From the NCBI GenBank assembly GCA_028824415.1, contig JAPPDX010000048.1, positions 24,395 to 88,394 on the forward strand: a stretch of 64,000 nt of DNA. The letters are read 5' to 3'. The DNA comes from a bacterium (GTDB lineage: Bacteria > Actinomycetota > Acidimicrobiia > Acidimicrobiales > CATQHL01). The translations under genes were made by a program, and so were the position numbers. This document shows, piece after piece, positions 1 to 64,000 of the stretch. Position 1 is the first letter of the stretch, and each line of letters begins with the position of its first letter. The notes under the pieces are model-generated. The model saw only the letters and a list, made by a program, of their open reading frames with translations. It had not been told where the DNA came from and ran no database searches.

Positions 1-2
1 TC

Positions 3-122
3 CAAGGGCTCGAGGGAGGCGAGATCTCGCTGCGACTGCTGAGCCACTACGCGTCCGCCGTCCAGCATCAGCAATACCACGGCCTCGACGTCGTGACGGT
101 CCAAGTCAGACGATCCGCCTAG
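3..122 (+). CDS. 3' end of an unidentified CDS (truncated by window start)
   Basis: Open frame from base 3 ending at TAG 120-122: QGLEGGEISLRLLSHYASAVQHQQYHGLDVVTVQVRRSA*. Confidence 0.4.
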   Translation, partial: QGLEGGEISLRLLSHYASAVQHQQYHGLDVVTVQVRRSA

Positions 123-156
123 CCCAGCCGAACGGCTCGCCGTCGTCACTCCCTCC

Positions 157-2631
157 TCAGACGACGAGGTTGACCAGCTTGGGGGGGCGGGCGATGACCC
201 GGCGGGGTTCGCCGCCGTCGAGGTGGCGCTGTACGCGCTCTGAGGCGAGGGCGTGCTCGACCGCCTCGGACTCGCCGATGGCGGCATCCACTTCCAGGCG
301 GTCGCGCACCTTGCCGTTCACCTGAACGACGAGGGTCACCCTTTCGGCCGCCAGCTTCGCCGGATCGGCGACGGGCCACGGCTCGGTGTGGATGTGGCGG
401 CCGCGGCGGCGCTCCCACAATTCGGCGGTGATGTGCGGAACCATCGGGGCCATCACCAGCAGCAGCCGGTCCAGCACCTCGTCCAATACGTCGCCGTGGG
501 GACCGGCGGCGGCCTGCACGTAGCGGTACAGATCGTTGGTGAACTCCATGCAGGCAGCGACCGCGGTGTTGTAGGACCAGCGGTCGAAGTCGCGGGTCAC
601 GCGGTCCACCAGCCGGTGAGAGCCGCGGTCGATCTCGAGGTCGGCCTCGCCGATTGCGCCCGACCGGACCGGAGAGCCGGCATGCGCCTCGCCGGTCACC
701 AGGCGCCAGACGCGCCCTAGGAACTTGGCGCACCCGTCGATCCCGAAGTCCTCCCAGTCCACATCGTCCTGGGGTGGCTTCACCTGCAGGTGCGCCAGAC
801 GCAGGGCATCGGCGCCCTGGCGGTCCAGGATCTCCTCGGGCGCCACCAGGTTTCCCTTGCTCTTGGACATCTTCGCTCCGCCGAGGCGGATCATGCCCTG
901 GGTGAACAGCCGGGCGAAGGGTTCGCTCAGGTCGGGCGGAGCCACACCGATGTCGGCCAGGGCCTTGGTGAAGAAGCGTGCATACATGAGGTGCAGGATT
1001 GCGTGCTCGATCCCCCCGATGTACTGGTCCACGGGCAGCCAGCGCGCCGCCGCTTGCGCAGAGAACGGCGCTTCGTCGTTGGCCGGGTCGGCGAAACGGA
1101 GGAAGTACCAGGACGAGTCGACGAACGTGTCCATGGTGTCGGTCTCGCGCCGCGCCGGACCGCCGCATACCGGGCACGTGGCCTCCAGGAAGCCCTCGTG
1201 GGCGTTGAGTGGCGAGCGGCCCGTGGGCAGGAAGTCCACGTCGTCGGGTAGCAGGATCGGCAATTCCGACTCCGGCACCGGCTGGTAGCCGCACACTTCG
1301 CAGCAGACCATCGGGATGGGACAGCCCCAGAATCGCTGGCGCGACACCAGCCAGTCGCGCAGCCGGTAGTTGACCTTGCGGTGTCCCAGACCCTCCGATT
1401 CCACCCAGTCGGCGGCCCGCTCGATGGCGTCGGCGACCGCCAGACCGTCGAGCCAGTCGCTGTTGATCGACGGCCCCTCGCCGCTGTAGGCCTCGCCCTC
1501 CCAACCGTCAGGCGGCCGCACGGTCCGCACGATGGGCAGTTCGTGGGCCACCGCGAACTCCCAGTCGCGCTGGTCCTCGCCCGGCACGCCCATGATCGCC
1601 CCGGTGCCGTAGGTCATCAGGACGTAGTCGGCCAGGTAGAGCGGAACCGGATCGCCTGTGAAGGGGTTGACGACCGACGTGCCGCAGGCCACGCCGCGCT
1701 TGTCGAGGCGCCCTTCGGTGGACAGGCGCTGCATCTCGCTCTGGGACGCCACCGAACGGCGGAACTCCTCGACGGCGGTCCGCTGCGAGGGTGCCGTCAG
1801 CTCGGCGACCCGGGGATGCTCGGGGGAGAGCACCGCGTAGGTGATGCCGAACCCGGTGTCGGGACGGGTGGTGAACACCTCGATGGGCGGCACATCGGCG
1901 CGGGGTAAACCATCGGCATCGGCGATGGGTAGGGCGAGTTCGGTACCCACCGAGCGCCCGATCCAGTTCCGCTGCATGTTCTTGACGCGCTCGGGCCATT
2001 CGATGCCGGCGGTGTCGTCGAGGAGGCGCTGCGCATATGCCGTGATGCGGAAGAACCACTGCGCCAGCTCGCGGTGCTCCACGAGGTCGCCGGAGCGCTC
2101 ACACGTGCCGTCGGGCAGAACCTGCTCGTTGGCCAGCACCGTCTGGCAGCCCGGACACCAGTTGACGGGCGCGGAGTCCCGGTAGGCCAGTCCCGCCTCG
2201 TAGAACTTCAAGAAGATCCACTGCGTCCAGCGGATGTAGGTGGGGTCGTGGCTGCGGAACACCCGGCGCTGGTCGTAGACGGCGCCGATGCGCTCCAGCG
2301 ATGACGACAGTTCGGCAATGCGCGCCTCGGTGAAGCTGCGGGGGTGCTCTCCGGTGCGGATGGCGGCGTTCTCGGCGGGAAGCCCGAAGCTGTCGAAGCC
2401 GATGGGTGACAGCACCCCGTCACCGCGCATGGTGCGGTAGCGAACGAGCAGGTCACCGAAGGTGTAGTTCCGCACGTGGCCCATGTGCGCGGGGCCGCTG
2501 GGATAGGGGTACATGGACAGCACGTAGAAGGGCGGGCGCGGATCGTCGTTGTCGATCTCGTAGGTGCCCTCGTCGCGCCAACGCCGTTGCCAGCGGCTCT
2601 CCATGGCCACTGCGTCGTAGCGGTCCCGCAC
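157..2631 (-). CDS. leuS: Leucyl-tRNA synthetase
   Basis: 824 aa; [19 protein letters not shown] (HIGH-type) and KMSKSKGN motifs, CP1 editing region. Confidence 0.98.
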
Positions 2632-2724
2632 GCCCCGATGCTAGAAGGATCGGTTCCCGTTCAGGCGATCCCTCCCGCTTCCACGACAGGCAGATTGCGG
2701 CGTGCTTGGTAGCCTGCTGCCGCC

Positions 2725-2798
2725 GGGGCTATAGCTCAGTTGGCTAGAGCGCTGCCATGGCATGGCAGAGGTCACGGGTTCGAGTCCCGTTAGCTCCA
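2725..2798 (+). tRNA. tRNA-Ala (anticodon GGC)
   Basis: Cloverleaf by eye: acceptor GGGGCTA/TAGCTCC, anticodon loop ATGGCAT, T-arm ACGGGTTCGAGTCCCGT. Confidence 0.95.
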
Positions 2799-3679
2799 CC
2801 GGGCCGTCTGTACCCTGCTCACCCTTCCGGCGTGTGTGCCTCGGGTGCGTTCAGCGCCGCTCGGCGGCCCGATCCTTGCCGCCTGTTGTCCTCTTCGACA
2901 TCCGCTTTGCGGACCGTGACGATCAGTTGCCCTCACTGCGCACGTCGGTCGGCGCGCCCGCGGGGCACATCATGGAGCCGGCGTCCCCCCGACGTGAACG
3001 CGCCATTCGTGCCACTTTCTTGCCACTGATCTGCGCCATGTTGTAGTCGACATTGTCCGCCTGACCGTTCCGTCCACTTCCTCCCATACTGTCGCCGACG
3101 CGGCGCTTCTTTCGTGATACGACCTCCCCGGCCGCTGCGATCATGAGCGCCGGAGGCAGCCACAGGGTCCATGTCGTCCCGCCAGAATCCGATGACCCTG
3201 CAAGGGTCCGCCTCGGGGCGACCATTGGCAACTTCGTCCTCGCACCGGAACTCCCGCGCCACGTGCGGTCGAGATGTCCGTGACAGAGGGATGCAGAATC
3301 ATCGATATACAACTGCAGTAGCCCGAACTTTCCCGATAGCGGGCCTGCGGACAGCGAGGCGACCTCCCCCCGCCGCATTGGTGGCCGGTGTTCACGGCGT
3401 GACGCTTGTGGCCGCCGTAGAATCAAAGAAAGATCCTGACTCCTAGATCATCTATAGAATACAATAATAATTTGATAAAGAACTATCTAATAGTCGTGGA
3501 TAGATCGAGTTGTGGAGCCACCGCGACGAGTCGTGCGATAGCTCACTCACTCTGCATGAACGGATCCGGCACTTGCAGAGAACTTGCCACGCGCGCCCGA
3601 AGGTATTGACCTAGTCTTAGTGCGCTGCGGCTGTAGAAGCGTAGAAGGCGGACTCGCGCTACAAGACCCCAGACACTAG

Positions 3680-4144
3680 GTGGAATCGATGCAAAAAAGA
3701 TCGAGGGAAGAGTTAACCCAGCGCCTGGTCGACTCAGTGGAGCACTTGAACAGGCAACTTCGACTGGACCGGCTAAGCGAGTGGCAGGACTTGGGCCTGA
3801 CCATCCCTCAGGCCAAGACCCTCTTCCTCCTCGAGAGGCAAGGGCCGCAGCGGATGGGGACCATCGCGGGCGCCCTGGGGATCGCCGTCTCAGCCACCAC
3901 GACCGTCGTGGACCGCCTCGTCGAGCGGGGTCTGGCAACGCGCCTCTCAGACCCGAAAGACCGCAGGGTCGTGATCTGTGAACTCACCGAGCAGGGACGT
4001 GAGGCGGCCGACAGGTTCTGGACGATCGGCCACGAACGTCTCCGCATGCTGGCAGATCACCTGAAGGCCGAACAGCTAACAGGTCTGGTTCAGGCGTTCG
4101 AGCAGATGTGCGACGCCGAGGCCGACGCTTCCGCCAAGTCCTGA
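3680..4144 (+). CDS. MarR family transcriptional regulator
   Basis: 154 aa; wHTH with VDRLVERGLATRLSDPKDRRVVICELTEQG wing signature. ATG 3689 is an alternative start. Confidence 0.9.
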   Translation: MESMQKRSREELTQRLVDSVEHLNRQLRLDRLSEWQDLGLTIPQAKTLFLLERQGPQRMGTIAGALGIAVSATTTVVDRLVERGLATRLSDPKDRRVVICELTEQGREAADRFWTIGHERLRMLADHLKAEQLTGLVQAFEQMCDAEADASAKS

Positions 4145-4417
4145 CGGTCCACCCGGCCAACTCGCTCGCGGCCCTGAGCCGGCGGGGCGCCTGAGCCCGA
4201 ACCTGCGCCGGAATCCCCTTTTCCCGGGGCGCCCGGCAGGCCGGTGGCGCCAGGGCACCGTGACGTGTTCCCGATCGGCGAGCCCGCTGGTTAGGTTGTC
4301 AACAAGCACCATGGTCTCTGGGAATCTCTTCGCCAATGCTGTCAACGCGCGTACGGCCTCGGGCGTCTGTACGTGCGTAGGTTGAATGAACCTGCAGCGA
4401 GCCATGAGCCTGCAGCC

Positions 4418-4969
4418 ATGAGCGCCCCGCAGCGGCGAGGCGGCCCACGAGGAAGCGAGACCCAAGATGACCTGCTGGTCCGGCTATTCGCCGACCATTA
4501 CAAGGATCTCGTTCGTCTCGCCTCGTTGCTTCTCGACGATGTGGGGAGCTGCGAGGAAGTCGTGCAGGACGCCTTCGTGAAGATGCACACCCTCACGAGC
4601 CGCCCCGAGGAGGGCAAAGAGGCCGCCTACCTGCGCAGCATCGTCATGAACGGCGCACGCTCGCGCATGCGCAGGCGCATGGTGCGCCGGCGTGTGGTAC
4701 CCGAGGCGCCGACACCTACCGACAGCGCAGAGGTGGGCGCGCTCGAGCGGTTGCAGAGCGACGCGCTGATCGACGCCGTCCGCAACCTGCCGCGACGGCA
4801 GTCAGAAGTGCTCACCCTGCGGTACTACCTGGACCTCAGTGAAGCCGAGATCGCCGAGACCCTCGGCATCTCCGCGGGATCGGTCAAAACGCACGCCAGC
4901 CGCGGCCTGGCGGCTCTGGAGCGGAAGCTGACATCGGCCGAAGCGGACACGGACGAGGGAACCTCGTGA
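4418..4969 (+). CDS. RNA polymerase sigma factor, ECF/SigE-like sigma-70 family
   Basis: Region 2 (FADHYKDLVRLASLLLDDVGSCEEVVQDAFVKM) and region 4 (LPRRQSEVLTLRYYLDLSEAEIAETLGISAGSVKTHASRGL). Confidence 0.92.
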   Translation: MSAPQRRGGPRGSETQDDLLVRLFADHYKDLVRLASLLLDDVGSCEEVVQDAFVKMHTLTSRPEEGKEAAYLRSIVMNGARSRMRRRMVRRRVVPEAPTPTDSAEVGALERLQSDALIDAVRNLPRRQSEVLTLRYYLDLSEAEIAETLGISAGSVKTHASRGLAALERKLTSAEADTDEGTS

Positions 4970-6762
4970 ACATCGAGGAACGCCTCAGGAGTGCCTTCAC
5001 TCAGCGGGCCGAGGACGTCGAGGTGTCGCCCGGCGCCCTGTTCGAGATCCAGCGCCGCCTCGGCCGCCGGCGCCGCGTGCCCCGGGTGCCCGAAGTGCGC
5101 CTGCGGCCGGCAATGGTCCTGGCGGCAGCGGCATGCGCGGCAATCGCCGTCGTTGTCTCGATCTCCGTGACAGGTCCCACTGCGACACCGCCGATTCAGA
5201 CCGACACCCCACCCGTTGCCGCTACCGCCGATCCGGACGCGGTGGCACCGACCACGGCCGACCCGCCGCCGACCCCTCAACCGACGACGCCGGCTCCCCC
5301 CTCCGTCACCCAGGTGGATCCTCAGTCCGGCGGCTCAGGGCAGATCACCACCACCACGCCGCCCCCGGCACCCCCCACACCCCCGGCACCCCCGACGTCT
5401 CCGGCGCCGGCAGAACCGACACCTCCAGCCGCAACCACCCCGACGACCCAACCCGACCCGGAGAGCGAGACGGTCAGCGCGGAGGTGCCGGAGTGCCCGG
5501 CGGATCCCGGTGGCGACGGCACCGAGACCTCGTCGACCCAGGTGACTGTTTACTTCGCCTGCGGTGGCAACGACGCGGTCCCGCGACTGCGATCCGCTGC
5601 AACCAACAACCTTCCGACGGCGCTGGGAATCCTCCTGGGCGGCCCCAACGAGGCCGACAGCACGGCCGGGTTCCAAGGACTCAGCAACAATTCGGCCACG
5701 ACAGCGACAACCATGACGACCGACCGGTGGGTGACGATCGATCTCCCGGCCGGCCTCACCGGAGCATTCGAGAGCGACGGAGGCATCACAGCCCAGCAAT
5801 TCCTCGCACAACTCAACGCCACGGTGTTCGAGTTCGGCGAGTTCGATGTTGCCGAATACCGCCTCGACGGTGACTGCGCGGCGTTCGGCAACCTCGTCGG
5901 CGCGTCCTGCCAGATCCACATCCGCGACGGCGACGGTTCCACCAGCCACACCAGCGAGTTGACCGCCCACACGATCGGTGACGTGGACTCGCTGATCCGT
6001 GCCGAACCCGCCGACAGCGCCGCCGAGTTGGGCTCCCTGAGCGACGGTGCCCGCCTCACCGACGGCCGTTCCGGCAGCGGCAGCGAAGCCTGGGCCGAGG
6101 TCGTGACCGCAGCCGGCGACAGGGGCTGGGTCTCGACTGAGACAATCGTGGCGCAGCCGCTCTCCATCGACAGCTCGACAGGAGCGACGATTGCGAGCCT
6201 GGCGCGCCGGCTCACAACCGGTCCCGGGCTCGAGGCGTCCGCCTTCAGGCCGGCAGGTCTGGTGCTCCGATGGGGAGCCGACGCCAGCGACCTCGCCGTC
6301 GTGTCGACCACCGGCGCGGCGGCCGGCGGCGACTGGTGGTACACCCCGGTGGATACGCCCTCGCCACGGGACGGGTCTCCGCAGTCGTCGCTGGCCGACC
6401 TGCTGTGGATCGACGGCAGCGGCGACGACGCCACCGTCACGGTCAACGCGCCCGGTCCACTCGGCGAGCCGCACGGCGACTTCGCCTCGCTGGCCTACGT
6501 CTCGATCTACCGGCCGGCGATCGAGACGGGAACCCTGCCGCCTCCCCTCGCCCCCACCCCCACAACGACGACCCAGGCTTCGACCTCCGAGGAGTCCGAC
6601 CTGCCCCCGGCGCTTCCCACGCCGGCCGACGAGACCGACAGCGCCGACGACACCGAGGAGGAACCGGATCCGCCCCGCGCCCAGATCAGCGTGATCTTCG
6701 ACTTCCTGTCACCCGCCGGTCCCCGTGTCGCCGCAGTGGAGGCGATCTGGATCCAGCCGTGA
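4966..6762 (+). CDS. Membrane-anchored protein with possible anti-sigma-like N-terminus, Pro/Thr-rich linker, GerMN-like and SH3-like segments
   Basis: GTG start overlapping sigma stop; single TM (AMVLAAAACAAIAVVVSISV), PT-rich linker, GerMN-like region (ALGILLGGPNEADSTAGF...VTIDLPAGL). Confidence 0.7.
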   Translation: MNIEERLRSAFTQRAEDVEVSPGALFEIQRRLGRRRRVPRVPEVRLRPAMVLAAAACAAIAVVVSISVTGPTATPPIQTDTPPVAATADPDAVAPTTADPPPTPQPTTPAPPSVTQVDPQSGGSGQITTTTPPPAPPTPPAPPTSPAPAEPTPPAATTPTTQPDPESETVSAEVPECPADPGGDGTETSSTQVTVYFACGGNDAVPRLRSAATNNLPTALGILLGGPNEADSTAGFQGLSNNSATTATTMTTDRWVTIDLPAGLTGAFESDGGITAQQFLAQLNATVFEFGEFDVAEYRLDGDCAAFGNLVGASCQIHIRDGDGSTSHTSELTAHTIGDVDSLIRAEPADSAAELGSLSDGARLTDGRSGSGSEAWAEVVTAAGDRGWVSTETIVAQPLSIDSSTGATIASLARRLTTGPGLEASAFRPAGLVLRWGADASDLAVVSTTGAAAGGDWWYTPVDTPSPRDGSPQSSLADLLWIDGSGDDATVTVNAPGPLGEPHGDFASLAYVSIYRPAIETGTLPPPLAPTPTTTTQASTSEESDLPPALPTPADETDSADDTEEEPDPPRAQISVIFDFLSPAGPRVAAVEAIWIQP

Positions 6763-6813
6763 CCGCGCCTGCCGACGACCCCGGGCCTTTCCGACGTTAG
6801 AGTTGTCCTACCT

Positions 6814-7437
6814 GTGAGAAGTTGTCGACCTGTTCGAACCGCCCGCCCCGGAGCGGGCTCTCGAAGAACCCTCAGCGGCCTCGCTGTTGCTGTGCTGGCA
6901 ACCGGCGCAGTCATGCTCGCCGCCTGCGGGGGTGGCGAGCAATCCCAGGTCAGCACGGCGGCTCCGGCTGCCGACCCGACCCCTCCACCCGAGCCGGCTC
7001 CGCCCGCGCCCCCAGCGGCTCCCGGCAACGACCTTCCCGGGGTCACCGTCGTGGACGTCGTGAGCGGCGAGAGCCTCGTGCTCTCGTCGCTGGCGCCGGC
7101 CGACCGACCGATCCTGGCGTGGTTCTGGGCACCGCATTGACCGGTTTGCCGCCGGGAGGCTCCCGGCGTCGAGCAGTTCGCTCGAGACCACGGAGACGAG
7201 ATACTCGTCATCGGCCTGGGCACCCAGGACAACCTGGAGCTCGCCGAGGAGTTCGTCGCCTCAGCGGGGATCTCCTCGTTCCAGATGTTCTGGGATGAGT
7301 CGTTCGACTCGTGGGCTCAGCTCGGCGTGGCGTCCCAACCGGCATGGGCACTGTTCTCTCCCGCCGGCGAGTATGTCGAGGGTAGTTTCGGCGAGATCGA
7401 CACCGCGGGGGTGCTCGCCAGGGCCGCATCACTCTGA
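6814..7437 (+). CDS. Thioredoxin-like lipoprotein, probable selenoprotein (UGA at 7138-7140 read as Sec; UPVC motif)
   Basis: One frame from GTG 6814 to TGA 7435 if UGA 7138 is recoded: ...DRPILAWFWAPH-U-PVCRREAPGVEQFARDHGDEILVIGLGTQD...SQPAWALFSPAGEYVEGSFGEIDTAGVLARAASL; lipobox LAAC; cis-Pro motif downstream of the UGA. Confidence 0.85.
7138..7168 (+). promoter_or_regulatory. Candidate bacterial SECIS element, copy 1 (UGA plus downstream hairpin)
   Basis: 8-bp perfect stem CGCCGGGA (7150-7157)/TCCCGGCG (7161-7168), 3-nt loop GGC; 17 nt between UGA and loop. Confidence 0.75.
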
Positions 7438-7486
7438 CATCCGCCGCCGATGCACCACGCGCCGGATCGGTAGAGTCTTCGCAGCC

Positions 7487-8200
7487 ATGAACTGCGACGA
7501 ACAAGTCCGATTCGACAGCTCCGGCGGGGTTCGGTGCCGGGCACTCACATGGCGGATCATCGCCGTGACGGCCGTGGCGGCCGCGGTGGCGGCGTCCTGC
7601 AGCGGTTCGGAGACGACACAGTCGAGCCCGCAGCCGCCGGCTCCGGCAACGCCCGCCGCAGCGGCACCGGCACCGCCGGAGGGTGCCGCCCCGACGCCCG
7701 CCGAGAGCGCGGCACCGCCGGCACCCGCACCCGAACCCCCACCGCCGGCACCCGCACCCGAACCCCCGCCGCCGGCACCCGCCGGACCCAACGATCTCCC
7801 CACCTCGACCGTGGTGGACGTCTTCACCGGCGAGAGCCTCGTGCTGGCCTCGTTCGCTCCCGCTGACCGGCCCATCCTCGTGTGGGTCTGGGCCCCCCAT
7901 TGACCGGTCTGCCGCCGGGAGGCACCCGGCGTCGAGCAGTTCGCTCGAGACCACGGCAACGAAATCCTCATCGTGGGGTTGGGCACTCAGGACACCTTGA
8001 CCGAGGCTGAGAGCTTCGCGGCCATGACAGGGATCGGGTCGTTCCCGGTGGTCTGGAGCGAGTCGTTCGACCCGGCGGCGCTATTGGGTGTCTTCTCCCA
8101 CCCCGCGTGGATCCTGCTGTCGCCGTCGGGAGAGGTCGTCGAGCGCGGCGTCGGCGGCGTGGACGCGGCTGAGATATTGCAGAAGGCCACCGCTCTCTAG
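7487..8200 (+). CDS. Thioredoxin-like lipoprotein, probable selenoprotein (UGA at 7901-7903 read as Sec; UPVC motif), paralogue of 6814-7437
   Basis: One frame from ATG 7487 to TAG 8198 if UGA 7901 is recoded: ...DRPILVWVWAPH-U-PVCRREAPGVEQFARDHGNEILIVGLGTQD...SHPAWILLSPSGEVVERGVGGVDAAEILQKATAL; lipobox VAASC. Confidence 0.85.
7901..7931 (+). promoter_or_regulatory. Candidate bacterial SECIS element, copy 2
   Basis: 7-bp stem CGCCGGG (7913-7919)/CCCGGCG (7925-7931), loop AGGCA; 16 nt between UGA and loop. Confidence 0.75.
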
Positions 8201-8262
8201 CGAACTGCCTCCGGGGCTCTGGCGAACTGCCTCCGGGGCTCTGGCGAACAGTCTCCGGGGCG
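8197..8262. repeat. Three tandem 22-bp direct repeats overlapping the stop codon of the second selenoprotein
   Basis: ctagcgaactgcctccggggct / ctggcgaactgcctccggggct / ctggcgaacagtctccggggcg. Confidence 0.9.
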
Positions 8263-8278
8263 CCGGGCGGCGTCGCGC

Positions 8279-8710
8279 TCAGGCCGCTACCGGCTCCTGG
8301 GAGTACTTGGCCAGCAGGCCCAACGTGGCCCGGCGGTGCAGCATCTTCACGCGCACATCGGGGTAGCGCGTCCGCAGCTTGCGCACCTTGCGGTTCTTGC
8401 GGGTCACGAGCTTCTGCTTCAGCGTCGTCAGCTCGACGTACATGTCATAGGCGGGAAGGTAGAAGTCCGGCGTGAAGGCCTCCAGGACACGCCCCGAAGG
8501 GTCCCGCTCGAGCACGAACGTGGTGGGTTCGTACTGCCACGACACGCCGTAGAAGTCCAAGAGCTCACTGAACGCCCGCTCGGAGGCGTGGGCGAAGCCG
8601 ACTCCACCGGTGGCAGGATCCGCTGGCTGCACGTCTCCGAGCCGCTCAGGTGTGGCGACGCTGCCCTCAGGTGCCGTAGCCGGCGTCCGCCTCAGGTGTC
8701 GGGGACTCAC
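8279..8710 (-). CDS. Conserved hypothetical protein with nuclease-like motif (start uncertain; ORF open to 8788)
   Basis: FTPDFYLPAYDMYVELTTLKQKLVTRKNRKVRKLRTRYPDVRVKML resembles a PD-(D/E)XK-like core. Confidence 0.65.
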   Translation of the reverse strand: MSPRHLRRTPATAPEGSVATPERLGDVQPADPATGGVGFAHASERAFSELLDFYGVSWQYEPTTFVLERDPSGRVLEAFTPDFYLPAYDMYVELTTLKQKLVTRKNRKVRKLRTRYPDVRVKMLHRRATLGLLAKYSQEPVAA

Positions 8711-9200
8711 CTTCCGCTGGGGCTTCCCCCAGGCCACTCTCCTTGAGTTCGTCCCCGCGCCACCGGCTGAGTTCGCTGACGATGGCACCGTCCAGCTGCT
8801 CCTTGATCCCCTCGACCTCGAGCGTGATGAACGCCAGTGCCTGCTGGCCCGGGCGCTGGAGGAGGGCCACCAACTCGTCGGTGCTTGTCATGAAGAGCAC
8901 CTCGTCTCCGCTGATCACGAGCCGGCCTCCGGCGAAGTCCTCACCGAGGATGTCCTGGTGGTTCCGGAACACATCCCGAATCTGCTGGAGGCCGACACCC
9001 CCGTCGAGAAGGTCCTTGATGATCCGCAGCTTCACGAGATCGCCGTAGGAGTAGGCCCGGCGGCTGCCACTACCGGCCGCCGAGGTGATTGACGGCTGCA
9101 CAAGACCGGTCCGGGCCCAGTAGTCGAGTTGACGGTACGTGATGCCCGCGATCTCCTGCGTCTGCTTCGACGTGTAGCTACGCACGACGTTGTCGCTCAT
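8667..9200 (-). CDS. MerR family transcriptional regulator
   Basis: 177 aa; GITYRQLDYWARTGLVQPSITSAAGSGSRRAYSYGDLVKLRIIKDLLDGGVGLQQIR. Confidence 0.92.
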   Translation of the reverse strand: MSDNVVRSYTSKQTQEIAGITYRQLDYWARTGLVQPSITSAAGSGSRRAYSYGDLVKLRIIKDLLDGGVGLQQIRDVFRNHQDILGEDFAGGRLVISGDEVLFMTSTDELVALLQRPGQQALAFITLEVEGIKEQLDGAIVSELSRWRGDELKESGLGEAPAEGESPTPEADAGYGT

Positions 9201-9311
9201 GAACGTCCCCTCCAGGAGCTTGCGTTCAGGGGTGTAACTACTCTACTGCAATTCGCAGCAGCCTGTGAATATCTCGCCGTGGCGGCCCCCGCCCGGGCAG
9301 CAACCGACCAG

Positions 9312-9393
9312 CGAGGGTGGGGGACGCCGGGGTCGAAGTCCGGATCGATTACGCAGGCGAGAGCCGGACTCGGCACCGGCGGCCCCCGCCCGG
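9312..9393 (-). repeat. Dispersed ~82-bp palindromic element, copy A
   Basis: Reverse complement matches 17283-17364 and 46028-46109; outer 16-bp and inner 7-bp inverted repeats. Confidence 0.88.
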
Positions 9394-9400
9394 ACGGACA

Positions 9401-9919
9401 CTAGGACTCGAAGTCCTCCGGACGGACGGTGTCGATGAACTCGCGGAACTGTTCGACCACCTCGTCGGGATCCTGCGCCTCCTCCGAATCGTGGTCCTCG
9501 GAGTCCTCGACATCGCCCCGCTCGCGGTAGCCGGCGTCCGCCAGCACCTCCTCGGCGGCGAAGATGGGGGCACCGCAGCGCACCGCCACCGCGATGGCGT
9601 CGGACGGGCGGCAGGAGACCCGCCGGGTCTCGCCGTTCTCGCCGAGCTCAAGCTCGGCGAAGAACGTCTTGTCGCGCAATTCCGTCACCAGGACGCGCAG
9701 CAGCGCCACGCCCATGTGCTCGAGAATGACCTTGATGAGGTCGTGCGTCATCGGCCGCGGCACCTCGACGCCCTCCAGAGCCAAGGCGATGGCCGTTGCC
9801 TCCGGGGCGCCGATGAAGATGGGCAGGAGCCGCGGATTCGGAGCCTGCTCGCGCAGCAGGAGGATCGGCGTGTTGGTGGGCAACTCGATGCGCACACCGA
9901 CGAGGTCCATCTCGATCAC
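9401..9919 (-). CDS. Bifunctional nuclease family (BFN/DUF151) protein
   Basis: MDLVGVRIELPTNTPILLLREQAPNPRLLPIFIGAPEATAIALALEGVEVPRPMTHDL. Confidence 0.9.
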   Translation of the reverse strand: MIEMDLVGVRIELPTNTPILLLREQAPNPRLLPIFIGAPEATAIALALEGVEVPRPMTHDLIKVILEHMGVALLRVLVTELRDKTFFAELELGENGETRRVSCRPSDAIAVAVRCGAPIFAAEEVLADAGYRERGDVEDSEDHDSEEAQDPDEVVEQFREFIDTVRPEDFES

Positions 9920-9965
9920 GCCCTGACAATAGCCGCAGACCCGTCCAACACCCCTGCCGCGAGGG

Positions 9966-10580
9966 CTACGCGGAGCGAGGTGTCCGCACCCCGTAGAGGG
10001 AGTCCACGTAGGCGTCGGGGGCCGCCTCGAGGGCACGACGATCCACGGCTCGCAGGTCCGGAAGGTTGCCGTACCGACCCCGGTACTCGAGTCCGTACCC
10101 GACGAGGAAGGAGTCGTCCACCGTGAAGCCCACGTAGCGCGCCTCCAGCGGCAGGATGCGCCTGACCTGGCGATCTGCAAGCGTGCAGACTTCGACACTG
10201 AGCGGGGAACGGCGACGCAACTCGCCGCTGAGGAAACCCACGCTGAGCCCGCTGTCGACGATTCCCTCAACCAGCAGGACATGGCGGCCGCCGATGTCGA
10301 TGTCCAGATCACGCGTGATCCGCACCCGCCCGGAATTCGGGGCGAAGCGGGAGATGGCCAGGAAGTCCACCTCGACGTCGATGCGCAGCGCCCGCGCCAG
10401 ATCGGTCAGGAACGGCAGGCAACCCCGGAGCACACCCACGACCACGACGGCTTCGCCGCTGGCCAGGCGCGCCGCGTAGTCGCTGGAAATCGCCGCCCCG
10501 AGCGCCTGCACCCGCTCGGCGATCGTGCTGCGGTCGTAGACAGCCCCGACGGGGGGACGCACGGTCTGAGCCTGCGACAC
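9966..10580 (-). CDS. hpt: Hypoxanthine phosphoribosyltransferase-like protein
   Basis: VVVGVLRGCLPFLTDLARAL, HVLLVEGIVDSGLSVGFL (PRPP-loop-like), VGYGLEYRGRYGNLPDL. Confidence 0.88.
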   Translation of the reverse strand: MSQAQTVRPPVGAVYDRSTIAERVQALGAAISSDYAARLASGEAVVVVGVLRGCLPFLTDLARALRIDVEVDFLAISRFAPNSGRVRITRDLDIDIGGRHVLLVEGIVDSGLSVGFLSGELRRRSPLSVEVCTLADRQVRRILPLEARYVGFTVDDSFLVGYGLEYRGRYGNLPDLRAVDRRALEAAPDAYVDSLYGVRTPRSA

Positions 10581-10582
10581 GC

Positions 10583-11305
10583 TCAGCCGAGATTCTGGAG
10601 CGTGCGCCGTACGAGCGCCTCGCGGAGCGAGGATGCCAGCGCCGCCTGCGTCGCGAGCATGTCGCGTGCCCGGCGCTGGGCGTCGGCTCCACCGCCCTGC
10701 AGCACCCGTTGCACCGCCGGGGTGGCGAGATCCAATTCCCTGTCCACCGACGCCTTGAAGACCCGCAGATGCCTCGGCTCCAGGCCCTGGTCGAACATCT
10801 GCCGGGCGATGCGCGCCACCTCCAGCGCCTGAGCGTCGTAGAAGTCGATGTCGGCCGCGGGACGCGGCACCAGGAGGCCGTAGCGCGTCAACTCTCGGGC
10901 CTGGGAGAGACTCAGCCCGCTGGCATTGGCCAACTGGGGCAGCGTCATGCCCCCTCCGGCGGAATCCGACGCCGGCGAGCGCGGCGCGAGCCGCCGGACC
11001 CGGTCGCTGACGTCCACGTCGGGCAGCCGCTCGGCCTCCGCATCGGCGCGGGCACTCCATTCCACGTCGGCCATGCGCTCCCGGATGACCCGCAGCGGGA
11101 GGAAGTTCTCTCGCTGTTGGGTGAGGATCCATCGCAGCTTGGCCACGTCGGTGCGCGAGTACTTCCGGTAGCCCTTGGACGTGCGGTGCGGCGTGATCAG
11201 ACCTTGGCTCTCGAGGAACCGCAGCTTGGAGACCGACACGTCGGGAAAGTCGATGCGCAGCCCGTTGACGACGTCGCTGATACCCGCCAGCGGTTCGTCA
11301 GCCAC
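10583..11305 (-). CDS. MerR family regulator (FtsR-like)
   Basis: DVSVSKLRFLESQGLITPHRTSKGYRKYSRTDVAKLRWILTQQRENFLPLRVIRERM; adjacent to gcvH. Confidence 0.88.
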   Translation of the reverse strand: MADEPLAGISDVVNGLRIDFPDVSVSKLRFLESQGLITPHRTSKGYRKYSRTDVAKLRWILTQQRENFLPLRVIRERMADVEWSARADAEAERLPDVDVSDRVRRLAPRSPASDSAGGGMTLPQLANASGLSLSQARELTRYGLLVPRPAADIDFYDAQALEVARIARQMFDQGLEPRHLRVFKASVDRELDLATPAVQRVLQGGGADAQRRARDMLATQAALASSLREALVRRTLQNLG

Positions 11306-11690
11306 CGACGAACCTCACGTAGGCCGCGCCGTCCATCAAGCCGTCGAGCTGGCCGCCGTCCTCCGGCGCCAGGAGACACAACCAGCCGTCACCGTACGGG
11401 TCGGCGTTGAGAACCTCCGGCGTCTCGGCCAGGAGCCCGTTGACGGCCACGACCCGTCCCGCCAGAGGCGCGTAGAGTTCGCTGGTCGCCTTGCGGGCCT
11501 CGATCTCCGCCATCAGGTCACCGGTACCCAGCCGGCTCCCCGGAGACGGGAGCTCGACGAACTCCACCTCGCCCAGCAGGTCCTGGCCGAAGTCGGTCAG
11601 CCCGACACGCACAAGCCGTTCCCGGCCCTCGCCCTCCTGAGCCACCCAACCGTGATCCTCGGAGTACCGGAGCGGTTCGGGAACGTTCAC
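11298..11690 (-). CDS. gcvH: Glycine cleavage system H protein
   Basis: 130 aa; GEVEFVELPSPGSRLGTGDLMAEIEARKATSELYAPLAGRVVAVNGLL, lipoyl-domain ExxKA. Confidence 0.95.
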   Translation of the reverse strand: MNVPEPLRYSEDHGWVAQEGEGRERLVRVGLTDFGQDLLGEVEFVELPSPGSRLGTGDLMAEIEARKATSELYAPLAGRVVAVNGLLAETPEVLNADPYGDGWLCLLAPEDGGQLDGLMDGAAYVRFVGG

Positions 11691-11795
11691 CGGAGCCCGG
11701 AGGAGTCGACGTGTCGCCGCGTCCGCTGCACCATCGTTTTCACGCTAGCCCACCGGCCAGGCGGCCCCCGCCATCGCAGGCCCTGATCACGGCCC

Positions 11796-12407
11796 TTAGG
11801 AGTCCTCGGTCGGCGGCGCGGCCGCGGCGGGTCCCGGCGAGGCGTTGAGGGCGGCGCGGCCCGCCAGCACATAGAGATACGCCCCGTACCAGGCGATTGC
11901 CAGCGACGGGATCCCCCACACCCAGCCGGCAATCGTCCAGCCGTTGGCTCCGGGAATGTCCGCCTGGCCCAGTAGGAACATCGGGAACGCGAACATGAGG
12001 CCGAAACTGCCGGCCTTGCCCCAGGCGTTCACCCCCAACCAACCCACGCGCCGTGAGGCGAGGGCCAGCGTGCCGGCCGAGAGCCCGAACTCCCGGACGA
12101 GCGCGGTGATCCCGAACCACAGGGCCACATCGCCGCTCACGAGCATCGAGATCACCGCGGCGAAGAACATGCACCGGTCGGTGACGGGATCCAGGATGGC
12201 CCCCAGTTCGGTCGCCTGATCCAGCCGGCGCGCCAGGTAGCCGTCGACGAAGTCGGTGGCCCCCAACGCCCCCAGCAGGACTCCGGCCGCCAGGCGGCTG
12301 TCGAACCCGAACAGCAGCCAGCAGAAGAGCGGGATGCAGCCCAATCGCAGGACCGTGACCAGATTGGGGATCGTCCAGAGCTGGCGGCGGAGGCTCTCTG
12401 CGGCCAC
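11796..12407 (-). CDS. CDP-alcohol phosphatidyltransferase family (PgsA-like)
   Basis: DFVDGYLARRLDQATELGAILDPVTD matches DG(x)2AR(x)8G(x)3D(x)3D. Confidence 0.92.
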   Translation of the reverse strand: MAAESLRRQLWTIPNLVTVLRLGCIPLFCWLLFGFDSRLAAGVLLGALGATDFVDGYLARRLDQATELGAILDPVTDRCMFFAAVISMLVSGDVALWFGITALVREFGLSAGTLALASRRVGWLGVNAWGKAGSFGLMFAFPMFLLGQADIPGANGWTIAGWVWGIPSLAIAWYGAYLYVLAGRAALNASPGPAAAAPPTEDS

Positions 12408-12465
12408 GGCAGGAGAGTACCGTGCAGTGCCGGGCGCACGACTCCGAGCACAGTGGGAGGACCCG

Positions 12466-12870
12466 ATGGCGACGCTCTTCACGCGGATCCTGAACGGCGA
12501 ACTGCCGGGGCACTTCGTCTGGCGCGACGAGCGCTGCGGCGTGTTCCTGTCGATCAACCCGCTCAGCGCTGGGCACTCGCTGGTGGTACCCGTCGCCGAG
12601 GTGGACCACTGGCTGGATCTCGACGTCGAGACCAACATGCATCTGACCGCCGTGGCGCACCGGGTCGGGTGGGCCATCATGGAGACGCAACGACCCCAGC
12701 GCGTCGCCACGGTGATGGCGGGCTTCGAGGTGCCGCACGTGCACCTGCACGTCTTCGGCGTCAACTCCATGGCGGACCTGGACTTCGCCAACGCCGCCGG
12801 CGGCGTGGACCAGGCCGAGCTGGCCGCCAACGCGGTGCTGCTGCGAGACGCTCTGGGCTACTCGGGCTGA
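12466..12870 (+). CDS. HIT family protein
   Basis: VPHVHLHVFG histidine triad. Confidence 0.93.
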   Translation: MATLFTRILNGELPGHFVWRDERCGVFLSINPLSAGHSLVVPVAEVDHWLDLDVETNMHLTAVAHRVGWAIMETQRPQRVATVMAGFEVPHVHLHVFGVNSMADLDFANAAGGVDQAELAANAVLLRDALGYSG

Positions 12871-12879
12871 CGGTCGGGA

Positions 12880-14541
12880 CTAGGGCGGCACGACCGCCGC
12901 TGCCGCCCCGGATCCCCCATAGCGGTAGACCCGCACCTGCTCGGCGGCGAAGACCCGCTCCCAGCCCCGCTGCCGGAGCGTCGTGTCGAAACGCTCGACC
13001 TCCAGCGCGTTCGATCCCCATTGCTCCGCCGAGGCGAGATCCAGGGCGATCCAGCCCACGCCCTCGACCGCGACCTGGGCGTCGGCACGCGCCGAGGATC
13101 CTGCGGTATCCAATTCGAACAGCACGTTGCGCTCCGCCAACAGCGGCAGCAGGTGCGGCGAGGCGCGCACCGCAGCGGCGTCGGGGATCTGCTCCACCGC
13201 CTCCAGCCGGTCCCGGTCGGTGGCGTCGCGGGTCCACTGCCATGGCGTGTGGAATGGCGAGCTGGCGGCGTCCCGTATGAAGAAGATGGCGGCCGCCAGC
13301 AGCAACGTGACGACCAGCCGGCGGTTGACCCGCACGCGCCGCACGAGCATCGCCCCGGCACGCCGCAGTGCGAAGGTGGTGGCCACCAGCACGAACGCCG
13401 CCACCGGCACGGTCTCGGCCAGCAGGGCCTGCGGCGCGTCGGACGCCAGCTGCACGACGAAGAACGGCACGGCGGGCATGAGGTAGCGCAACTCGACGAG
13501 CGGCAGGAACAGTACCGGGGCGAGCAGGGTCACCCCCAGCAGGAAGTTCTCCTGGGTCACGAGGTTGCCGAGAAACACGTGCGGCTGCCGCAGGACACCC
13601 CAGATGACATCGGCTGTGCTGGTATCGCCGTACTCGGCATAGCGCTCGAGGTGCGGGAATTCGCCACCGGCGAGCATCGGCTGGATGGTCTCGGTCGCCA
13701 GCAGTGCCCACAGGAGTCCCACGAACGACCAGATGAGGGCCGTCCGGGAATGACGGCCCGAGATCGCCATCAGCGACCGGCCGACTCGAGCCGGAGCCGC
13801 CCACAGCGAGAGCTCGCGTTCGGGCGCCAGACCGTCTGCGGGTCGCCGCCGGAGTTCCACCGCCAGCACCACGCCGAGAACCATCACCATCCAGCCGAGT
13901 TCCGAGCGGCACGCCAGAACAACCGCCACCAGCGCGCCGAACGGCACCCAGCGGGCGCCGAGCCCGTAGTACACGGCTCCCAGCAGGGCCGGCACCGCCA
14001 GCGTCTCGGGATGGAACCCGGAGAGGTTGGCGTTGTGCAGGGCGGCGTAGGCGGCGTAGGCGAACGCCACGGCGGCCGCCGGCGCCACCCTCAGATCGGC
14101 GCGCCGCCGGGCGATCCGCCACAGCGGCACGATCCCCAGCGCCAGGGCGGAGGACTGGACCGCCAGAACGGTGGTCGTGATCGGGAGCCAGCGCACCAGC
14201 AACGACAGCGGGTAGATGATGAACGCCCCGTTGCGGGCCAGGTAGTCCCCGCCCACCAGCGTCGAGTGTGGACGGAATCCCTGGCTCACCTGCCAGATGC
14301 TCTGGTTGAACAGCGCCAGCTCGGTTCCCGCCTGCAGTGAGTTGGCGCGGGCCAGGGCAAGGCCGACCAGCACGCCGCCTCCGGCGAGGGCCATGATCCA
14401 CGGCAGGGCCCTGTCCACGGCTGCGGTGTCCAGCCGGGCCTGCCACCGCAGGGTGGCCCGCTCGAGGCGCGACCGCCAGTCCTGCTGCGCGGGATGCGCC
14501 GGAGCGATACCCAGGGCCGCGGAGAGTCGGGCGCGCGCCAC
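12880..14541 (-). CDS. DUF2079-like multi-pass membrane protein
   Basis: Many TM segments; ALFNQSIWQVSQGFRPHSTLVGGDYLARNGAFIIYPLSLLVRW. Confidence 0.75.
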   Translation of the reverse strand: MARARLSAALGIAPAHPAQQDWRSRLERATLRWQARLDTAAVDRALPWIMALAGGGVLVGLALARANSLQAGTELALFNQSIWQVSQGFRPHSTLVGGDYLARNGAFIIYPLSLLVRWLPITTTVLAVQSSALALGIVPLWRIARRRADLRVAPAAAVAFAYAAYAALHNANLSGFHPETLAVPALLGAVYYGLGARWVPFGALVAVVLACRSELGWMVMVLGVVLAVELRRRPADGLAPERELSLWAAPARVGRSLMAISGRHSRTALIWSFVGLLWALLATETIQPMLAGGEFPHLERYAEYGDTSTADVIWGVLRQPHVFLGNLVTQENFLLGVTLLAPVLFLPLVELRYLMPAVPFFVVQLASDAPQALLAETVPVAAFVLVATTFALRRAGAMLVRRVRVNRRLVVTLLLAAAIFFIRDAASSPFHTPWQWTRDATDRDRLEAVEQIPDAAAVRASPHLLPLLAERNVLFELDTAGSSARADAQVAVEGVGWIALDLASAEQWGSNALEVERFDTTLRQRGWERVFAAEQVRVYRYGGSGAAAAVVPP

Positions 14542-14549
14542 CGGTGACC

Positions 14550-15230
14550 TCAGGGAGCGAGAGGTTCGATGAGGTGCGGGCTCTTTCGGCGCGGGTTGTT
14601 GACCTCCCGGCTGACCGGATGGAAGGTGAACAACTTCGACGGAGCCGGTACCAGCAGGTCCCCGAGCGCCGTCGCGTCGTCGCAGTCGGGGTCGAGCCAT
14701 TGCTGCCAGGCGCTCGGGGGCAGCACGATCGGCATCCGGTCGTGCATCTCGGCGATCCTGTCGTTGGCCGGGCCGGTGATGATCGTCGTCGAGCGCACGG
14801 GGTCGCCCTCGGGGCTCTTCCAGCGTTCCCAGAGCCCTGCGAACGCCAGCGGCTCCCCGTCGACGCGGTGGATGTACATCGGTTGCTTGTGCCGCTCGCC
14901 GGGGATCGGCACCCACTCGTAGAAGCCGTCGGCGGGGACGATGCAGCGGCGAGCCCGGAAGGGGCGCCGGTAGGCCTTGGACTCCGCCACGGTCTCGGAG
15001 CGGGCATTGATCATGCGGTTGCCGATCTTGTGGTCCTTGGCCCACGGCGGGATCAAACCCCAGCGCAGGGTGGCGAGGGTCCGGAGCCCTTCATTCACGA
15101 GAACGGCGTACACGTCGTTCGTCGGCGCCACGTTGTAGCTGGGCTCCAGGAGCGCGGCGCCGCCGAGTTCCGCCCCGAAATAAGCAGCTACATCCTCAGC
15201 TGAACTCGCCGAGACGAAGCGCCCACACAC
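14550..15230 (-). CDS. SOS response-associated peptidase (SRAP/HMCES-like)
   Basis: MCGRFVSASS..., YNVAPTN, GLIPPWAKD, INARSETV, CIVPADGFYEW. Confidence 0.96.
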   Translation of the reverse strand: MCGRFVSASSAEDVAAYFGAELGGAALLEPSYNVAPTNDVYAVLVNEGLRTLATLRWGLIPPWAKDHKIGNRMINARSETVAESKAYRRPFRARRCIVPADGFYEWVPIPGERHKQPMYIHRVDGEPLAFAGLWERWKSPEGDPVRSTTIITGPANDRIAEMHDRMPIVLPPSAWQQWLDPDCDDATALGDLLVPAPSKLFTFHPVSREVNNPRRKSPHLIEPLAP

Positions 15231-15314
15231 GCCGCAACGCTACCTGCCAGCCGGGGGTGACAAGAGACGCGGCGCCGCGCCGGCAGGTGTTCCGGGCCGC
15301 CCGGCGCCGCTGGG

Positions 15315-15350
15315 AAAAATGCTCGTGCCCCGGGTCGGACCGGGGCACGA
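15315..15350 (-). terminator. Rho-independent terminator downstream of DyP peroxidase gene
   Basis: Perfect 11-bp stem TCGTGCCCCGG/CCGGGGCACGA followed on the minus strand by GCATTTTT. Confidence 0.85.
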
Positions 15351-15379
15351 ACTGGTTACCGAGGTTGCTGCGTCGACGC

Positions 15380-16306
15380 TTACGCCAGCATGGCGTCGAG
15401 CGCCTCGGTCGACGGGGCGAAGTAGAACGACCCCGACGCCGGGTTGGAGAAGTCCGTCAAGCGGTCGCGCACACCGGCGCCGTCGAGGCCGTACATGGCC
15501 CGCAGGCGCTCACGGAAGGGGGCCTGCTCGCGGCAGAAGGCCATGAAGTACAGGCCCACGACGGAGACGGCGCCGTGGAAGGCGTACGGGGTGGAGCGGC
15601 GGGCGATCTCGTTGCGCTTCGGCTTGGTGGCATCCGCGGTGGCTCCCTCGCGGAGTTCCACGTGGCTGAGGTGCGAGAAGTCCTCCTGCGGGTCGAGCCG
15701 CTCGCTGTCGGGCTTGGTGCGTCCGAAGACCTTCTCCTGCTCCTCGACGCTCATCTGGTTCCAGCCGTCGAGGTCGTGAACCCAGCGCTGGGCAAGGATG
15801 AAGCTGCCACCGGCGCCCGGGGACCCGTCGGGCACGAGGGCCGCCTCGGGCTCGTTCTCGGGCTCGGGGTTGCCGGTGCCGTCGATGAACCCGGTCATGT
15901 CCAGCGAGTCGCCCAGGATGAAGGTGTTCGTGTCGCGCGGCACGACCATGTGGCCGGCCAGGGCGGTGCGGGCGTCGTACTGCGTCTGCCAGACCTTGTC
16001 CTTGTCGGGGCTGTTCAGCCAGAACAGCAACTCCTCCTGGGTGCCCTTGGCTTCGCGCCCGCTGCCGTCTTCGGACTCGATGGTGACGAAGTCCTGGAAG
16101 TCGTCGGGGACGTCATCGGTCAGTTCGGCCAGCAAGCCGGGCCCGAGGCCCACGACGAGGTTGACGCCGGCAGCATCGGCTGCGGCGCGGGTATCGGAGA
16201 TCACGCTCTTGATGTGATCCAGATCCGCGCCGTCGACCCGACTCAGGTGGACGTACCACTGGTGTTGTCCCATTTCGGCGAAAATTGCGGGTTGCGGCGT
16301 GGGCAT
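15380..16306 (-). CDS. Dyp-type peroxidase
   Basis: 308 aa; MTGFIDGTGNPEPEN (GxxDG) and GSFILAQRWVHDLDGW. Confidence 0.93.
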   Translation of the reverse strand: MPTPQPAIFAEMGQHQWYVHLSRVDGADLDHIKSVISDTRAAADAAGVNLVVGLGPGLLAELTDDVPDDFQDFVTIESEDGSGREAKGTQEELLFWLNSPDKDKVWQTQYDARTALAGHMVVPRDTNTFILGDSLDMTGFIDGTGNPEPENEPEAALVPDGSPGAGGSFILAQRWVHDLDGWNQMSVEEQEKVFGRTKPDSERLDPQEDFSHLSHVELREGATADATKPKRNEIARRSTPYAFHGAVSVVGLYFMAFCREQAPFRERLRAMYGLDGAGVRDRLTDFSNPASGSFYFAPSTEALDAMLA

Positions 16307-16357
16307 GTCCGACCTCCGTGGCTAGGTGAAACCCTCCGAATTCCGGAGGATCCTAGT

Positions 16358-16431
16358 CGGGCTGCCGGGATTTGAACCCGGGACCTTTGGTCCCCCAGAC
16401 CAACGCGCTAACCAAGCTGCGCCACAGCCCG
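16358..16431 (-). tRNA. tRNA-Pro (anticodon GGG)
   Basis: Reverse complement CGGGCTGTGGCGCAGCTTGGTTAGCGCGTTGGTCTGGGGGACCAAAGGTCCCGGGTTCAAATCCCGGCAGCCCG folds as cloverleaf. Confidence 0.95.
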
Positions 16432-16465
16432 TTCCGAAGGCCTCACTGTACCGGGCGCGGCACCC

Positions 16466-16810
16466 TCAGAACGCCCCCTCCAGCACCTCCAGGCGGCCCT
16501 TCAGCACACAGGCCACGTCGAAGCGCAGTTCCGCCACCGGCTCGCGGTGCTGGCGCAGCCACTGGGTGGCCAGGGCCCGGATGCGCTTCTGCTTGCGGCG
16601 ATCCACGGCTTCCGCCGGGTGCCCGTATGCCTCGCTGGAGCGCGTCTTCACCTCGCAGAAAACCACGGTGCCGCCTCGCCCGAGAACCAGGTCGAGTTCG
16701 CCGCCGGCGCCGCGCCAATTGCGGTCCAGCACCTCCCAGCCGCGTTCGAGGTACCAGGTGGCGGCCTTGTTCTCCCCCCAGCGACCGAGTTGTTGCCGAC
16801 CGGCGGTCAT
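16466..16810 (-). CDS. YraN family (UPF0102) putative endonuclease
   Basis: GRWGENKAATWYLERGWEVLDRNWRGAGGELDLVLGRGGTVVFCEVKTRSS. Confidence 0.93.
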   Translation of the reverse strand: MTAGRQQLGRWGENKAATWYLERGWEVLDRNWRGAGGELDLVLGRGGTVVFCEVKTRSSEAYGHPAEAVDRRKQKRIRALATQWLRQHREPVAELRFDVACVLKGRLEVLEGAF

Positions 16811-16830
16811 GGACCGCGCCGCGGCCGGGC

Positions 16831-17178
16831 TCAGACGGCGCGCCGCTCGGGCACCTTCGCCGCTTTGCCGATCCGGTCGCGCAGGTAGTACAGCTTGGCC
16901 CGCCGCACGCGGCCGCGGGTCAGCACCTCCAGCTCCTTGATGCTGGGGGTGTGGGTGGGGAACGTGCGCTCGACGCCCACACCGAAGCTGACCTTGCGGA
17001 CGGTGAAGGACTCGCGCACGCCCGATCCCCGCCGGGCGATCACCACTCCCTGGAAGACCTGGATGCGCTCGCGGCTGCCCTCGGTGACCCGCACGTGCAC
17101 CTTGACGGTGTCCCCCGGCCGGAAGTCCGGGATGTCGGTTCGCAGGCTCTGCATGTCGACCAGATCGGTGGGCTGCAT
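16831..17178 (-). CDS. rplS: 50S ribosomal protein L19
   Basis: [38 protein letters not shown]...[11 protein letters not shown]. Confidence 0.97.
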
Positions 17179-17282
17179 GGCCGGTCTCCAATCACGAGCG
17201 TCTGGGGCGGGCGGGGAAGCGGAGTGGCAGCGGAATAGTGCAGGATACGGCCCAAGTCGCCGCACGCCACCGGGTGGCGGGC

Positions 17283-17364
17283 CCGGGTGGGGGCCGCCGG
17301 TGCCGAGTCCGGCTCTCGCCTTCGTAATCGATCCGGACTTCGACCCCGGCGTCCCCCACCCTCG
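17283..17364 (+). repeat. Dispersed ~82-bp palindromic element, copy B
   Basis: Between rplS start and trmD end; near-identical to copies A and C. Confidence 0.9.
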
Positions 17365-17391
17365 GGGGATCGCAGGGCCGCGGCCGGCCGA

Positions 17392-18123
17392 TCAGGCGCC
17401 GCCCTGGAGATCGAATTCCTCCAGGAGCTCCCGGTCGGCGTCGCTGAGTCCGCCGCGGGCTGCGATCAGGTCCGGACGCTCCCGCTGCGTGCGAGCCAGG
17501 GCCTGGGCCCGGCGCCAGCGCTCGACGCGCGCGTGGTCGCCCGAGCGCAGTACTTCCGGGACCTCCATGCCCCGGAAGTCCGCCGGGCGGGTGTACTGCG
17601 GGTAGCCGAGCAGGCCGCTGCTGAAGGAGTCCTCGACACCCGAGGCGGCGTTGCCCATGACCCCCGGCAGCAGCCGCACGACCGCTTCGAGAACCACCAT
17701 GGCCGCCACCTCGCCTCCCGCCAGCACGTAGTCCCCCACGGAGACCTCGTCGTCGACGAGCGCCGTGCGGACCCGCTCGTCGACACCCTCGTAGCGACCG
17801 CACAGCAACGAGAACCCGCCGCCGGCGGCAAGGCTCTCGACGGTGCGCTGATCCAGCCGGCGCCCCGAGGCCGAAAGCAGGATCAGCGGACGCGCCACCC
17901 CAGCCGCCTCAGCGGTCTCGAAGATGGGCTCGGGGGCCAGCACCATGCCGGGCCCGCCGCCGAAGGGCGCGTCATCCACCGAGCGGTGCGGATCGACGGC
18001 CACTGAGCGGAGATCCAGCACCCGCAACCGGAAGACCCCGTCCCTGCGGGCCTTGCCGAGCAGGCTGTGAGAGGCGAATTGCTCGACCATCTCGGGGAAG
18101 ATCGAGATCACGTCGATCCTCAT
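17392..18123 (-). CDS. trmD: tRNA (guanine-N1-)-methyltransferase
   Basis: [66 protein letters not shown]. Confidence 0.97.
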
Positions 18124-18140
18124 GGTGTGCCCCCCGGCGC

Positions 18141-18641
18141 CTACGGCAGCTCGAAGAGACCCGCCGGGGCGTCGACGAGGATGCGGGTCGCCTCGCCGGT
18201 TCCCTCCACCGACACCAGGAAGGTCAGCGGCACCAGGGCCCCGCTGTCCAGGACCAGCAGGTCGCTGGCCGGGTTGGCCTGCACGGCGGTCACCCTGCCC
18301 CGCGCCACCCCGGCGTCGCACACCACCTCGGCGCCGATGAGCCGGTGCACCCAGAACTCCTCGGGGTCCTCCAGCGGCGCGGCCAGCAGCACCGCGCCGC
18401 GCAACCCCTCGGCGGCATCACGGTCCCGGTAACCCTCGAAGGCCACCACCCAGCGCCGCTCGAACGGTCGCGCTCGCCGCACCACCAGCGGGCCCTCCGC
18501 CGCCTGCAGCTCGGCGCCCGGGCTCAGCCGCTCGGTGCGGTTCGTCACCAGCGAGACGACGACCTCACCCTTGATGCCGTGGGGCCGGTCGACGCGCCCG
18601 ACCTCCAGCAGATCCGTCGCCGGGCGCACGGGGGGCGCCAC
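18141..18641 (-). CDS. rimM: Ribosome maturation factor RimM
   Basis: [20 protein letters not shown]-terminus; rpsP-khpA-rimM-trmD-rplS order. Confidence 0.93.
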
Positions 18642-18646
18642 GGCGC

Positions 18647-18913
18647 TCAGGGCTCGACGAAGTCGACGATGACGCTGCACCCGTCGTTCACGGCGGCCGC
18701 CCGCACGACGGTGCGGATGGCACTGGCCACGCGGCCCCGCCGGCCGATGACCCTGCCGATGTCGGCCCGGTCCACGTGCACGTCGAGGCGGACATCGCCA
18801 CCGTCGGCGCTGGCGACCACGCGGGCCGCCTCGGGCGCCTCGACCACCGACCGGACGATGTGTTCCAGAACGGCGCGGGCGCAGGGAGCGTCGGTGACGT
18901 CGGCGCCGCTCAC
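18647..18913 (-). CDS. khpA: KH-domain RNA-binding protein (KhpA-like)
   Basis: VDRADIGRVIGRRGRVASAIRTVVRAAA; between rpsP and rimM. Confidence 0.9.
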   Translation of the reverse strand: MSGADVTDAPCARAVLEHIVRSVVEAPEAARVVASADGGDVRLDVHVDRADIGRVIGRRGRVASAIRTVVRAAAVNDGCSVIVDFVEP

Positions 18914-19218
18914 GAGGAAGCATCCTTGGTTGCGGAGTCCAGATCCTCCAGCCGCGAGCTGGTTCCCTTGAACTCGTCCCAGGCGCCGGAGATCTTGAGC
19001 AACTTCTCGACGCGCTCGCTCGGCTGGGCCCCGTTGCGGAGCCACTTCAGCGCCTTGTCGTTGTCGATGTGCACGACCGACGGCTCCTGGCGCGGGTCGT
19101 AGTGCCCGATCGACTCGATGAATCGGCCGTCACGGGCCGAGCGCTTGTCGGTCGCAACCACCCGGTAGGTGGGCTGCTTCTTCTTGCCTCTGCGCATCAA
19201 GCGAAGCCGCACTGCCAC
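18910..19218 (-). CDS. rpsP: 30S ribosomal protein S16
   Basis: VAVRLRLMRRGKKKQPTYRVVATDKRSARDGRFIESIGHYDP. Confidence 0.97.
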   Translation of the reverse strand: MAVRLRLMRRGKKKQPTYRVVATDKRSARDGRFIESIGHYDPRQEPSVVHIDNDKALKWLRNGAQPSERVEKLLKISGAWDEFKGTSSRLEDLDSATKDASS

Positions 19219-19347
19219 GATTCGTCGCCTCCACCGGAGATCTGTGGCCGGGCCACGTGGCACCGGCGTCAACGCCCTAGTCTGCCGTGAATTCGGCGCC
19301 GTTCCATCTCCCGGGCTCGCCGACGGTGCCGCCGCGACCAGGACCGC

Positions 19348-20847
19348 TCAACGTCCGGGCCAGGCCAGCGGGCCCGGCGGCTGCGAACCCGTGCCCGGCG
19401 TGGACCCCCCGGGGCCGCCCGGAGGCGACTCCAGTCCCTCCAATTGCTCGAGCAGGTCGGTGGCGGAGCGGTGCCGCGCTCCACCGGCCGGCGTGACCCG
19501 TGAGGAACCCCCGCCCTTGCGGCCCCCCGATCCCTTGGACTTGCGGCGGCGCCCGGCCGGCCGGGCGCCGCGCATCATCTTGCGCGCCGCACTGAAGTTG
19601 CGGAGCAGCTCAGTCACCTCGGCGGTGGTGGTGCCGCTGCCGGCGGCGATCCGGCGCCGGCGGGATCCGTCGATGATCGCCGGCTGGGTCCGTTCGGCGG
19701 GTGTCATGGAGCAGATGATGGCCTCCATTCTCCCCAGTCGGCGCTCGTCGACACCGGCCTCGGCCGCCTGCGCCGCCTGGGCGCTCGGCAGGTGGGCGAG
19801 CAGGTCGCCGAGTCCACCCAGCTTGCGCATCTGCCTCATCTGGGCCAGGAAATCATCGAGGGTGAACTCGCCCGCCAGGACACGCTCGGCGGCGCCGGCG
19901 GCGTCGGCGGCCTCCCGGCCCTCGTAGGCCGCCTCGGCCTTCTCCGCCAGCGACAGCAGGTCGCCCATCCCCAGGATCCGCCCCGCCAGGCGATCGGGGT
20001 GAAAACGCTCGAAGTCGCCGACGCGCTCGCCGACCGAGGCGAACGCCACCGGGCACCCCAGGACCGCCCGCACGGACAGCGCGGCGCCCCCGCGCGCGTC
20101 GCCGTCGAGCTTGGTCAGGATCACGGCGTCGAGCCCCAGGGCCTCGTGGAAGCTGCGCCCGACACGCACGGCCTCCTGGCCCATCATGGCGTCGAGCACC
20201 AGGAACGTGTGGTGAGGTTGGATCGCCTCGCCGATGGCGCGCACCTCGGCCATGAGCTCCTCGTCGACCACCTGGCGCCCGGCGGTGTCGCAGATCACCA
20301 CGTCCCGGCCGAGCCGGCGGGCCTCGGCGAGCCCTGCCAGCGCCACCGCCACGGGATCGGTCGCCTCGCTGAAGACCGGGACGGAGATCTCCGCGGCCAG
20401 GACACGCAACTGCTCGACCGCGGCCGGGCGCGTCAGGTCGGCGCCCACGAGCAGCGGGCTGCGCCCCTGGCTGCGGAACCAGCGGGCCAACTTGGCGGCC
20501 GCGGTCGTCTTCCCCGAGCCCTGCAGACCCGCCAGCAGCGCCACCGTGGGGGGGCGGGATGCGAAACCGATCGACACCGGATCGCCGCCGAGGGTGCGCA
20601 CCAGTTCGGCGTGCACGATCTGCACCACCTGCTGGGCGGGGTTCAGGGCTCGGTTCAGGTCGGCGGCGAGCGCCTCGTCGCGCACCCGGTCCCGAAACTC
20701 CGCCACCACCTCGGTGGCCACGTCCGCCGCCAGCAGCGCCCGGCGGATCTCGCCCAGCGCCTCGGTGACGTCCTCGGGACGCAGCCGGCCCTTGCGCCGG
20801 AGCCGGTCGAAGACCGAGTTGAGATTGCCGCTAAGAGCCTCGAACAT
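19348..20847 (-). CDS. ffh: Signal recognition particle protein
   Basis: MFEALSGNLNSVFDRLRRKGRL; LAGLQGSGKTTAAAKLA; GADLTRPAAVEQL; DTAGR; C-terminal M domain. Confidence 0.97.
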   Translation of the reverse strand: MFEALSGNLNSVFDRLRRKGRLRPEDVTEALGEIRRALLAADVATEVVAEFRDRVRDEALAADLNRALNPAQQVVQIVHAELVRTLGGDPVSIGFASRPPTVALLAGLQGSGKTTAAAKLARWFRSQGRSPLLVGADLTRPAAVEQLRVLAAEISVPVFSEATDPVAVALAGLAEARRLGRDVVICDTAGRQVVDEELMAEVRAIGEAIQPHHTFLVLDAMMGQEAVRVGRSFHEALGLDAVILTKLDGDARGGAALSVRAVLGCPVAFASVGERVGDFERFHPDRLAGRILGMGDLLSLAEKAEAAYEGREAADAAGAAERVLAGEFTLDDFLAQMRQMRKLGGLGDLLAHLPSAQAAQAAEAGVDERRLGRMEAIICSMTPAERTQPAIIDGSRRRRIAAGSGTTTAEVTELLRNFSAARKMMRGARPAGRRRKSKGSGGRKGGGSSRVTPAGGARHRSATDLLEQLEGLESPPGGPGGSTPGTGSQPPGPLAWPGR

Positions 20848-21808
20848 CGGCGTCCATTCCTTCGGTGTCCACGAGAGCGGCCGCGAAGGCCGCGGCGTCG
20901 AACGGGACCAGGTCGCCCAGTCCCTCACCGAGACCTACCAGCTTGACCGCCACATTCAACTCGGCGCGCACCGACAGCACCGAGCCTCCCCGGGCGGAAC
21001 CGTCCAGCTTGGTCAGCACGGCGCCCGTCACCCCCGCGGCCTCGCCGAACATCCGGGCCTGGGCGAGACCGTTCTGGCCGGTCGTGGCGTCGAGGGTGAC
21101 CAGCGCCTCGCACAACTCGCCCGGCGCCCGCTCGGCCACCCGGCGGATCTTCGCCAGCTCGCCCATGAGGTTGTGGTTGGTGTGCAGCCGCCCGGCGGTA
21201 TCGATCATCACCACGTCGGCGCCGGAAGCCGCGGCGTGGGAGATGGCGTCGAAGGCCACCGCCGCGGGATCACCGCCGGCGTTGCCGCGCACGAGATGTG
21301 CGCCCGCCCGCTCTGCCCAGGTGGCGAGCTGCTCGGTGGCGGCGGCGCGGAATGTGTCGGCGGCCCCCAGCACCACGCGCCGACCGGCCCGCACCTCGGC
21401 GTGGGCCAGCTTCCCGATCGTCGTCGTCTTCCCCGAACCGTTGACCCCCACGAACAGCCAGACCGCCGGTGAGCCCGAACGATCCAGAGCCCCGTCGGGG
21501 GCATGCATGAGGTCCGCCACCGCATCCGCCAGCAGGGAGCGCAACGCCGCGGGATCGGAGATGCGCCGCTCGGAGGCCTCGCTGCGCAGGCACCCCAGCA
21601 GCTGCTCGGTCACCGCCCAGCTCACGTCGGCACCGAGCAGGGCCTCCTCCAGCGCCTCCCAGGTGGCACCGTCCAGGTCGGGGCGCGCCAGCGCGGCACC
21701 GAGCCGCTCCCCCATCGCCGACCGGGCCTTCGCCAGGCGTGAACGCCACCGCGGCGTCGCCGCCGGGTCGCCGGAGACGTCTCCTGGCCGGCCGTGCGCC
21801 GTCGCCAC
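20831..21808 (-). CDS. ftsY: Signal recognition particle receptor
   Basis: VGVNGSGKTTTIGKLA, GAADTFRAAATEQL, DTAGRLHTNHNLMGEL, LTKLDGSARGG; true start near 21808, not the 820-aa ORF start. Confidence 0.96.
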   Translation of the reverse strand: MATAHGRPGDVSGDPAATPRWRSRLAKARSAMGERLGAALARPDLDGATWEALEEALLGADVSWAVTEQLLGCLRSEASERRISDPAALRSLLADAVADLMHAPDGALDRSGSPAVWLFVGVNGSGKTTTIGKLAHAEVRAGRRVVLGAADTFRAAATEQLATWAERAGAHLVRGNAGGDPAAVAFDAISHAAASGADVVMIDTAGRLHTNHNLMGELAKIRRVAERAPGELCEALVTLDATTGQNGLAQARMFGEAAGVTGAVLTKLDGSARGGSVLSVRAELNVAVKLVGLGEGLGDLVPFDAAAFAAALVDTEGMDADVRGS

Positions 21809-21822
21809 CGGGTCCCGCCCGC

Positions 21823-23427
21823 CTAAGGCTCGATCTCGGGCTCGGGCGACTCCTCGGAGGACTCCTGGAGGGCCAGTGAGGCGCTCCGGTCGCCGAGGGG
21901 GATGAACAGGCGGATGAGTTGGTCGCCGCGGACCACCTCGACGCGCACCTCGGTCCCGGGCGCCCGCAGGCGCACGGCGACGGTCAACTCGTCCATCGAA
22001 CCCACGGGCTGGCCGTCGAAGGAGACGATGCGGTCGTTCACCTGCATCCCTGCGGCCTCGGCGGGCCCATCGGGGGTGACCGAGGCCACGATCGCTCCCG
22101 GCTCTCCCAGCGGCGGGGTGTAGCCGGTGATCCCGAGGAATCCGAAACGCACCTCGCGCCCGGCGCGCAGTTCCTCGGCGATCCAGATGGCCACCTCGAT
22201 CGGCGTGGCGAAGCCGACACCGATGTTCCCGCCGCCGAAGTTGGACTGGATCGCCACGTTCATCCCGATCACGCGGCCTTCGAGATCGGCGAGGGCACCA
22301 CCGCTGTTGCCGGGATTGATGGGGGCGTCGGTCTGGATCATGCCGAGCGGCGGCATGTCCTGGCCGCCGAGCACCTGGTTCAGGGCACTCACCACCCCCA
22401 CCGTCACGACGTTCTCCCGGCCGAAGGGGCTGCCCACCGCCACGGCGGTCTGGCCCACCTGCACCGTCGAGAGGGAACCGATGTCGGCCACGTTCACGTC
22501 GAGCGCCGGGTCGATCTGTATGACGGCCACGTCGAGTTCCCGGTTCGCCCCCACGACCTTGCCACCGGTGCGCAGACCGCTGGGGAGGTGCACGATGACA
22601 TCGGGGACCTCCCCTCCCAACGCCTCGGGAAGGTCGAGCTCGCGGGAGGGATCGATCTCGAGGCCCTCGGGGCGCCCGGGCCCGCCGGACCCTTCCTCGG
22701 CGAACAGGTCGGCGAGGGGTTCGGCATCCTCGACGACGTGCGCCGCAGTCAGGATCAGCCCGGCATCGTCGTAGATGATTCCCGAGCCCTGACCCTGGGA
22801 CGTCTGCAGCAGCACGACCGACGGCTCCACCCGGCCGGCGGCAAAGACCACCGGCTCCTGTGCGGGACCGGTCGGGGGCGCCGGAACCGCGGACGGCTGT
22901 TGGGCCGGCGCAGGTGCCGGTGCAGGAGCCGGCACCACGGTCTCGGCGGGGTCCGCCGAGGCGACCGGCGGCTGCGGAGCCGCCACCGGCGACTGCGGCG
23001 ATTCCTGCACGATGGCCGGCGGCGGCACCGGGGCCCCGGCGCCGGCCTGTGGGGCCGGACCGATGATCTCCGGAGGCCTGACGGGGATGTAGCGGACCGT
23101 CTCGCCCGGTGCGCCCGTCGACTGCACGACCGCCACCACCCCGAGCGCCAGCGCCGACAGGCTGACCAGTACCGCGAAGGCCTGGGCGCTGAAGCGCCGG
23201 CGGCGTCGCCGGCCACCGGGCGGGCCGGGGTCGCGCGGCGGCCCCTGATCGCCGGATCCGAGCGTCCACGCCAGGTCGTAGTCCCTGGGCCATTGGTCAG
23301 CCGGAGTGCCGGGCTCGGCTCCGCCCACCGACGGCCCGGGCTCGGAGAAGGCTCCCGAGTTGGCCGGCCGGTCCTCGAACGGGTCCTCGCCGGGGTCGGC
23401 CGGCCAGGCGGGCTGGTCAGGTGCCAT
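21823..23427 (-). CDS. HtrA/DegP-like trypsin-PDZ serine protease, membrane anchored
   Basis: ILTAAHVV (His), LDVAVIQID (Asp), NPGNSGGAL (Ser), C-terminal PDZ (FGFLGITGYTP...GPAEAAGMQVNDRIVSFDGQPV); one TM. Confidence 0.95.
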   Translation of the reverse strand: MAPDQPAWPADPGEDPFEDRPANSGAFSEPGPSVGGAEPGTPADQWPRDYDLAWTLGSGDQGPPRDPGPPGGRRRRRRFSAQAFAVLVSLSALALGVVAVVQSTGAPGETVRYIPVRPPEIIGPAPQAGAGAPVPPPAIVQESPQSPVAAPQPPVASADPAETVVPAPAPAPAPAQQPSAVPAPPTGPAQEPVVFAAGRVEPSVVLLQTSQGQGSGIIYDDAGLILTAAHVVEDAEPLADLFAEEGSGGPGRPEGLEIDPSRELDLPEALGGEVPDVIVHLPSGLRTGGKVVGANRELDVAVIQIDPALDVNVADIGSLSTVQVGQTAVAVGSPFGRENVVTVGVVSALNQVLGGQDMPPLGMIQTDAPINPGNSGGALADLEGRVIGMNVAIQSNFGGGNIGVGFATPIEVAIWIAEELRAGREVRFGFLGITGYTPPLGEPGAIVASVTPDGPAEAAGMQVNDRIVSFDGQPVGSMDELTVAVRLRAPGTEVRVEVVRGDQLIRLFIPLGDRSASLALQESSEESPEPEIEP

Positions 23428-23531
23428 GTGAACTCCGTCTGCGGGGCCACGGTCGTGCGCTGAGCACTATCCACGCTATTGGGGCGGCGTGCGGGAGCCT
23501 CAACCCGTCGCCGGCCGACTCATAGAGAATC

Positions 23532-24788
23532 TCAAAGGGAGACCGGAACGTCCTCGGTGACCCGCCCGCTGCGCCTGATCCGGGCTCCCGGACTGCTCGC
23601 CCCTGTTGCCGGCAGAAGGATTGTGAACGTGGATCCGAATCCCACCGTCGAGGTCAGGCGCGCCTCGCCGCGATGCGATTCGGCGATCTGGCGCACGATC
23701 GCCAGGCCCAACCCCCGCCCCGAGGCCGACGCCTGCCCACCGCGCTGGAACCGCTGGAAGACGCGCTCCTGCTCGTCCGCGGGAATGCCGGGTCCCTGGT
23801 CCTCCACCGCCACCCAGATCCAGGCGCCCTCGCCGCCGGCGGTGATGCGCACCTCCGAGGTGGCGGGTGCCACGCTCAGCGCATTCGAAAGCAGGTTGGC
23901 GAATGCCTGCCGGAGGCTGCCGGCGTCACCGAGGGCCAGCAGGCCACTGGGCGCGTAGTGCGTCAGCCTCACGCGCTGGTTGGCGGCGTAGCCCTCGAAC
24001 TCGGCGGTCGCCTGGCGCGACAGCTCGCCGACGTCCACGAGGGTGAGGTGCTGGGGCCGGGTCTCGTGGCGGGCGAAGGTGACCAGGTCATCGACCACGC
24101 GCGACATGCGCTCGGTGGACCGGCTCACCTGCTCGGCCACGAGCCGGTAGTCCTCGGTGGTGGCGTCGGGATCGGCCAGCGTGGTATCGAGGTTGCTGCG
24201 GATCACCGCCAGCGGGTTACGCAGCTCGTGGCTGGCATCCTCCACGAAGCCCCGCTGCGCGTCGAAGGAGCGGTCCAGACGATCCAACATGGCGTCGAAG
24301 GTGTCGGCGAGGCGCCGCAACTCGTCGGGAGGACCTTCCAGGGCGATGCGCTGTGACAGGTCCGTGGCGCTGATCCGCCGGGCCACCTCGGTGATGCGCC
24401 CCACCGGCTTCAGCACGTGGCCGGCCAGGAACCAGCCGACCACCAAGCTCCCACCGAACAGGATCGCCAGGGCGAACAGCGAGTAGTCCGCCAGCCGATC
24501 CATGGCCCGCTCGTTGGCCTGGGTCTCCACGATTCCCAGCGTCTCTCTGAGAGTGCGCTCCTCGTCGGGCGCCGGACGCCCGTCGAGTTCGAGCCGCTCA
24601 AGGGAGAGAGATTGCGAGAGCGACGACTCGTCCAGGTTCCGGGCCAGTCCCCAGTAGATGCCGCCCACCGCGATGGCGCCCAGGCCGAACAGCAGCACGC
24701 TGTAGACCAGCGCCAGCCGGAAGCGGATGGAGCCCAGCGAGCGGAACAGCCGGCTGCGGAACCGTTCGACGTAGCCGGCGCGGGCCAC
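23532..24788 (-). CDS. Sensor histidine kinase
   Basis: HAMP-like region, FVEDASHELRNPLAVIRSNLD H-box, DQGPGIPADEQERVFQRF, GLGLAIVRQI. Confidence 0.95.
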   Translation of the reverse strand: MARAGYVERFRSRLFRSLGSIRFRLALVYSVLLFGLGAIAVGGIYWGLARNLDESSLSQSLSLERLELDGRPAPDEERTLRETLGIVETQANERAMDRLADYSLFALAILFGGSLVVGWFLAGHVLKPVGRITEVARRISATDLSQRIALEGPPDELRRLADTFDAMLDRLDRSFDAQRGFVEDASHELRNPLAVIRSNLDTTLADPDATTEDYRLVAEQVSRSTERMSRVVDDLVTFARHETRPQHLTLVDVGELSRQATAEFEGYAANQRVRLTHYAPSGLLALGDAGSLRQAFANLLSNALSVAPATSEVRITAGGEGAWIWVAVEDQGPGIPADEQERVFQRFQRGGQASASGRGLGLAIVRQIAESHRGEARLTSTVGFGSTFTILLPATGASSPGARIRRSGRVTEDVPVSL

Positions 24789-24824
24789 CGAATCAGCCTC
24801 GCTCGGAACCCGTCAGGCGACGGA

Positions 24825-25607
24825 TCAAGGGTACGGAGCCGCGTTCGGCGAGGCGGCCGAGGAGATGTCGCCCAGCACGTATGCAGGATCCTCGGGCCCC
24901 GACGAGTGATCCGCCGTGTGCAGGCCGCCGGTGGCGACCAGCCGGTAGCCGGTTCCCACGACCGTCTCGATCGGTGCCGGGCTGCCGGGCAGGCCGAGCT
25001 TGCGCCGCAGCGTCCCGACGGTGACCCTGACGGTGTTCGTGAAGGGGTCGGTGTGCTCGTCCCAAACGTGGTCCAGCAGTTCCTCCTGCGAGACGACCTC
25101 GCCGGGACGGCTGCAGAAGAACCGCAGCAGTGTGAACTCCTTGGGGGTCAGGGTGATCTCCTGGCCCTGGCGCCTCACGCTGTGGCGGCCCAGATCCATC
25201 TCGATGTCCCCCACGGCGAGGCGAGATCCGCAGCGCCCGGCGTCTCGGCGCAGCAGCGCCCGGATCCGCGCCGTCAATTCGCCGAACGCGAACGGCTTGA
25301 CGAGGTAGTCGTCGGCACCGTCGTCGAGTCCCCCGATGCGGTCCTCGAGGCTGTCGCGCGCCGTGAGAATCAGGATGCGCGGGCGGTGGCCGCTCCGGGC
25401 GGGATCGCGCAGGCGGCGGCACACCTCCCTGCCGTCGACCGCCGGCATGGTCAGGTCCAGGCAGATGACGTCGTAGTCCACCGCCGCGGCCTTGGCGAGC
25501 GCTTCGTCACCGTCGAACGCCTCGTCAACGGCGTAGCCGTCCCGGCGCAGGCCGCGGGCGATCGCTCGTACCAGGTCCTTTTCGTCGTCGGCGACGAGCA
25601 CGCGCAT
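24825..25607 (-). CDS. OmpR/PhoB-family response regulator
   Basis: MRVLVADDEKDLVRAIARGL receiver; winged-helix ITLTPKEFTLLRFFCSRPGEVVSQEELLDHVW. Confidence 0.95.
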   Translation of the reverse strand: MRVLVADDEKDLVRAIARGLRRDGYAVDEAFDGDEALAKAAAVDYDVICLDLTMPAVDGREVCRRLRDPARSGHRPRILILTARDSLEDRIGGLDDGADDYLVKPFAFGELTARIRALLRRDAGRCGSRLAVGDIEMDLGRHSVRRQGQEITLTPKEFTLLRFFCSRPGEVVSQEELLDHVWDEHTDPFTNTVRVTVGTLRRKLGLPGSPAPIETVVGTGYRLVATGGLHTADHSSGPEDPAYVLGDISSAASPNAAPYP

Positions 25608-25668
25608 CACCACAGACGGTAGCCAATCCCGGCGAGACACGTCATTTCGAGGCCGCCACCGCGGCCGC

Positions 25669-28600
25669 TCAGTCGCGGGGCACAACCCCCGCACCGGCCG
25701 ACTGCAGGGATCGGGCGGCACCGCGGCGCTCGGCGATCACCAGGCTGGCCCCGCCGGGTCGCATCGTCACGCCGTACAGGCTGTCGGCGATCTCCATGGT
25801 GGGTTTCTGGTGCGTCACCAGGATGAGTTGCGCACTCGAGCGGAATTCCTCCAGCAGCCGCAGGAAGCGGTGCAGGTTCAAGTCGTCGAGCGCGGCGTCC
25901 ACCTCGTCGAGCACGTAGAACGGGGAGCCCTGGGAACGGAAGACCGCGAACAGGAACGCCAGCGCCGCCAGCGAGCGCTCGCCTCCCGACAGCAGGGCCA
26001 GGCGTCGCAGGCTCTTGCCCGCGGGCTGCGCCTCGATCTCCACGCCCGAGGCGAGCGGATCGTGCGGATCGGTGAGGGTCAGCCTGCCCGCGCCCCCGTC
26101 GAACAGCACGCCGAAGACCGTCTCGAAACTCTCGGCAACCTCGCGGTAGCAGCGGGAGAACGCCTCCAGGATCTCGCTGTCGACGCTCCGGACGAGCGTG
26201 GTGAGGTCGCGGCGGGCGCTGCGCACGTCCTCGATCTGGGCGGCCAGGTCGTCGTGGCGCTGGCGCAGGCTGTCGTGTTCCTGTACGGCCAGGGGGTTCA
26301 CCGGGCCGATTCCGCGCAGCAGACCCTCGAGTTCCCGTATGCGTTCGGCGGCGCTGACCCCTTCGGGGAGGTCGGGCTGCGCCGCGCCCATGGCCTGGAC
26401 CTCGTCGCAGTCATGGCGGCTGTGCAGGGTCTCGACGACCGACTCGATCCGCAGGCGGACCTCGTCCTCGGTGCGTTGCGCGCCCAGCAGCAACTCGCCG
26501 ATCTCGGCGACCGAGGCCGCCAGCTCTGCTCGCCTCCGGCGATCCCCGTCGAGCCGCGCGGCGGTGACCCTGCCGGCCTCCGCCAGTTGGCGCTGCCGCG
26601 CCCGCAACCGCTCCAGGCCCCGCCGGCACTCGCCGGCGCTGTGGGCCAGCCGCTCGGCCGACTCCGCCAGGACGGCGCTGCGCCGGGCGTCGACGCCGGC
26701 GGAGGCGACCGCCGCCTCGTGGCCTCCGAGGCGGGCCCGGATCTCGTCGCGGCGTTCGGCCAGCACCGCGCGGCGCGCCTCGATCTCGGACTCCCGGCGA
26801 TCCAGTGACCTCCGCTCGGCGTCGAGGTCGCTGCGGCGCCGCTGCAACCCCGCCGCGGCCTCGTGGGCCACCGCCTCGGACGCCTCGACGGACCGCTGCA
26901 GCTCCGCCAGTCGGCCGGCCGCCTCGTCGGCCTGGCGGCGATGCGCCCGGGCCCGCTCGGTCAGCTCCTGCAGGCGTTCGGCGGCGCCGTCGGCATCGGA
27001 AGCCACGGCTCCGGCGTGACGGGCGGCATCGGCGGCCCGCCGGCCGGCGTCGGCCAGACGCTGACCGGCCGTCCTGCACGTCTCGGCGGCAGCGGCGTGC
27101 ACCGACTCCGCCGAGGCGGCCACGGCGGATGCTTCACCGAGAATCCGATCGGCCTCCGCCAGCGAGACCTCGGCGCTCTCGAGCCGCTCCCGGGACTCAG
27201 CCAGCGCCTCGCCGGTGGCTCCCGAGCGGTGGACGCCCACCCGCCATCCGGTCGGTGAGAAGCAATCGCCCGCCGGGGTGACGACGGTTGCGCCGGGGTG
27301 CTCGGCAACGGCGTCGCAGGCCTCCTGCCAACTCGGCACCACGACGACCGCGCCGATGAGGCCGTCGAGGACCTCATCGGTGGCGGCCTGCTTGCCGTGC
27401 ACGTGGGGGCGCAGCGGCCGGCCGGCCCGAGGCGGTCCGTCAGCGGCGCGGATCGGCAGCACCGCTCCGGCAGCCTTCGCCCGGACCAGCGCCTCCAGGG
27501 CCGGTCGGGCTGCCGCCGGGCCGTCCAGGACGGCCGCGGCGAGGGCATCTCCGGCTGCGGCCTCAAAGGCCGCCTCCCAGCCCTCCTCCACCGCCACCAG
27601 ATCGCCGAGCGCACCCAGCACACCGGTACTGCCGGTCAGGACCTCCATGCCCGAACGCGCCCGCACGTCACCCATCGCCAGGTCCAGCGCCTCGACCCGG
27701 GCCCGCCACCGGCTTTGCTCGCCGTCGGCGGCGGCTCGCTCCTCCCGGGCGGCGCTCTCCGCCGCGGCGGCCTCCGCCCGGCGCTGCTCGGTCGCCTGCA
27801 GTGCTGCGGCGGCGGCCTCCTCCTCGGCGCGGCACGCGGCTAGTTCCTGCTCGGCGCGGCCGGAGGATTCCTCCGCGGCGGCGCGCCGCTCGGCCAGCCG
27901 GTCGGCGCGTCCGGCCAGTTCGGCCACCTCCGCCTCGGCCCGGTCGGCCACGTCACCGAGCGCCCCGAGGCGCCCCCGCAGCTGCGCCGCCGCGGCGCGG
28001 TCGCCGGCGGCCCCGGAGGCCTCGGTGCGGGCCGCGTGCGCCTGCGCGTCGGCCGCCAGCAGTGAGGCGGCGGCCTCGAGGCGATCCCGCTCGGCCGCCA
28101 GCTCCGTCCCGGATGTGTCCAACTCGCCCAGACTGACCTCGATGCGGGCGGACTCATCGGCGAGGGAGGCCAGCAGGTCGCCGGCCAGCGCGCCGTGGCG
28201 GCGCCGCTCGTAGTCCTGCTGGCGCCGGCCGATAGCCCGCTGGGCCTCCCCGAGGAGCTCCTCCAGCGCCGCGAGGCGCTCGCTGGCGGTGGCCAGCGCC
28301 ACGTGGCCCGGGGCCGACAGGCGGGTCTCGGCCTCGGCGATGCGCCCGTCGAGGGCGGCCAGCTCCCGGGTGGTGGCGGCGCGGCGGTCCGCCAGGTCGC
28401 GCCGTTCGGTCGCCGCGAGGCGCCGGCGCTCCCGCAGTTCGGCGAGTTCGGCACCGAGGCGGTGGATCTGCAGGGCGGTCAACTCGGCGGCGAGTGCGCC
28501 GTGGCGGCGCGCCACCGAGGCCTGCCGCTCCAGGGGCCGCAGTGCCCGGCGGACCTCGTTCAGCTGGTCACCGAGGCGCGCCAGGTTCGCCTCGGTGTCC

Positions 28601-29145
28601 TCCAACCGCCGCAGCGCCTTCTCCTTGCGCACCCGGTAGGCGGACACACCGGCGGCCTCCTCGAGGATGGCGCGGCGCTCGGCGGGCTTGGCCTGGAGCA
28701 CCGCGTCGATGTGCCCCTGCGAGACGATCACGTGCCGATGCCGTCCCACACCCGCAGCCGAGAGCATCTCGGCGATGTCGATGAGCCGGGCCTGCGTGGC
28801 GTTGATGGCGTAGGCGCTGTCGCCGCTGCGGAACAGCGTGCGGCTGATGGCTACCTCGTCGAGCTCCAGGGGCAGGCGGCGATCGGCGTTGTCGAAGGTG
28901 AGGGTGACCTCCGCCCGTCCCAGCGCCGACCGGCCGGGGTTCCCCGCGAAGATCACGTCGTCCATCTGCTGGGAGCGCAGCGCCGTGGGCGACTGCGAGC
29001 CAAGGACCCAGCTGATGGCGTCGACGATGTTGGACTTGCCGCTCCCGTTGGGGCCCACGATCACCGACAACCCGGGCGCGAAGTCGATCGTCGTGGTGTC
29101 GGCGAACGACTTGAAACCCTTCAGCGTGAGGGCCTGCAGGTACAC
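25669..29145 (-). CDS. smc: Chromosome segregation protein SMC
   Basis: LKGFKSFADTTTIDFAPGLSVIVGPNGSGKSNIVDAI; LLSGGERSLAALAFLFAVFR; coiled coils and hinge. Confidence 0.97.
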   Translation of the reverse strand: MYLQALTLKGFKSFADTTTIDFAPGLSVIVGPNGSGKSNIVDAISWVLGSQSPTALRSQQMDDVIFAGNPGRSALGRAEVTLTFDNADRRLPLELDEVAISRTLFRSGDSAYAINATQARLIDIAEMLSAAGVGRHRHVIVSQGHIDAVLQAKPAERRAILEEAAGVSAYRVRKEKALRRLEDTEANLARLGDQLNEVRRALRPLERQASVARRHGALAAELTALQIHRLGAELAELRERRRLAATERRDLADRRAATTRELAALDGRIAEAETRLSAPGHVALATASERLAALEELLGEAQRAIGRRQQDYERRRHGALAGDLLASLADESARIEVSLGELDTSGTELAAERDRLEAAASLLAADAQAHAARTEASGAAGDRAAAAQLRGRLGALGDVADRAEAEVAELAGRADRLAERRAAAEESSGRAEQELAACRAEEEAAAAALQATEQRRAEAAAAESAAREERAAADGEQSRWRARVEALDLAMGDVRARSGMEVLTGSTGVLGALGDLVAVEEGWEAAFEAAAGDALAAAVLDGPAAARPALEALVRAKAAGAVLPIRAADGPPRAGRPLRPHVHGKQAATDEVLDGLIGAVVVVPSWQEACDAVAEHPGATVVTPAGDCFSPTGWRVGVHRSGATGEALAESRERLESAEVSLAEADRILGEASAVAASAESVHAAAAETCRTAGQRLADAGRRAADAARHAGAVASDADGAAERLQELTERARAHRRQADEAAGRLAELQRSVEASEAVAHEAAAGLQRRRSDLDAERRSLDRRESEIEARRAVLAERRDEIRARLGGHEAAVASAGVDARRSAVLAESAERLAHSAGECRRGLERLRARQRQLAEAGRVTAARLDGDRRRRAELAASVAEIGELLLGAQRTEDEVRLRIESVVETLHSRHDCDEVQAMGAAQPDLPEGVSAAERIRELEGLLRGIGPVNPLAVQEHDSLRQRHDDLAAQIEDVRSARRDLTTLVRSVDSEILEAFSRCYREVAESFETVFGVLFDGGAGRLTLTDPHDPLASGVEIEAQPAGKSLRRLALLSGGERSLAALAFLFAVFRSQGSPFYVLDEVDAALDDLNLHRFLRLLEEFRSSAQLILVTHQKPTMEIADSLYGVTMRPGGASLVIAERRGAARSLQSAGAGVVPRD

Positions 29146-29147
29146 CG

Positions 29148-29987
29148 CTACACCTGTGACTGCTCGCAGTAGTAGGTCCAGCGCCCCCGGTACTTGACCC
29201 GCACGATCGGCCGGCGCGAGCGCGGGCTCAACCGGCCGTGCCTGCGGTAGACGTTGTGATGATTCTGGTACGCGCCGGGCTCCCCCGACGGCGACAGGAA
29301 GTGATTGTCCTCCAGCGTGGAGCCCCGGTACTTCACGGCGTCGTGCAGCACCTCGACGATGGCGCGCCACAGCCGGCGGATCTCCTGGCGTCCCAGCGAA
29401 TCGGTCATCCGGTCGTGGCGCAGCCCGGCGTTGAAGAGGATCTCGTCCGCGTACATGTCGCCGACGCCGACGATCGCCCCGGAATTGGTCAGGAAGGCCT
29501 TCAGGTAGATCGGGCGGGGCGGCGCCGCCAGCAGGCTGGAGAAGTCGGTCCAGGAGAGCGAGGTGGTGAGCGGGTCGATGCCCACCGGCTGCTGCTCCAG
29601 CACCTGATCGGGGCTCAGCAGGCGCATCCGGGCCCCCTCCTTGAAGTCCAGCAGGCGCAACCCGCCGTACTGCGTGAACGTGATGAGCAGGCGCGTGGAG
29701 GGATCCACCTTGTCCCTGTTGGGCTGGCGGCGCAGATGGCCGCCGGCGCCGAGGGTGACGCCCATGATCTCCTCGTTGTCGAAGGTGATCAGGAGCTGCA
29801 TGCCCTGGCGGGTGATCTCGCCGGTGATCTTCGCCCGGTCCAGCCGCTCGTTCAGTTCCTCGGCGCTGTGCGGGGTGACGCTCTCGGACAGCACCGCGAC
29901 CGTCTTCACCCGCCTGTCCAGGATCTCGCGCTCCAACTCACGTCGCACGACCTCTACTTCAGGTGACTCGATCATGGTGTCCTTCAG
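29148..29987 (-). CDS. Fpg/Nei-like DNA glycosylase family protein with atypical catalytic N-terminus and degenerate zinc finger
   Basis: MIESPEVEVVRRELEREI...GVGDMYADEILFNAGL...RGRWTYYCEQSQV (family-level similarity to MPELPEVE... proteins). Confidence 0.85.
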   Translation of the reverse strand: MKDTMIESPEVEVVRRELEREILDRRVKTVAVLSESVTPHSAEELNERLDRAKITGEITRQGMQLLITFDNEEIMGVTLGAGGHLRRQPNRDKVDPSTRLLITFTQYGGLRLLDFKEGARMRLLSPDQVLEQQPVGIDPLTTSLSWTDFSSLLAAPPRPIYLKAFLTNSGAIVGVGDMYADEILFNAGLRHDRMTDSLGRQEIRRLWRAIVEVLHDAVKYRGSTLEDNHFLSPSGEPGAYQNHHNVYRRHGRLSPRSRRPIVRVKYRGRWTYYCEQSQV

Positions 29988-30771
29988 AATCGTCTCCGGC
30001 CACCGCAGGGCCACCTGACATCTTCGCATCCGCGCCGGCGGCGTCCGGGGATGGCGGCTCGGGCGCCGGGGGCGCCCGGTAGAGGGCCAGCGCTGCCCGG
30101 GCGGCCGCCTGCTCGGCCTGCTTCTTGGTGCGTCCCTCGCCGGCGCCGTACTCGACGCCGGCGATCAGCACGACGGCCCGCCAGAGGAGGTCGTGGTCGG
30201 GTCCGGTGTGGCTCAACCGGTAGCTCGGCGACGCCCCCTCGACGTGCGCGGCCTGTTCCTGCAGGACGGTCTTGTGGTCGTCCCGTCCCGGATCCCGCGC
30301 CGTGTCGGCAATGCGCTCGGCGAGCAGGGAGAGCACCAGCCGGCGGGCCGGCTCCCAGCCGCCGTCCAGGTACACGGCGCCGATCAGGGCCTCGGCCGCG
30401 TCCGCCAGGATGGAACGCTTGTGTCGACCGCCCGCCGCCTCCTCCCCCCGACCCATCAGCAGTGCCTCGCCGAGCCGCAGCTCGCCGGCCACCTCCGCCA
30501 GGCAGTCGGACGACACCACCGAGGCCCGAACCTTGGCGAGTTGCCCCACAGTCAGGTCGGGATAGGTGGTGTAGAGATGTTCGGAGACGACGGTGTCCAG
30601 TACGGCGTCGCCCAACAACTCGAGACGCTCGTTGGAGTCGGGTCTGGCCCCGCCGATCGGCCGCTGCTCGGCCACCCACGAGCGGTGACGCAGCGCCAGT
30701 TCCCTCAGCGCCTCGTCAGCGAACCGGTAGCCGGTTCGCTCCGTCAGGTTGTCGAGGTCGTCGGTGGCCAC
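29959..30771 (-). CDS. rnc: Ribonuclease III
   Basis: NERLELLGDAVLDTVVSEHLY; ADAAEALIGAVYLDGGW; C-terminal dsRBD. Confidence 0.97.
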   Translation of the reverse strand: MATDDLDNLTERTGYRFADEALRELALRHRSWVAEQRPIGGARPDSNERLELLGDAVLDTVVSEHLYTTYPDLTVGQLAKVRASVVSSDCLAEVAGELRLGEALLMGRGEEAAGGRHKRSILADAAEALIGAVYLDGGWEPARRLVLSLLAERIADTARDPGRDDHKTVLQEQAAHVEGASPSYRLSHTGPDHDLLWRAVVLIAGVEYGAGEGRTKKQAEQAAARAALALYRAPPAPEPPSPDAAGADAKMSGGPAVAGDDSEGHHDRVT

Positions 30772-31062
30772 TCAGCCGAGGCGAGCCTCGACGTAGTCGA
30801 CCGCGTCGCGGACGGTCCGCAGGTCCTGCAGGTCCTCGTCGTCGATGCGGAATCCCACGGTGCGCTCGCCGAACTCCTCCTCGAGCGCCTCGACCAGTTC
30901 GATCAGCGCCAGCGAGTCGGCCTCGAGGTCGTCGAGGAAGGAGTCGCCCTCGGAGATGTCGGCGGGTTCGATCTCGAGGATGTCGGCCAGCCGACCCTTG
31001 ATCTGCTCCAGGATCTCCGACCGCGGCATCGGACTCTGCGAAACGTGGGTCTCGGCCGGCAC
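30772..31062 (-). CDS. acpP: Acyl carrier protein
   Basis: FLDDLEADSLALIELVEALEEEFG phosphopantetheine site; rnc-acpP-plsX-rpmF order. Confidence 0.93.
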   Translation of the reverse strand: MPAETHVSQSPMPRSEILEQIKGRLADILEIEPADISEGDSFLDDLEADSLALIELVEALEEEFGERTVGFRIDDEDLQDLRTVRDAVDYVEARLG

Positions 31063-31120
31063 GGCTCCTGCCTCCTCTCGACACCGGGCGCGCCGGGCGG
31101 CACGCCGCGGAAGTTGGATC

Positions 31121-32110
31121 CTACCCGGTGACCGCGCGGGCGATCTGCGACACGATCCCAGCCGCCGCCAACCCGTGCGCCACCCCGATGGCGCTGGCGA
31201 TGGCCTTGGGGCTCGAGGACCCGTGTGAGATCGTGCACACGCCCCGAACTCCCAGCAGCACCGCGCCGCCGGTGTTGTCGGGGTCGAACGTCTCGTAGAG
31301 GCCCAACAGCGCGGGGAAGAAAAGGTCGGCCCCCGCCCGGGCCTCGGGGGAGCTGTCGGCCAGGCGGATGATCTCCTCCGCGATGACGCTCGCCACGCCC
31401 TCGGCGGTCTTCAGCATCACGTTGCCGGTGAAGCCGTCGGTGACGATCACGTCCGCGCAGTCCAGCAGCAGGTCGCGCCCCTCCACGTTGCCCACGAAGC
31501 GGGCACCGGCGCGTTCCTGCCAGGCCTCGTCGTCCAGGAGTGCGAAGACATCCTTGACGAGGGCGGAGCCCTTGCCGGCCTCCTCGCCGATGGACAGCAA
31601 CCCCACCCGCGGCTCGGCGACGCCGAATCCGGCTCGGCTGTACACGGCGCCCATGCGGGCGAACTGCACCAGCCAGGCGGCCGTGCAGTCCGAGTTGGCC
31701 CCGACGTCCAGCACCACCGTGGGGGTCGCCCGTCCGGGCACCGGGAAGGGGCAGGCCACCGCCGGGCGCACCACGCCCTTGATCCGCCCGCATCGCAGCA
31801 GCGCGCTGGCCATGGCGGCGCCGGTGTTCCCGGCGGAGACCATGGCACAGGCCCGGCCGTCACGCACGGCCTCGGCCGCCCGCACCACCGAGGAGTCCTT
31901 CAGGCGCCGGACGCTGGCGCCGGGGTCGGCCTCCATGCCGACGACCTGCCGTGCCGGAATCACCTCCAGGCCGCTGGCGTCGAGCTGCTCGGGCGGGCCC
32001 ACCAGCACCACGCCGTGTCCCCCCTCCGCCGCCATGCGGGCACCCTCGACGATCGCTTCGGGGGCGTTGTCGCCCCCCATGGCGTCGACGGCGACCGGCA
32101 GCGCGCTCAC
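31121..32110 (-). CDS. plsX: Phosphate acyltransferase PlsX
   Basis: LPVAVDAMGGDNAPEAIVEGA; MVSAGNTGAAMA; VTDGFTGNVMLKTAEG. Confidence 0.97.
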   Translation of the reverse strand: MSALPVAVDAMGGDNAPEAIVEGARMAAEGGHGVVLVGPPEQLDASGLEVIPARQVVGMEADPGASVRRLKDSSVVRAAEAVRDGRACAMVSAGNTGAAMASALLRCGRIKGVVRPAVACPFPVPGRATPTVVLDVGANSDCTAAWLVQFARMGAVYSRAGFGVAEPRVGLLSIGEEAGKGSALVKDVFALLDDEAWQERAGARFVGNVEGRDLLLDCADVIVTDGFTGNVMLKTAEGVASVIAEEIIRLADSSPEARAGADLFFPALLGLYETFDPDNTGGAVLLGVRGVCTISHGSSSPKAIASAIGVAHGLAAAGIVSQIARAVTG

Positions 32111-32179
32111 GGTGACCGCAGGGACCGACGGTTGCTCGAGGTGTCGGCGGCAGGTCGGCTCACCGGCCGGCAGACCACC

Positions 32180-32359
32180 TCAGTCGAATTCGAGTGCCTG
32201 GCGGCCGCCGTACCAGCCGCACTGCGCGCAGACACGGTGCGGCAGTTTGGCGGCCCCGCAGCGGGGGCACACCGAGCGGGACGGTGCGTCCAGCCGCCAT
32301 GCGGCGGCCTGGCGGCTGCGGGAGCGAGCCTTGGAGGTCTTCTTCTTGGGAACGGCCAC
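32180..32359 (-). CDS. rpmF: 50S ribosomal protein L32 (absent from supplied ORF track)
   Basis: GTG start; VAVPKKKTSKARSRSRQAAAWRLDAPSRSVCPRCGAAKLPHRVCAQCGWYGGRQALEFD. Confidence 0.95.
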   Translation of the reverse strand: MAVPKKKTSKARSRSRQAAAWRLDAPSRSVCPRCGAAKLPHRVCAQCGWYGGRQALEFD

Positions 32360-32416
32360 ACAGTGACGGTAGCGGCCGCACCTGCTGGTTCCTCCAGGCT
32401 GGAGGCAGGGTTGGAG

Positions 32417-32935
32417 TCAGGGCTGGAAGTCGTCCAGCGCCGCCCAGCGCGGATCGCGGCGCTCCCCGAGATCCGCGGGATCCTCGACAGGCGGCGCCCC
32501 GTAGTACGAGCCTCCCGCCGGTCCGCCGCAGGACTCGCCGCAGAGCGGGGCCAGCGGCAGCGTCAACAGCACCACCTCGCGCAGCATCGGCGCCAGATCC
32601 ACGACCTCGCCGTCGAGGGGGAACGTCTCCCCCTCGGCGGGCACCGGCTCGAACACCTCGGTCACCGCCGGCGCCACGGGGACGTTCACGGGGCCCAGGC
32701 AGCGCCGACACTCGAGCTCCCAGCAGGCGCGCACCTCCCCCGAGCAGATGATGCGCCCCGCCTGCGCCTCCAGGGTGAGTTGCAGCTCGACGGCGTCGCC
32801 GGCGATGGCTCCGCCGCCGACCGCCAACTCCTCGAGCACCCGCGGGCCTTCGAGTTCCCGCCGCCGGCCGGGGGCGGCCAGCAGGTCGGCGACCTGGACC
32901 AGAACCGGGCGCGCCCCCGCGCGGGGCTCGCTCAC
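32417..32935 (-). CDS. YceD/DUF177 family protein
   Basis: VRACWELECRRCLGPVNVPV; immediately upstream of rpmF. Confidence 0.88.
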   Translation of the reverse strand: MSEPRAGARPVLVQVADLLAAPGRRRELEGPRVLEELAVGGGAIAGDAVELQLTLEAQAGRIICSGEVRACWELECRRCLGPVNVPVAPAVTEVFEPVPAEGETFPLDGEVVDLAPMLREVVLLTLPLAPLCGESCGGPAGGSYYGAPPVEDPADLGERRDPRWAALDDFQP

Positions 32936-33570
32936 TCCTCGTCTTGGTTGAAGAAGAGCGGGTCGGCCTCCTCGACCGGCTCCTCGCTCGGCGGGGCCGG
33001 CGGCATCGAGCCCTGCAGCTTCCTGCGCCCGTCCCGAACATTGCCGAGGGCGCGCTCCAGGGCCTCCTCGAAGCGGGCCAAATGCTCGTCGCAGTAGTCC
33101 TCGAGTTCGAGCCGCTGCCGGCGAGCCTGCTCCTCGGCCGCCTCCAGGATGCGGCGGGCCCGCGCCTCGGCCTGCTTGACGACCTCGGCGCGCTGCACCA
33201 TGCGCGCCGCCTCGGCCTTCACGTCGTCGATGATCTCCTCGGCGTCCCGGCGAGCCTTGGACAGATAGTCGTTGCGTTCCTTGATGAGCCAGCGGGCACT
33301 GCGCAGCGCCACCGGCAACCGGGCCCGGGCGATGCGGATCAACTCCAGGACGTGGTCACGATCCAGCCGCACCTGTGCGGTCAGGCTCGAGCCGCGCGCC
33401 CCACTGACGTACTGCTCGAGATCGGCGAGCGCCGCTTCCACGTCCTCGACGACCTCGCTGCCGCCTCCCGAGAGGGCGTCGAAGGGGTTGGGTTCCTCGA
33501 GCGACGATCCGGGCAACGGCTCGCGCGGGTCTTCGTCACCGGTCGCCAGCGGATCGTCGTAGGAGCTCAC
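32932..33570 (-). CDS. DivIVA-like coiled-coil protein
   Basis: Long charged coiled coil SKARRDAEEIIDDVKAEAARMVQRAEVVKQAEARARRILEAAEEQARRQ. Confidence 0.65.
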   Translation of the reverse strand: MSSYDDPLATGDEDPREPLPGSSLEEPNPFDALSGGGSEVVEDVEAALADLEQYVSGARGSSLTAQVRLDRDHVLELIRIARARLPVALRSARWLIKERNDYLSKARRDAEEIIDDVKAEAARMVQRAEVVKQAEARARRILEAAEEQARRQRLELEDYCDEHLARFEEALERALGNVRDGRRKLQGSMPPAPPSEEPVEEADPLFFNQDEE

Positions 33571-34049
33571 GAGTTCGACCGGCGTTCCTTCAGGCGCTCC
33601 GCCACGGCGGCGGGCACCATCGAGTCCACGTTGCCGCCGAAGCCGGCGATCTCGCGGATGTACTTCGAGGCGATGAACGAACTGGCCGACGTGGACGGCA
33701 GGAACACGGTGCGCACACCGGCCACCTCCCGGTTCGTCTGGGCCATCTGCAACTCGTTCTCGAAGTCGGACACGGCTCGCAGGCCCTTCACGATGAAGTC
33801 GGCGTTCTCGCGCAGCGCCAGCGAGACGACCAGCTCACCGAACATGGTGGTCCGGACGTTGGAGAGGTGGGCGAACGTCTCCTTGAGCATGGCCTCGCGC
33901 TCGTCCATGTCGAAGAAGGTCCCACCCTTCTGCGGGTTGATCATCGCCGCCACGATCACCTCGTCGAACAGTTCGGCGGCCATCTCGACGATCTCCACAT
34001 GGCCGTTGTGCACGGGATCGAAGGAACCGGGGTAGAGCACGCGGACCAC
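33567..34049 (-). CDS. coaD: Phosphopantetheine adenylyltransferase
   Basis: VRVLYPGSFDPVHNGHVEIVEMA; FIVKGLRAVSDFENELQMAQTNR. Confidence 0.97.
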   Translation of the reverse strand: MVRVLYPGSFDPVHNGHVEIVEMAAELFDEVIVAAMINPQKGGTFFDMDEREAMLKETFAHLSNVRTTMFGELVVSLALRENADFIVKGLRAVSDFENELQMAQTNREVAGVRTVFLPSTSASSFIASKYIREIAGFGGNVDSMVPAAVAERLKERRSNS

Positions 34050-34050
34050 C

Positions 34051-34623
34051 TCAGTTGCTCCTCGGTGCTCCTGCGGGGGCCTCGGCGTCACCTGCGACTC
34101 GACGTCTCGCCATCTGCACAACGGTACTCCCCCGACGGCGCTCGGAGATGACTATCCAGTCCGGGTGGGCGGGCACGGCACGGCCCGATTCGGCGACCAG
34201 AATCCCGGCGTCCAGCCGTCCCAGCAGCCGCTCCCAGCCATGATCGGGAAAGTCGTACGGCGGGTCGCAGAACGCCACGTCGAAGGACTCCTCGGCCGAG
34301 CCCAACCAGCCGAGCACGTCGCCGTTCACGACACGGCAGCGGTCACCGAAGTCCAAGTCCGCGATGTTCCCCCGCAGGACCGCGGCCGTGGCACGGTGTC
34401 GCTCCACGAACGTGGCGTGCGCGGCACCCCGCGACAGGGCCTCCAGACCGAGGGCGCCGCTGCCGGCGAAAGCGTCGAGCACCACCGCACCCGCCAGGTC
34501 ACCGAGGCTGCCGAGCGCGGCGAAGATCGACTCGCGCACGCGGTCGGTGGTGGGGCGCACCCGGTCGCCGCGAGGGACCTTCAGGCGTCGCCCCCGGGCC
34601 TCGCCGGCGATGATGCGGGTCAT
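34051..34623 (-). CDS. rsmD: 16S rRNA (guanine(966)-N2)-methyltransferase RsmD
   Basis: MTRIIAGEARGRRLKVP; VLDAFAGSGALGLEALSRGA; FCDPPY. Confidence 0.95.
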   Translation of the reverse strand: MTRIIAGEARGRRLKVPRGDRVRPTTDRVRESIFAALGSLGDLAGAVVLDAFAGSGALGLEALSRGAAHATFVERHRATAAVLRGNIADLDFGDRCRVVNGDVLGWLGSAEESFDVAFCDPPYDFPDHGWERLLGRLDAGILVAESGRAVPAHPDWIVISERRRGSTVVQMARRRVAGDAEAPAGAPRSN

Positions 34624-34653
34624 CGGCCGGTGCCCGTCACGAGAGTCGGCCGA

Positions 34654-35295
34654 TCATGGCGCGGGCGCGGGCGGTCGCCACATCAGCGTCAGCGACACCC
34701 GCTCGTCGACGGTGCGAACCTCGCCACAGTCGGCGAACCCCAGGCGCCGGTAGAAGTCGAGGTTGCGAGGGTTGGAGGACTCCAGGTACGCCGGCAGCCC
34801 CAGCCGGTCGCACCGGGCCAGCATCGGCGCCAGCAGACGGGCCCCGAGACCCTCTCCCTGGCGGTCGGGGACCACCCCCACCGCCGCCAGGTGCCAGTGC
34901 GGCTCGGCCGGGGCGCGCCGGGCGATCCGGGCCAGGCTGGCGAACACCAGCGGGGCGCGCTCCCCCGCCAGTTCGCCGATCATGCGCCGGAAGTCCTTCA
35001 CGATCCCCTCCGGCAGTTGCGCGGCGCCTGGCGGGTGCCAGCAGGCCGCGCCGGACCCGTCGCCGGTGACGTGCAGCTCGGTGCCCGGCGGCGCATGCGT
35101 GACCATGAAGCTCCACCAGGCGATCCGCCAGGCGGCACGCTCGTCGGCCGCCACGCCCTCCAGCAACCAGCGCTGCAGCGGGTCGTCGGCGAAGGCCTCG
35201 GCCAGTACGTCGGCCACCTGGGCGGTGCGCTCGCTGCCGACCCGGCGCACCTCGGCGAGGCGGGCCAGTTCGCTGGGGCGGCGTTCCGCGGTCAT
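34654..35295 (-). CDS. GNAT family N-acetyltransferase
   Basis: WHLAAVGVVPDRQGEGLGARLLAPMLARCDRLGLPAYLESSNPRNLDFYRRLGF. Confidence 0.93.
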   Translation of the reverse strand: MTAERRPSELARLAEVRRVGSERTAQVADVLAEAFADDPLQRWLLEGVAADERAAWRIAWWSFMVTHAPPGTELHVTGDGSGAACWHPPGAAQLPEGIVKDFRRMIGELAGERAPLVFASLARIARRAPAEPHWHLAAVGVVPDRQGEGLGARLLAPMLARCDRLGLPAYLESSNPRNLDFYRRLGFADCGEVRTVDERVSLTLMWRPPAPAP

Positions 35296-35308
35296 GGACC
35301 CATTCTGG

Positions 35309-37459
35309 CTAGGACTTGTCGAAGTAGTCGATGTCGGCGTCGCTCAGCAGCAGGGCGATCTCCGCGGCGAGCACGGGGTCCGGGCCGCCGGCGTCGCAGA
35401 TCGCCTCCGCCGCCCGGCGCGCTGTGGGGATCCACTCGCGGTCCCGGCGCAGCGACGCCAGCCTCAGATCGCTGCGGCCGGTCTGGCGGGAGTCCATGAG
35501 CGTGCCCTCGCCGCGCAGTTCCAGGTCGATCTCGGACAGTTCGAACCCGTCGGTGCTGTCCACGAGGGCCTGCAGGCGCAGCTGCGCCGCCGGCGAGGGG
35601 TTCTCGATCACCAGGTAGCACCAGCCCGGCTCCGATCCGCGCCCCACCCTGCCTCGCAGTTGGTGGAGTTGGGCGATGCCGAACCGGTCGGCGCCGAGGA
35701 TCACCATGACGGTGGCGTTGGCCACGTCCACACCCACCTCGATGACCGTCGTGGCGACCAGCACGTCGAGTTCGCCGCGCCGGAAGGAGGCCATGAGCGG
35801 TTCGCGGGCGCTCGCCGGCAGGCGCCCGTGCAGCAGACCGACCCGCAACTCGGCCAGCTCGCCGGCGCGCAACTCGTCGTAGGTCGCCTCCGCCCCGGCG
35901 GCCTCCACCTTGTCGGACTCCTCGATGAGGGGGCACACCACGTACGCCTGCCGGCCGGCGGCGACCTCCGAACGCAGGCGCTCCCACACCGCCGGCTGCT
36001 GGCGCGCCTCGGTCACCGCCCGGGTGGTGACGCCGGCCCGCCCGGAGGGCAACTCGTCGAGGCGCGACACGTCCAGGTCGCCGTAGACGGTCATGGCGGC
36101 GGTACGCGGGATGGGGGTGGCCGTCATGACCAGGACGTCGGGAAGGCCTCCGGTCATGCCGCGGGCACGCAGCGCGGCGCGCTGCTCGACGCCGAAGCGG
36201 TGCTGCTCGTCGACTACGGCCAGCCCCAGCGACTCGAAGGCCACTCCCTCGCTGATGAGGGCATGGGTGCCCACGACCATGTCGACGGCGCCGGAGGCCA
36301 GGCCGGCCAGGATGCGCTCGCGGCCCCCGGCGCGGGTCCGGCCCGTCAGCAACTCCAGGGAGACCGGCGGCAGACCGCCGAGGTTGAGTCGCCCGCCCCC
36401 GAGACCCCCGGCGCCGCCGTCGAGGGAGCTCAGCAGCTCGCTGAGTCCCAGGTGGTGCTGCTCGGCCAGCACCTCGGTGGGGGCCATCAGGGCCGCCTGG
36501 CCGCCGCCGCAGACCACCGCCAGCATGGCCATCAGGGCAACCACCGTCTTGCCCGAGCCCACCTCGCCCTGCAGCAGCCGGTGCATCGGCCATGGCCGGG
36601 CGAGGTCGTCGAGGATCTCGGCCACGGTGCGGCTCTGCGCCGCGGTCAGCTCGAACGGCAGCCGCTGCTCGAATCGCTCCAGCAGCGCCCGGTCCACTTG
36701 GTGGGCGATGCCTTCGCCGGCGCGCTCGCGTTCTCGCTTGCGCCTCACCAGCACCAGCTGCATCCGCAGCAACTCGTCGAACACCAGCCGGTTGCGCGCG
36801 ACGGTGACGTCGGCGAACGACTCGGGATTGTGGATCAGGCGCAGCGCCTCGAAGCGCCCGCACAGTTCGTGGGCGCCCAGCAGGTCGGGCGGCACCGGGT
36901 CGGCGATGCCGCGCTGCTCGCAACGGCGCAGCGCCTCGGCGACCATGTCGGCGATCTCCCAGGTGGTGATGGAGGCCTTGGCGGACATCGGGTAGACGGC
37001 GAAGATGCCCCCGGTCCGGTTGCCGACGAGGTCCACCACCGGGTTTGTCATCTGCAATGCGCCCCGGAACTCCTCCAGGCGCCCGTACAGCACCGCCTGC
37101 ATCTCGGGACGAAGCTGCTTGGCCCGCCAGGGCTGGTTGAAGAACACGCAGTTCAGCGGGGCGCCCTCCCGGTCGCTCACCAGCGCCTCCACGCGGGCGC
37201 GCCGGTTGCGGCCCGGGATGGCCCTCACCTTCTCGACGGTGGCCAGGACCATGGCGTCCTCGCCCACCTGCAGCTCGCCGACGGTGGCCTCGCGGCTGCG
37301 GTCCAGGTAGCGGCGCGGGTAGTAGGCGAGCAGGTCGCCCAGGTGCTCCACGCCGAGCTCACCCAGCGCCTCCACCCGGCGCCGGCCGCCGCGCTTCAGC
37401 CGCTCCAGACCGATTTCGGCAAGGTCCCCCCAGGTCAGCGGGGCGGGCGCCTCAACCAC
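35309..37459 (-). CDS. recG: ATP-dependent DNA helicase RecG
   Basis: LQGEVGSGKTVVALMAML; MAPTEVLAEQHH; VVDEQHRFGVEQR; LHQLRGRVGRG. Confidence 0.97.
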   Translation of the reverse strand: MVEAPAPLTWGDLAEIGLERLKRGGRRRVEALGELGVEHLGDLLAYYPRRYLDRSREATVGELQVGEDAMVLATVEKVRAIPGRNRRARVEALVSDREGAPLNCVFFNQPWRAKQLRPEMQAVLYGRLEEFRGALQMTNPVVDLVGNRTGGIFAVYPMSAKASITTWEIADMVAEALRRCEQRGIADPVPPDLLGAHELCGRFEALRLIHNPESFADVTVARNRLVFDELLRMQLVLVRRKRERERAGEGIAHQVDRALLERFEQRLPFELTAAQSRTVAEILDDLARPWPMHRLLQGEVGSGKTVVALMAMLAVVCGGGQAALMAPTEVLAEQHHLGLSELLSSLDGGAGGLGGGRLNLGGLPPVSLELLTGRTRAGGRERILAGLASGAVDMVVGTHALISEGVAFESLGLAVVDEQHRFGVEQRAALRARGMTGGLPDVLVMTATPIPRTAAMTVYGDLDVSRLDELPSGRAGVTTRAVTEARQQPAVWERLRSEVAAGRQAYVVCPLIEESDKVEAAGAEATYDELRAGELAELRVGLLHGRLPASAREPLMASFRRGELDVLVATTVIEVGVDVANATVMVILGADRFGIAQLHQLRGRVGRGSEPGWCYLVIENPSPAAQLRLQALVDSTDGFELSEIDLELRGEGTLMDSRQTGRSDLRLASLRRDREWIPTARRAAEAICDAGGPDPVLAAEIALLLSDADIDYFDKS

Positions 37460-37487
37460 AGGTCGGCAGCACCGCCGGGCCGGGCGC

Positions 37488-39107
37488 CTATTCGACGCCG
37501 ACGTAGTAGTGGTACAGGGGCTGGCCGCCGGCGTGCACCTCCAGCTCGACGTGCGGCCGGTTGTCCGCCAGCCAGCCCGCCACCACCTCGGTGTCCGCCT
37601 CGGTGGCCTCTTCGCCGCAGATCAGAGTTACAATCTCGTGTTCGTCGCCGACGATCCGATCCAGCAGGCCGCAGGTGACGGCGGTCAACTCCCCGGCCAC
37701 GCACTGCACGTCGCCGTCGCTGAGTCCCATGAAGTCACCCTCGGACACGGGGCCCGCCGGCGTCACGGCGTCCCGCACCGCCCGGGTCACCTCACCGGCG
37801 ACGACCTCCCCGGCGAGGGCCGCCATCACCTTGCCGTTGCGGGCCGCCTCGGCCTCGGGATCGAACTCCAGCATGGCGCTGAGGCCGGCGGGGATGCTCA
37901 CCGTGGGCACCACCACCACCTCCCTGTCGGTCACCTCGTGCAGTTGCTGGGCGGCGAGGACGATGTTCTTGTTGTTGGGCAGCACCACCACCCCGTCGGC
38001 GAGGGTGCGCTCCACCGCCGCCTGCAGCGTGGCGACCGAGGGGTTCATGGTCTGGCCGCCCTGCACGATCTCGGCCGCTCCCAGTGACTTGAAGATCCGC
38101 GCCACGCCGTCGCCGGTGGCAACCGCCACGACCCCCGTGGTCGTGCGCTCCGGCACCGCCACGTGGTCGACGTGCGACACCTGCTCGTGGAGGTCGGTGA
38201 CCTCGATGCGGTGCGGGCGGCCGACCTCGATCCCGGCCTCGATCGAACCGCCGATGTCGTCGGTGTGGATGTGGCAGTTCCACAATCCGTCGCCTCCCAC
38301 GACCACGATGGAGTCCCCCAGCTGCTCCCAGCGGTCGCGGAACGCCGCGATCCGGTCATCGCCGGCGTCCAGCAGGAACATCACCTCGTAGCGCAGATCG
38401 GCCACGTCGCCGGCGCCCTCGATGTGGTGGGGGTCGTCGCCGAGCAGCGGGGCGCTCACCTCGGGTGGCTCCGGCAGGGGCCGGCCGTCCACCACGTGGG
38501 CCAGGGCGTCCAGCAGCAGCAGCAACCCCTTCCCGCCGGCGTCGACCACACCGGCGGTGCGCAGCACCTCCAGCAGCTCGGGGGTGCGCTCCAGGCTCTC
38601 GCGGCCGGCCTCGATGGCCGCCTCGATCACCTCGGCCAGCGGCGCCCCACGCTCGGCCGCGCTCGCCGCGGCCGCCGCCACGTCCTTGCCGACGGTCAGG
38701 ATGGTTCCCTCCACCGGGCGTGCCACCGCGCCGTAGGCGGCCACCGAGGCCACCTCCAGGCTGCCGGCCAGGCCCGCCGCGTCGATGGACACCGCCTCGC
38801 GCCAGGCGCCGGCCATGGCCCGCAGGAACTGCGACACGATGATCCCCGAATTGCCGCGGCCGGCGGCCAGGGCACTGTCGTAGATGGCCTGGCACAGCGA
38901 GCGCAGGTCGCAGTCGGCGGGGAGGGCGTCGACCACCGCCCGCAAGGTCAACGACATGTTCGTGCCCGTGTCGCCGTCGGGCACCGGGTAGACGTTCAGG
39001 GCGTCGATGACGGACCGGTGAGCGGCGAGCGTCTCGCTGTAGCGCCGCATCAGCAGGTCGACGTGATCGGCGGTCAACCGATCCAGGGGGGCCACGCCGC
39101 GAAACAA
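37488..39107 (-). CDS. DAK2-domain fatty-acid-kinase-like protein (FakA/YloV-like)
   Basis: LNVYPVPDGDTGTNMSLTLRAVVDA; RGNSGIIVSQFLRAMA; DUF1949/EDD-like C-terminal region. Confidence 0.93.
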   Translation of the reverse strand: MFRGVAPLDRLTADHVDLLMRRYSETLAAHRSVIDALNVYPVPDGDTGTNMSLTLRAVVDALPADCDLRSLCQAIYDSALAAGRGNSGIIVSQFLRAMAGAWREAVSIDAAGLAGSLEVASVAAYGAVARPVEGTILTVGKDVAAAAASAAERGAPLAEVIEAAIEAGRESLERTPELLEVLRTAGVVDAGGKGLLLLLDALAHVVDGRPLPEPPEVSAPLLGDDPHHIEGAGDVADLRYEVMFLLDAGDDRIAAFRDRWEQLGDSIVVVGGDGLWNCHIHTDDIGGSIEAGIEVGRPHRIEVTDLHEQVSHVDHVAVPERTTTGVVAVATGDGVARIFKSLGAAEIVQGGQTMNPSVATLQAAVERTLADGVVVLPNNKNIVLAAQQLHEVTDREVVVVPTVSIPAGLSAMLEFDPEAEAARNGKVMAALAGEVVAGEVTRAVRDAVTPAGPVSEGDFMGLSDGDVQCVAGELTAVTCGLLDRIVGDEHEIVTLICGEEATEADTEVVAGWLADNRPHVELEVHAGGQPLYHYYVGVE

Positions 39108-39290
39108 TAGTCAGGGCGGGTTGCCTGCCCGGTGAGCGGCGGCCGCCGGCGGGCGATGCGACCCTCGTCACATCCGCGGGGCGATCCGTCTCGCGCCGCC
39201 GCGCTGGCGACTACCCTGCGGGCACGCTCGGCGGGAACCTCGCCGGGCGCTGTCACATACAGGGGCGACCGGCCCCGGGGAGACCGACAC

Positions 39291-39518
39291 ATGCAGGGCG
39301 TCATCAAGTCCTACGACCCCGTCACCGGTGACGGGGTCGTCGTGCGCGACACCGACTTCATCGAGTGCGACCTCGCCGAGGGCGCTCTGGAGGGATCCGT
39401 GTTCCGCTTCCTCCGCCAGGGCCAGAGGGTGATCTTCGACCTCGACGACGACGGCCGGGCCACCGCCCTGCGCATCGGCAGCGAGGTGGACATGGGCACC
39501 CCGACGCACCTCTACTGA
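39291..39518 (+). CDS. Small cold-shock-domain-like protein
   Basis: MQGVIKSYDPVTGDGVVVRDTDFIECDLAEGALEGSVFRFLRQGQRVIFDLDDDGRATALRI. Confidence 0.75.
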   Translation: MQGVIKSYDPVTGDGVVVRDTDFIECDLAEGALEGSVFRFLRQGQRVIFDLDDDGRATALRIGSEVDMGTPTHLY

Positions 39519-39548
39519 GACCGCCGGCGCCCCGTTTCGAGCAACCCC

Positions 39549-41360
39549 ATGACCACGACCGACGTCAGAACCACCACGACCCACCAGCGCCTCTTGGACT
39601 GGGTCGAGGAATGCCGGCAGGTCCTCCAGCCCGACGACGTGTACTGGTGCGACGGCAGCGAGGCCGAGGCGGAGCGGCTCTGCGCCTCCCTGGAGGCCTC
39701 GGGCACGTTCCAGCGACTCAACCCCGACGTGCGCCCCAACAGCTTCCTGGCGCGTTCGGATCCGGCGGACGTCGCCCGGGTGGAGGATCGCACATTCATC
39801 GCCTCCGTCGACCCCGAAGACGCCGGGCCGACCAACAACTGGCGCGCCCCCACGGAACTGAAGGCCGAGCTTCTCGAGCACTTCCGGGGCTCCATGGCGG
39901 GCCGGACGATGTACGTGATCCCGTTCAGCATGGGGCCGCTGCGGTCGCACATCTCCCAGATCGGCGTGCAGCTCACCGACTCGGCCTACGTGGTGGTGAA
40001 CATGCGGATCATGGCGCGCGTCGGCGACGAGGTGCTCGCCCAACTCGGCGACGACGGCAACTTCGTGCCCTGCCTGCACTCGGTCGGAAACCCGCTGGGT
40101 GACGGGCGCCCCGACGTTCCGTGGCCCTGCGACGCCGACAACAAGTACATCGCCCACTTCCCCGAGACCCGGGAGATCTGGTCCTACGGGTCGGGCTACG
40201 GCGGCAACGCGCTACTGGGCAAGAAGTGCTTCGCCCTGCGCATCGCCTCGGTCATGGCCCGCGACGAGGGCTGGCTGGCCGAGCACATGCTGATCATGAG
40301 CGTCACCTCGCCGGAGGGGCACAAGCACTACGTGGCCGGGGCCTTCCCGTCGGCCTGCGGCAAGACCAACATGGCCATGATGGTGCCGACGCTGCCGGGC
40401 TGGAAGGTCGAGACGCTGGGCGACGACATCGCCTGGATGCGCTTCGGCGACGACGGTCGCCTGTACGCCATCAACCCCGAGCACGGCTTCTTCGGCGTGG
40501 CCCCCAATACGTCGTACCGCACCAACCCCAACGGCATCGACACCCTGTGGGGCAACTGCATCTTCACCAACGTGGCCGCCACCGCCGACGGCGACGTCTG
40601 GTGGGCCGACCTCACCCCCACCCCGCCGGACGGACTGACCGACTGGCGCGGACGACCCTGGTCGTCGGGAAGTGGCGAACCGGCGGCGCATCCCAACGCC
40701 CGGTTCACGGCTCCCGCCTCCCAATGCCCCTCGATAGCGCCCGAATGGGAGGACCCGGCGGGCGTGCCGATCTCGGCAATCGTCTTCGGCGGTCGCCGGG
40801 CACGCAACGCCCCGCTGGTCACCGCGGCGCGCGACTGGCGCCACGGCGTGTTCCTGGGCTCGATCCTCAGCTCGGAGACCACTGCGGCAGCCGAGGGCGA
40901 GATGGGCAGGGTGCGCTTCGATCCCTTCGCCATGCGGCCCTTCTGCGGCTACAACATGGGCGACTACATGGCCCACTGGCTGGAGGTGGGCGCCGCCGGT
41001 GACCCCTCCCGTCTGCCGCAGATGTTCTGGGTGAACTGGTTCCGGCGCGGCGACGACGGGCGCTTCCTGTGGCCCGGATTCGGCGAGAACTGCCGCGTGC
41101 TGCGCTGGATCGTCGAGCGGGTGGAGGGACGCGGGGAGGCCGTGGAGACCCCGTTGGGGCTGGTCCCGCAGCCCGGCGCCCTGGACCTGTCGGGTCTCCG
41201 GATCCCCCCCGAGCAGATGGACGAGCTGCTCGCCGTGGACCGGGACGCCTGGCGAGGCGAGCTGGACCTCATCCGGGGACACTTCGCCGGCTTCGGCAAG
41301 CACCTGCCGGGCGAACTCTGGGACGAACTGGCGGCGCTGGAGCGCCGGCTGGAGGCCTGA
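39549..41360 (+). CDS. pckG: Phosphoenolpyruvate carboxykinase (GTP)
   Basis: [68 protein letters not shown]. Confidence 0.98.
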
Positions 41361-41366
41361 GCCCCC

Positions 41367-41603
41367 TCAGATCTCGACCACGGGGCAGGTCAACGTGCGC
41401 GTGATGCCCCCCACCGCCTGGATCCGGCTGATCACCATGCGCCCGAGGCTGTTCATGTCAGGGGCGGTGGCCTTCACGATCACGTCATAGGGGCCCGTCA
41501 TCACCTCGGTGGCCTCCACACCGTCCATGTCCCGGATGCTGCGCGCCACCTCGGCCGCCTGGTCCATTTCGGTCTGTATGAGGATGTAGGCGCTCACCGC
41601 CAT
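41367..41603 (-). CDS. Stand-alone Lrp/AsnC ligand-binding (RAM) domain protein
   Basis: AYILIQTEMDQAAEVARSIRDMDGVEATEVMTGPYDVIVKATAPDMNSLGRMVISRIQAVGGI. Confidence 0.9.
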   Translation of the reverse strand: MAVSAYILIQTEMDQAAEVARSIRDMDGVEATEVMTGPYDVIVKATAPDMNSLGRMVISRIQAVGGITRTLTCPVVEI

Positions 41604-41654
41604 GGTGACCTCCTTCGGGCCGGCGTCGGCAGGATCATCGTAGGTGGCCGGACG

Positions 41655-41688
41655 CGTTCGTGGCCCGGCGCCGGCCGGGCCACGAACG
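41655..41688. terminator. Strong 15-bp perfect hairpin downstream of hsp20
   Basis: CGTTCGTGGCCCGGC-GCCG-GCCGGGCCACGAACG; no clear U tract, so terminator role is inferred. Confidence 0.6.
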
Positions 41689-41709
41689 GGGGGGAGGGAA
41701 GGGAGAGAC

Positions 41710-42135
41710 TCAGGCGGCGGTCGCCTCGAGGGTGCCGGTCGAGCCGGTGCCCACCGGCACCTTGCGGGGCTTGGCCTGCTCGGCGAGTGGCACGATCAGC
41801 TTCAGCACGCCGTTGACGTAGTCGGCCTGAACGGCGTCGTGGCCGAGTTCGGGCCCCAGGTGCAGCCGGCGACCGAAGGTGCCGTGCCGGCGGCCGGCGC
41901 TCACGACCGTGGCACCCTCGGCGGCGGGGGCCTCGCGCCGCCCGGTGATGCTGATCTCCCGGCCTTCGACGGTGATCTCGATGTCGTCGGGGTCGGTGCC
42001 CGGCAGGTCCATCCACACCTCGACGCGGTCGTCGAAGCGGTACACGTCGTAGGGGGCGGCGAAGGTCTCGGTCGTGGGGAAGGCCAGAGGAGCGAGACGC
42101 TCGAACAGGCCAGGGGTGATCGTTCTCGGGAACAT
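41710..42135 (-). CDS. Hsp20/alpha-crystallin family small heat shock protein
   Basis: DVYRFDDRVEVWMDLPGTDPDDIEITVEGREISITGRRE...DYVNGVLKLIVPLAEQAKPRKV. Confidence 0.95.
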   Translation of the reverse strand: MFPRTITPGLFERLAPLAFPTTETFAAPYDVYRFDDRVEVWMDLPGTDPDDIEITVEGREISITGRREAPAAEGATVVSAGRRHGTFGRRLHLGPELGHDAVQADYVNGVLKLIVPLAEQAKPRKVPVGTGSTGTLEATAA

Positions 42136-42396
42136 TCTTGGGCTCTTCCTTTCGGTTCCTCTGCGGCTGTTCCCGCACCGGCGGGCGGGACTCGACATGT
42201 ACAACACCCCTCGGCCAGGTTTATTCCCGAAGCTGCTGGAATCCGTTCGACGGTCGGCGCTTGACCGGTCGGGGGCGGCGGTGGCCGTTCGCTCCTTCGC
42301 GCGGGCGCAAGGCGTCGCGAATCGGCCCCCGGCGCCCCCTCCCTCCCGTGTCCGCCGCGGTCCGGGCGGCGGGGAATATTCCTGCCGGCCCCCGGC

Positions 42397-42768
42397 TCAG
42401 CCGATGATCATGGTCCTGATCACGAGTCCGGTGATGAACAGCCCGCCCCAGCCGTAGAGCAGGTGGCGCCGCGTCTGGCTGAGGTGGCCGCGGTAGCTGA
42501 ACAGGATGCCGAGAGCGGCGAGAGTCACGAAGCCGTAGAAGGTGTGGACGCCCGACACCGTCCGCCCCTGACCCGCCTGGAGCCCCACGCCGAGCGCCAC
42601 CTCGACGACCAGCAGCACCTGCACGAGCGCCACGAACCACCACATGGCACGCACCCGCAGGCGCGCCAGGCGGTGCGCGGCGAGAGCCCAGGCGGCCGCC
42701 GCCCCGTTGCCGATCAGCGCCACCCAGGCGAGCGTGGTGTGCGCCGCGGCCAGCGAGCCGAACCCCAC
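42397..42768 (-). CDS. Small integral membrane protein
   Basis: 123 aa with about four hydrophobic segments; function not identifiable. Confidence 0.7.
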   Translation of the reverse strand: MGFGSLAAAHTTLAWVALIGNGAAAAWALAAHRLARLRVRAMWWFVALVQVLLVVEVALGVGLQAGQGRTVSGVHTFYGFVTLAALGILFSYRGHLSQTRRHLLYGWGGLFITGLVIRTMIIG

Positions 42769-42807
42769 CGTCGCCTCAGCGGTCCCGGCCGGCGGCGGCA
42801 GGCATGC

Positions 42808-43599
42808 TCAGGCGAACAGGTCGGGGGCCTGCGGGCCGTTGCGCGGGTGGCCGGGTCGCACGAACCATTCGGTGCCGAAGCCGGCCGCGAACTCCTCGTC
42901 CCCCAGCGCCAGGAAGAACGAGTCCGGGGGGATCTGGCTGGCGTGGGCGGCCATGGCCGCCCGTTTCCGTTCGAGGACGTCGTGCACGTCGATGGCGTGG
43001 GTGATCTCGGCGTCGGGCAGGCCGAACTCCTCCGCGTCGACACGCTCGGTGCGATCGGCGTCGATGGGCGTGCCGGCGCGTTCGGCCGCCGCGACCATCT
43101 CCCGGACCTGGTCCCGGTTCATCGTCGCCCAGAAGACCCGCGGGGTGCCGGCGAGCTCGGCGGCGCGCATACCCACCCGGTGCACGGCCACGTGGTCGGG
43201 GTGGCCGTACACGCCGTGGCTGTCGTAGACGGTGAGCACGTCGGCGCCCTCGGTGGCCAGGATCCCCGCCAGACGCCGGGCCGCCTCGAACTCGTCGGCC
43301 TGCCAGAACGACTCGGGGTCGTCGTTGGTGGGCGCGCCGGCCATGCCGGAATCGCGGTAGCCCAGGAAGATCACCCGGTGACACCCCAGCAGCGCCGCGG
43401 AGTCCCGTGTCTCGCGCTCGCGCCAGGCGCCGAGCTCCTCTCCGTCGGGCACGACGCCGGGCACCTGCTCACCCTCCTCGCCGCGGGTCGCCACGACGAG
43501 CACCACCCGGTGGCCGGCCGCGGCCGCCTTGGCCATGGTGCCCCCGGTGGCGATCGCCTCGTCGTCGGGGTGGGCGTGGAAGCAGACCAGGGTTGCCAC
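42808..43599 (-). CDS. PIG-L/LmbE family deacetylase (MshB/Mca-like)
   Basis: MATLVCFHAHPDDEAIATGGTMAKAAAAGHRVVLVVATRGEEGE; YDSHGVYGHPDHVAVHRVG. Confidence 0.93.
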   Translation of the reverse strand: MATLVCFHAHPDDEAIATGGTMAKAAAAGHRVVLVVATRGEEGEQVPGVVPDGEELGAWRERETRDSAALLGCHRVIFLGYRDSGMAGAPTNDDPESFWQADEFEAARRLAGILATEGADVLTVYDSHGVYGHPDHVAVHRVGMRAAELAGTPRVFWATMNRDQVREMVAAAERAGTPIDADRTERVDAEEFGLPDAEITHAIDVHDVLERKRAAMAAHASQIPPDSFFLALGDEEFAAGFGTEWFVRPGHPRNGPQAPDLFA

Positions 43600-43674
43600 G
43601 GCGCTCAGGCTACGGATCGGCCGGCGCGATGGGCCGGCGGCGCTACCCGGGGTGGGGTCGGAGGACGCGGCGGC

Positions 43675-44814
43675 TCAGGCGATGACGCCGCCGGCGCGCA
43701 GCGCCGCGATCTCGCCCGCACCGAGTCCCAACTCCCCGAGCACCTCGTCGGTGTCCGCTCCGGGCTCCGGCGGCGTCCGGCCCGGCGCCGAGGGCGTGCG
43801 GCTGAACCGCGGCGCCGGCGCCGGCTGCGTCACGCCGTCGAGCTCCATGAAGCTCTGCCGCGCCTCGATGTGCGGGTGACGGGGGGCCTCGGCGAAGTCC
43901 AGGACGGGGGCCACGCAGGCGTCGCTGCCCTCGAAGACGGCACACCACTCGTCACGGGTGCGGGTGGCGAAGATCGCCGCCAACTTCTCACGGGCCTCGG
44001 GCCAGCGGGCCCGGTCGTACTGGTGGGGCAACCCGGCGGGGTCCACTTCGAGCAGCTGCAGCAACTCGGCGTAGAACTGCGGCTCCATGGGTCCGACGCT
44101 CATGTGGCCCCCGCCGGCGCATTCGTAGACGCCGTAGAAGTGGGCGCCGCCGTCGAAGATGTTGGTGCCGCGCTCGCGCCACCAACCGGCGCCGTGCAGC
44201 CCGTAGACGGCCGTCGCCAGCAGCGCGGCGCCCTCGACCATGGCGGCGTCGATGACCTGTCCCTCGCCCGAGCGCTGAGCCTCCAGCATCCCGGCGACCA
44301 TTCCCATCGCCAGCAGCATGCCGCCGCCCCCGAAGTCCCCGATGAGGTTCAGCGGCGGGGTCGGCGGCCCGCCGAAGGTTCCAACCGCCGACAGCACGCC
44401 CGACAGTGCGATGTAGTTGATGTCGTGGCCGGCTGTCGAGGCCAGGGGACCGTCCTGGCCCCAGCCCGTCATTCGCCCGTAGACCAGGCGGGGGTTGCGG
44501 GCCAGGCAGGCGTCGGGGCCAACCCCCAGGCGCTCCGCCACCCCGGGTCGGAAGCCCTCGATGAGACCGTCGGCGCCGGCCACGAGGGCCAGGACCAGCT
44601 CCTGGCCCTCCGGGTCCTTGAGGTCCACGCCGACCGAGCGGCGGCTCCGGCGCAGGATGGACCCCGAGAGCGCCCGATACTCCGGGCTCGCCGCCGGGAC
44701 GGCCCGGTCCACGCAGATCACGTCCGCGCCCATGTCGGCCAGCATCATGGCGGCGAAGGGCCCGGGGCCGATCCCGGCCAGTTCCACGATCCTGACCCCT
44801 TGCAGTGGGCCCAT
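43675..44814 (-). CDS. CaiB/BaiF family CoA-transferase (alpha-methylacyl-CoA racemase-like)
   Basis: GPLQGVRIVELAGIGPGPFAAMMLADMGADVICVDR; SVGVDLKDPEGQELVLALVAGADGLIEGFRPG; GHDINYIALSGVL. Confidence 0.94.
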   Translation of the reverse strand: MGPLQGVRIVELAGIGPGPFAAMMLADMGADVICVDRAVPAASPEYRALSGSILRRSRRSVGVDLKDPEGQELVLALVAGADGLIEGFRPGVAERLGVGPDACLARNPRLVYGRMTGWGQDGPLASTAGHDINYIALSGVLSAVGTFGGPPTPPLNLIGDFGGGGMLLAMGMVAGMLEAQRSGEGQVIDAAMVEGAALLATAVYGLHGAGWWRERGTNIFDGGAHFYGVYECAGGGHMSVGPMEPQFYAELLQLLEVDPAGLPHQYDRARWPEAREKLAAIFATRTRDEWCAVFEGSDACVAPVLDFAEAPRHPHIEARQSFMELDGVTQPAPAPRFSRTPSAPGRTPPEPGADTDEVLGELGLGAGEIAALRAGGVIA

Positions 44815-44860
44815 CGGGGCCTCCTCTCGGTCGGTTGCGCTGCAGGGAGGTCGGCGGCCT

Positions 44861-45517
44861 TCAGAGCCGCCGCAGCAGGTCCTGCTTCTTCTCCTCGAAC
44901 TCGGCCTCTGACAGGATCCCCAACTCCACAAGCTCCCACAGCTTGCGGATCTGGTCGGGGATGTCGAGCGAGGCCCCGTAGGGGTCATCGCCGGTCAGCG
45001 CTTCGGGCTCATGCGGCTCGGAGTCCGCGATGGCCTGCTGCTCGGCTTCGCGCTGCAGCCGGTACACCTCGCGGCACACCTCGGCGGGGCGCGGGACGAA
45101 CGAGAGCCTGCGCACGTGTCCCTCCACCACCGAACGCACCCGCAGCGTTCCCACGCCCAGCAGCCGTTCCCACATCGTCTGGCTGGCGTTCATCTCGTCC
45201 ACGAGGTCGAGGCTCAACTCGATGCCGCGCCAGCGCGGCACGCCCTTCCAGTAGACGATCCGGCGATCGGTCACCAGGTAGTAGGTGTTGGCCCAGCGGA
45301 TGAGCCGGACGCCTGTGGCCACGGTCGACACGCCGGCCATGGCCCCGATCACGGCGATCGCCGGAAGGGGGAAGTCGTCCACCACGACGGTGACGCAGAG
45401 GACCGCCACGATCAGCACGACGAGGGCGCCGGCCTGCGCCGCCAGGTAGGTCCAGTGGGGCCGGGTCTCGACCGCGACCTCCTCGTCAACCGAGAGCAGC
45501 CGGGTGGGAAACGGCAC
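44861..45517 (-). CDS. PH-like domain membrane protein with C-terminal SHOCT-like motif
   Basis: Two TM segments, YYLVTDRRIVYWKGV, C-terminal LWELVELGILSEAEFEEKKQDLL. Confidence 0.82.
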   Translation of the reverse strand: MPFPTRLLSVDEEVAVETRPHWTYLAAQAGALVVLIVAVLCVTVVVDDFPLPAIAVIGAMAGVSTVATGVRLIRWANTYYLVTDRRIVYWKGVPRWRGIELSLDLVDEMNASQTMWERLLGVGTLRVRSVVEGHVRRLSFVPRPAEVCREVYRLQREAEQQAIADSEPHEPEALTGDDPYGASLDIPDQIRKLWELVELGILSEAEFEEKKQDLLRRL

Positions 45518-45574
45518 ACCGCAATCGTACCGAGCCCGCCGGTCGGCACCGGGTGCCTCCGGGTGGCCGGTCGG

Positions 45575-45919
45575 TCAATCCCAGCCGAGTTCCTCGAGAC
45601 GCTCGTCGTCTATGCCGAAGTGGTGGGCCACCTCGTGGATGACCGTGATCCGCACCTGCTCCACGATCTCGTCCTCGTCGTCGGAGAGGGCACAGATCGG
45701 CAGGCGGTAGATGAAGATGCGGTCGGGCATGATCATCCCGCCGTAGTGCTCGCGGTCGGTGAGCGGGATGCCGTCGTAGAGGCCCAGCAGTTCGGGATCC
45801 TCCGGCGACTGGTCCACGACGAACACCGCCAGGTTGTCGATGGCCTCGGCGAGCTCGTCGGGGATCAGGTCCAGCGCCTCGGCCACGAGGGCCTCGAAGC
45901 GCTCGTGCGACACCTCCAC
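45575..45919 (-). CDS. Metallopeptidase family protein (zincin-like)
   Basis: 114 aa; VIHEVAHHFGIDDERLEELGW. Confidence 0.9.
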   Translation of the reverse strand: MEVSHERFEALVAEALDLIPDELAEAIDNLAVFVVDQSPEDPELLGLYDGIPLTDREHYGGMIMPDRIFIYRLPICALSDDEDEIVEQVRITVIHEVAHHFGIDDERLEELGWD

Positions 45920-45986
45920 GGCGCCAACCTAACCCCTGCCCGGATCCGCCCCCGTGTCGCCCGCGTGAGCGATGCCACCCTCGGCC

Positions 45987-46014
45987 GTCATTCCGGCGAA
46001 GGCCGGAATCCATC
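45987..46014. repeat. REP-like palindrome, copy 1
   Basis: gtcattccggcgaaggccggaatccatc. Confidence 0.85.
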
Positions 46015-46027
46015 TTGCGGCGGGCGT

Positions 46028-46109
46028 CCGGGCGGGGGCCGCCGGTGACGAGTCCGGCTCTCGCCTGCGTAATCGATCCGGACTTCGCCCCCGGCGTCCC
46101 CCGCCCTCG
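46028..46109 (+). repeat. Dispersed ~82-bp palindromic element, copy C
   Basis: ccgggcgggggccgccggtgacgagtccggctctcgcctgcgtaatcgatccggacttcgcccccggcgtcccccgccctcg. Confidence 0.9.
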
Positions 46110-46206
46110 TGTGGCTGCGGCTTTCCTTGGCGCTGCCGGACGGGTTGGCAGGTGTTGGTTAGCCTCCGGACCCGTAGGTCTCTACCGGCCACGCCAAGGA
46201 GCCTCC

Positions 46207-47460
46207 ATGGACGAGTTCCCGGTCGCCACGAGCCCCGCACCCGGCTTCATGAACGTGGACTGGGAGCAGCGGGTGGACTTCGAGCGGCTGCGCGGCTGGC
46301 GGCTGCAGCGCGTGCGCGAGCAATTGGAGAACTTCGAGCTGGGCGCGTTGCTGCTGTTCGAGACGTCGAACATCCGCTACGCCACCAGCACCCACATCGG
46401 CTACTGGGCCTTCAACAAGGGGGAACGGTACGCGCTGGTGACCCGCCAGGGCGGGCCCTGGATCTGGGATTTCGGCTCGGCGGCCCGGGCGCACCGGCTG
46501 CAGTTGCCCGACCTGTACGACGAGGAGAACTCCCGGGGCGGCAACACGGGCCTGCAGGGGGCCATCGCCCCGAGCGCGGGGCTGCACGCCTCCGCCATGA
46601 GCGAGATCCGCGACGTCCTGGCCGATCAGGGCCTGGCCGGCGCTCCCATCGGGGTGGACATGGCCGAGACCTCGATCTTCCTGGAGTTGATGGCCCAGGG
46701 GTTCGACGTGCGCGACGGCCAGCAGCCGATGATGCTGGCGCGGGAGGTCAAGAGCCCCGACGAGATCATGCTGCTCTCCCAGGCCTGCGCCATGGTCGAC
46801 GGCGTCTACCAGCACATCTTCGAGGCGCTGAAGCCGGGCATCCGCGAGAGCCAGATCGTGGCGCTGGCGACCGCCTACCTGTTCGACGTGGGCGCCGAGA
46901 CCGTGGAGGCCGTCAACTCCATCGCCGGCGAGCGCTGCAGCCCGCACCCGCACGTGTTCTCCGACCGCCTGCTGCGCCCTGGCGATCAGGCCTACTTCGA
47001 CATCATCAACGTGTTCAACGGCTACCGCACCTGCTACTACCGCACCTTCGCCGTGGGCCGGGCCAGCCAGCCCCAGCGCGACGCCTTCAAGCAGGCGCGG
47101 GAGTGGATGGACGCCGCCATCGACCTGGTGCGCCCGGGGACCACCACCGACGAGATCGCCAGGGTCTGGCCCGAGGCGCACGAGTACGGCTTCGAGAACG
47201 AGATGGAGGCCTTCGGGCTGCAGTTCGGCCACGGCGTGGGCGTCGGGCTCCACGAGCGGCCCATCATCAGCCGGCTGAACTCACTCGACGAGCCCATCGA
47301 GATCGTCGAGGGCATGGTCTTCGCCCTCGAGACCTACGCCCCCGCCACCGACGGGCGCTCGGCGGCCCGCATCGAGGAGGAGGTCGTGGTCACCCCCGAC
47401 GGGCCCCAGATCATCACGCTGTTCCCGTGCGAGGAACTGATGGTGGCCAACGCCTACTAG
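46207..47460 (+). CDS. M24 (creatinase/Xaa-Pro) family protein
   Basis: M24 fold: LQFGHGVGVGLHERPIIS, EGMVFALETYAP, ARIEEEVVVT; start ATG 46207. Confidence 0.9.
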   Translation: MDEFPVATSPAPGFMNVDWEQRVDFERLRGWRLQRVREQLENFELGALLLFETSNIRYATSTHIGYWAFNKGERYALVTRQGGPWIWDFGSAARAHRLQLPDLYDEENSRGGNTGLQGAIAPSAGLHASAMSEIRDVLADQGLAGAPIGVDMAETSIFLELMAQGFDVRDGQQPMMLAREVKSPDEIMLLSQACAMVDGVYQHIFEALKPGIRESQIVALATAYLFDVGAETVEAVNSIAGERCSPHPHVFSDRLLRPGDQAYFDIINVFNGYRTCYYRTFAVGRASQPQRDAFKQAREWMDAAIDLVRPGTTTDEIARVWPEAHEYGFENEMEAFGLQFGHGVGVGLHERPIISRLNSLDEPIEIVEGMVFALETYAPATDGRSAARIEEEVVVTPDGPQIITLFPCEELMVANAY

Positions 47461-47473
47461 AGGGGAGCCACGA

Positions 47474-48556
47474 GTGAAGGCAGCCGTCTTCCACGGCCGG
47501 GGCGACATCCGTCTCGAGGACGTGCCGCCACCCGAGCCGGGCGCCGGTGAACTCCTTGTGCGGGTGACCGGCGTGGGCATCTGCGGCACCGACGCCTCGG
47601 AGTACGCCGCCGGTCCGCAGATGTTCCCGATCCACCACGCCGACCCGGTGACGGGCCACAGCGGGCCGATGGTGCCGGGCCACGAGTTCGCCGGGGTCGT
47701 GGCCGGGACCGGGCGGGGCGTCGCGGGGTTCGCCGAGGGCGACCCGGTCGCCTGCGGGGCAGGCGTCTCCTGTGGGACGTGCGGGGCCTGCGCCGCGGGG
47801 CGCAGCAACCTGTGCGAGCGCTACTGGACCGTCGGGCTGCAGCGCGACGGCGCCCTGGCGGAGTTCACCGCCGTACCCGCCGCCGCCTGCGTCAACCTGG
47901 CGGAGCGGGCGCTCGCCTCGGACGTGGCGGCGATGGCGCAGCCGATGTCGATCGCCGTGCATGCCACCGTACGGGGCCGGCTCGGCGCAGGCGAGGAGGC
48001 CGTGGTGGTGGGCACGGGCGGCATCGGCGCCTTCGTGGTGTCGGCGGCGGTGCGGTGCGGCGCGGCGGTGACCGGGGTGGACCGAGACCCCGATCGTCTG
48101 GCGGTTGCGGAGGCCCTGGGTGCGGACGCCACCGTGGCCGCGCAGCCGGACGTCCCGCTGGTGGAACTGCTGGGCGGCTGCTCCCCCACCGTCGTCTTCG
48201 AGTGCACCGGAGTGCCGGCGATGGTGGCCGAGGCCACCGATCTCGTGCGTCCCGGCGGCAGGGTCGTTGTCGTCGGGCTGCAGGAGGCCCCCGTCGCCGT
48301 CGACCTGCGCTCGCTGGCGCTTCGGGAGAAGGAGTTGATCGGCACCCTGGCGCACACCTTCGGCGGCGACTTCGGCATCGCGGTGGAGATGCTGGAGTCC
48401 GGCGGCGACGTGTGGCGGCTCCTGGCGCCGTCGGTGCTCCCGCTCGAAGACCTGGTGACCGGCGGCTTGGAGCCGATGGTCGCCGGCGGTCCGAGGCCCA
48501 TCAAGACACTGTTCGATCCGTGGATCGACGCGCCCCGCCCGACGGTGACGGGCTGA
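47474..48556 (+). CDS. Zinc-binding MDR alcohol/polyol dehydrogenase
   Basis: GVGICGTDASEY, GHEFAGVVAGTG, structural-Zn CGAGVSCGTCGACAAGRSNLC, Rossmann VVVGTGGIGAFVVSAA. Confidence 0.94.
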   Translation: MKAAVFHGRGDIRLEDVPPPEPGAGELLVRVTGVGICGTDASEYAAGPQMFPIHHADPVTGHSGPMVPGHEFAGVVAGTGRGVAGFAEGDPVACGAGVSCGTCGACAAGRSNLCERYWTVGLQRDGALAEFTAVPAAACVNLAERALASDVAAMAQPMSIAVHATVRGRLGAGEEAVVVGTGGIGAFVVSAAVRCGAAVTGVDRDPDRLAVAEALGADATVAAQPDVPLVELLGGCSPTVVFECTGVPAMVAEATDLVRPGGRVVVVGLQEAPVAVDLRSLALREKELIGTLAHTFGGDFGIAVEMLESGGDVWRLLAPSVLPLEDLVTGGLEPMVAGGPRPIKTLFDPWIDAPRPTVTG

Positions 48557-48602
48557 GGGCTCCGATCCGCGCCTACCAGTCACCGAGAGCACGGAGGCTC
48601 CC

Positions 48603-49547
48603 ATGACCAATGTCACGACACCTCCCGCTGCGGCCGCAGCCGGCGGCCCGACCCCGTCCGGCGACCCGTCCGCAGTCCGGGTCGGGTTCTCCGGCCTGGG
48701 CCGCATGGGCCGGCTGATGGCCACCAACCTGCAGGCCGCCGGCTTCGACCTGACCGTGCACAACAGGACCCACGCCCGCGCCGAAGCGTTCGCCGCCGAG
48801 ACGGGGGCCAAGGTCGCCGCCTCGGGGCGCGAGCTGGCCGCAGCGAGTTCGATCATCGTCACGATGGTCGCCGACGGGCCGGCGCTGGCGAGCCTCCTGG
48901 AGGGCCCCGACGGCATCGCGGCGGGGCTGTCGCCCGGCGACGTCGTCGTGGACATGGGCACCAGCGGCCTGGAGTACACCCAGCGGGCCCGCCGGGTTGT
49001 CGAGGCGGCCGGCGGGCACCTCGTCGAGGCTCCGGTCTCGGGCAGCACCGCCGCCGCCGAGGCCGCCACACTGCTGGTCATGACGGCGGGCGACGCCGCG
49101 GCGGCGGCCTCCGCCGGGCCGGTGCTCGAGGCGATGTCGGCGCGCATCCTCCACGTCGGCGGGCCCGGGGCCGGCGCCGCCCTCAAGCTGGCCGTCAACT
49201 CGGCGCTGTTCGCCATCATGGGTGCCGTCGGCGAGTCGCTGGTGCTGGCCGAGCGGGCCGGCGTTCCCCGTGAGGTGGCCTATGAGGTGTTCGCCTCCTC
49301 GGCGATCGCCGCCCCAGTGGTCAAGTATCGCCGCGCGGCCTTCGAGAAGCCGCTGGAGACCCCCGTCAGCTTCGCCCTGGACCTGGCCGTCAAGGACCTC
49401 GACCTGACGCTGGCGCTGGCCGGGGCTGTGGGCGCGCCGATGCCCCAGGCCGAGACCAACCGATCGGTGCTGCGGGAAGCCTCCGCTGCCGGACTCGGCG
49501 ACGCCGATATCGGCCAAGTCGCCGTCCACCTGCGCGGCGGCCCATAG
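48603..49547 (+). CDS. NAD(P)-dependent beta-hydroxyacid dehydrogenase (3-hydroxyisobutyrate dehydrogenase-like)
   Basis: VGFSGLGRMGRLMATNLQAAGFDLTVHNRT; EAPVSGSTAAAEAATLLVMTAGD; GAALKLAVN. Confidence 0.94.
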   Translation: MTNVTTPPAAAAAGGPTPSGDPSAVRVGFSGLGRMGRLMATNLQAAGFDLTVHNRTHARAEAFAAETGAKVAASGRELAAASSIIVTMVADGPALASLLEGPDGIAAGLSPGDVVVDMGTSGLEYTQRARRVVEAAGGHLVEAPVSGSTAAAEAATLLVMTAGDAAAAASAGPVLEAMSARILHVGGPGAGAALKLAVNSALFAIMGAVGESLVLAERAGVPREVAYEVFASSAIAAPVVKYRRAAFEKPLETPVSFALDLAVKDLDLTLALAGAVGAPMPQAETNRSVLREASAAGLGDADIGQVAVHLRGGP

Positions 49548-49663
49548 GCGCGGCCGGCGGTTCTTCGGCAGCGTCGGTTCCGCCACGGCGCGGCCGGCAA
49601 CCCGTCAGGTCGCCCGGCGGCCCTTTGCCGGGCCGGCAGCCCCTTGGCGCAGCTGTCGGGCCC

Positions 49664-50860
49664 TTAGGAGTCCAGGCGCCGGACGACCAGGTCGGCGATG
49701 TGGTCGCCGATGGCCAGGGAGGCGGTCGCCGCCGGCGAGGGCGCGTTCAGGACATGCACGAAACCGGGTGATTCCTGGATGACGAAGTCGTCCACGAGCC
49801 GGCCGTCGCCGCCCACGGCCTGGGCCCGCACCCCGGCTCCGCCGGGCAGCAGGTCGGAGCCGGTGACTTCGGGCACCAGCGCTCTCGCCGAGCGGGCGTA
49901 GGCGGCCCGGATCCGGGATCGCCAGAGCTCGGCGCTGCCGGCGCGCCAGTGCCGGCCGATGAGGCGCCAGAACCCGCCGAAGCGCAGCATCTCGGCGATG
50001 TCGGCGAGGTTGGGGCGGCCGTCCCGGTAGTGCTCGCGCCCCAGCGCCAGCACGGCGTTGGGCCCCACCTCAACGGTGCCGTCGACACGGCGGGTGAAGT
50101 GCACGCCCAGGAACGGGAACGTGGGGTCGGGAACCGGGTAGATCAGCGAGCGCACCAGTGAGGCGGCCTCGTCGCGGAGCCGGTAGTACTCACCGCGGAA
50201 CGGGACGATGCGCACCTCCGGGGCGGCGCCGGCCAGCCGGGCCACACGGTCGCTGTGCAATCCACCGCAGTTGACGACCAGGCGAGCCTCGCAGCTCCAA
50301 CCCCCGGCGTGCACCCGCACCCGCTCGGCGACCTCGACGGCCTCCAGAGGAGCGCCGGTGCGCACGTGGCCGGGCAGACCGGCGGCGATGTGACGGGCCA
50401 CGGCGGCGAAGTCCAGCGACGCCGCCTCGGGGACGTCCAGGGCGGCGAGACCCCGGGCATGCGGTTCGCGCTCGCGCAACTCGTCGCCGTCGAGGCGCCG
50501 CAGGCCGCGCACGCCGTTGAGGGTGCCGCGCCGCTGCAGTTCCTCGAGGCGGGGTATCTGCTCGGGGGTGGTGGCGACGATGATCTTGCCGCCGTCGCGG
50601 AACGGGAGGCCTTCACTCCGGCAGAAGTCGGCCATGGCGCGGTGGCCCGACACGCACAGCTGCGCCCGCAGCGAACCGGGCGTGTAGTAGATGCCGGTGT
50701 GCAGCACGCCGCTGTTGTGGCCGGTCTGGTGGGTGGCCGGCTCGGCCTCCTTCTCGATGACCGCCAGTGCCACGCCATCCAGCTGCGCCGCCAGCGCCCG
50801 CGCCGTGGCCAGCCCCACGATCCCCGCACCGATCACGACCACGTCGTAGCGATCGCTCAC
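49664..50860 (-). CDS. lhgO: FAD-dependent L-2-hydroxyglutarate oxidase
   Basis: YDVVVIGAGIVGLATARAL; HQTGHNSGVLHTGIYYTPGSLRAQLC; VPFRGEYYRL; FPFLGVHFTRRVDG. Confidence 0.93.
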   Translation of the reverse strand: MSDRYDVVVIGAGIVGLATARALAAQLDGVALAVIEKEAEPATHQTGHNSGVLHTGIYYTPGSLRAQLCVSGHRAMADFCRSEGLPFRDGGKIIVATTPEQIPRLEELQRRGTLNGVRGLRRLDGDELREREPHARGLAALDVPEAASLDFAAVARHIAAGLPGHVRTGAPLEAVEVAERVRVHAGGWSCEARLVVNCGGLHSDRVARLAGAAPEVRIVPFRGEYYRLRDEAASLVRSLIYPVPDPTFPFLGVHFTRRVDGTVEVGPNAVLALGREHYRDGRPNLADIAEMLRFGGFWRLIGRHWRAGSAELWRSRIRAAYARSARALVPEVTGSDLLPGGAGVRAQAVGGDGRLVDDFVIQESPGFVHVLNAPSPAATASLAIGDHIADLVVRRLDS

Positions 50861-50985
50861 GCCGCTCCCGCCTGCCGCACTCCCCGCCGAGCCATCGCGG
50901 CGCCACGCTAACCGTGCGTCGATCCACTCCCCGGCGATCCGCCTCGCACCAACCCCACAACCCATCACCACCGCTCCCACAACCC

Positions 50986-51013
50986 GTCATCCCGGCGAAG
51001 GCCGGGATCTAGT
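50986..51013. repeat. REP-like palindrome, copy 2
   Basis: gtcatcccggcgaaggccgggatct. Confidence 0.85.
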
Positions 51014-51058
51014 TCGCGATCCCCGTGACGGTGCGCGGCTCGGACTTGTACCCAACCC

Positions 51059-51086
51059 GTCATCCCGGCGAAGGCCGGGATCCAGG
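51059..51086. repeat. REP-like palindrome, copy 3
   Basis: gtcatcccggcgaaggccgggatccagg. Confidence 0.85.
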
Positions 51087-51150
51087 GGCCACGCACCCGC
51101 CGCCCCGCACGAGCGGACGCTGTCGCAGCACTTCGGTAGCCTCCGGAACC

Positions 51151-52953
51151 GTGAGCAGCGGCCCCGATTCCGCCCTCGCTGATCCCGCTGAGCGGCACCC
51201 AGGCGGGCCCGGCGACGACGCCGCCCACTTGCTCGCCGACCTGGATGAGGCGCAGCGCCTGGCCGTGACGTCACCGGCGGCGCCCCTGTGCATCCGGGCG
51301 GGTCCCGGCAGCGGCAAGACCCGGGTGCTCACCCGGCGCATCGCCTACCGCATCGCCACCGGCGACTGCGAGGCGCGCTTCTCGGTGGCGGTGACCTTCA
51401 CGCAGCGGGCGGCCGCCGAGCTGTGGGCGCGCCTGGCCGAGTTGGGGATCCGCGACCGGGTGGCGGTCGGCACGTTCCACAGCCTGGCGGCCCGCCAACT
51501 CCGCCGCCACGCCGCTGACGACGGCCGCCAAGCCCCCGAAATCCTCGCCGATCCTTCCCGGCTGCTCGCGGGCCTCGTGGGGTCCGGCGAGTCGCCGCAG
51601 GCGCTGCAGGCCGAGTTGGACTGGTGCGCCGCCCGGAGCGTGCGGCCCGCCGACTACCCGGCCGCGGCGGCGGCCGCGGGCCGCCGGACGTCGCCGGCGC
51701 CCGGTCGTCTCGCCGAGTTGATGGCCGCCTACGAGCACAAGAAGCGGCGCTTGGGGCTCGTGGACTTCGGCGACCTGCTTCGGCTGGCCGCCGAGCGGCT
51801 CGAGGACGACACCGCCACCGCCGAGGCCTGGCGCTGGGGTCGGCGGCACTTCTTCGTCGACGAGTTGCAGGACCTGAACCCGGCGCAGCTCCGGCTGCTG
51901 CGAGCCTGGCTCGGCGACCGTTCCGACCTGTGCGCCGTCGGCGACCCGGATCAGGCCATCTTCGGCTGGAGCGGCGCCGACCGGCGCGTCATCGACGACT
52001 TCGCCGAGCTGTTCGCCGGCGCCACCGTGATCGATCTGCGGCACAACTACCGCTGCAGCCCGGCGATCGTTTCGCTGTCGGGGGCGCTGCGCAGCGCCGG
52101 GGCGCCCGCCGGCAGCGCCGCCCGCCCCGGCGAGGAGGCGCCCGATCCTTTCGTCACTCCCGCCCCGCTGGTGATGGCCTATCCCAGCGCCGCCGCCGAG
52201 GCCGCCGGCGTGGCCGGGGCGGTGCGCGGCGCCCGGGCGCCCGGCGACCGGTGGTCCGCCCAGGCGGTGCTGGTGCGGACCCGGCGCCAGGTCGCCGACA
52301 TGACCGCTGCACTGGAGGCCGCCGGCGTGCCGGTGCACGTCTCGGACCCCGAAGCCGCCGGTGCCGGCGACCCCGACGCCGTCTGCGTCTCCACCATGCA
52401 CGCCGCCAAGGGCCTGGAGTGGCCGGTGGTTCACGTGGCCGGCCTCGAGGAGGGCCTCGTGCCCGTCGCCGGCGCCGAGCGCGGCGGCTCGCTGGAGGAG
52501 GAGAGGCGCCTGCTGTATGTGGCGCTCACCCGGGCCCGCCGGCGCGTCCACCTCAGCTGGGCGCAGCAGCGGGACGTCGCCGGCCAGCCGGCCGAACGTC
52601 GCCCGAGCCGCTGGCTGGCCGGCCTGGCCGAGGCGGGCGCGGCCGATCCGCCGGGGCCGTCCCGCTGGCAGGAGTCACGGCCCGCCGGGCGGCCCGCGCC
52701 AAACATGGGCTCCCCCGCCGAGCCGCTCGTCGCCGCGCTGTCGGCGTGGCGCGAGCAGGTGGCGCGGGCGGCGCGCATCGCACCGCCGGCGGTGCTCAGC
52801 GACCGCGATCTGGCCGCCGTCGCCGAGAGCCGCCCGACCACCGTCGCCGAGCTGGGCATCATCACCGGCCTCGGCGCCTCCCGCCTCGACCGGCTGGGAC
52901 GGGAACTGCTCGCCGTGGTCGCCGCGCACGCCCCGGCGGGCGCCGACTCCTAG
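51151..52953 (+). CDS. UvrD/Rep-like ATP-dependent helicase with C-terminal HRDC-like domain
   Basis: GPGSGKTRVLTRRIAYRI; FVDELQDLNPAQLRLL; GDPDQAIFGWSGAD; STMHAAKGLEWPVVHVAGLEEGLVP; VALTRARRRVHLS. Confidence 0.94.
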   Translation: MSSGPDSALADPAERHPGGPGDDAAHLLADLDEAQRLAVTSPAAPLCIRAGPGSGKTRVLTRRIAYRIATGDCEARFSVAVTFTQRAAAELWARLAELGIRDRVAVGTFHSLAARQLRRHAADDGRQAPEILADPSRLLAGLVGSGESPQALQAELDWCAARSVRPADYPAAAAAAGRRTSPAPGRLAELMAAYEHKKRRLGLVDFGDLLRLAAERLEDDTATAEAWRWGRRHFFVDELQDLNPAQLRLLRAWLGDRSDLCAVGDPDQAIFGWSGADRRVIDDFAELFAGATVIDLRHNYRCSPAIVSLSGALRSAGAPAGSAARPGEEAPDPFVTPAPLVMAYPSAAAEAAGVAGAVRGARAPGDRWSAQAVLVRTRRQVADMTAALEAAGVPVHVSDPEAAGAGDPDAVCVSTMHAAKGLEWPVVHVAGLEEGLVPVAGAERGGSLEEERRLLYVALTRARRRVHLSWAQQRDVAGQPAERRPSRWLAGLAEAGAADPPGPSRWQESRPAGRPAPNMGSPAEPLVAALSAWREQVARAARIAPPAVLSDRDLAAVAESRPTTVAELGIITGLGASRLDRLGRELLAVVAAHAPAGADS

Positions 52954-55900
52954 TTCTCCTCGCCCGCCGCCCCGGGAGCCGGGCCGCCGGGCACGATCTC
53001 CAGCAGCAGGTCGCCGGCCTCCACGGCCGCCGAACCCTCGATGCACACCCGGGCCACCGTGCCCCCCACCGGCGCCGTCACCCGGGTCTCCATCTTCATG
53101 GCCTCGATGGTGGCGAGCGCCTGACCCTTGGCGACCGAATCGCCGGTGGACACGTACAACTCGGCGACGCCCCGGAAGGGCGCCCCGACGTGGCCCGGCT
53201 CGGACGGGTCGGCCTGCTCGGCCCTGGTGGTCGGCCGGGCTGAGTCCCGCAACCGGGCGCTGATGGGGCGCAACTCGCCGTTAAGGCGGAAGACGACCGA
53301 GCTGAAGCCCGCCTCGTCCACCGCCCCGAGCGCCTCGATCCCAACGCTGATCCGCTGACCCGGCCCCAGCTCCACGAGGATGTCGTCGGGGCCCTCCTCC
53401 AGGCCGTACCAGAACTCCTTGGTGCCCAGAACCGACAGGTCGCCGTGCCGGTCGCGCATCGCCGCATGCGAGCGGGCGGGCTCGGGGAACAGCAGCGCCG
53501 ACAGCGTGCCGCGGGCGTCGGCCGACTGCAGTTGCTGCTCCTGGGCGGGCGTGAGCGCAGGTGCCGGCGGCGCCTCGGGCCGACCCTGGAGCGCGGCGCT
53601 GCGGAACGGCTCGGGGAAGCCTCCCGGCGGCTCCCCCAGCGCACCCTGCAGGAACCCCACCACCGAGGCCGGCAGGTCCACCTCGGAGGGGTGCTCCTCC
53701 AGCTGGCGGGGGGTCGTGCCGGTGGAAACCAGGTGCAGGGCCAAGTCGCCGACCACCTTCGAACTGGGCGTCACCTTCGGGGGCCGTCCCAGGATGCGGT
53801 TGCAGGCCGCGTACATCTCGGCGACCTCCTCGAAGCGGTCGGCGACGCCCAGCGCCGAGGCCTGGAAGCGCAGGTTGGAGAGCTGTCCGCCGGGGATCTC
53901 GTGGTGGTACACGGCGTTGGTGGGCGACAGCAGGCCGGCCTCGAACGGGGCGTTCAGGCGGCGCACCAGCTCCCAGTACGGCTCCAGCCGGCTGATCGCC
54001 GCCGCCGAGAGGCCGGTCTCGCGAGGCCCGCCGTCGGTGAGCGCCACGATGGCGCCCAGCGAGGGCTGGCTGGTCATGCCCGCCAGCGACGGGACGGCGC
54101 CGTCGATGGCGTCCACGCCGGCCTCGATGGCCGCCAGGTAGGTGCCGATCTGGCCCCCGGCGGTGTCGTGGGTGTGCAGGTGCACCGGGGCGTCGAAGCG
54201 CTCCCGCAGCGCTGCCACCAGCACCGACGCCGCCGGCGCCCGCAGCAGCCCCGCCATGTCCTTGATGGCCAGCACGTGCGAACCGGCGACCACCAACTCC
54301 TCGGCCAGGCGCAGGTAGTAGTCCAGGGTGTAGAGCTGCTCGCCGGGGTCGGCCAGGTCGCCGGAGTAGCACAGCGTGCCCTCCACGAGGCCCCCCGCGT
54401 CCCGGGTGGCCCTGATGGCCGGCAACATCTGGGCGGCGTCGTTGAGGGCGTCGAAGATCCGGAAGATATCGACGCCGCCCCGGCGGGCCTCGGCCACGAA
54501 GCGCTCGCACACAACGTCGGGGTACGGCGAGTAGCCGACGGTGTTGCGGCCCCGCAACAGCATCTGGAGGCACACGTTTGGGACCGCCGCGCTGATGCGC
54601 TCCAGGCGCTCCCAGGGGTCCTCGTGCAGGAACCGCAGCGCCACGTCGAAGGTGGCCCCGCCCCAGCACTCCAGGCTCAGCAGCTGCGGCAGCCCGTGGG
54701 CGTGGCGGCGCGCGCCCGCCACCAGGTCGATGGTGCGCACCCGCGTCGCCAGGATCGACTGGTGGGCGTCGCGCAGCGTCGTGTCGGTCACCAGTACCTC
54801 GGGGGCCTGGCGCATCCAGCGGGCGAACCCGTCGGGGCCCAGTTCGGCGAGACGCTGGCGGGTGCCGTCCGGCGGCCGGCCTCGGGGGACCGGCGGCAGC
54901 TTGGTGGCCGGGTCGGCGATGGCCGGCACCGGGCCGTGGGGCCGGTTCAGCGACACGTCGGCCAGGTAGGTCAGCAGCCGGGTGGCCCGGTTGGCGCTGA
55001 GCGCCACCGCGGTCAGGTCGGGGCGGGTGTCGACGAAGTCGGTGGAGACGGCGCCGGCGCAGAAGGCCGGGTCGTTGAGCACCGCCCGTATGAACGCGCG
55101 GTTGGTGACAAGGCCCCGCACCCGCAGCTCGGCGATCGCCCGGATGGCCCGGCGGCGGGCGGTGTCGAAGTCGGGCCCCCGGCAGGTCACCTTGGCCAGC
55201 AGCGAGTCGAAGTACGGCGTCACCTCGGCGCCCACGTAGACGGCGTCGTCCACCCGCACCCCCGCCCCGCCGGGCGTCCGGTACACACGCACCCGCCCGG
55301 TGTCGGGGCGGAAGTCGTTGCGGGGGTCCTCGGCGGTCACCCGGGTCTGGATGGCGAAACCGTCGACGCGGATGCGCTCCTGGCGCAGGCCGAGCTCTCG
55401 CAGCGTGGCCCCGCCGGCGAGGCGCAACTGGGCGGTCACGATGTCCACCCCGGTGATCTCCTCGGTGATGGTGTGCTCCACCTGGATGCGGGGGTTCATC
55501 TCGATGAAGACGTAGCGGCCCGAGCGGTCCAGCAGGAACTCCACGGTCCCGGCGTTCGTGTAGCCGATGGAGCGGGCGAAGGCCACGGCGTCGCCCAGCA
55601 TGGCCTGGCGAACCTCCTCGTCGAGGTCCCGGGCCGGCGCCGACTCGATCACCTTCTGGAAGCGCCGCTGCACCGAGCAGTCCCGCTCGAAGAGGTGGAT
55701 GGCGTCGCCGGTGCTGTCGCCGAGGATCTGCGCCTCGATGTGGCGAATGCCCGACAGCGCCTCCTCCAGGAACACCGCGTCCTCACCGAAGGCCGATTCC
55801 GCCTCGCGCCGGGCCGCCTCGACGGCACCGGGCAGGTCTTCGGCGTGCTCGACGCGGCGCATACCCCTCCCGCCGCCGCCCGAGACCGCCTTCACGAACA

Positions 55901-56381
55901 GCGGGAAGCCGATCTCGGCGCCCCAGGCGACAGCGTCGTCGACCCCCGACAGCGCCGGGGACTGCGCCAGGACCGGCACGCCGGCGGCGTCGGCCGCACC
56001 TCGGGCCGCCACCTTCGAGGCGGCCAGTTCCAGCACGTCGGGCGTGGGGCCGACGAATGTCAGCGACGCCTCCGCACACGCCCTGGCCAGCGCCGCGCTC
56101 TCGGACAGGAACCCGTAGCCGGGGTGCACGGCGTCGGCGCCGCACGCCAGGGCCGCCGCCACGATCGTCTCGATGTCCAGGTAGGGCCGCAGCGGATGCT
56201 CCTTGGGCCCGATCTCGTACGCCTCGTCGGCCTTGCTGCGGTGCAGGCTGCCGATGTCGGCCCGGGTGTGCACCGCCACCGTTGCGATCTCCAACTCGGT
56301 GGCGGCTCGGAAGACGCGGATGGCTATCTCGCCGCGGTTGGCGACGAGCAGCTTGCGGATCGGCAATGCGGGCTCAGCCAT
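52950..56381 (-). CDS. pyc: Pyruvate carboxylase
   Basis: 1143 aa: biotin carboxylase (KLLVANRGEIAIRVFRAA), carboxyltransferase (TDTTLRDAHQSILATRVRT), biotinyl domain (IEAMKMETRVTAPVGG). Confidence 0.97.
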   Translation of the reverse strand: MAEPALPIRKLLVANRGEIAIRVFRAATELEIATVAVHTRADIGSLHRSKADEAYEIGPKEHPLRPYLDIETIVAAALACGADAVHPGYGFLSESAALARACAEASLTFVGPTPDVLELAASKVAARGAADAAGVPVLAQSPALSGVDDAVAWGAEIGFPLFVKAVSGGGGRGMRRVEHAEDLPGAVEAARREAESAFGEDAVFLEEALSGIRHIEAQILGDSTGDAIHLFERDCSVQRRFQKVIESAPARDLDEEVRQAMLGDAVAFARSIGYTNAGTVEFLLDRSGRYVFIEMNPRIQVEHTITEEITGVDIVTAQLRLAGGATLRELGLRQERIRVDGFAIQTRVTAEDPRNDFRPDTGRVRVYRTPGGAGVRVDDAVYVGAEVTPYFDSLLAKVTCRGPDFDTARRRAIRAIAELRVRGLVTNRAFIRAVLNDPAFCAGAVSTDFVDTRPDLTAVALSANRATRLLTYLADVSLNRPHGPVPAIADPATKLPPVPRGRPPDGTRQRLAELGPDGFARWMRQAPEVLVTDTTLRDAHQSILATRVRTIDLVAGARRHAHGLPQLLSLECWGGATFDVALRFLHEDPWERLERISAAVPNVCLQMLLRGRNTVGYSPYPDVVCERFVAEARRGGVDIFRIFDALNDAAQMLPAIRATRDAGGLVEGTLCYSGDLADPGEQLYTLDYYLRLAEELVVAGSHVLAIKDMAGLLRAPAASVLVAALRERFDAPVHLHTHDTAGGQIGTYLAAIEAGVDAIDGAVPSLAGMTSQPSLGAIVALTDGGPRETGLSAAAISRLEPYWELVRRLNAPFEAGLLSPTNAVYHHEIPGGQLSNLRFQASALGVADRFEEVAEMYAACNRILGRPPKVTPSSKVVGDLALHLVSTGTTPRQLEEHPSEVDLPASVVGFLQGALGEPPGGFPEPFRSAALQGRPEAPPAPALTPAQEQQLQSADARGTLSALLFPEPARSHAAMRDRHGDLSVLGTKEFWYGLEEGPDDILVELGPGQRISVGIEALGAVDEAGFSSVVFRLNGELRPISARLRDSARPTTRAEQADPSEPGHVGAPFRGVAELYVSTGDSVAKGQALATIEAMKMETRVTAPVGGTVARVCIEGSAAVEAGDLLLEIVPGGPAPGAAGEEN

Positions 56382-56429
56382 CAGCGCTGCGACCCTATCG
56401 CTGCCGCCACCGGGCCCGGGGGCATCGAA

Positions 56430-58646
56430 CTAGCCGCCGTCCGCCGTCCACTCCGGCGAGGAATCCTCGTGGTTGTTGCGCGTCAATTGACGGGCATTGG
56501 TCCCGTCGGCATCCATCACGAAGATCTCACTGTCACCGTCGCGATCACTCTGGAAGACGATGTGCGCGCCGTCGGGCGACCAACCCGGAATCGCGTCGAA
56601 GAAAGCGTTGTCGGTCAGCTGCCAGATGTCGGACCCGTCGACATCCATCACGAAGATCTCGAAGTCGCCGTCGAGAGCACTGTTGAAGGCGATGCGGCTG
56701 CCATCGGGCGAGAATCTCGGCACTCTGGCGCTGAGGCCTTCGGTCAGGCGAACCACGTCGGACCCGTCGGCGTCCATCACATACACGTCCCAGTCACCGC
56801 TGCGGGTGCTCTCGAAGATGATGCGGCTGCCATCGGGCGACCACCTCGGCAGTCCGTCGGCATCGGTGTTGTGCGTGAGTTGCCGCTTGTTGGCGCCGTC
56901 GGCGTCCATGACGAAGATCTCCATGTCACCGTCCCGGTCGCTCATGAACGCGATGCGGGAACCGTCCGGCGACCACGCCGGCGCCCAATCGATCGCCTCA
57001 CTGTCGGTCAGGCGGACCCAGTTGGCGCCGTCGGCGTCCATCACGAACACGTCCTCGTCGCCGTCCCGGTCGCTGACGAACGCGATGCGGGAACCGTCCG
57101 GCGACCACGTCGGGGCCACCGACCAGATGTAGAGGGGGGTCAGCCGGTCCACGTTGGTGCCGTCTGCGTCCATCACGAAGACCCCGGATTCGGCGTCGCG
57201 TTCGCTGTAGAAGGCGATGCGGCCGGACAGGTCCTCCAAGCCCGGCGGCGGTCCGGGCGGCGCGGGTGGCTCGCCGATCTCGACGGCGACGCCCCATCTG
57301 GGGATCCAGTCGTCATGATCGTTGTGGGTCAACTGGCGCACGTTGGTCCCGTCGGCATCCATGACGAAGATCTCCCGGTCGCCGTCCCGGTTGCTGTCGA
57401 ACAGGATCCGGCTCCCGTCGGGTGACCATCCGGGGACGCCGTCGCCGTCGCTGTTGTGCGTCAACTGGCGCAGGTTGGATCCGTCTGCGTCCATCACATA
57501 GATCTCCGAGTCGCCGCCGAGGTAGCCGGAGAAGGCGATGCCGGTGCCATCGGGCGACCACTGCGGCCTCACATCGGCGACGTCGTTGTCGGTCAGTTGG
57601 ACGACATCGCCCCCGTAGGCGTCCATGGTGAAGATCTCGAAGTCACCGTCCCGGTCGCTGTTGAAGACGATGCTCGCGCCGTCCGGAGACCAGTCCGGTG
57701 CGGAGTCGTTGAAGTCGTTGTCCGTCAGCAGGAAGAGGGCGCTTCCCTCGACGGGCATCAAGAAAATCTCCTGATCGCCGTCCCGGTCGCTGGTGAAGAC
57801 GATGCTGGCGCCATCAGGCGACCAGCTCGGCTGTATGTCGCTGGCCGGGCTGCTGGTCAGCCTCCGCAGGTTGGAGCCATTGGCATCCATCACGTACACG
57901 TTCCAGTCCCCGTCACGGTCGCTCTGGAAGGTGACCTGCGAACCGTCCGGCGACCATTCCGGGGCCCAGTCATCATGCGAATCGAAGGTCGCCTGATACT
58001 CCTCGGTGCCGTCGGCATCCATGACGAATACGTCGAAGTTGCCGTTGCGGAAGCTGTAGAAGGCGATGTGCTCGACGGCATCGGTCGGTGGCTCTTTGAC
58101 CGGCTCCTGAACCGCCGGCTCTTCGGCTGCAACTTCGTCGAGCGGCTCCTCAACCACCGACTCCTCGACTTCCAATTCGTCGAGAACGACCTCATCGATC
58201 GCCGCGTCGTCAATCGGCTCCTCGACGGCCGGCTCCTCGACGGCCGGCTCCTCAACCGCCACTTCCTCGGGGACCGGCTCCTCCGGGGCCGGCCCCTCGG
58301 ACACGGGTTCCTCCACCGCCGTCTCCGCATCGGACGATGTCGGCTCGGCGACCTCTGCCTCCTCCTCAGGCGTTGTGGTCTCCGTGGCCTGCTGGGGCTC
58401 CGTGGTCACCGGGGCTTCGTCCTCTTCCGGCTCAGTCACAGGGGCGACTTGTTCGGACACCTGTTCGGGTTCCTCGACCCCGGGGGACTCGGCGGCATCG
58501 CCGGAGGCCGCTGCGGTGTCCGGCGGCGGGCTCGGGCTCAGGTCGGCTGCCGCGCTCGCGGCGGTGGAGACCGGGGTCTTCTCGGCAGGCGAGCAGGCTG
58601 CCAAGGCAACAGCCAGTGCGAAGGTGATGGCAAGCAGCTGGCGCAT
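56430..58646 (-). CDS. TolB/PD40-type beta-propeller lipoprotein with Glu/Pro/Val-rich stalk
   Basis: Lipobox LAAC; multiple PDGSRIAFxSDRDGDxEIFVMDADGTNxRQLT repeats; EEPVEEP low-complexity stalk. Confidence 0.93.
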   Translation of the reverse strand: MRQLLAITFALAVALAACSPAEKTPVSTAASAAADLSPSPPPDTAAASGDAAESPGVEEPEQVSEQVAPVTEPEEDEAPVTTEPQQATETTTPEEEAEVAEPTSSDAETAVEEPVSEGPAPEEPVPEEVAVEEPAVEEPAVEEPIDDAAIDEVVLDELEVEESVVEEPLDEVAAEEPAVQEPVKEPPTDAVEHIAFYSFRNGNFDVFVMDADGTEEYQATFDSHDDWAPEWSPDGSQVTFQSDRDGDWNVYVMDANGSNLRRLTSSPASDIQPSWSPDGASIVFTSDRDGDQEIFLMPVEGSALFLLTDNDFNDSAPDWSPDGASIVFNSDRDGDFEIFTMDAYGGDVVQLTDNDVADVRPQWSPDGTGIAFSGYLGGDSEIYVMDADGSNLRQLTHNSDGDGVPGWSPDGSRILFDSNRDGDREIFVMDADGTNVRQLTHNDHDDWIPRWGVAVEIGEPPAPPGPPPGLEDLSGRIAFYSERDAESGVFVMDADGTNVDRLTPLYIWSVAPTWSPDGSRIAFVSDRDGDEDVFVMDADGANWVRLTDSEAIDWAPAWSPDGSRIAFMSDRDGDMEIFVMDADGANKRQLTHNTDADGLPRWSPDGSRIIFESTRSGDWDVYVMDADGSDVVRLTEGLSARVPRFSPDGSRIAFNSALDGDFEIFVMDVDGSDIWQLTDNAFFDAIPGWSPDGAHIVFQSDRDGDSEIFVMDADGTNARQLTRNNHEDSSPEWTADGG

Positions 58647-58885
58647 CGTGAGTCCCCTCTCCCTCTCGTCGGCGCCAGGCCCTGCGCGCGCCCCGACGGC
58701 ACGAGTGCTTGCCGGAGCACTGTTGCAGACCTTAGCGATGCTCTTCAACTGACGAATTGGACGAACGCGATCCCGTCCCGGTTCCCGCCTGCGACGAATT
58801 CCTCCCACTCGGGGCGCCCGTAGCGGCGAGAATCGATCAATCCCACCGACCTCTCGAGCGCTTGGCGCACCTAGCCTCTGCGGCC

Positions 58886-59704
58886 ATGGGAAGTGATCGC
58901 CGCGGCGAGCGCTACTCGCACGGTTATCACCCGGCGATCGTGGGCTCGTACACCTGGCGCACCGTCGAGAACAGCGCCGCGTTCCTGCTGCCTCACCTGC
59001 GGCCCGACGCCGCGCTGCTGGACGTGGGCTGCGGCCCCGGCACGATCACCGTGGGTCTGGCCCGGCGAGCCGGCCGGGTGGTGGGCGTGGACATGTCGCC
59101 CGAGATGGTGGAGGCGTCGAGCGCCCTCGCAGCCCTCGAGGGCGTCGCCAACGTGAGCTTCGAGGTGGGTTCGGCCTACGAACTGCCTGTCGACAGCGGC
59201 GCCTTCGACGTGGTCTACGCCCATCAGGTGCTGCAGCATGTCGCCGACCCGGTCGCCGTTCTCCGGGAGTTCCGGCGGGTGCTGCGCCCCGGCGGCCTGG
59301 TGGCGGTGCGCGACTCGGACTACGACTCGATGGTGCACGCCCCCGTCGAGCCGGCGATCGAGCGTTGGCGCGAGATCGTCCCGCAGGTTGCGGCCGCCAA
59401 CGGCGGGGAGGCCAACGCCGGCAGGCACCTGCCGGGGTGGGTGCGCGCAGCGGGCTTCGTGGATCCGACCGTCACCGCCAGCACCACCACCTATGCCGAC
59501 GCCGAGGGGCGGGCCGCCTGGGGCGGCATGTGGGCGGTGCGGGCCACCGACAGCGACTTCGCCACCCACGCCACCGCCGGCGGGTTCGCCACCCGGTCCG
59601 ACCTGGAGGCCATCTCCGCCGCCTTCCGCCGCTGGGCCGGCCAACCCAACGGCTTCTGGGCCTGGCTGAACGGGGAGGTCGTGGCGAAGGCGCCCGGCGC
59701 CTGA
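58886..59704 (+). CDS. Class I SAM-dependent methyltransferase
   Basis: ALLDVGCGPGTITVGLARRAGRVVGVDMSPEMVEASS; YAHQVLQHVADPVAVLREFRRVLRPGG. Confidence 0.95.
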   Translation: MGSDRRGERYSHGYHPAIVGSYTWRTVENSAAFLLPHLRPDAALLDVGCGPGTITVGLARRAGRVVGVDMSPEMVEASSALAALEGVANVSFEVGSAYELPVDSGAFDVVYAHQVLQHVADPVAVLREFRRVLRPGGLVAVRDSDYDSMVHAPVEPAIERWREIVPQVAAANGGEANAGRHLPGWVRAAGFVDPTVTASTTTYADAEGRAAWGGMWAVRATDSDFATHATAGGFATRSDLEAISAAFRRWAGQPNGFWAWLNGEVVAKAPGA

Positions 59705-59763
59705 CCGGCGGGCCGGGCCACCGGCGAAGGCGGCTGTCACACGGGTGCGCAAGACTCGCGATC

Positions 59764-60729
59764 GTGAGTGACGCCCCGGCCGCGCCCCAACTGAACGCCG
59801 CCCAGCAGGATGTCCTCGACCGGCTGCGGCGGCCGGCCTCCGAGCGCCCCACCTTCGACGCCGACCTCCCCGACCGTCTCCGGGCCGAGCTCGAGAGCCG
59901 CCTCGCCAAGTTGGCCGCGGCCATCGACCCGGTCTCCCCCCTGTTCGTCGGCAAGCGACAGCTGGCCGGGGTGTTCGGCTGCGAGGCCTCGTTCCTGCAC
60001 GACGAGGAGCAGCTGTTCGCCTGGACGCCGCCGATGGCCACCGGGGCGGTCGCCCACAAGGCGATCGAGTTGGGCATCAACTGGCGGTCGCCGGACCCTG
60101 CGCCGGCGGATCTCGTCGACGCCGCCCTCGACTCGCTCACCCGCGGCGACACGGGCCTGGGCGACTGGCTGCACCGCTGCGGCGACGTCGAGCGGGCCGA
60201 TCTGCGCAGCCTCGCCGTCAGCCGGGTGTCCGACTTCTGGGAGGGCTGGCCGCCCCTGCTGCCCCAGTGGCGCCCCACGACCGAGTCACGCTGCCGGGTG
60301 GAGCTCTGCGACGGTCGCATCCAACTCAACGGCAAGTACGACCTCACCCTCGGCACCCCCGACGGCGGACGCGCCGGCAAGGTCATCGTCGATTTGAAGA
60401 CCGGGCGGCGCCACTCCCACACGCACCGCGAGGACCTCCGCTTCTACGCCCTGCTGGAGACCCTCAAGCTGGGCACGCCGCCGCGCACCGTGGCCACCTA
60501 CTACCTCGAGTCGGCCCACATCGACATCGAGGAGGTCGACGAGAACCTCCTGGAGGTGGCCCTGCGCCGCACCGTCGACGGCACTCTCCGCTACGCCGAG
60601 CTGCACGGCCATCTGGGCCCGCCCGCCGAAGCACTGAAACGGCCCGGGCCGCCCTGCCGCTGGTGCCCCCTACGGGACGACTGCGCCGAGGGCCAGGACT
60701 ACCTAGCCGAAGCCGACGACGACCGCTGA
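59764..60729 (+). CDS. RecB/Cas4-like PD-(D/E)XK nuclease family protein
   Basis: GKYDLTLG...KVIVDLKTGRRHSHTHREDLRFYALL; C-terminal CRWCPLRDDC. Confidence 0.87.
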   Translation: MSDAPAAPQLNAAQQDVLDRLRRPASERPTFDADLPDRLRAELESRLAKLAAAIDPVSPLFVGKRQLAGVFGCEASFLHDEEQLFAWTPPMATGAVAHKAIELGINWRSPDPAPADLVDAALDSLTRGDTGLGDWLHRCGDVERADLRSLAVSRVSDFWEGWPPLLPQWRPTTESRCRVELCDGRIQLNGKYDLTLGTPDGGRAGKVIVDLKTGRRHSHTHREDLRFYALLETLKLGTPPRTVATYYLESAHIDIEEVDENLLEVALRRTVDGTLRYAELHGHLGPPAEALKRPGPPCRWCPLRDDCAEGQDYLAEADDDR

Positions 60730-60760
60730 GCGCCTCCGACGGCGGCCATCGGGCACGACT

Positions 60761-60834
60761 ATGGATCCGACTCTACCTGTCAACCAGAGGCCGACAGAAC
60801 GCCGCAATCTATAGGTTCGGCCTATCGGATCCAT
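60761..60834. promoter_or_regulatory. Structured intergenic region with nested inverted repeats
   Basis: ATGGATCCGA (60761-60770)/TCGGATCCAT (60825-60834), and inner ATAGG-TTCGG-CCTAT (60811-60825). Confidence 0.6.
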
Positions 60835-60919
60835 CGTCACAAAGATGCTCGAAACGCTAGCTGACCAGCAGAAATGGGGCTAGAACGAGACCAGGTGAAG
60901 TCTTCGACGAAAGGAGGCA

Positions 60920-61300
60920 ATGATGCTTCCTCACCTGGAATCAGTCAGCTCCGAACGATCGGACCACAGGTGGATCAGACGTGCGGCACCTGTCGTGGCG
61001 GCGGTCATGCTGATCGCCGCCTCGGTGGCCTTCATGAGCTACGCGGCTCTGGCGGCTCCGGTGGCTGCCCACCACGCCGACCACGCCGCCATCGTGGCCC
61101 ATCACCACCCCGACGGAGCCATCGGTTTCGATCCTGTCCTCCGTCACACCTGCCGCCACGACGACTGCGCGGCAGACGCCGCCGCGGCATTCCACACCTG
61201 CCGCCACGGCGACGCATGCCACCACGCCTGCGCCCTGGGAGCCCACCCCGGTCACCACGGTGACGGGTGTCCCCTCGCGGGGCCTCCGAAGCTGACGTAG
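60920..61300 (+). CDS. Small His/Cys-rich exported or membrane-anchored protein
   Basis: Strong SD AAAGGAGG; signal/TM AAPVVAAVMLIAASVAFMSYAALA; HHADHAAIVAHHH, HTCRHDDC, HTCRHGDACHHAC, GHHGDGC. Confidence 0.7.
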   Translation: MMLPHLESVSSERSDHRWIRRAAPVVAAVMLIAASVAFMSYAALAAPVAAHHADHAAIVAHHHPDGAIGFDPVLRHTCRHDDCAADAAAAFHTCRHGDACHHACALGAHPGHHGDGCPLAGPPKLT

Positions 61301-61463
61301 GCACAATCTCCATGCCGTAGCGGAACGTCTCCCTCCGCCGGCATGGCACACGGTCGGTCGCCGGCTCAGCGGCCTCTCGGACTGCGGCTCAGCAAACCGC
61401 CCGGGGCAGCGAGCCGGCGACCACCGCGTCTCTGACGCGCCGCCCGTCACTCGGCCGCCGGTC

Positions 61464-61491
61464 GTCATTCCGGCGAAAGCCGGAATCCAGG
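61464..61491. repeat. REP-like palindrome, copy 4
   Basis: gtcattccggcgaaagccggaatccagg. Confidence 0.85.
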
Positions 61492-61502
61492 GGTGGCACG
61501 GT

Positions 61503-62204
61503 TCATCCGTCGGCGGGCGGTGTCCGGTCGTCGGGGCTGCGACCGGAAAGGTCCGCGATCGCCACCGGTGGCCCGGCGGCGCCGGTGTAGTCGGCGGAGA
61601 CCAGCGGTGCCTCGAAGCGGGTGCTGATCGGCACCACACCGGCCCACCACGGCCCGGCGACGTCGTCGGGCTCGTCGATCGGGTCGCCGGTGCGCACTTT
61701 GGCCGAGGCCTCGGTCAGCGGCAGCTCCAGCACCAGCGTGCGGCGCAGGTCGATCTGCGACGGCGGCCGGGAGGTGTCCCAGTTCGCCACGATGTGGTCG
61801 GTGATGAGCTGCAGGGCGTAGCGCTTGCGCTCCTCGCCGTCGATCCGTGTAGCCCGTCCCCGCACCACCACCGAGCGGTAGTTCATCGAGTTGTGGAACG
61901 GCGTACGGGCCATCACCAGCCCGTCCAGATGCGTGACGGTCACGCAGATCTCCTCGCCCTCCCCGGTGCCGAGCAGATGGTTGGCCGCCGCCCCGTGCAG
62001 GTACAGCCGCTCCTCGTCCCGCCCGTACGCCATGGGCAGCACCAGCGGCCCGTCCGGCGTGGTCACCCCCACATGCGCGATCAGGCCGGCGTCCAAGATC
62101 CCCAGCACCTCGTCCCGCCCATACCGGGCCCGCGGCGCACCCCGCCGAACCCGAGTCCGCGCCGAAGCCGGCCCGCCCGGGCCCGGTGATTCCGAGGCAC
62201 CCAT
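61503..62204 (-). CDS. Pyridoxamine 5'-phosphate oxidase family (FMN-binding split-barrel) protein
   Basis: GILDAGLIAHVGVTTPDGPLVLPMAYGRDEERLYLHGAAANHLLG; MNYRSVVVRGRA. Confidence 0.9.
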   Translation of the reverse strand: MGASESPGPGGPASARTRVRRGAPRARYGRDEVLGILDAGLIAHVGVTTPDGPLVLPMAYGRDEERLYLHGAAANHLLGTGEGEEICVTVTHLDGLVMARTPFHNSMNYRSVVVRGRATRIDGEERKRYALQLITDHIVANWDTSRPPSQIDLRRTLVLELPLTEASAKVRTGDPIDEPDDVAGPWWAGVVPISTRFEAPLVSADYTGAAGPPVAIADLSGRSPDDRTPPADG

Positions 62205-62299
62205 GGACTCGGATCGTACCGATCGAGGCCCCGCCGACCGGGCCATCACGTTGGATCGACCCCTTCACCGAATAGGAGCGTGACGCTAAGGTCCGCCGC

Positions 62300-64000
62300 G
62301 TGGGTAAGTCGCCCGGCGGCGGCACCGGCCTGCGTGTGCTGGCGTGCGCACTGGTTCTGGCAACGGTTCTGGCCTCCTGCGGCGACGACCCGGGGCCGCC
62401 CCTGTCGCTCGAGGAGTACGCCTCGTGGTGCTCCGAGTCGTCGCTGCTGGCTGTCGCAGGGCCGCGAGATCAACGGGGCCCGGCCACTGGATTCGGCGAC
62501 GTCGAGGACGCAGCGGCGACGGTGGATGCGCTGGTCGAGAACTACGAGTCGATCACCCCGCCGGTGGAGGTCGCGGTCTTCCACGACCAAACGCTGGAAG
62601 CAATCCGAGCCGCCGCAGCGGTGATCGATGAGGGGCCCAGGCTCGATGATGTGTCGTATGCGGCGGTCTTCCTCAAGCTGGTGGAGTTGGAGCGCGACCC
62701 GGACGGGGCATCAGAGGCCCTGGCGCTAGAGCCGGCTGTCCGGGGGCCCCTGACCGCGAGCGGCTGCCTGCCCCTGCTGCAGCCGGCCGGCGCGCGGTAC
62801 GCCCCCGCAGGTTCGGCGATCGTCATCAACTGGGAGCCGGTGCCGGGCGCGGACTACTACACCGTCTTCTACGACGACTTCTTCGACAGCCCGAGTTGTT
62901 TCGTGGATTCCGATGGCGATGCCAGGTTCTGCGACGAACTCGCCGCCGGGGTGCTCATCCCGAGGTACGTGCACACTCGCCCCGCGCCGGACGAGCACTA
63001 CTGGGTGATCGCCTGCAACAACTGGCACTGCGCCACCATCGACGACCAGAGTCCCGCCGGGCTCATCACCGAGCCCGAGCCCGCTGCGGCCTCCACTGAG
63101 CCCGAACCCTCGGCGCCGCCGACGTCGATCCCCACTGAGATCTCCCAGGTGGATTTCGAGGCCTCCGCCCCGGAGGGATACGCGCCCGTCACCGTTTGGG
63201 ACTTCGGTCTGGTCTGGGGCACGCCCGCCCGGTTCACCGACGACTCCGACCCCGGCTTGGTGGCGTACATGCTGCTCGGCGATGCGGGCGGTTGCAGCGT
63301 CGCCGACGCTCATGCGGAACGGGGCGCCACGGCCTACGTCCGCACGGCGCCGCTGGGATATCTCGACAGCTTCGAGTCCGCCAAGGTGTGCCGCAGCACC
63401 AGCGACACGTGGGACACCGGCTGGGAGGGACTGCGGATCACGCACTTGCGCGTCTTCGACGACGCCAGCCCGACGAACGTCACCGAGTACGTCTACGACG
63501 ACGAGAGCGGGCGGTACCTCGCCACATCACCCGCGCCCGCGGCGAACCGTACGGTGGTGTCGCCGGCGACCGGAACGCAGGAGGAGTGTTCCCGCCAGTG
63601 GGCGCGCGAGCCATACCTCCCGTTCTCCGAAGCGATCCGGATGTGCGGTGGCGACGTCGAAACACTCCGGTCCGCACACGTCGAAGCGTGCGCCACCGGC
63701 GACCCAGCCGATGCCGGCCTGGGGTCGCGGACCTACGCCGAATTCGCGCGGGACAGCGAGAGCGAGGCCTCAGCGCGCGCCGGCGAGGCCCGGGCCGCCG
63801 ACGACGAGTTCGAGGCCGCGTACTACGAGGATCTGGCGGACCGCTACGCCACCGAGGCCACCGACGCTGAGAACCTCGCAGTCGCGGCCACGACCGACGA
63901 GACGGATCGGCGAGCGAGGATCATCGCCGAGCGCGGCGTGGCGTCGTGGCCCGAAGCCTGCGAGCAGATGACCGACGAACTGTGGCGACTCGACCTGTAC
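62300..64000 (+). CDS. Large putative lipoprotein, truncated at window end (absent from supplied ORF track)
   Basis: GTG 62300, frame open to 64000 (567 codons): MGKSPGGGTGLRVLACALVLATVLASCGDDPG lipobox; fibronectin-III-like AIVINWEPVPGADYYTVFYDD; coiled C-terminal region. Confidence 0.85.
   Translation, partial: MGKSPGGGTGLRVLACALVLATVLASCGDDPGPPLSLEEYASWCSESSLLAVAGPRDQRGPATGFGDVEDAAATVDALVENYESITPPVEVAVFHDQTLEAIRAAAAVIDEGPRLDDVSYAAVFLKLVELERDPDGASEALALEPAVRGPLTASGCLPLLQPAGARYAPAGSAIVINWEPVPGADYYTVFYDDFFDSPSCFVDSDGDARFCDELAAGVLIPRYVHTRPAPDEHYWVIACNNWHCATIDDQSPAGLITEPEPAAASTEPEPSAPPTSIPTEISQVDFEASAPEGYAPVTVWDFGLVWGTPARFTDDSDPGLVAYMLLGDAGGCSVADAHAERGATAYVRTAPLGYLDSFESAKVCRSTSDTWDTGWEGLRITHLRVFDDASPTNVTEYVYDDESGRYLATSPAPAANRTVVSPATGTQEECSRQWAREPYLPFSEAIRMCGGDVETLRSAHVEACATGDPADAGLGSRTYAEFARDSESEASARAGEARAADDEFEAAYYEDLADRYATEATDAENLAVAATTDETDRRARIIAERGVASWPEACEQMTDELWRLDLY

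Follow-up and report, generated by a model that had tools for sequence, protein, structure and literature searches.

Thioredoxin-like selenoproteins carrying selenocysteine (Sec) at the first position of a UxxC motif are an already known kind of protein (PMC13188914, PMC2398784, PMC1088965), and those listed include the Thiol-disulfide isomerase-like (cd02966), Redoxin (PF08534) and Trx-like 1 proteins (PMC13188914, PMC2398784). Like the proteins studied here they have a thioredoxin fold, with Sec first in UxxC and with Cys homologues being widespread. No actinobacterial lipoprotein family is named among them (PMC13188914, PMC2398784). Relatives may be among the members of some of the families listed, for instance 'Redoxin family protein UxxC'. 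The DsbF (3ios) and DsbE/MPT53 (1lu4) proteins of Mycobacterium tuberculosis are likewise exported proteins of thioredoxin fold with a WFWAPWCPTC-type motif, having Cys at the first motif position where the proteins described below have Sec. The ResA, CcmG and TlpA thiol reductases belong to the same fold family (TM ~0.8) and have a CxxC active site, but their sequence similarity is lower and none of the NCBIfam models reached its cut-off with the two proteins, the best score with those for ResA, DsbE (CcmG) and TlpA being about 30 bits against cut-offs of 123–359. The WAxxUGC_long ResA-like selenoprotein model (NF041054) was matched by 13 of 56 family members at E ≤ 0.001; its motif is UGC in place of UxxC, and it was not found among the matches of the second of our two proteins. 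As to the RNA element needed for Sec insertion, the published bacterial SECIS model has a loop of 3–9 nt with G in one of its first two positions, a stem of 4–16 bp, a spacing of 16–37 and an energy of −7.5 kcal/mol or lower (PMC13188914, Fig. 2).

Within the window, by which we mean the whole stretch of 64,000 nucleotides analysed here from a genome of the order Acidimicrobiales, two adjacent genes very probably encode secreted, thioredoxin-like proteins that contain Sec, the insertion of Sec itself being what we infer. The sequence-only reading had described one of these, copy 2, as a single frame from ATG at 7487 to TAG at 8198–8200 with a sole internal TGA at 7901–7903, directly before PVC, and both the sequence and its translation agreed with this, the TGA standing at residue 139 and PVC being encoded by CCG GTC TGC. 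The neighbouring copy 1, for which an identical interruption had been noted, is likewise broken once, by TGA at 7138–7140, immediately 5′ of PVC. It was also clear, as had been noted, that the ORF caller splits copy 2 into 7295–7903 and 7973–8200, and standard gene calling breaks both copies. The two share the motif WAPH-U-PVC, with TGA at the first position of the thioredoxin UxxC. Copy 1, running from GTG at 6814 to TGA at 7435–7437, is itself terminated by TGA, so that UGA would be used twice in one message, once internally and once as terminator. The parts of the two genes are as follows.

6814–7437, + strand: copy 1, paralogous putative Sec-containing thioredoxin-like lipoprotein, GTG start, TGA terminator
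6925–6927, + strand: copy 1 lipobox cysteine codon (LAA-C), predicted from sequence
7138–7140, + strand: copy 1 predicted Sec codon (TGA)
7435–7437, + strand: copy 1 terminator TGA; the sequence 3′ of it is no more stably folded than shuffled versions (z −0.24)
7487–8200, + strand: copy 2, putative Sec-containing thioredoxin-like lipoprotein, 237 residues with TGA as Sec, stop TAG
7598–7600, + strand: copy 2 lipobox cysteine codon (AAS-C) at the signal peptide end, from sequence and the family-wide lipobox count
7601–7783, + strand: copy 2 proline/alanine-rich linker, from sequence
7784–8197, + strand: copy 2 thioredoxin-fold domain, from profile matches, structure model and structure search
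7901–7903, + strand: copy 2 predicted Sec codon (TGA), first position of UxxC
7910–7912, + strand: copy 2 resolving cysteine codon of UPVC, an invariant alignment column

The products of the two copies were found to be 59% identical upon alignment. In the DNA, identity is 96% over the 54 bases that begin with the UGA, as compared with 60–75% in the flanking blocks, and this highly similar block is where the likely SECIS element lies.

Using a profile of both copies, relatives were found in 100 of the 248 genomes of the order, most matches having exactly one internal TGA. Of 91 stretches extracted from the window and from these relatives, 90 open their UxxC motif with UGA. The remaining one is no Cys homologue but a signal peptide that matched spuriously, at 4.6 bits, which leaves 90 genuine members. 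As the TGA has the same position in all of these 90, its sharing is not due to chance. In alignments the UGA falls on the active-site Cys of DsbF and on that of 14 Cys homologues. Among the matches listed for the order, a UGA form occurs in 78 genomes, while 12 have Cys forms alone.

The breaking of both genes by standard gene callers is what would be expected if they were pseudogenes or held sequencing errors, with the TGA a real stop and the downstream half decaying. That reading has next to no probability in our view, as the same TGA recurs in the 90 members from many families, no further in-frame stop occurs within the domain, and dN/dS downstream of the UGA was 0.14–0.35, whether the copies were compared with each other or each with its orthologues in the genus. 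Decay in related genomes, with frameshifts or a lost downstream half, was looked for; the genus orthologues proved intact, with frames conserved on both sides of the TGA, which refutes decay as well as sequencing error. In the same comparisons, dS was 0.08–0.28 over the 17 codons that directly follow the UGA versus 0.65–1.35 beyond, as expected for an RNA element within the coding sequence. The sequence-only reading had argued against error or decay from the TGA being shared by two diverged paralogues; its conclusion stands, through the wider family, but the argument itself was weaker than stated, because the two arose by duplication inside the genus, and the TGA is already present in relatives with a single copy.

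An open frame across the TGA would also follow if one of the ordinary amino acids (Trp, Gly or Cys) were inserted at UGA, either because the code had changed throughout the genome or by read-through of a general kind. We regard this too as very remote, since TGA terminates 9 of the 11 neighbourhood genes checked as well as 45 of the 90 family members, in which UGA would thus serve both for Sec and as stop in one message, and since the internal TGA is aligned to the active-site Cys of DsbF. Two further observations speak against it, namely that the Sec machinery (tRNASec, SelA, SelB and SelD) is present, and that the Cys forms are without the hairpin described below; a code change was accordingly rejected.

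The genome from which the window derives holds a tRNASec with anticodon tca, a SelA gene adjoining that of SelB on the same contig, and a SelD that is itself of the Sec type, its frame containing a TGA where such proteins usually have it, at GAG-U-AGK (G000:C7:22770-23711, L128). About 34 nt after the UGA of this selD gene there is a hairpin, GCGCAG-GUU-CUGCGC, that resembles the far hairpin of the lipoprotein genes. Across the order, tRNASec was found in 146 and SelA in 148 of the 248 genomes. Among the matches listed, tRNASec was present in 72 of the 78 genomes with the UGA form versus 2 of the 12 having only Cys forms (Fisher p = 8e-8, a value that overstates the independence of the genomes, as these are related). 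Five of the six UGA-form genomes without tRNASec have a SelA match, and in the sixth (G170, 83% complete) neither tRNASec nor SelA was found; the two genomes having tRNASec together with listed members of the Cys form are G019 (L141, L144) and G127 (L151). The UGA form thus goes with the Sec machinery and the Cys form with genomes that lack it, and the tree, as drawn, needs at least six changes between Sec and Cys. The Sec form being more frequent than the Cys form in the sampled genomes, and about 60% of these having Sec machinery, selenium use is general in the order.

Two hairpins follow the UGA in each copy.

7150–7168, + strand: copy 1 hairpin 1, CGCCGGG-AGGCU-CCCGGCG
7169–7185, + strand: copy 1 hairpin 2 (likely SECIS), UCGAGC-AGUUC-GCUCGA
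7913–7931, + strand: copy 2 hairpin 1, CGCCGGG-AGGCA-CCCGGCG, in a register that varies among relatives, with its apical loop 16 nt from the UGA
7932–7948, + strand: copy 2 hairpin 2 (likely SECIS, from covariation and conservation), UCGAGC-AGUUC-GCUCGA, apical loop 34 nt after UGA

Hairpin 1 was initially preferred as the SECIS element, because it is the more stable of the two (−13.5 and −13.9 kcal/mol in the window copies, versus −8.0 for hairpin 2) and because in both copies, with 7 bp and the loop 16 nt after the UGA, it fits the published bacterial model. The hairpins found at its place among the relatives also surpass synonymous-codon controls in stability (mean z −2.07). Their registers shift, however, so that only 60.6% of positions are paired in one fixed register, and several slid registers do equally well on covariation. 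It was the comparative counts that moved the assignment to hairpin 2, to which both the covariation and the phylum-wide recurrence belong, and we now consider it rather improbable that hairpin 1 is the SECIS element.

Hairpin 2 spans 29–45 nt after the UGA (bases 31 to 47 when the T of TGA is counted as 0). In an unbiased mutual-information scan of 89 members and 162 columns, with about 12 600 column pairs, the two strongest pairs fell on this hairpin with z ≈ 15, the next pair having 7.3. These two pairs lie on one diagonal, giving a 6-bp hairpin with a five-base loop AGUUN, and one of them links the wobble base of one codon with the second base of the codon five further on. In an alignment of 82 sequences, 98.0% of the cells were paired, with changes on both sides in four of the six pairs and 30 doubly changed cells, whereas slid registers gave 16–46% pairing and no shuffle equalled the real count. 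Five sequences of a WAPWU subgroup were excluded from this alignment, as there is no such hairpin in them, but were included in the counts of pairing in UGA versus Cys forms, in which at least five of the six positions were paired in 85 of 90 UGA forms, compared with one to three of six in the Cys homologues. Its stability also lay above that of synonymous-codon controls for this hairpin (mean z −3.02, with 89% of the sequences in the best 5%). Among 20 UGA homologues of the wider phylum that had played no part in defining the hairpin, 14 paired all six positions and three more paired five, their stems being quite different and their loops mostly AGUU or AGGU. With its loop AGUUC, spacing of 34 and energy of −8.0 kcal/mol hairpin 2 falls within the bacterial consensus (PMC13188914), from which it differs in having its loop near the far end of the permitted spacing and in the separate hairpin that intervenes between UGA and SECIS. 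Hairpin 2 is, as judged from these comparisons, the likely SECIS of both copies, so that the UGA aligned with a functional Cys, the full Sec machinery and a candidate SECIS stem-loop after the UGA, all used in recognizing bacterial selenoproteins, are found together here. It is conceivable, though speculative, that the element is composite, with the far hairpin (AGUU/AGGU loop, 34–35 nt from the UGA) bound by SelB and the nearer one, drifting in register but favoured in its presence, shortening the path so that the bound factor would reach the ribosomal A site.

Some further observations were made on this element. Among the phylum relatives (L160–L179), AGUU and AGGU loops alternate at the same hairpin position. 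Members of the WAPWU subgroup of the order (L119, L125, L127), being without the AGUU hairpin, have instead CUGC-GGUC-GCAG, read by eye, which resembles the classical GGUC loop. A covariance model of the element, when run against the own genome, recovered the four family members together with one extra match inside the window (45518–45577, minus strand, E 4e-4), rejected as a false positive since it sits at the apparent ordinary TGA stop of a metallopeptidase-like gene.

With regard to the protein, a simple pattern found a lipobox in 83 of the 90 members, three of the remaining ones being cut by contig ends; in the window these are LAAC (copy 1) and AASC (copy 2). The thioredoxin-fold domain of copy 2 was modelled with a mean pLDDT of 96.7. 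The nearest solved proteins by profile were DsbF (E 8.5e-29) and MPT53/DsbE (E 2.6e-24) of M. tuberculosis, and the best structural match in the PDB was again DsbF (TM 0.81), followed by ResA. A thioredoxin fold, a CxxC-type motif and an export signal, as in the exported DsbF/DsbE-like proteins, are thus all predicted here from sequence and model. The earlier proposal of a Sec-containing thioredoxin-like lipoprotein was borne out by the machinery, the SECIS covariation, the co-occurrence and the selection. In the mechanism that we propose, both genes would be expressed as full-length selenoproteins, with SelB carrying Sec-tRNASec binding the in-coding stem-loop (hairpin 2, whose AGUU loop lies at its apex, 34 nt beyond the UGA) so as to direct Sec insertion at the UGA. 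The product would be exported and lipid-anchored via its lipobox cysteine, the proline-rich linker would hold the domain off the membrane, and the Sec of UxxC would attack while the Cys resolves, in extracellular thiol/disulfide (or peroxide) chemistry.

Our leading proposal for the direction of this chemistry, held with a little under even confidence, is that the protein works as a reductase, its reduced state being maintained by a membrane carrier of the CcdA/DsbD type. VKOR was not found in the six genomes of the genus, all drafts, and a DsbD_TM protein was found in the same six (the match in the own genome being weak, at 30 bits), which leans to a reducing role. Sec in UxxC generally lowers the redox potential, which likewise speaks against an oxidant, that is, a disulfide-forming protein like the mycobacterial DsbE and DsbF. 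These two are nevertheless closest by both sequence and structure, and they aid oxidative folding in vitro (PMC3853704); we treat the oxidant role as possible but doubtful. That the protein is a peroxidase depending on Sec, or scavenges peroxide in the cell envelope, seems unlikely given the CxxC-type active site and with the nearest structures being DsbF and ResA rather than peroxiredoxins, although weak Redoxin and AhpC-TSA Pfam matches were seen and many Sec thiol proteins reduce peroxides. No description of this lipoprotein family was found in the open-access literature, and NCBIfam does not name it. A large family of such selenoproteins, in the order and across the phylum, has apparently gone uncatalogued, and in the order this exported family is hidden from standard annotation because gene callers cut it at the UGA. 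It is unusual in the dominance of the Sec form, in the remote placing of its likely SECIS, with another hairpin in between, and in its repeated tandem duplication, and the far, strongly covarying hairpin offers a clean comparative data set for SelB recognition in these bacteria.

In the tree, copy 2 groups with its genus orthologues in a single clade (100/100), nested in the one containing copy 1 and the orthologues of the latter. The tandem pair goes back to the stem of the genus. Both copies are present in G098 and G208, where the contigs end between them, and a single copy lies between the same neighbours in G229 and G158. Upstream of the pair in the window are two further genes.

4373–4969, + strand: ECF sigma factor (Sigma70_r2, Sigma70_r4_2), a neighbour conserved only within the taxonomic family
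4966–6762, + strand: 598-aa protein, overlapping the sigma factor gene by 4 bases, with only a sub-threshold SH3_3 match; probably a membrane-anchored partner of the sigma factor

The suggestion that the lipoproteins form an envelope redox module with this sigma factor pair held in so far as the linkage recurs in three genus-mates (G098, G208, G229) and in G158, of another genus in the same family, but no ECF relative was found beside lipoprotein family members of other taxonomic families, where MerR, a bifunctional nuclease, FtsR and GcvH on the opposite strand are the neighbours that are conserved. Being confined to one family, with other neighbours elsewhere, the linkage looks like inherited gene order, and a dedicated redox module with the ECF sigma factor is unproven. 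The tandem pairs of other families arose separately according to the tree, and such repeated duplications provide natural pairs in which to ask what Sec brings to a protein outside the cell. The own genome also holds, on another contig (C137), a second tandem pair of UGA-containing members (L048 6459 and 7490), diverged from the pair in the window and located beside amidohydrolase-like and luciferase-like genes.
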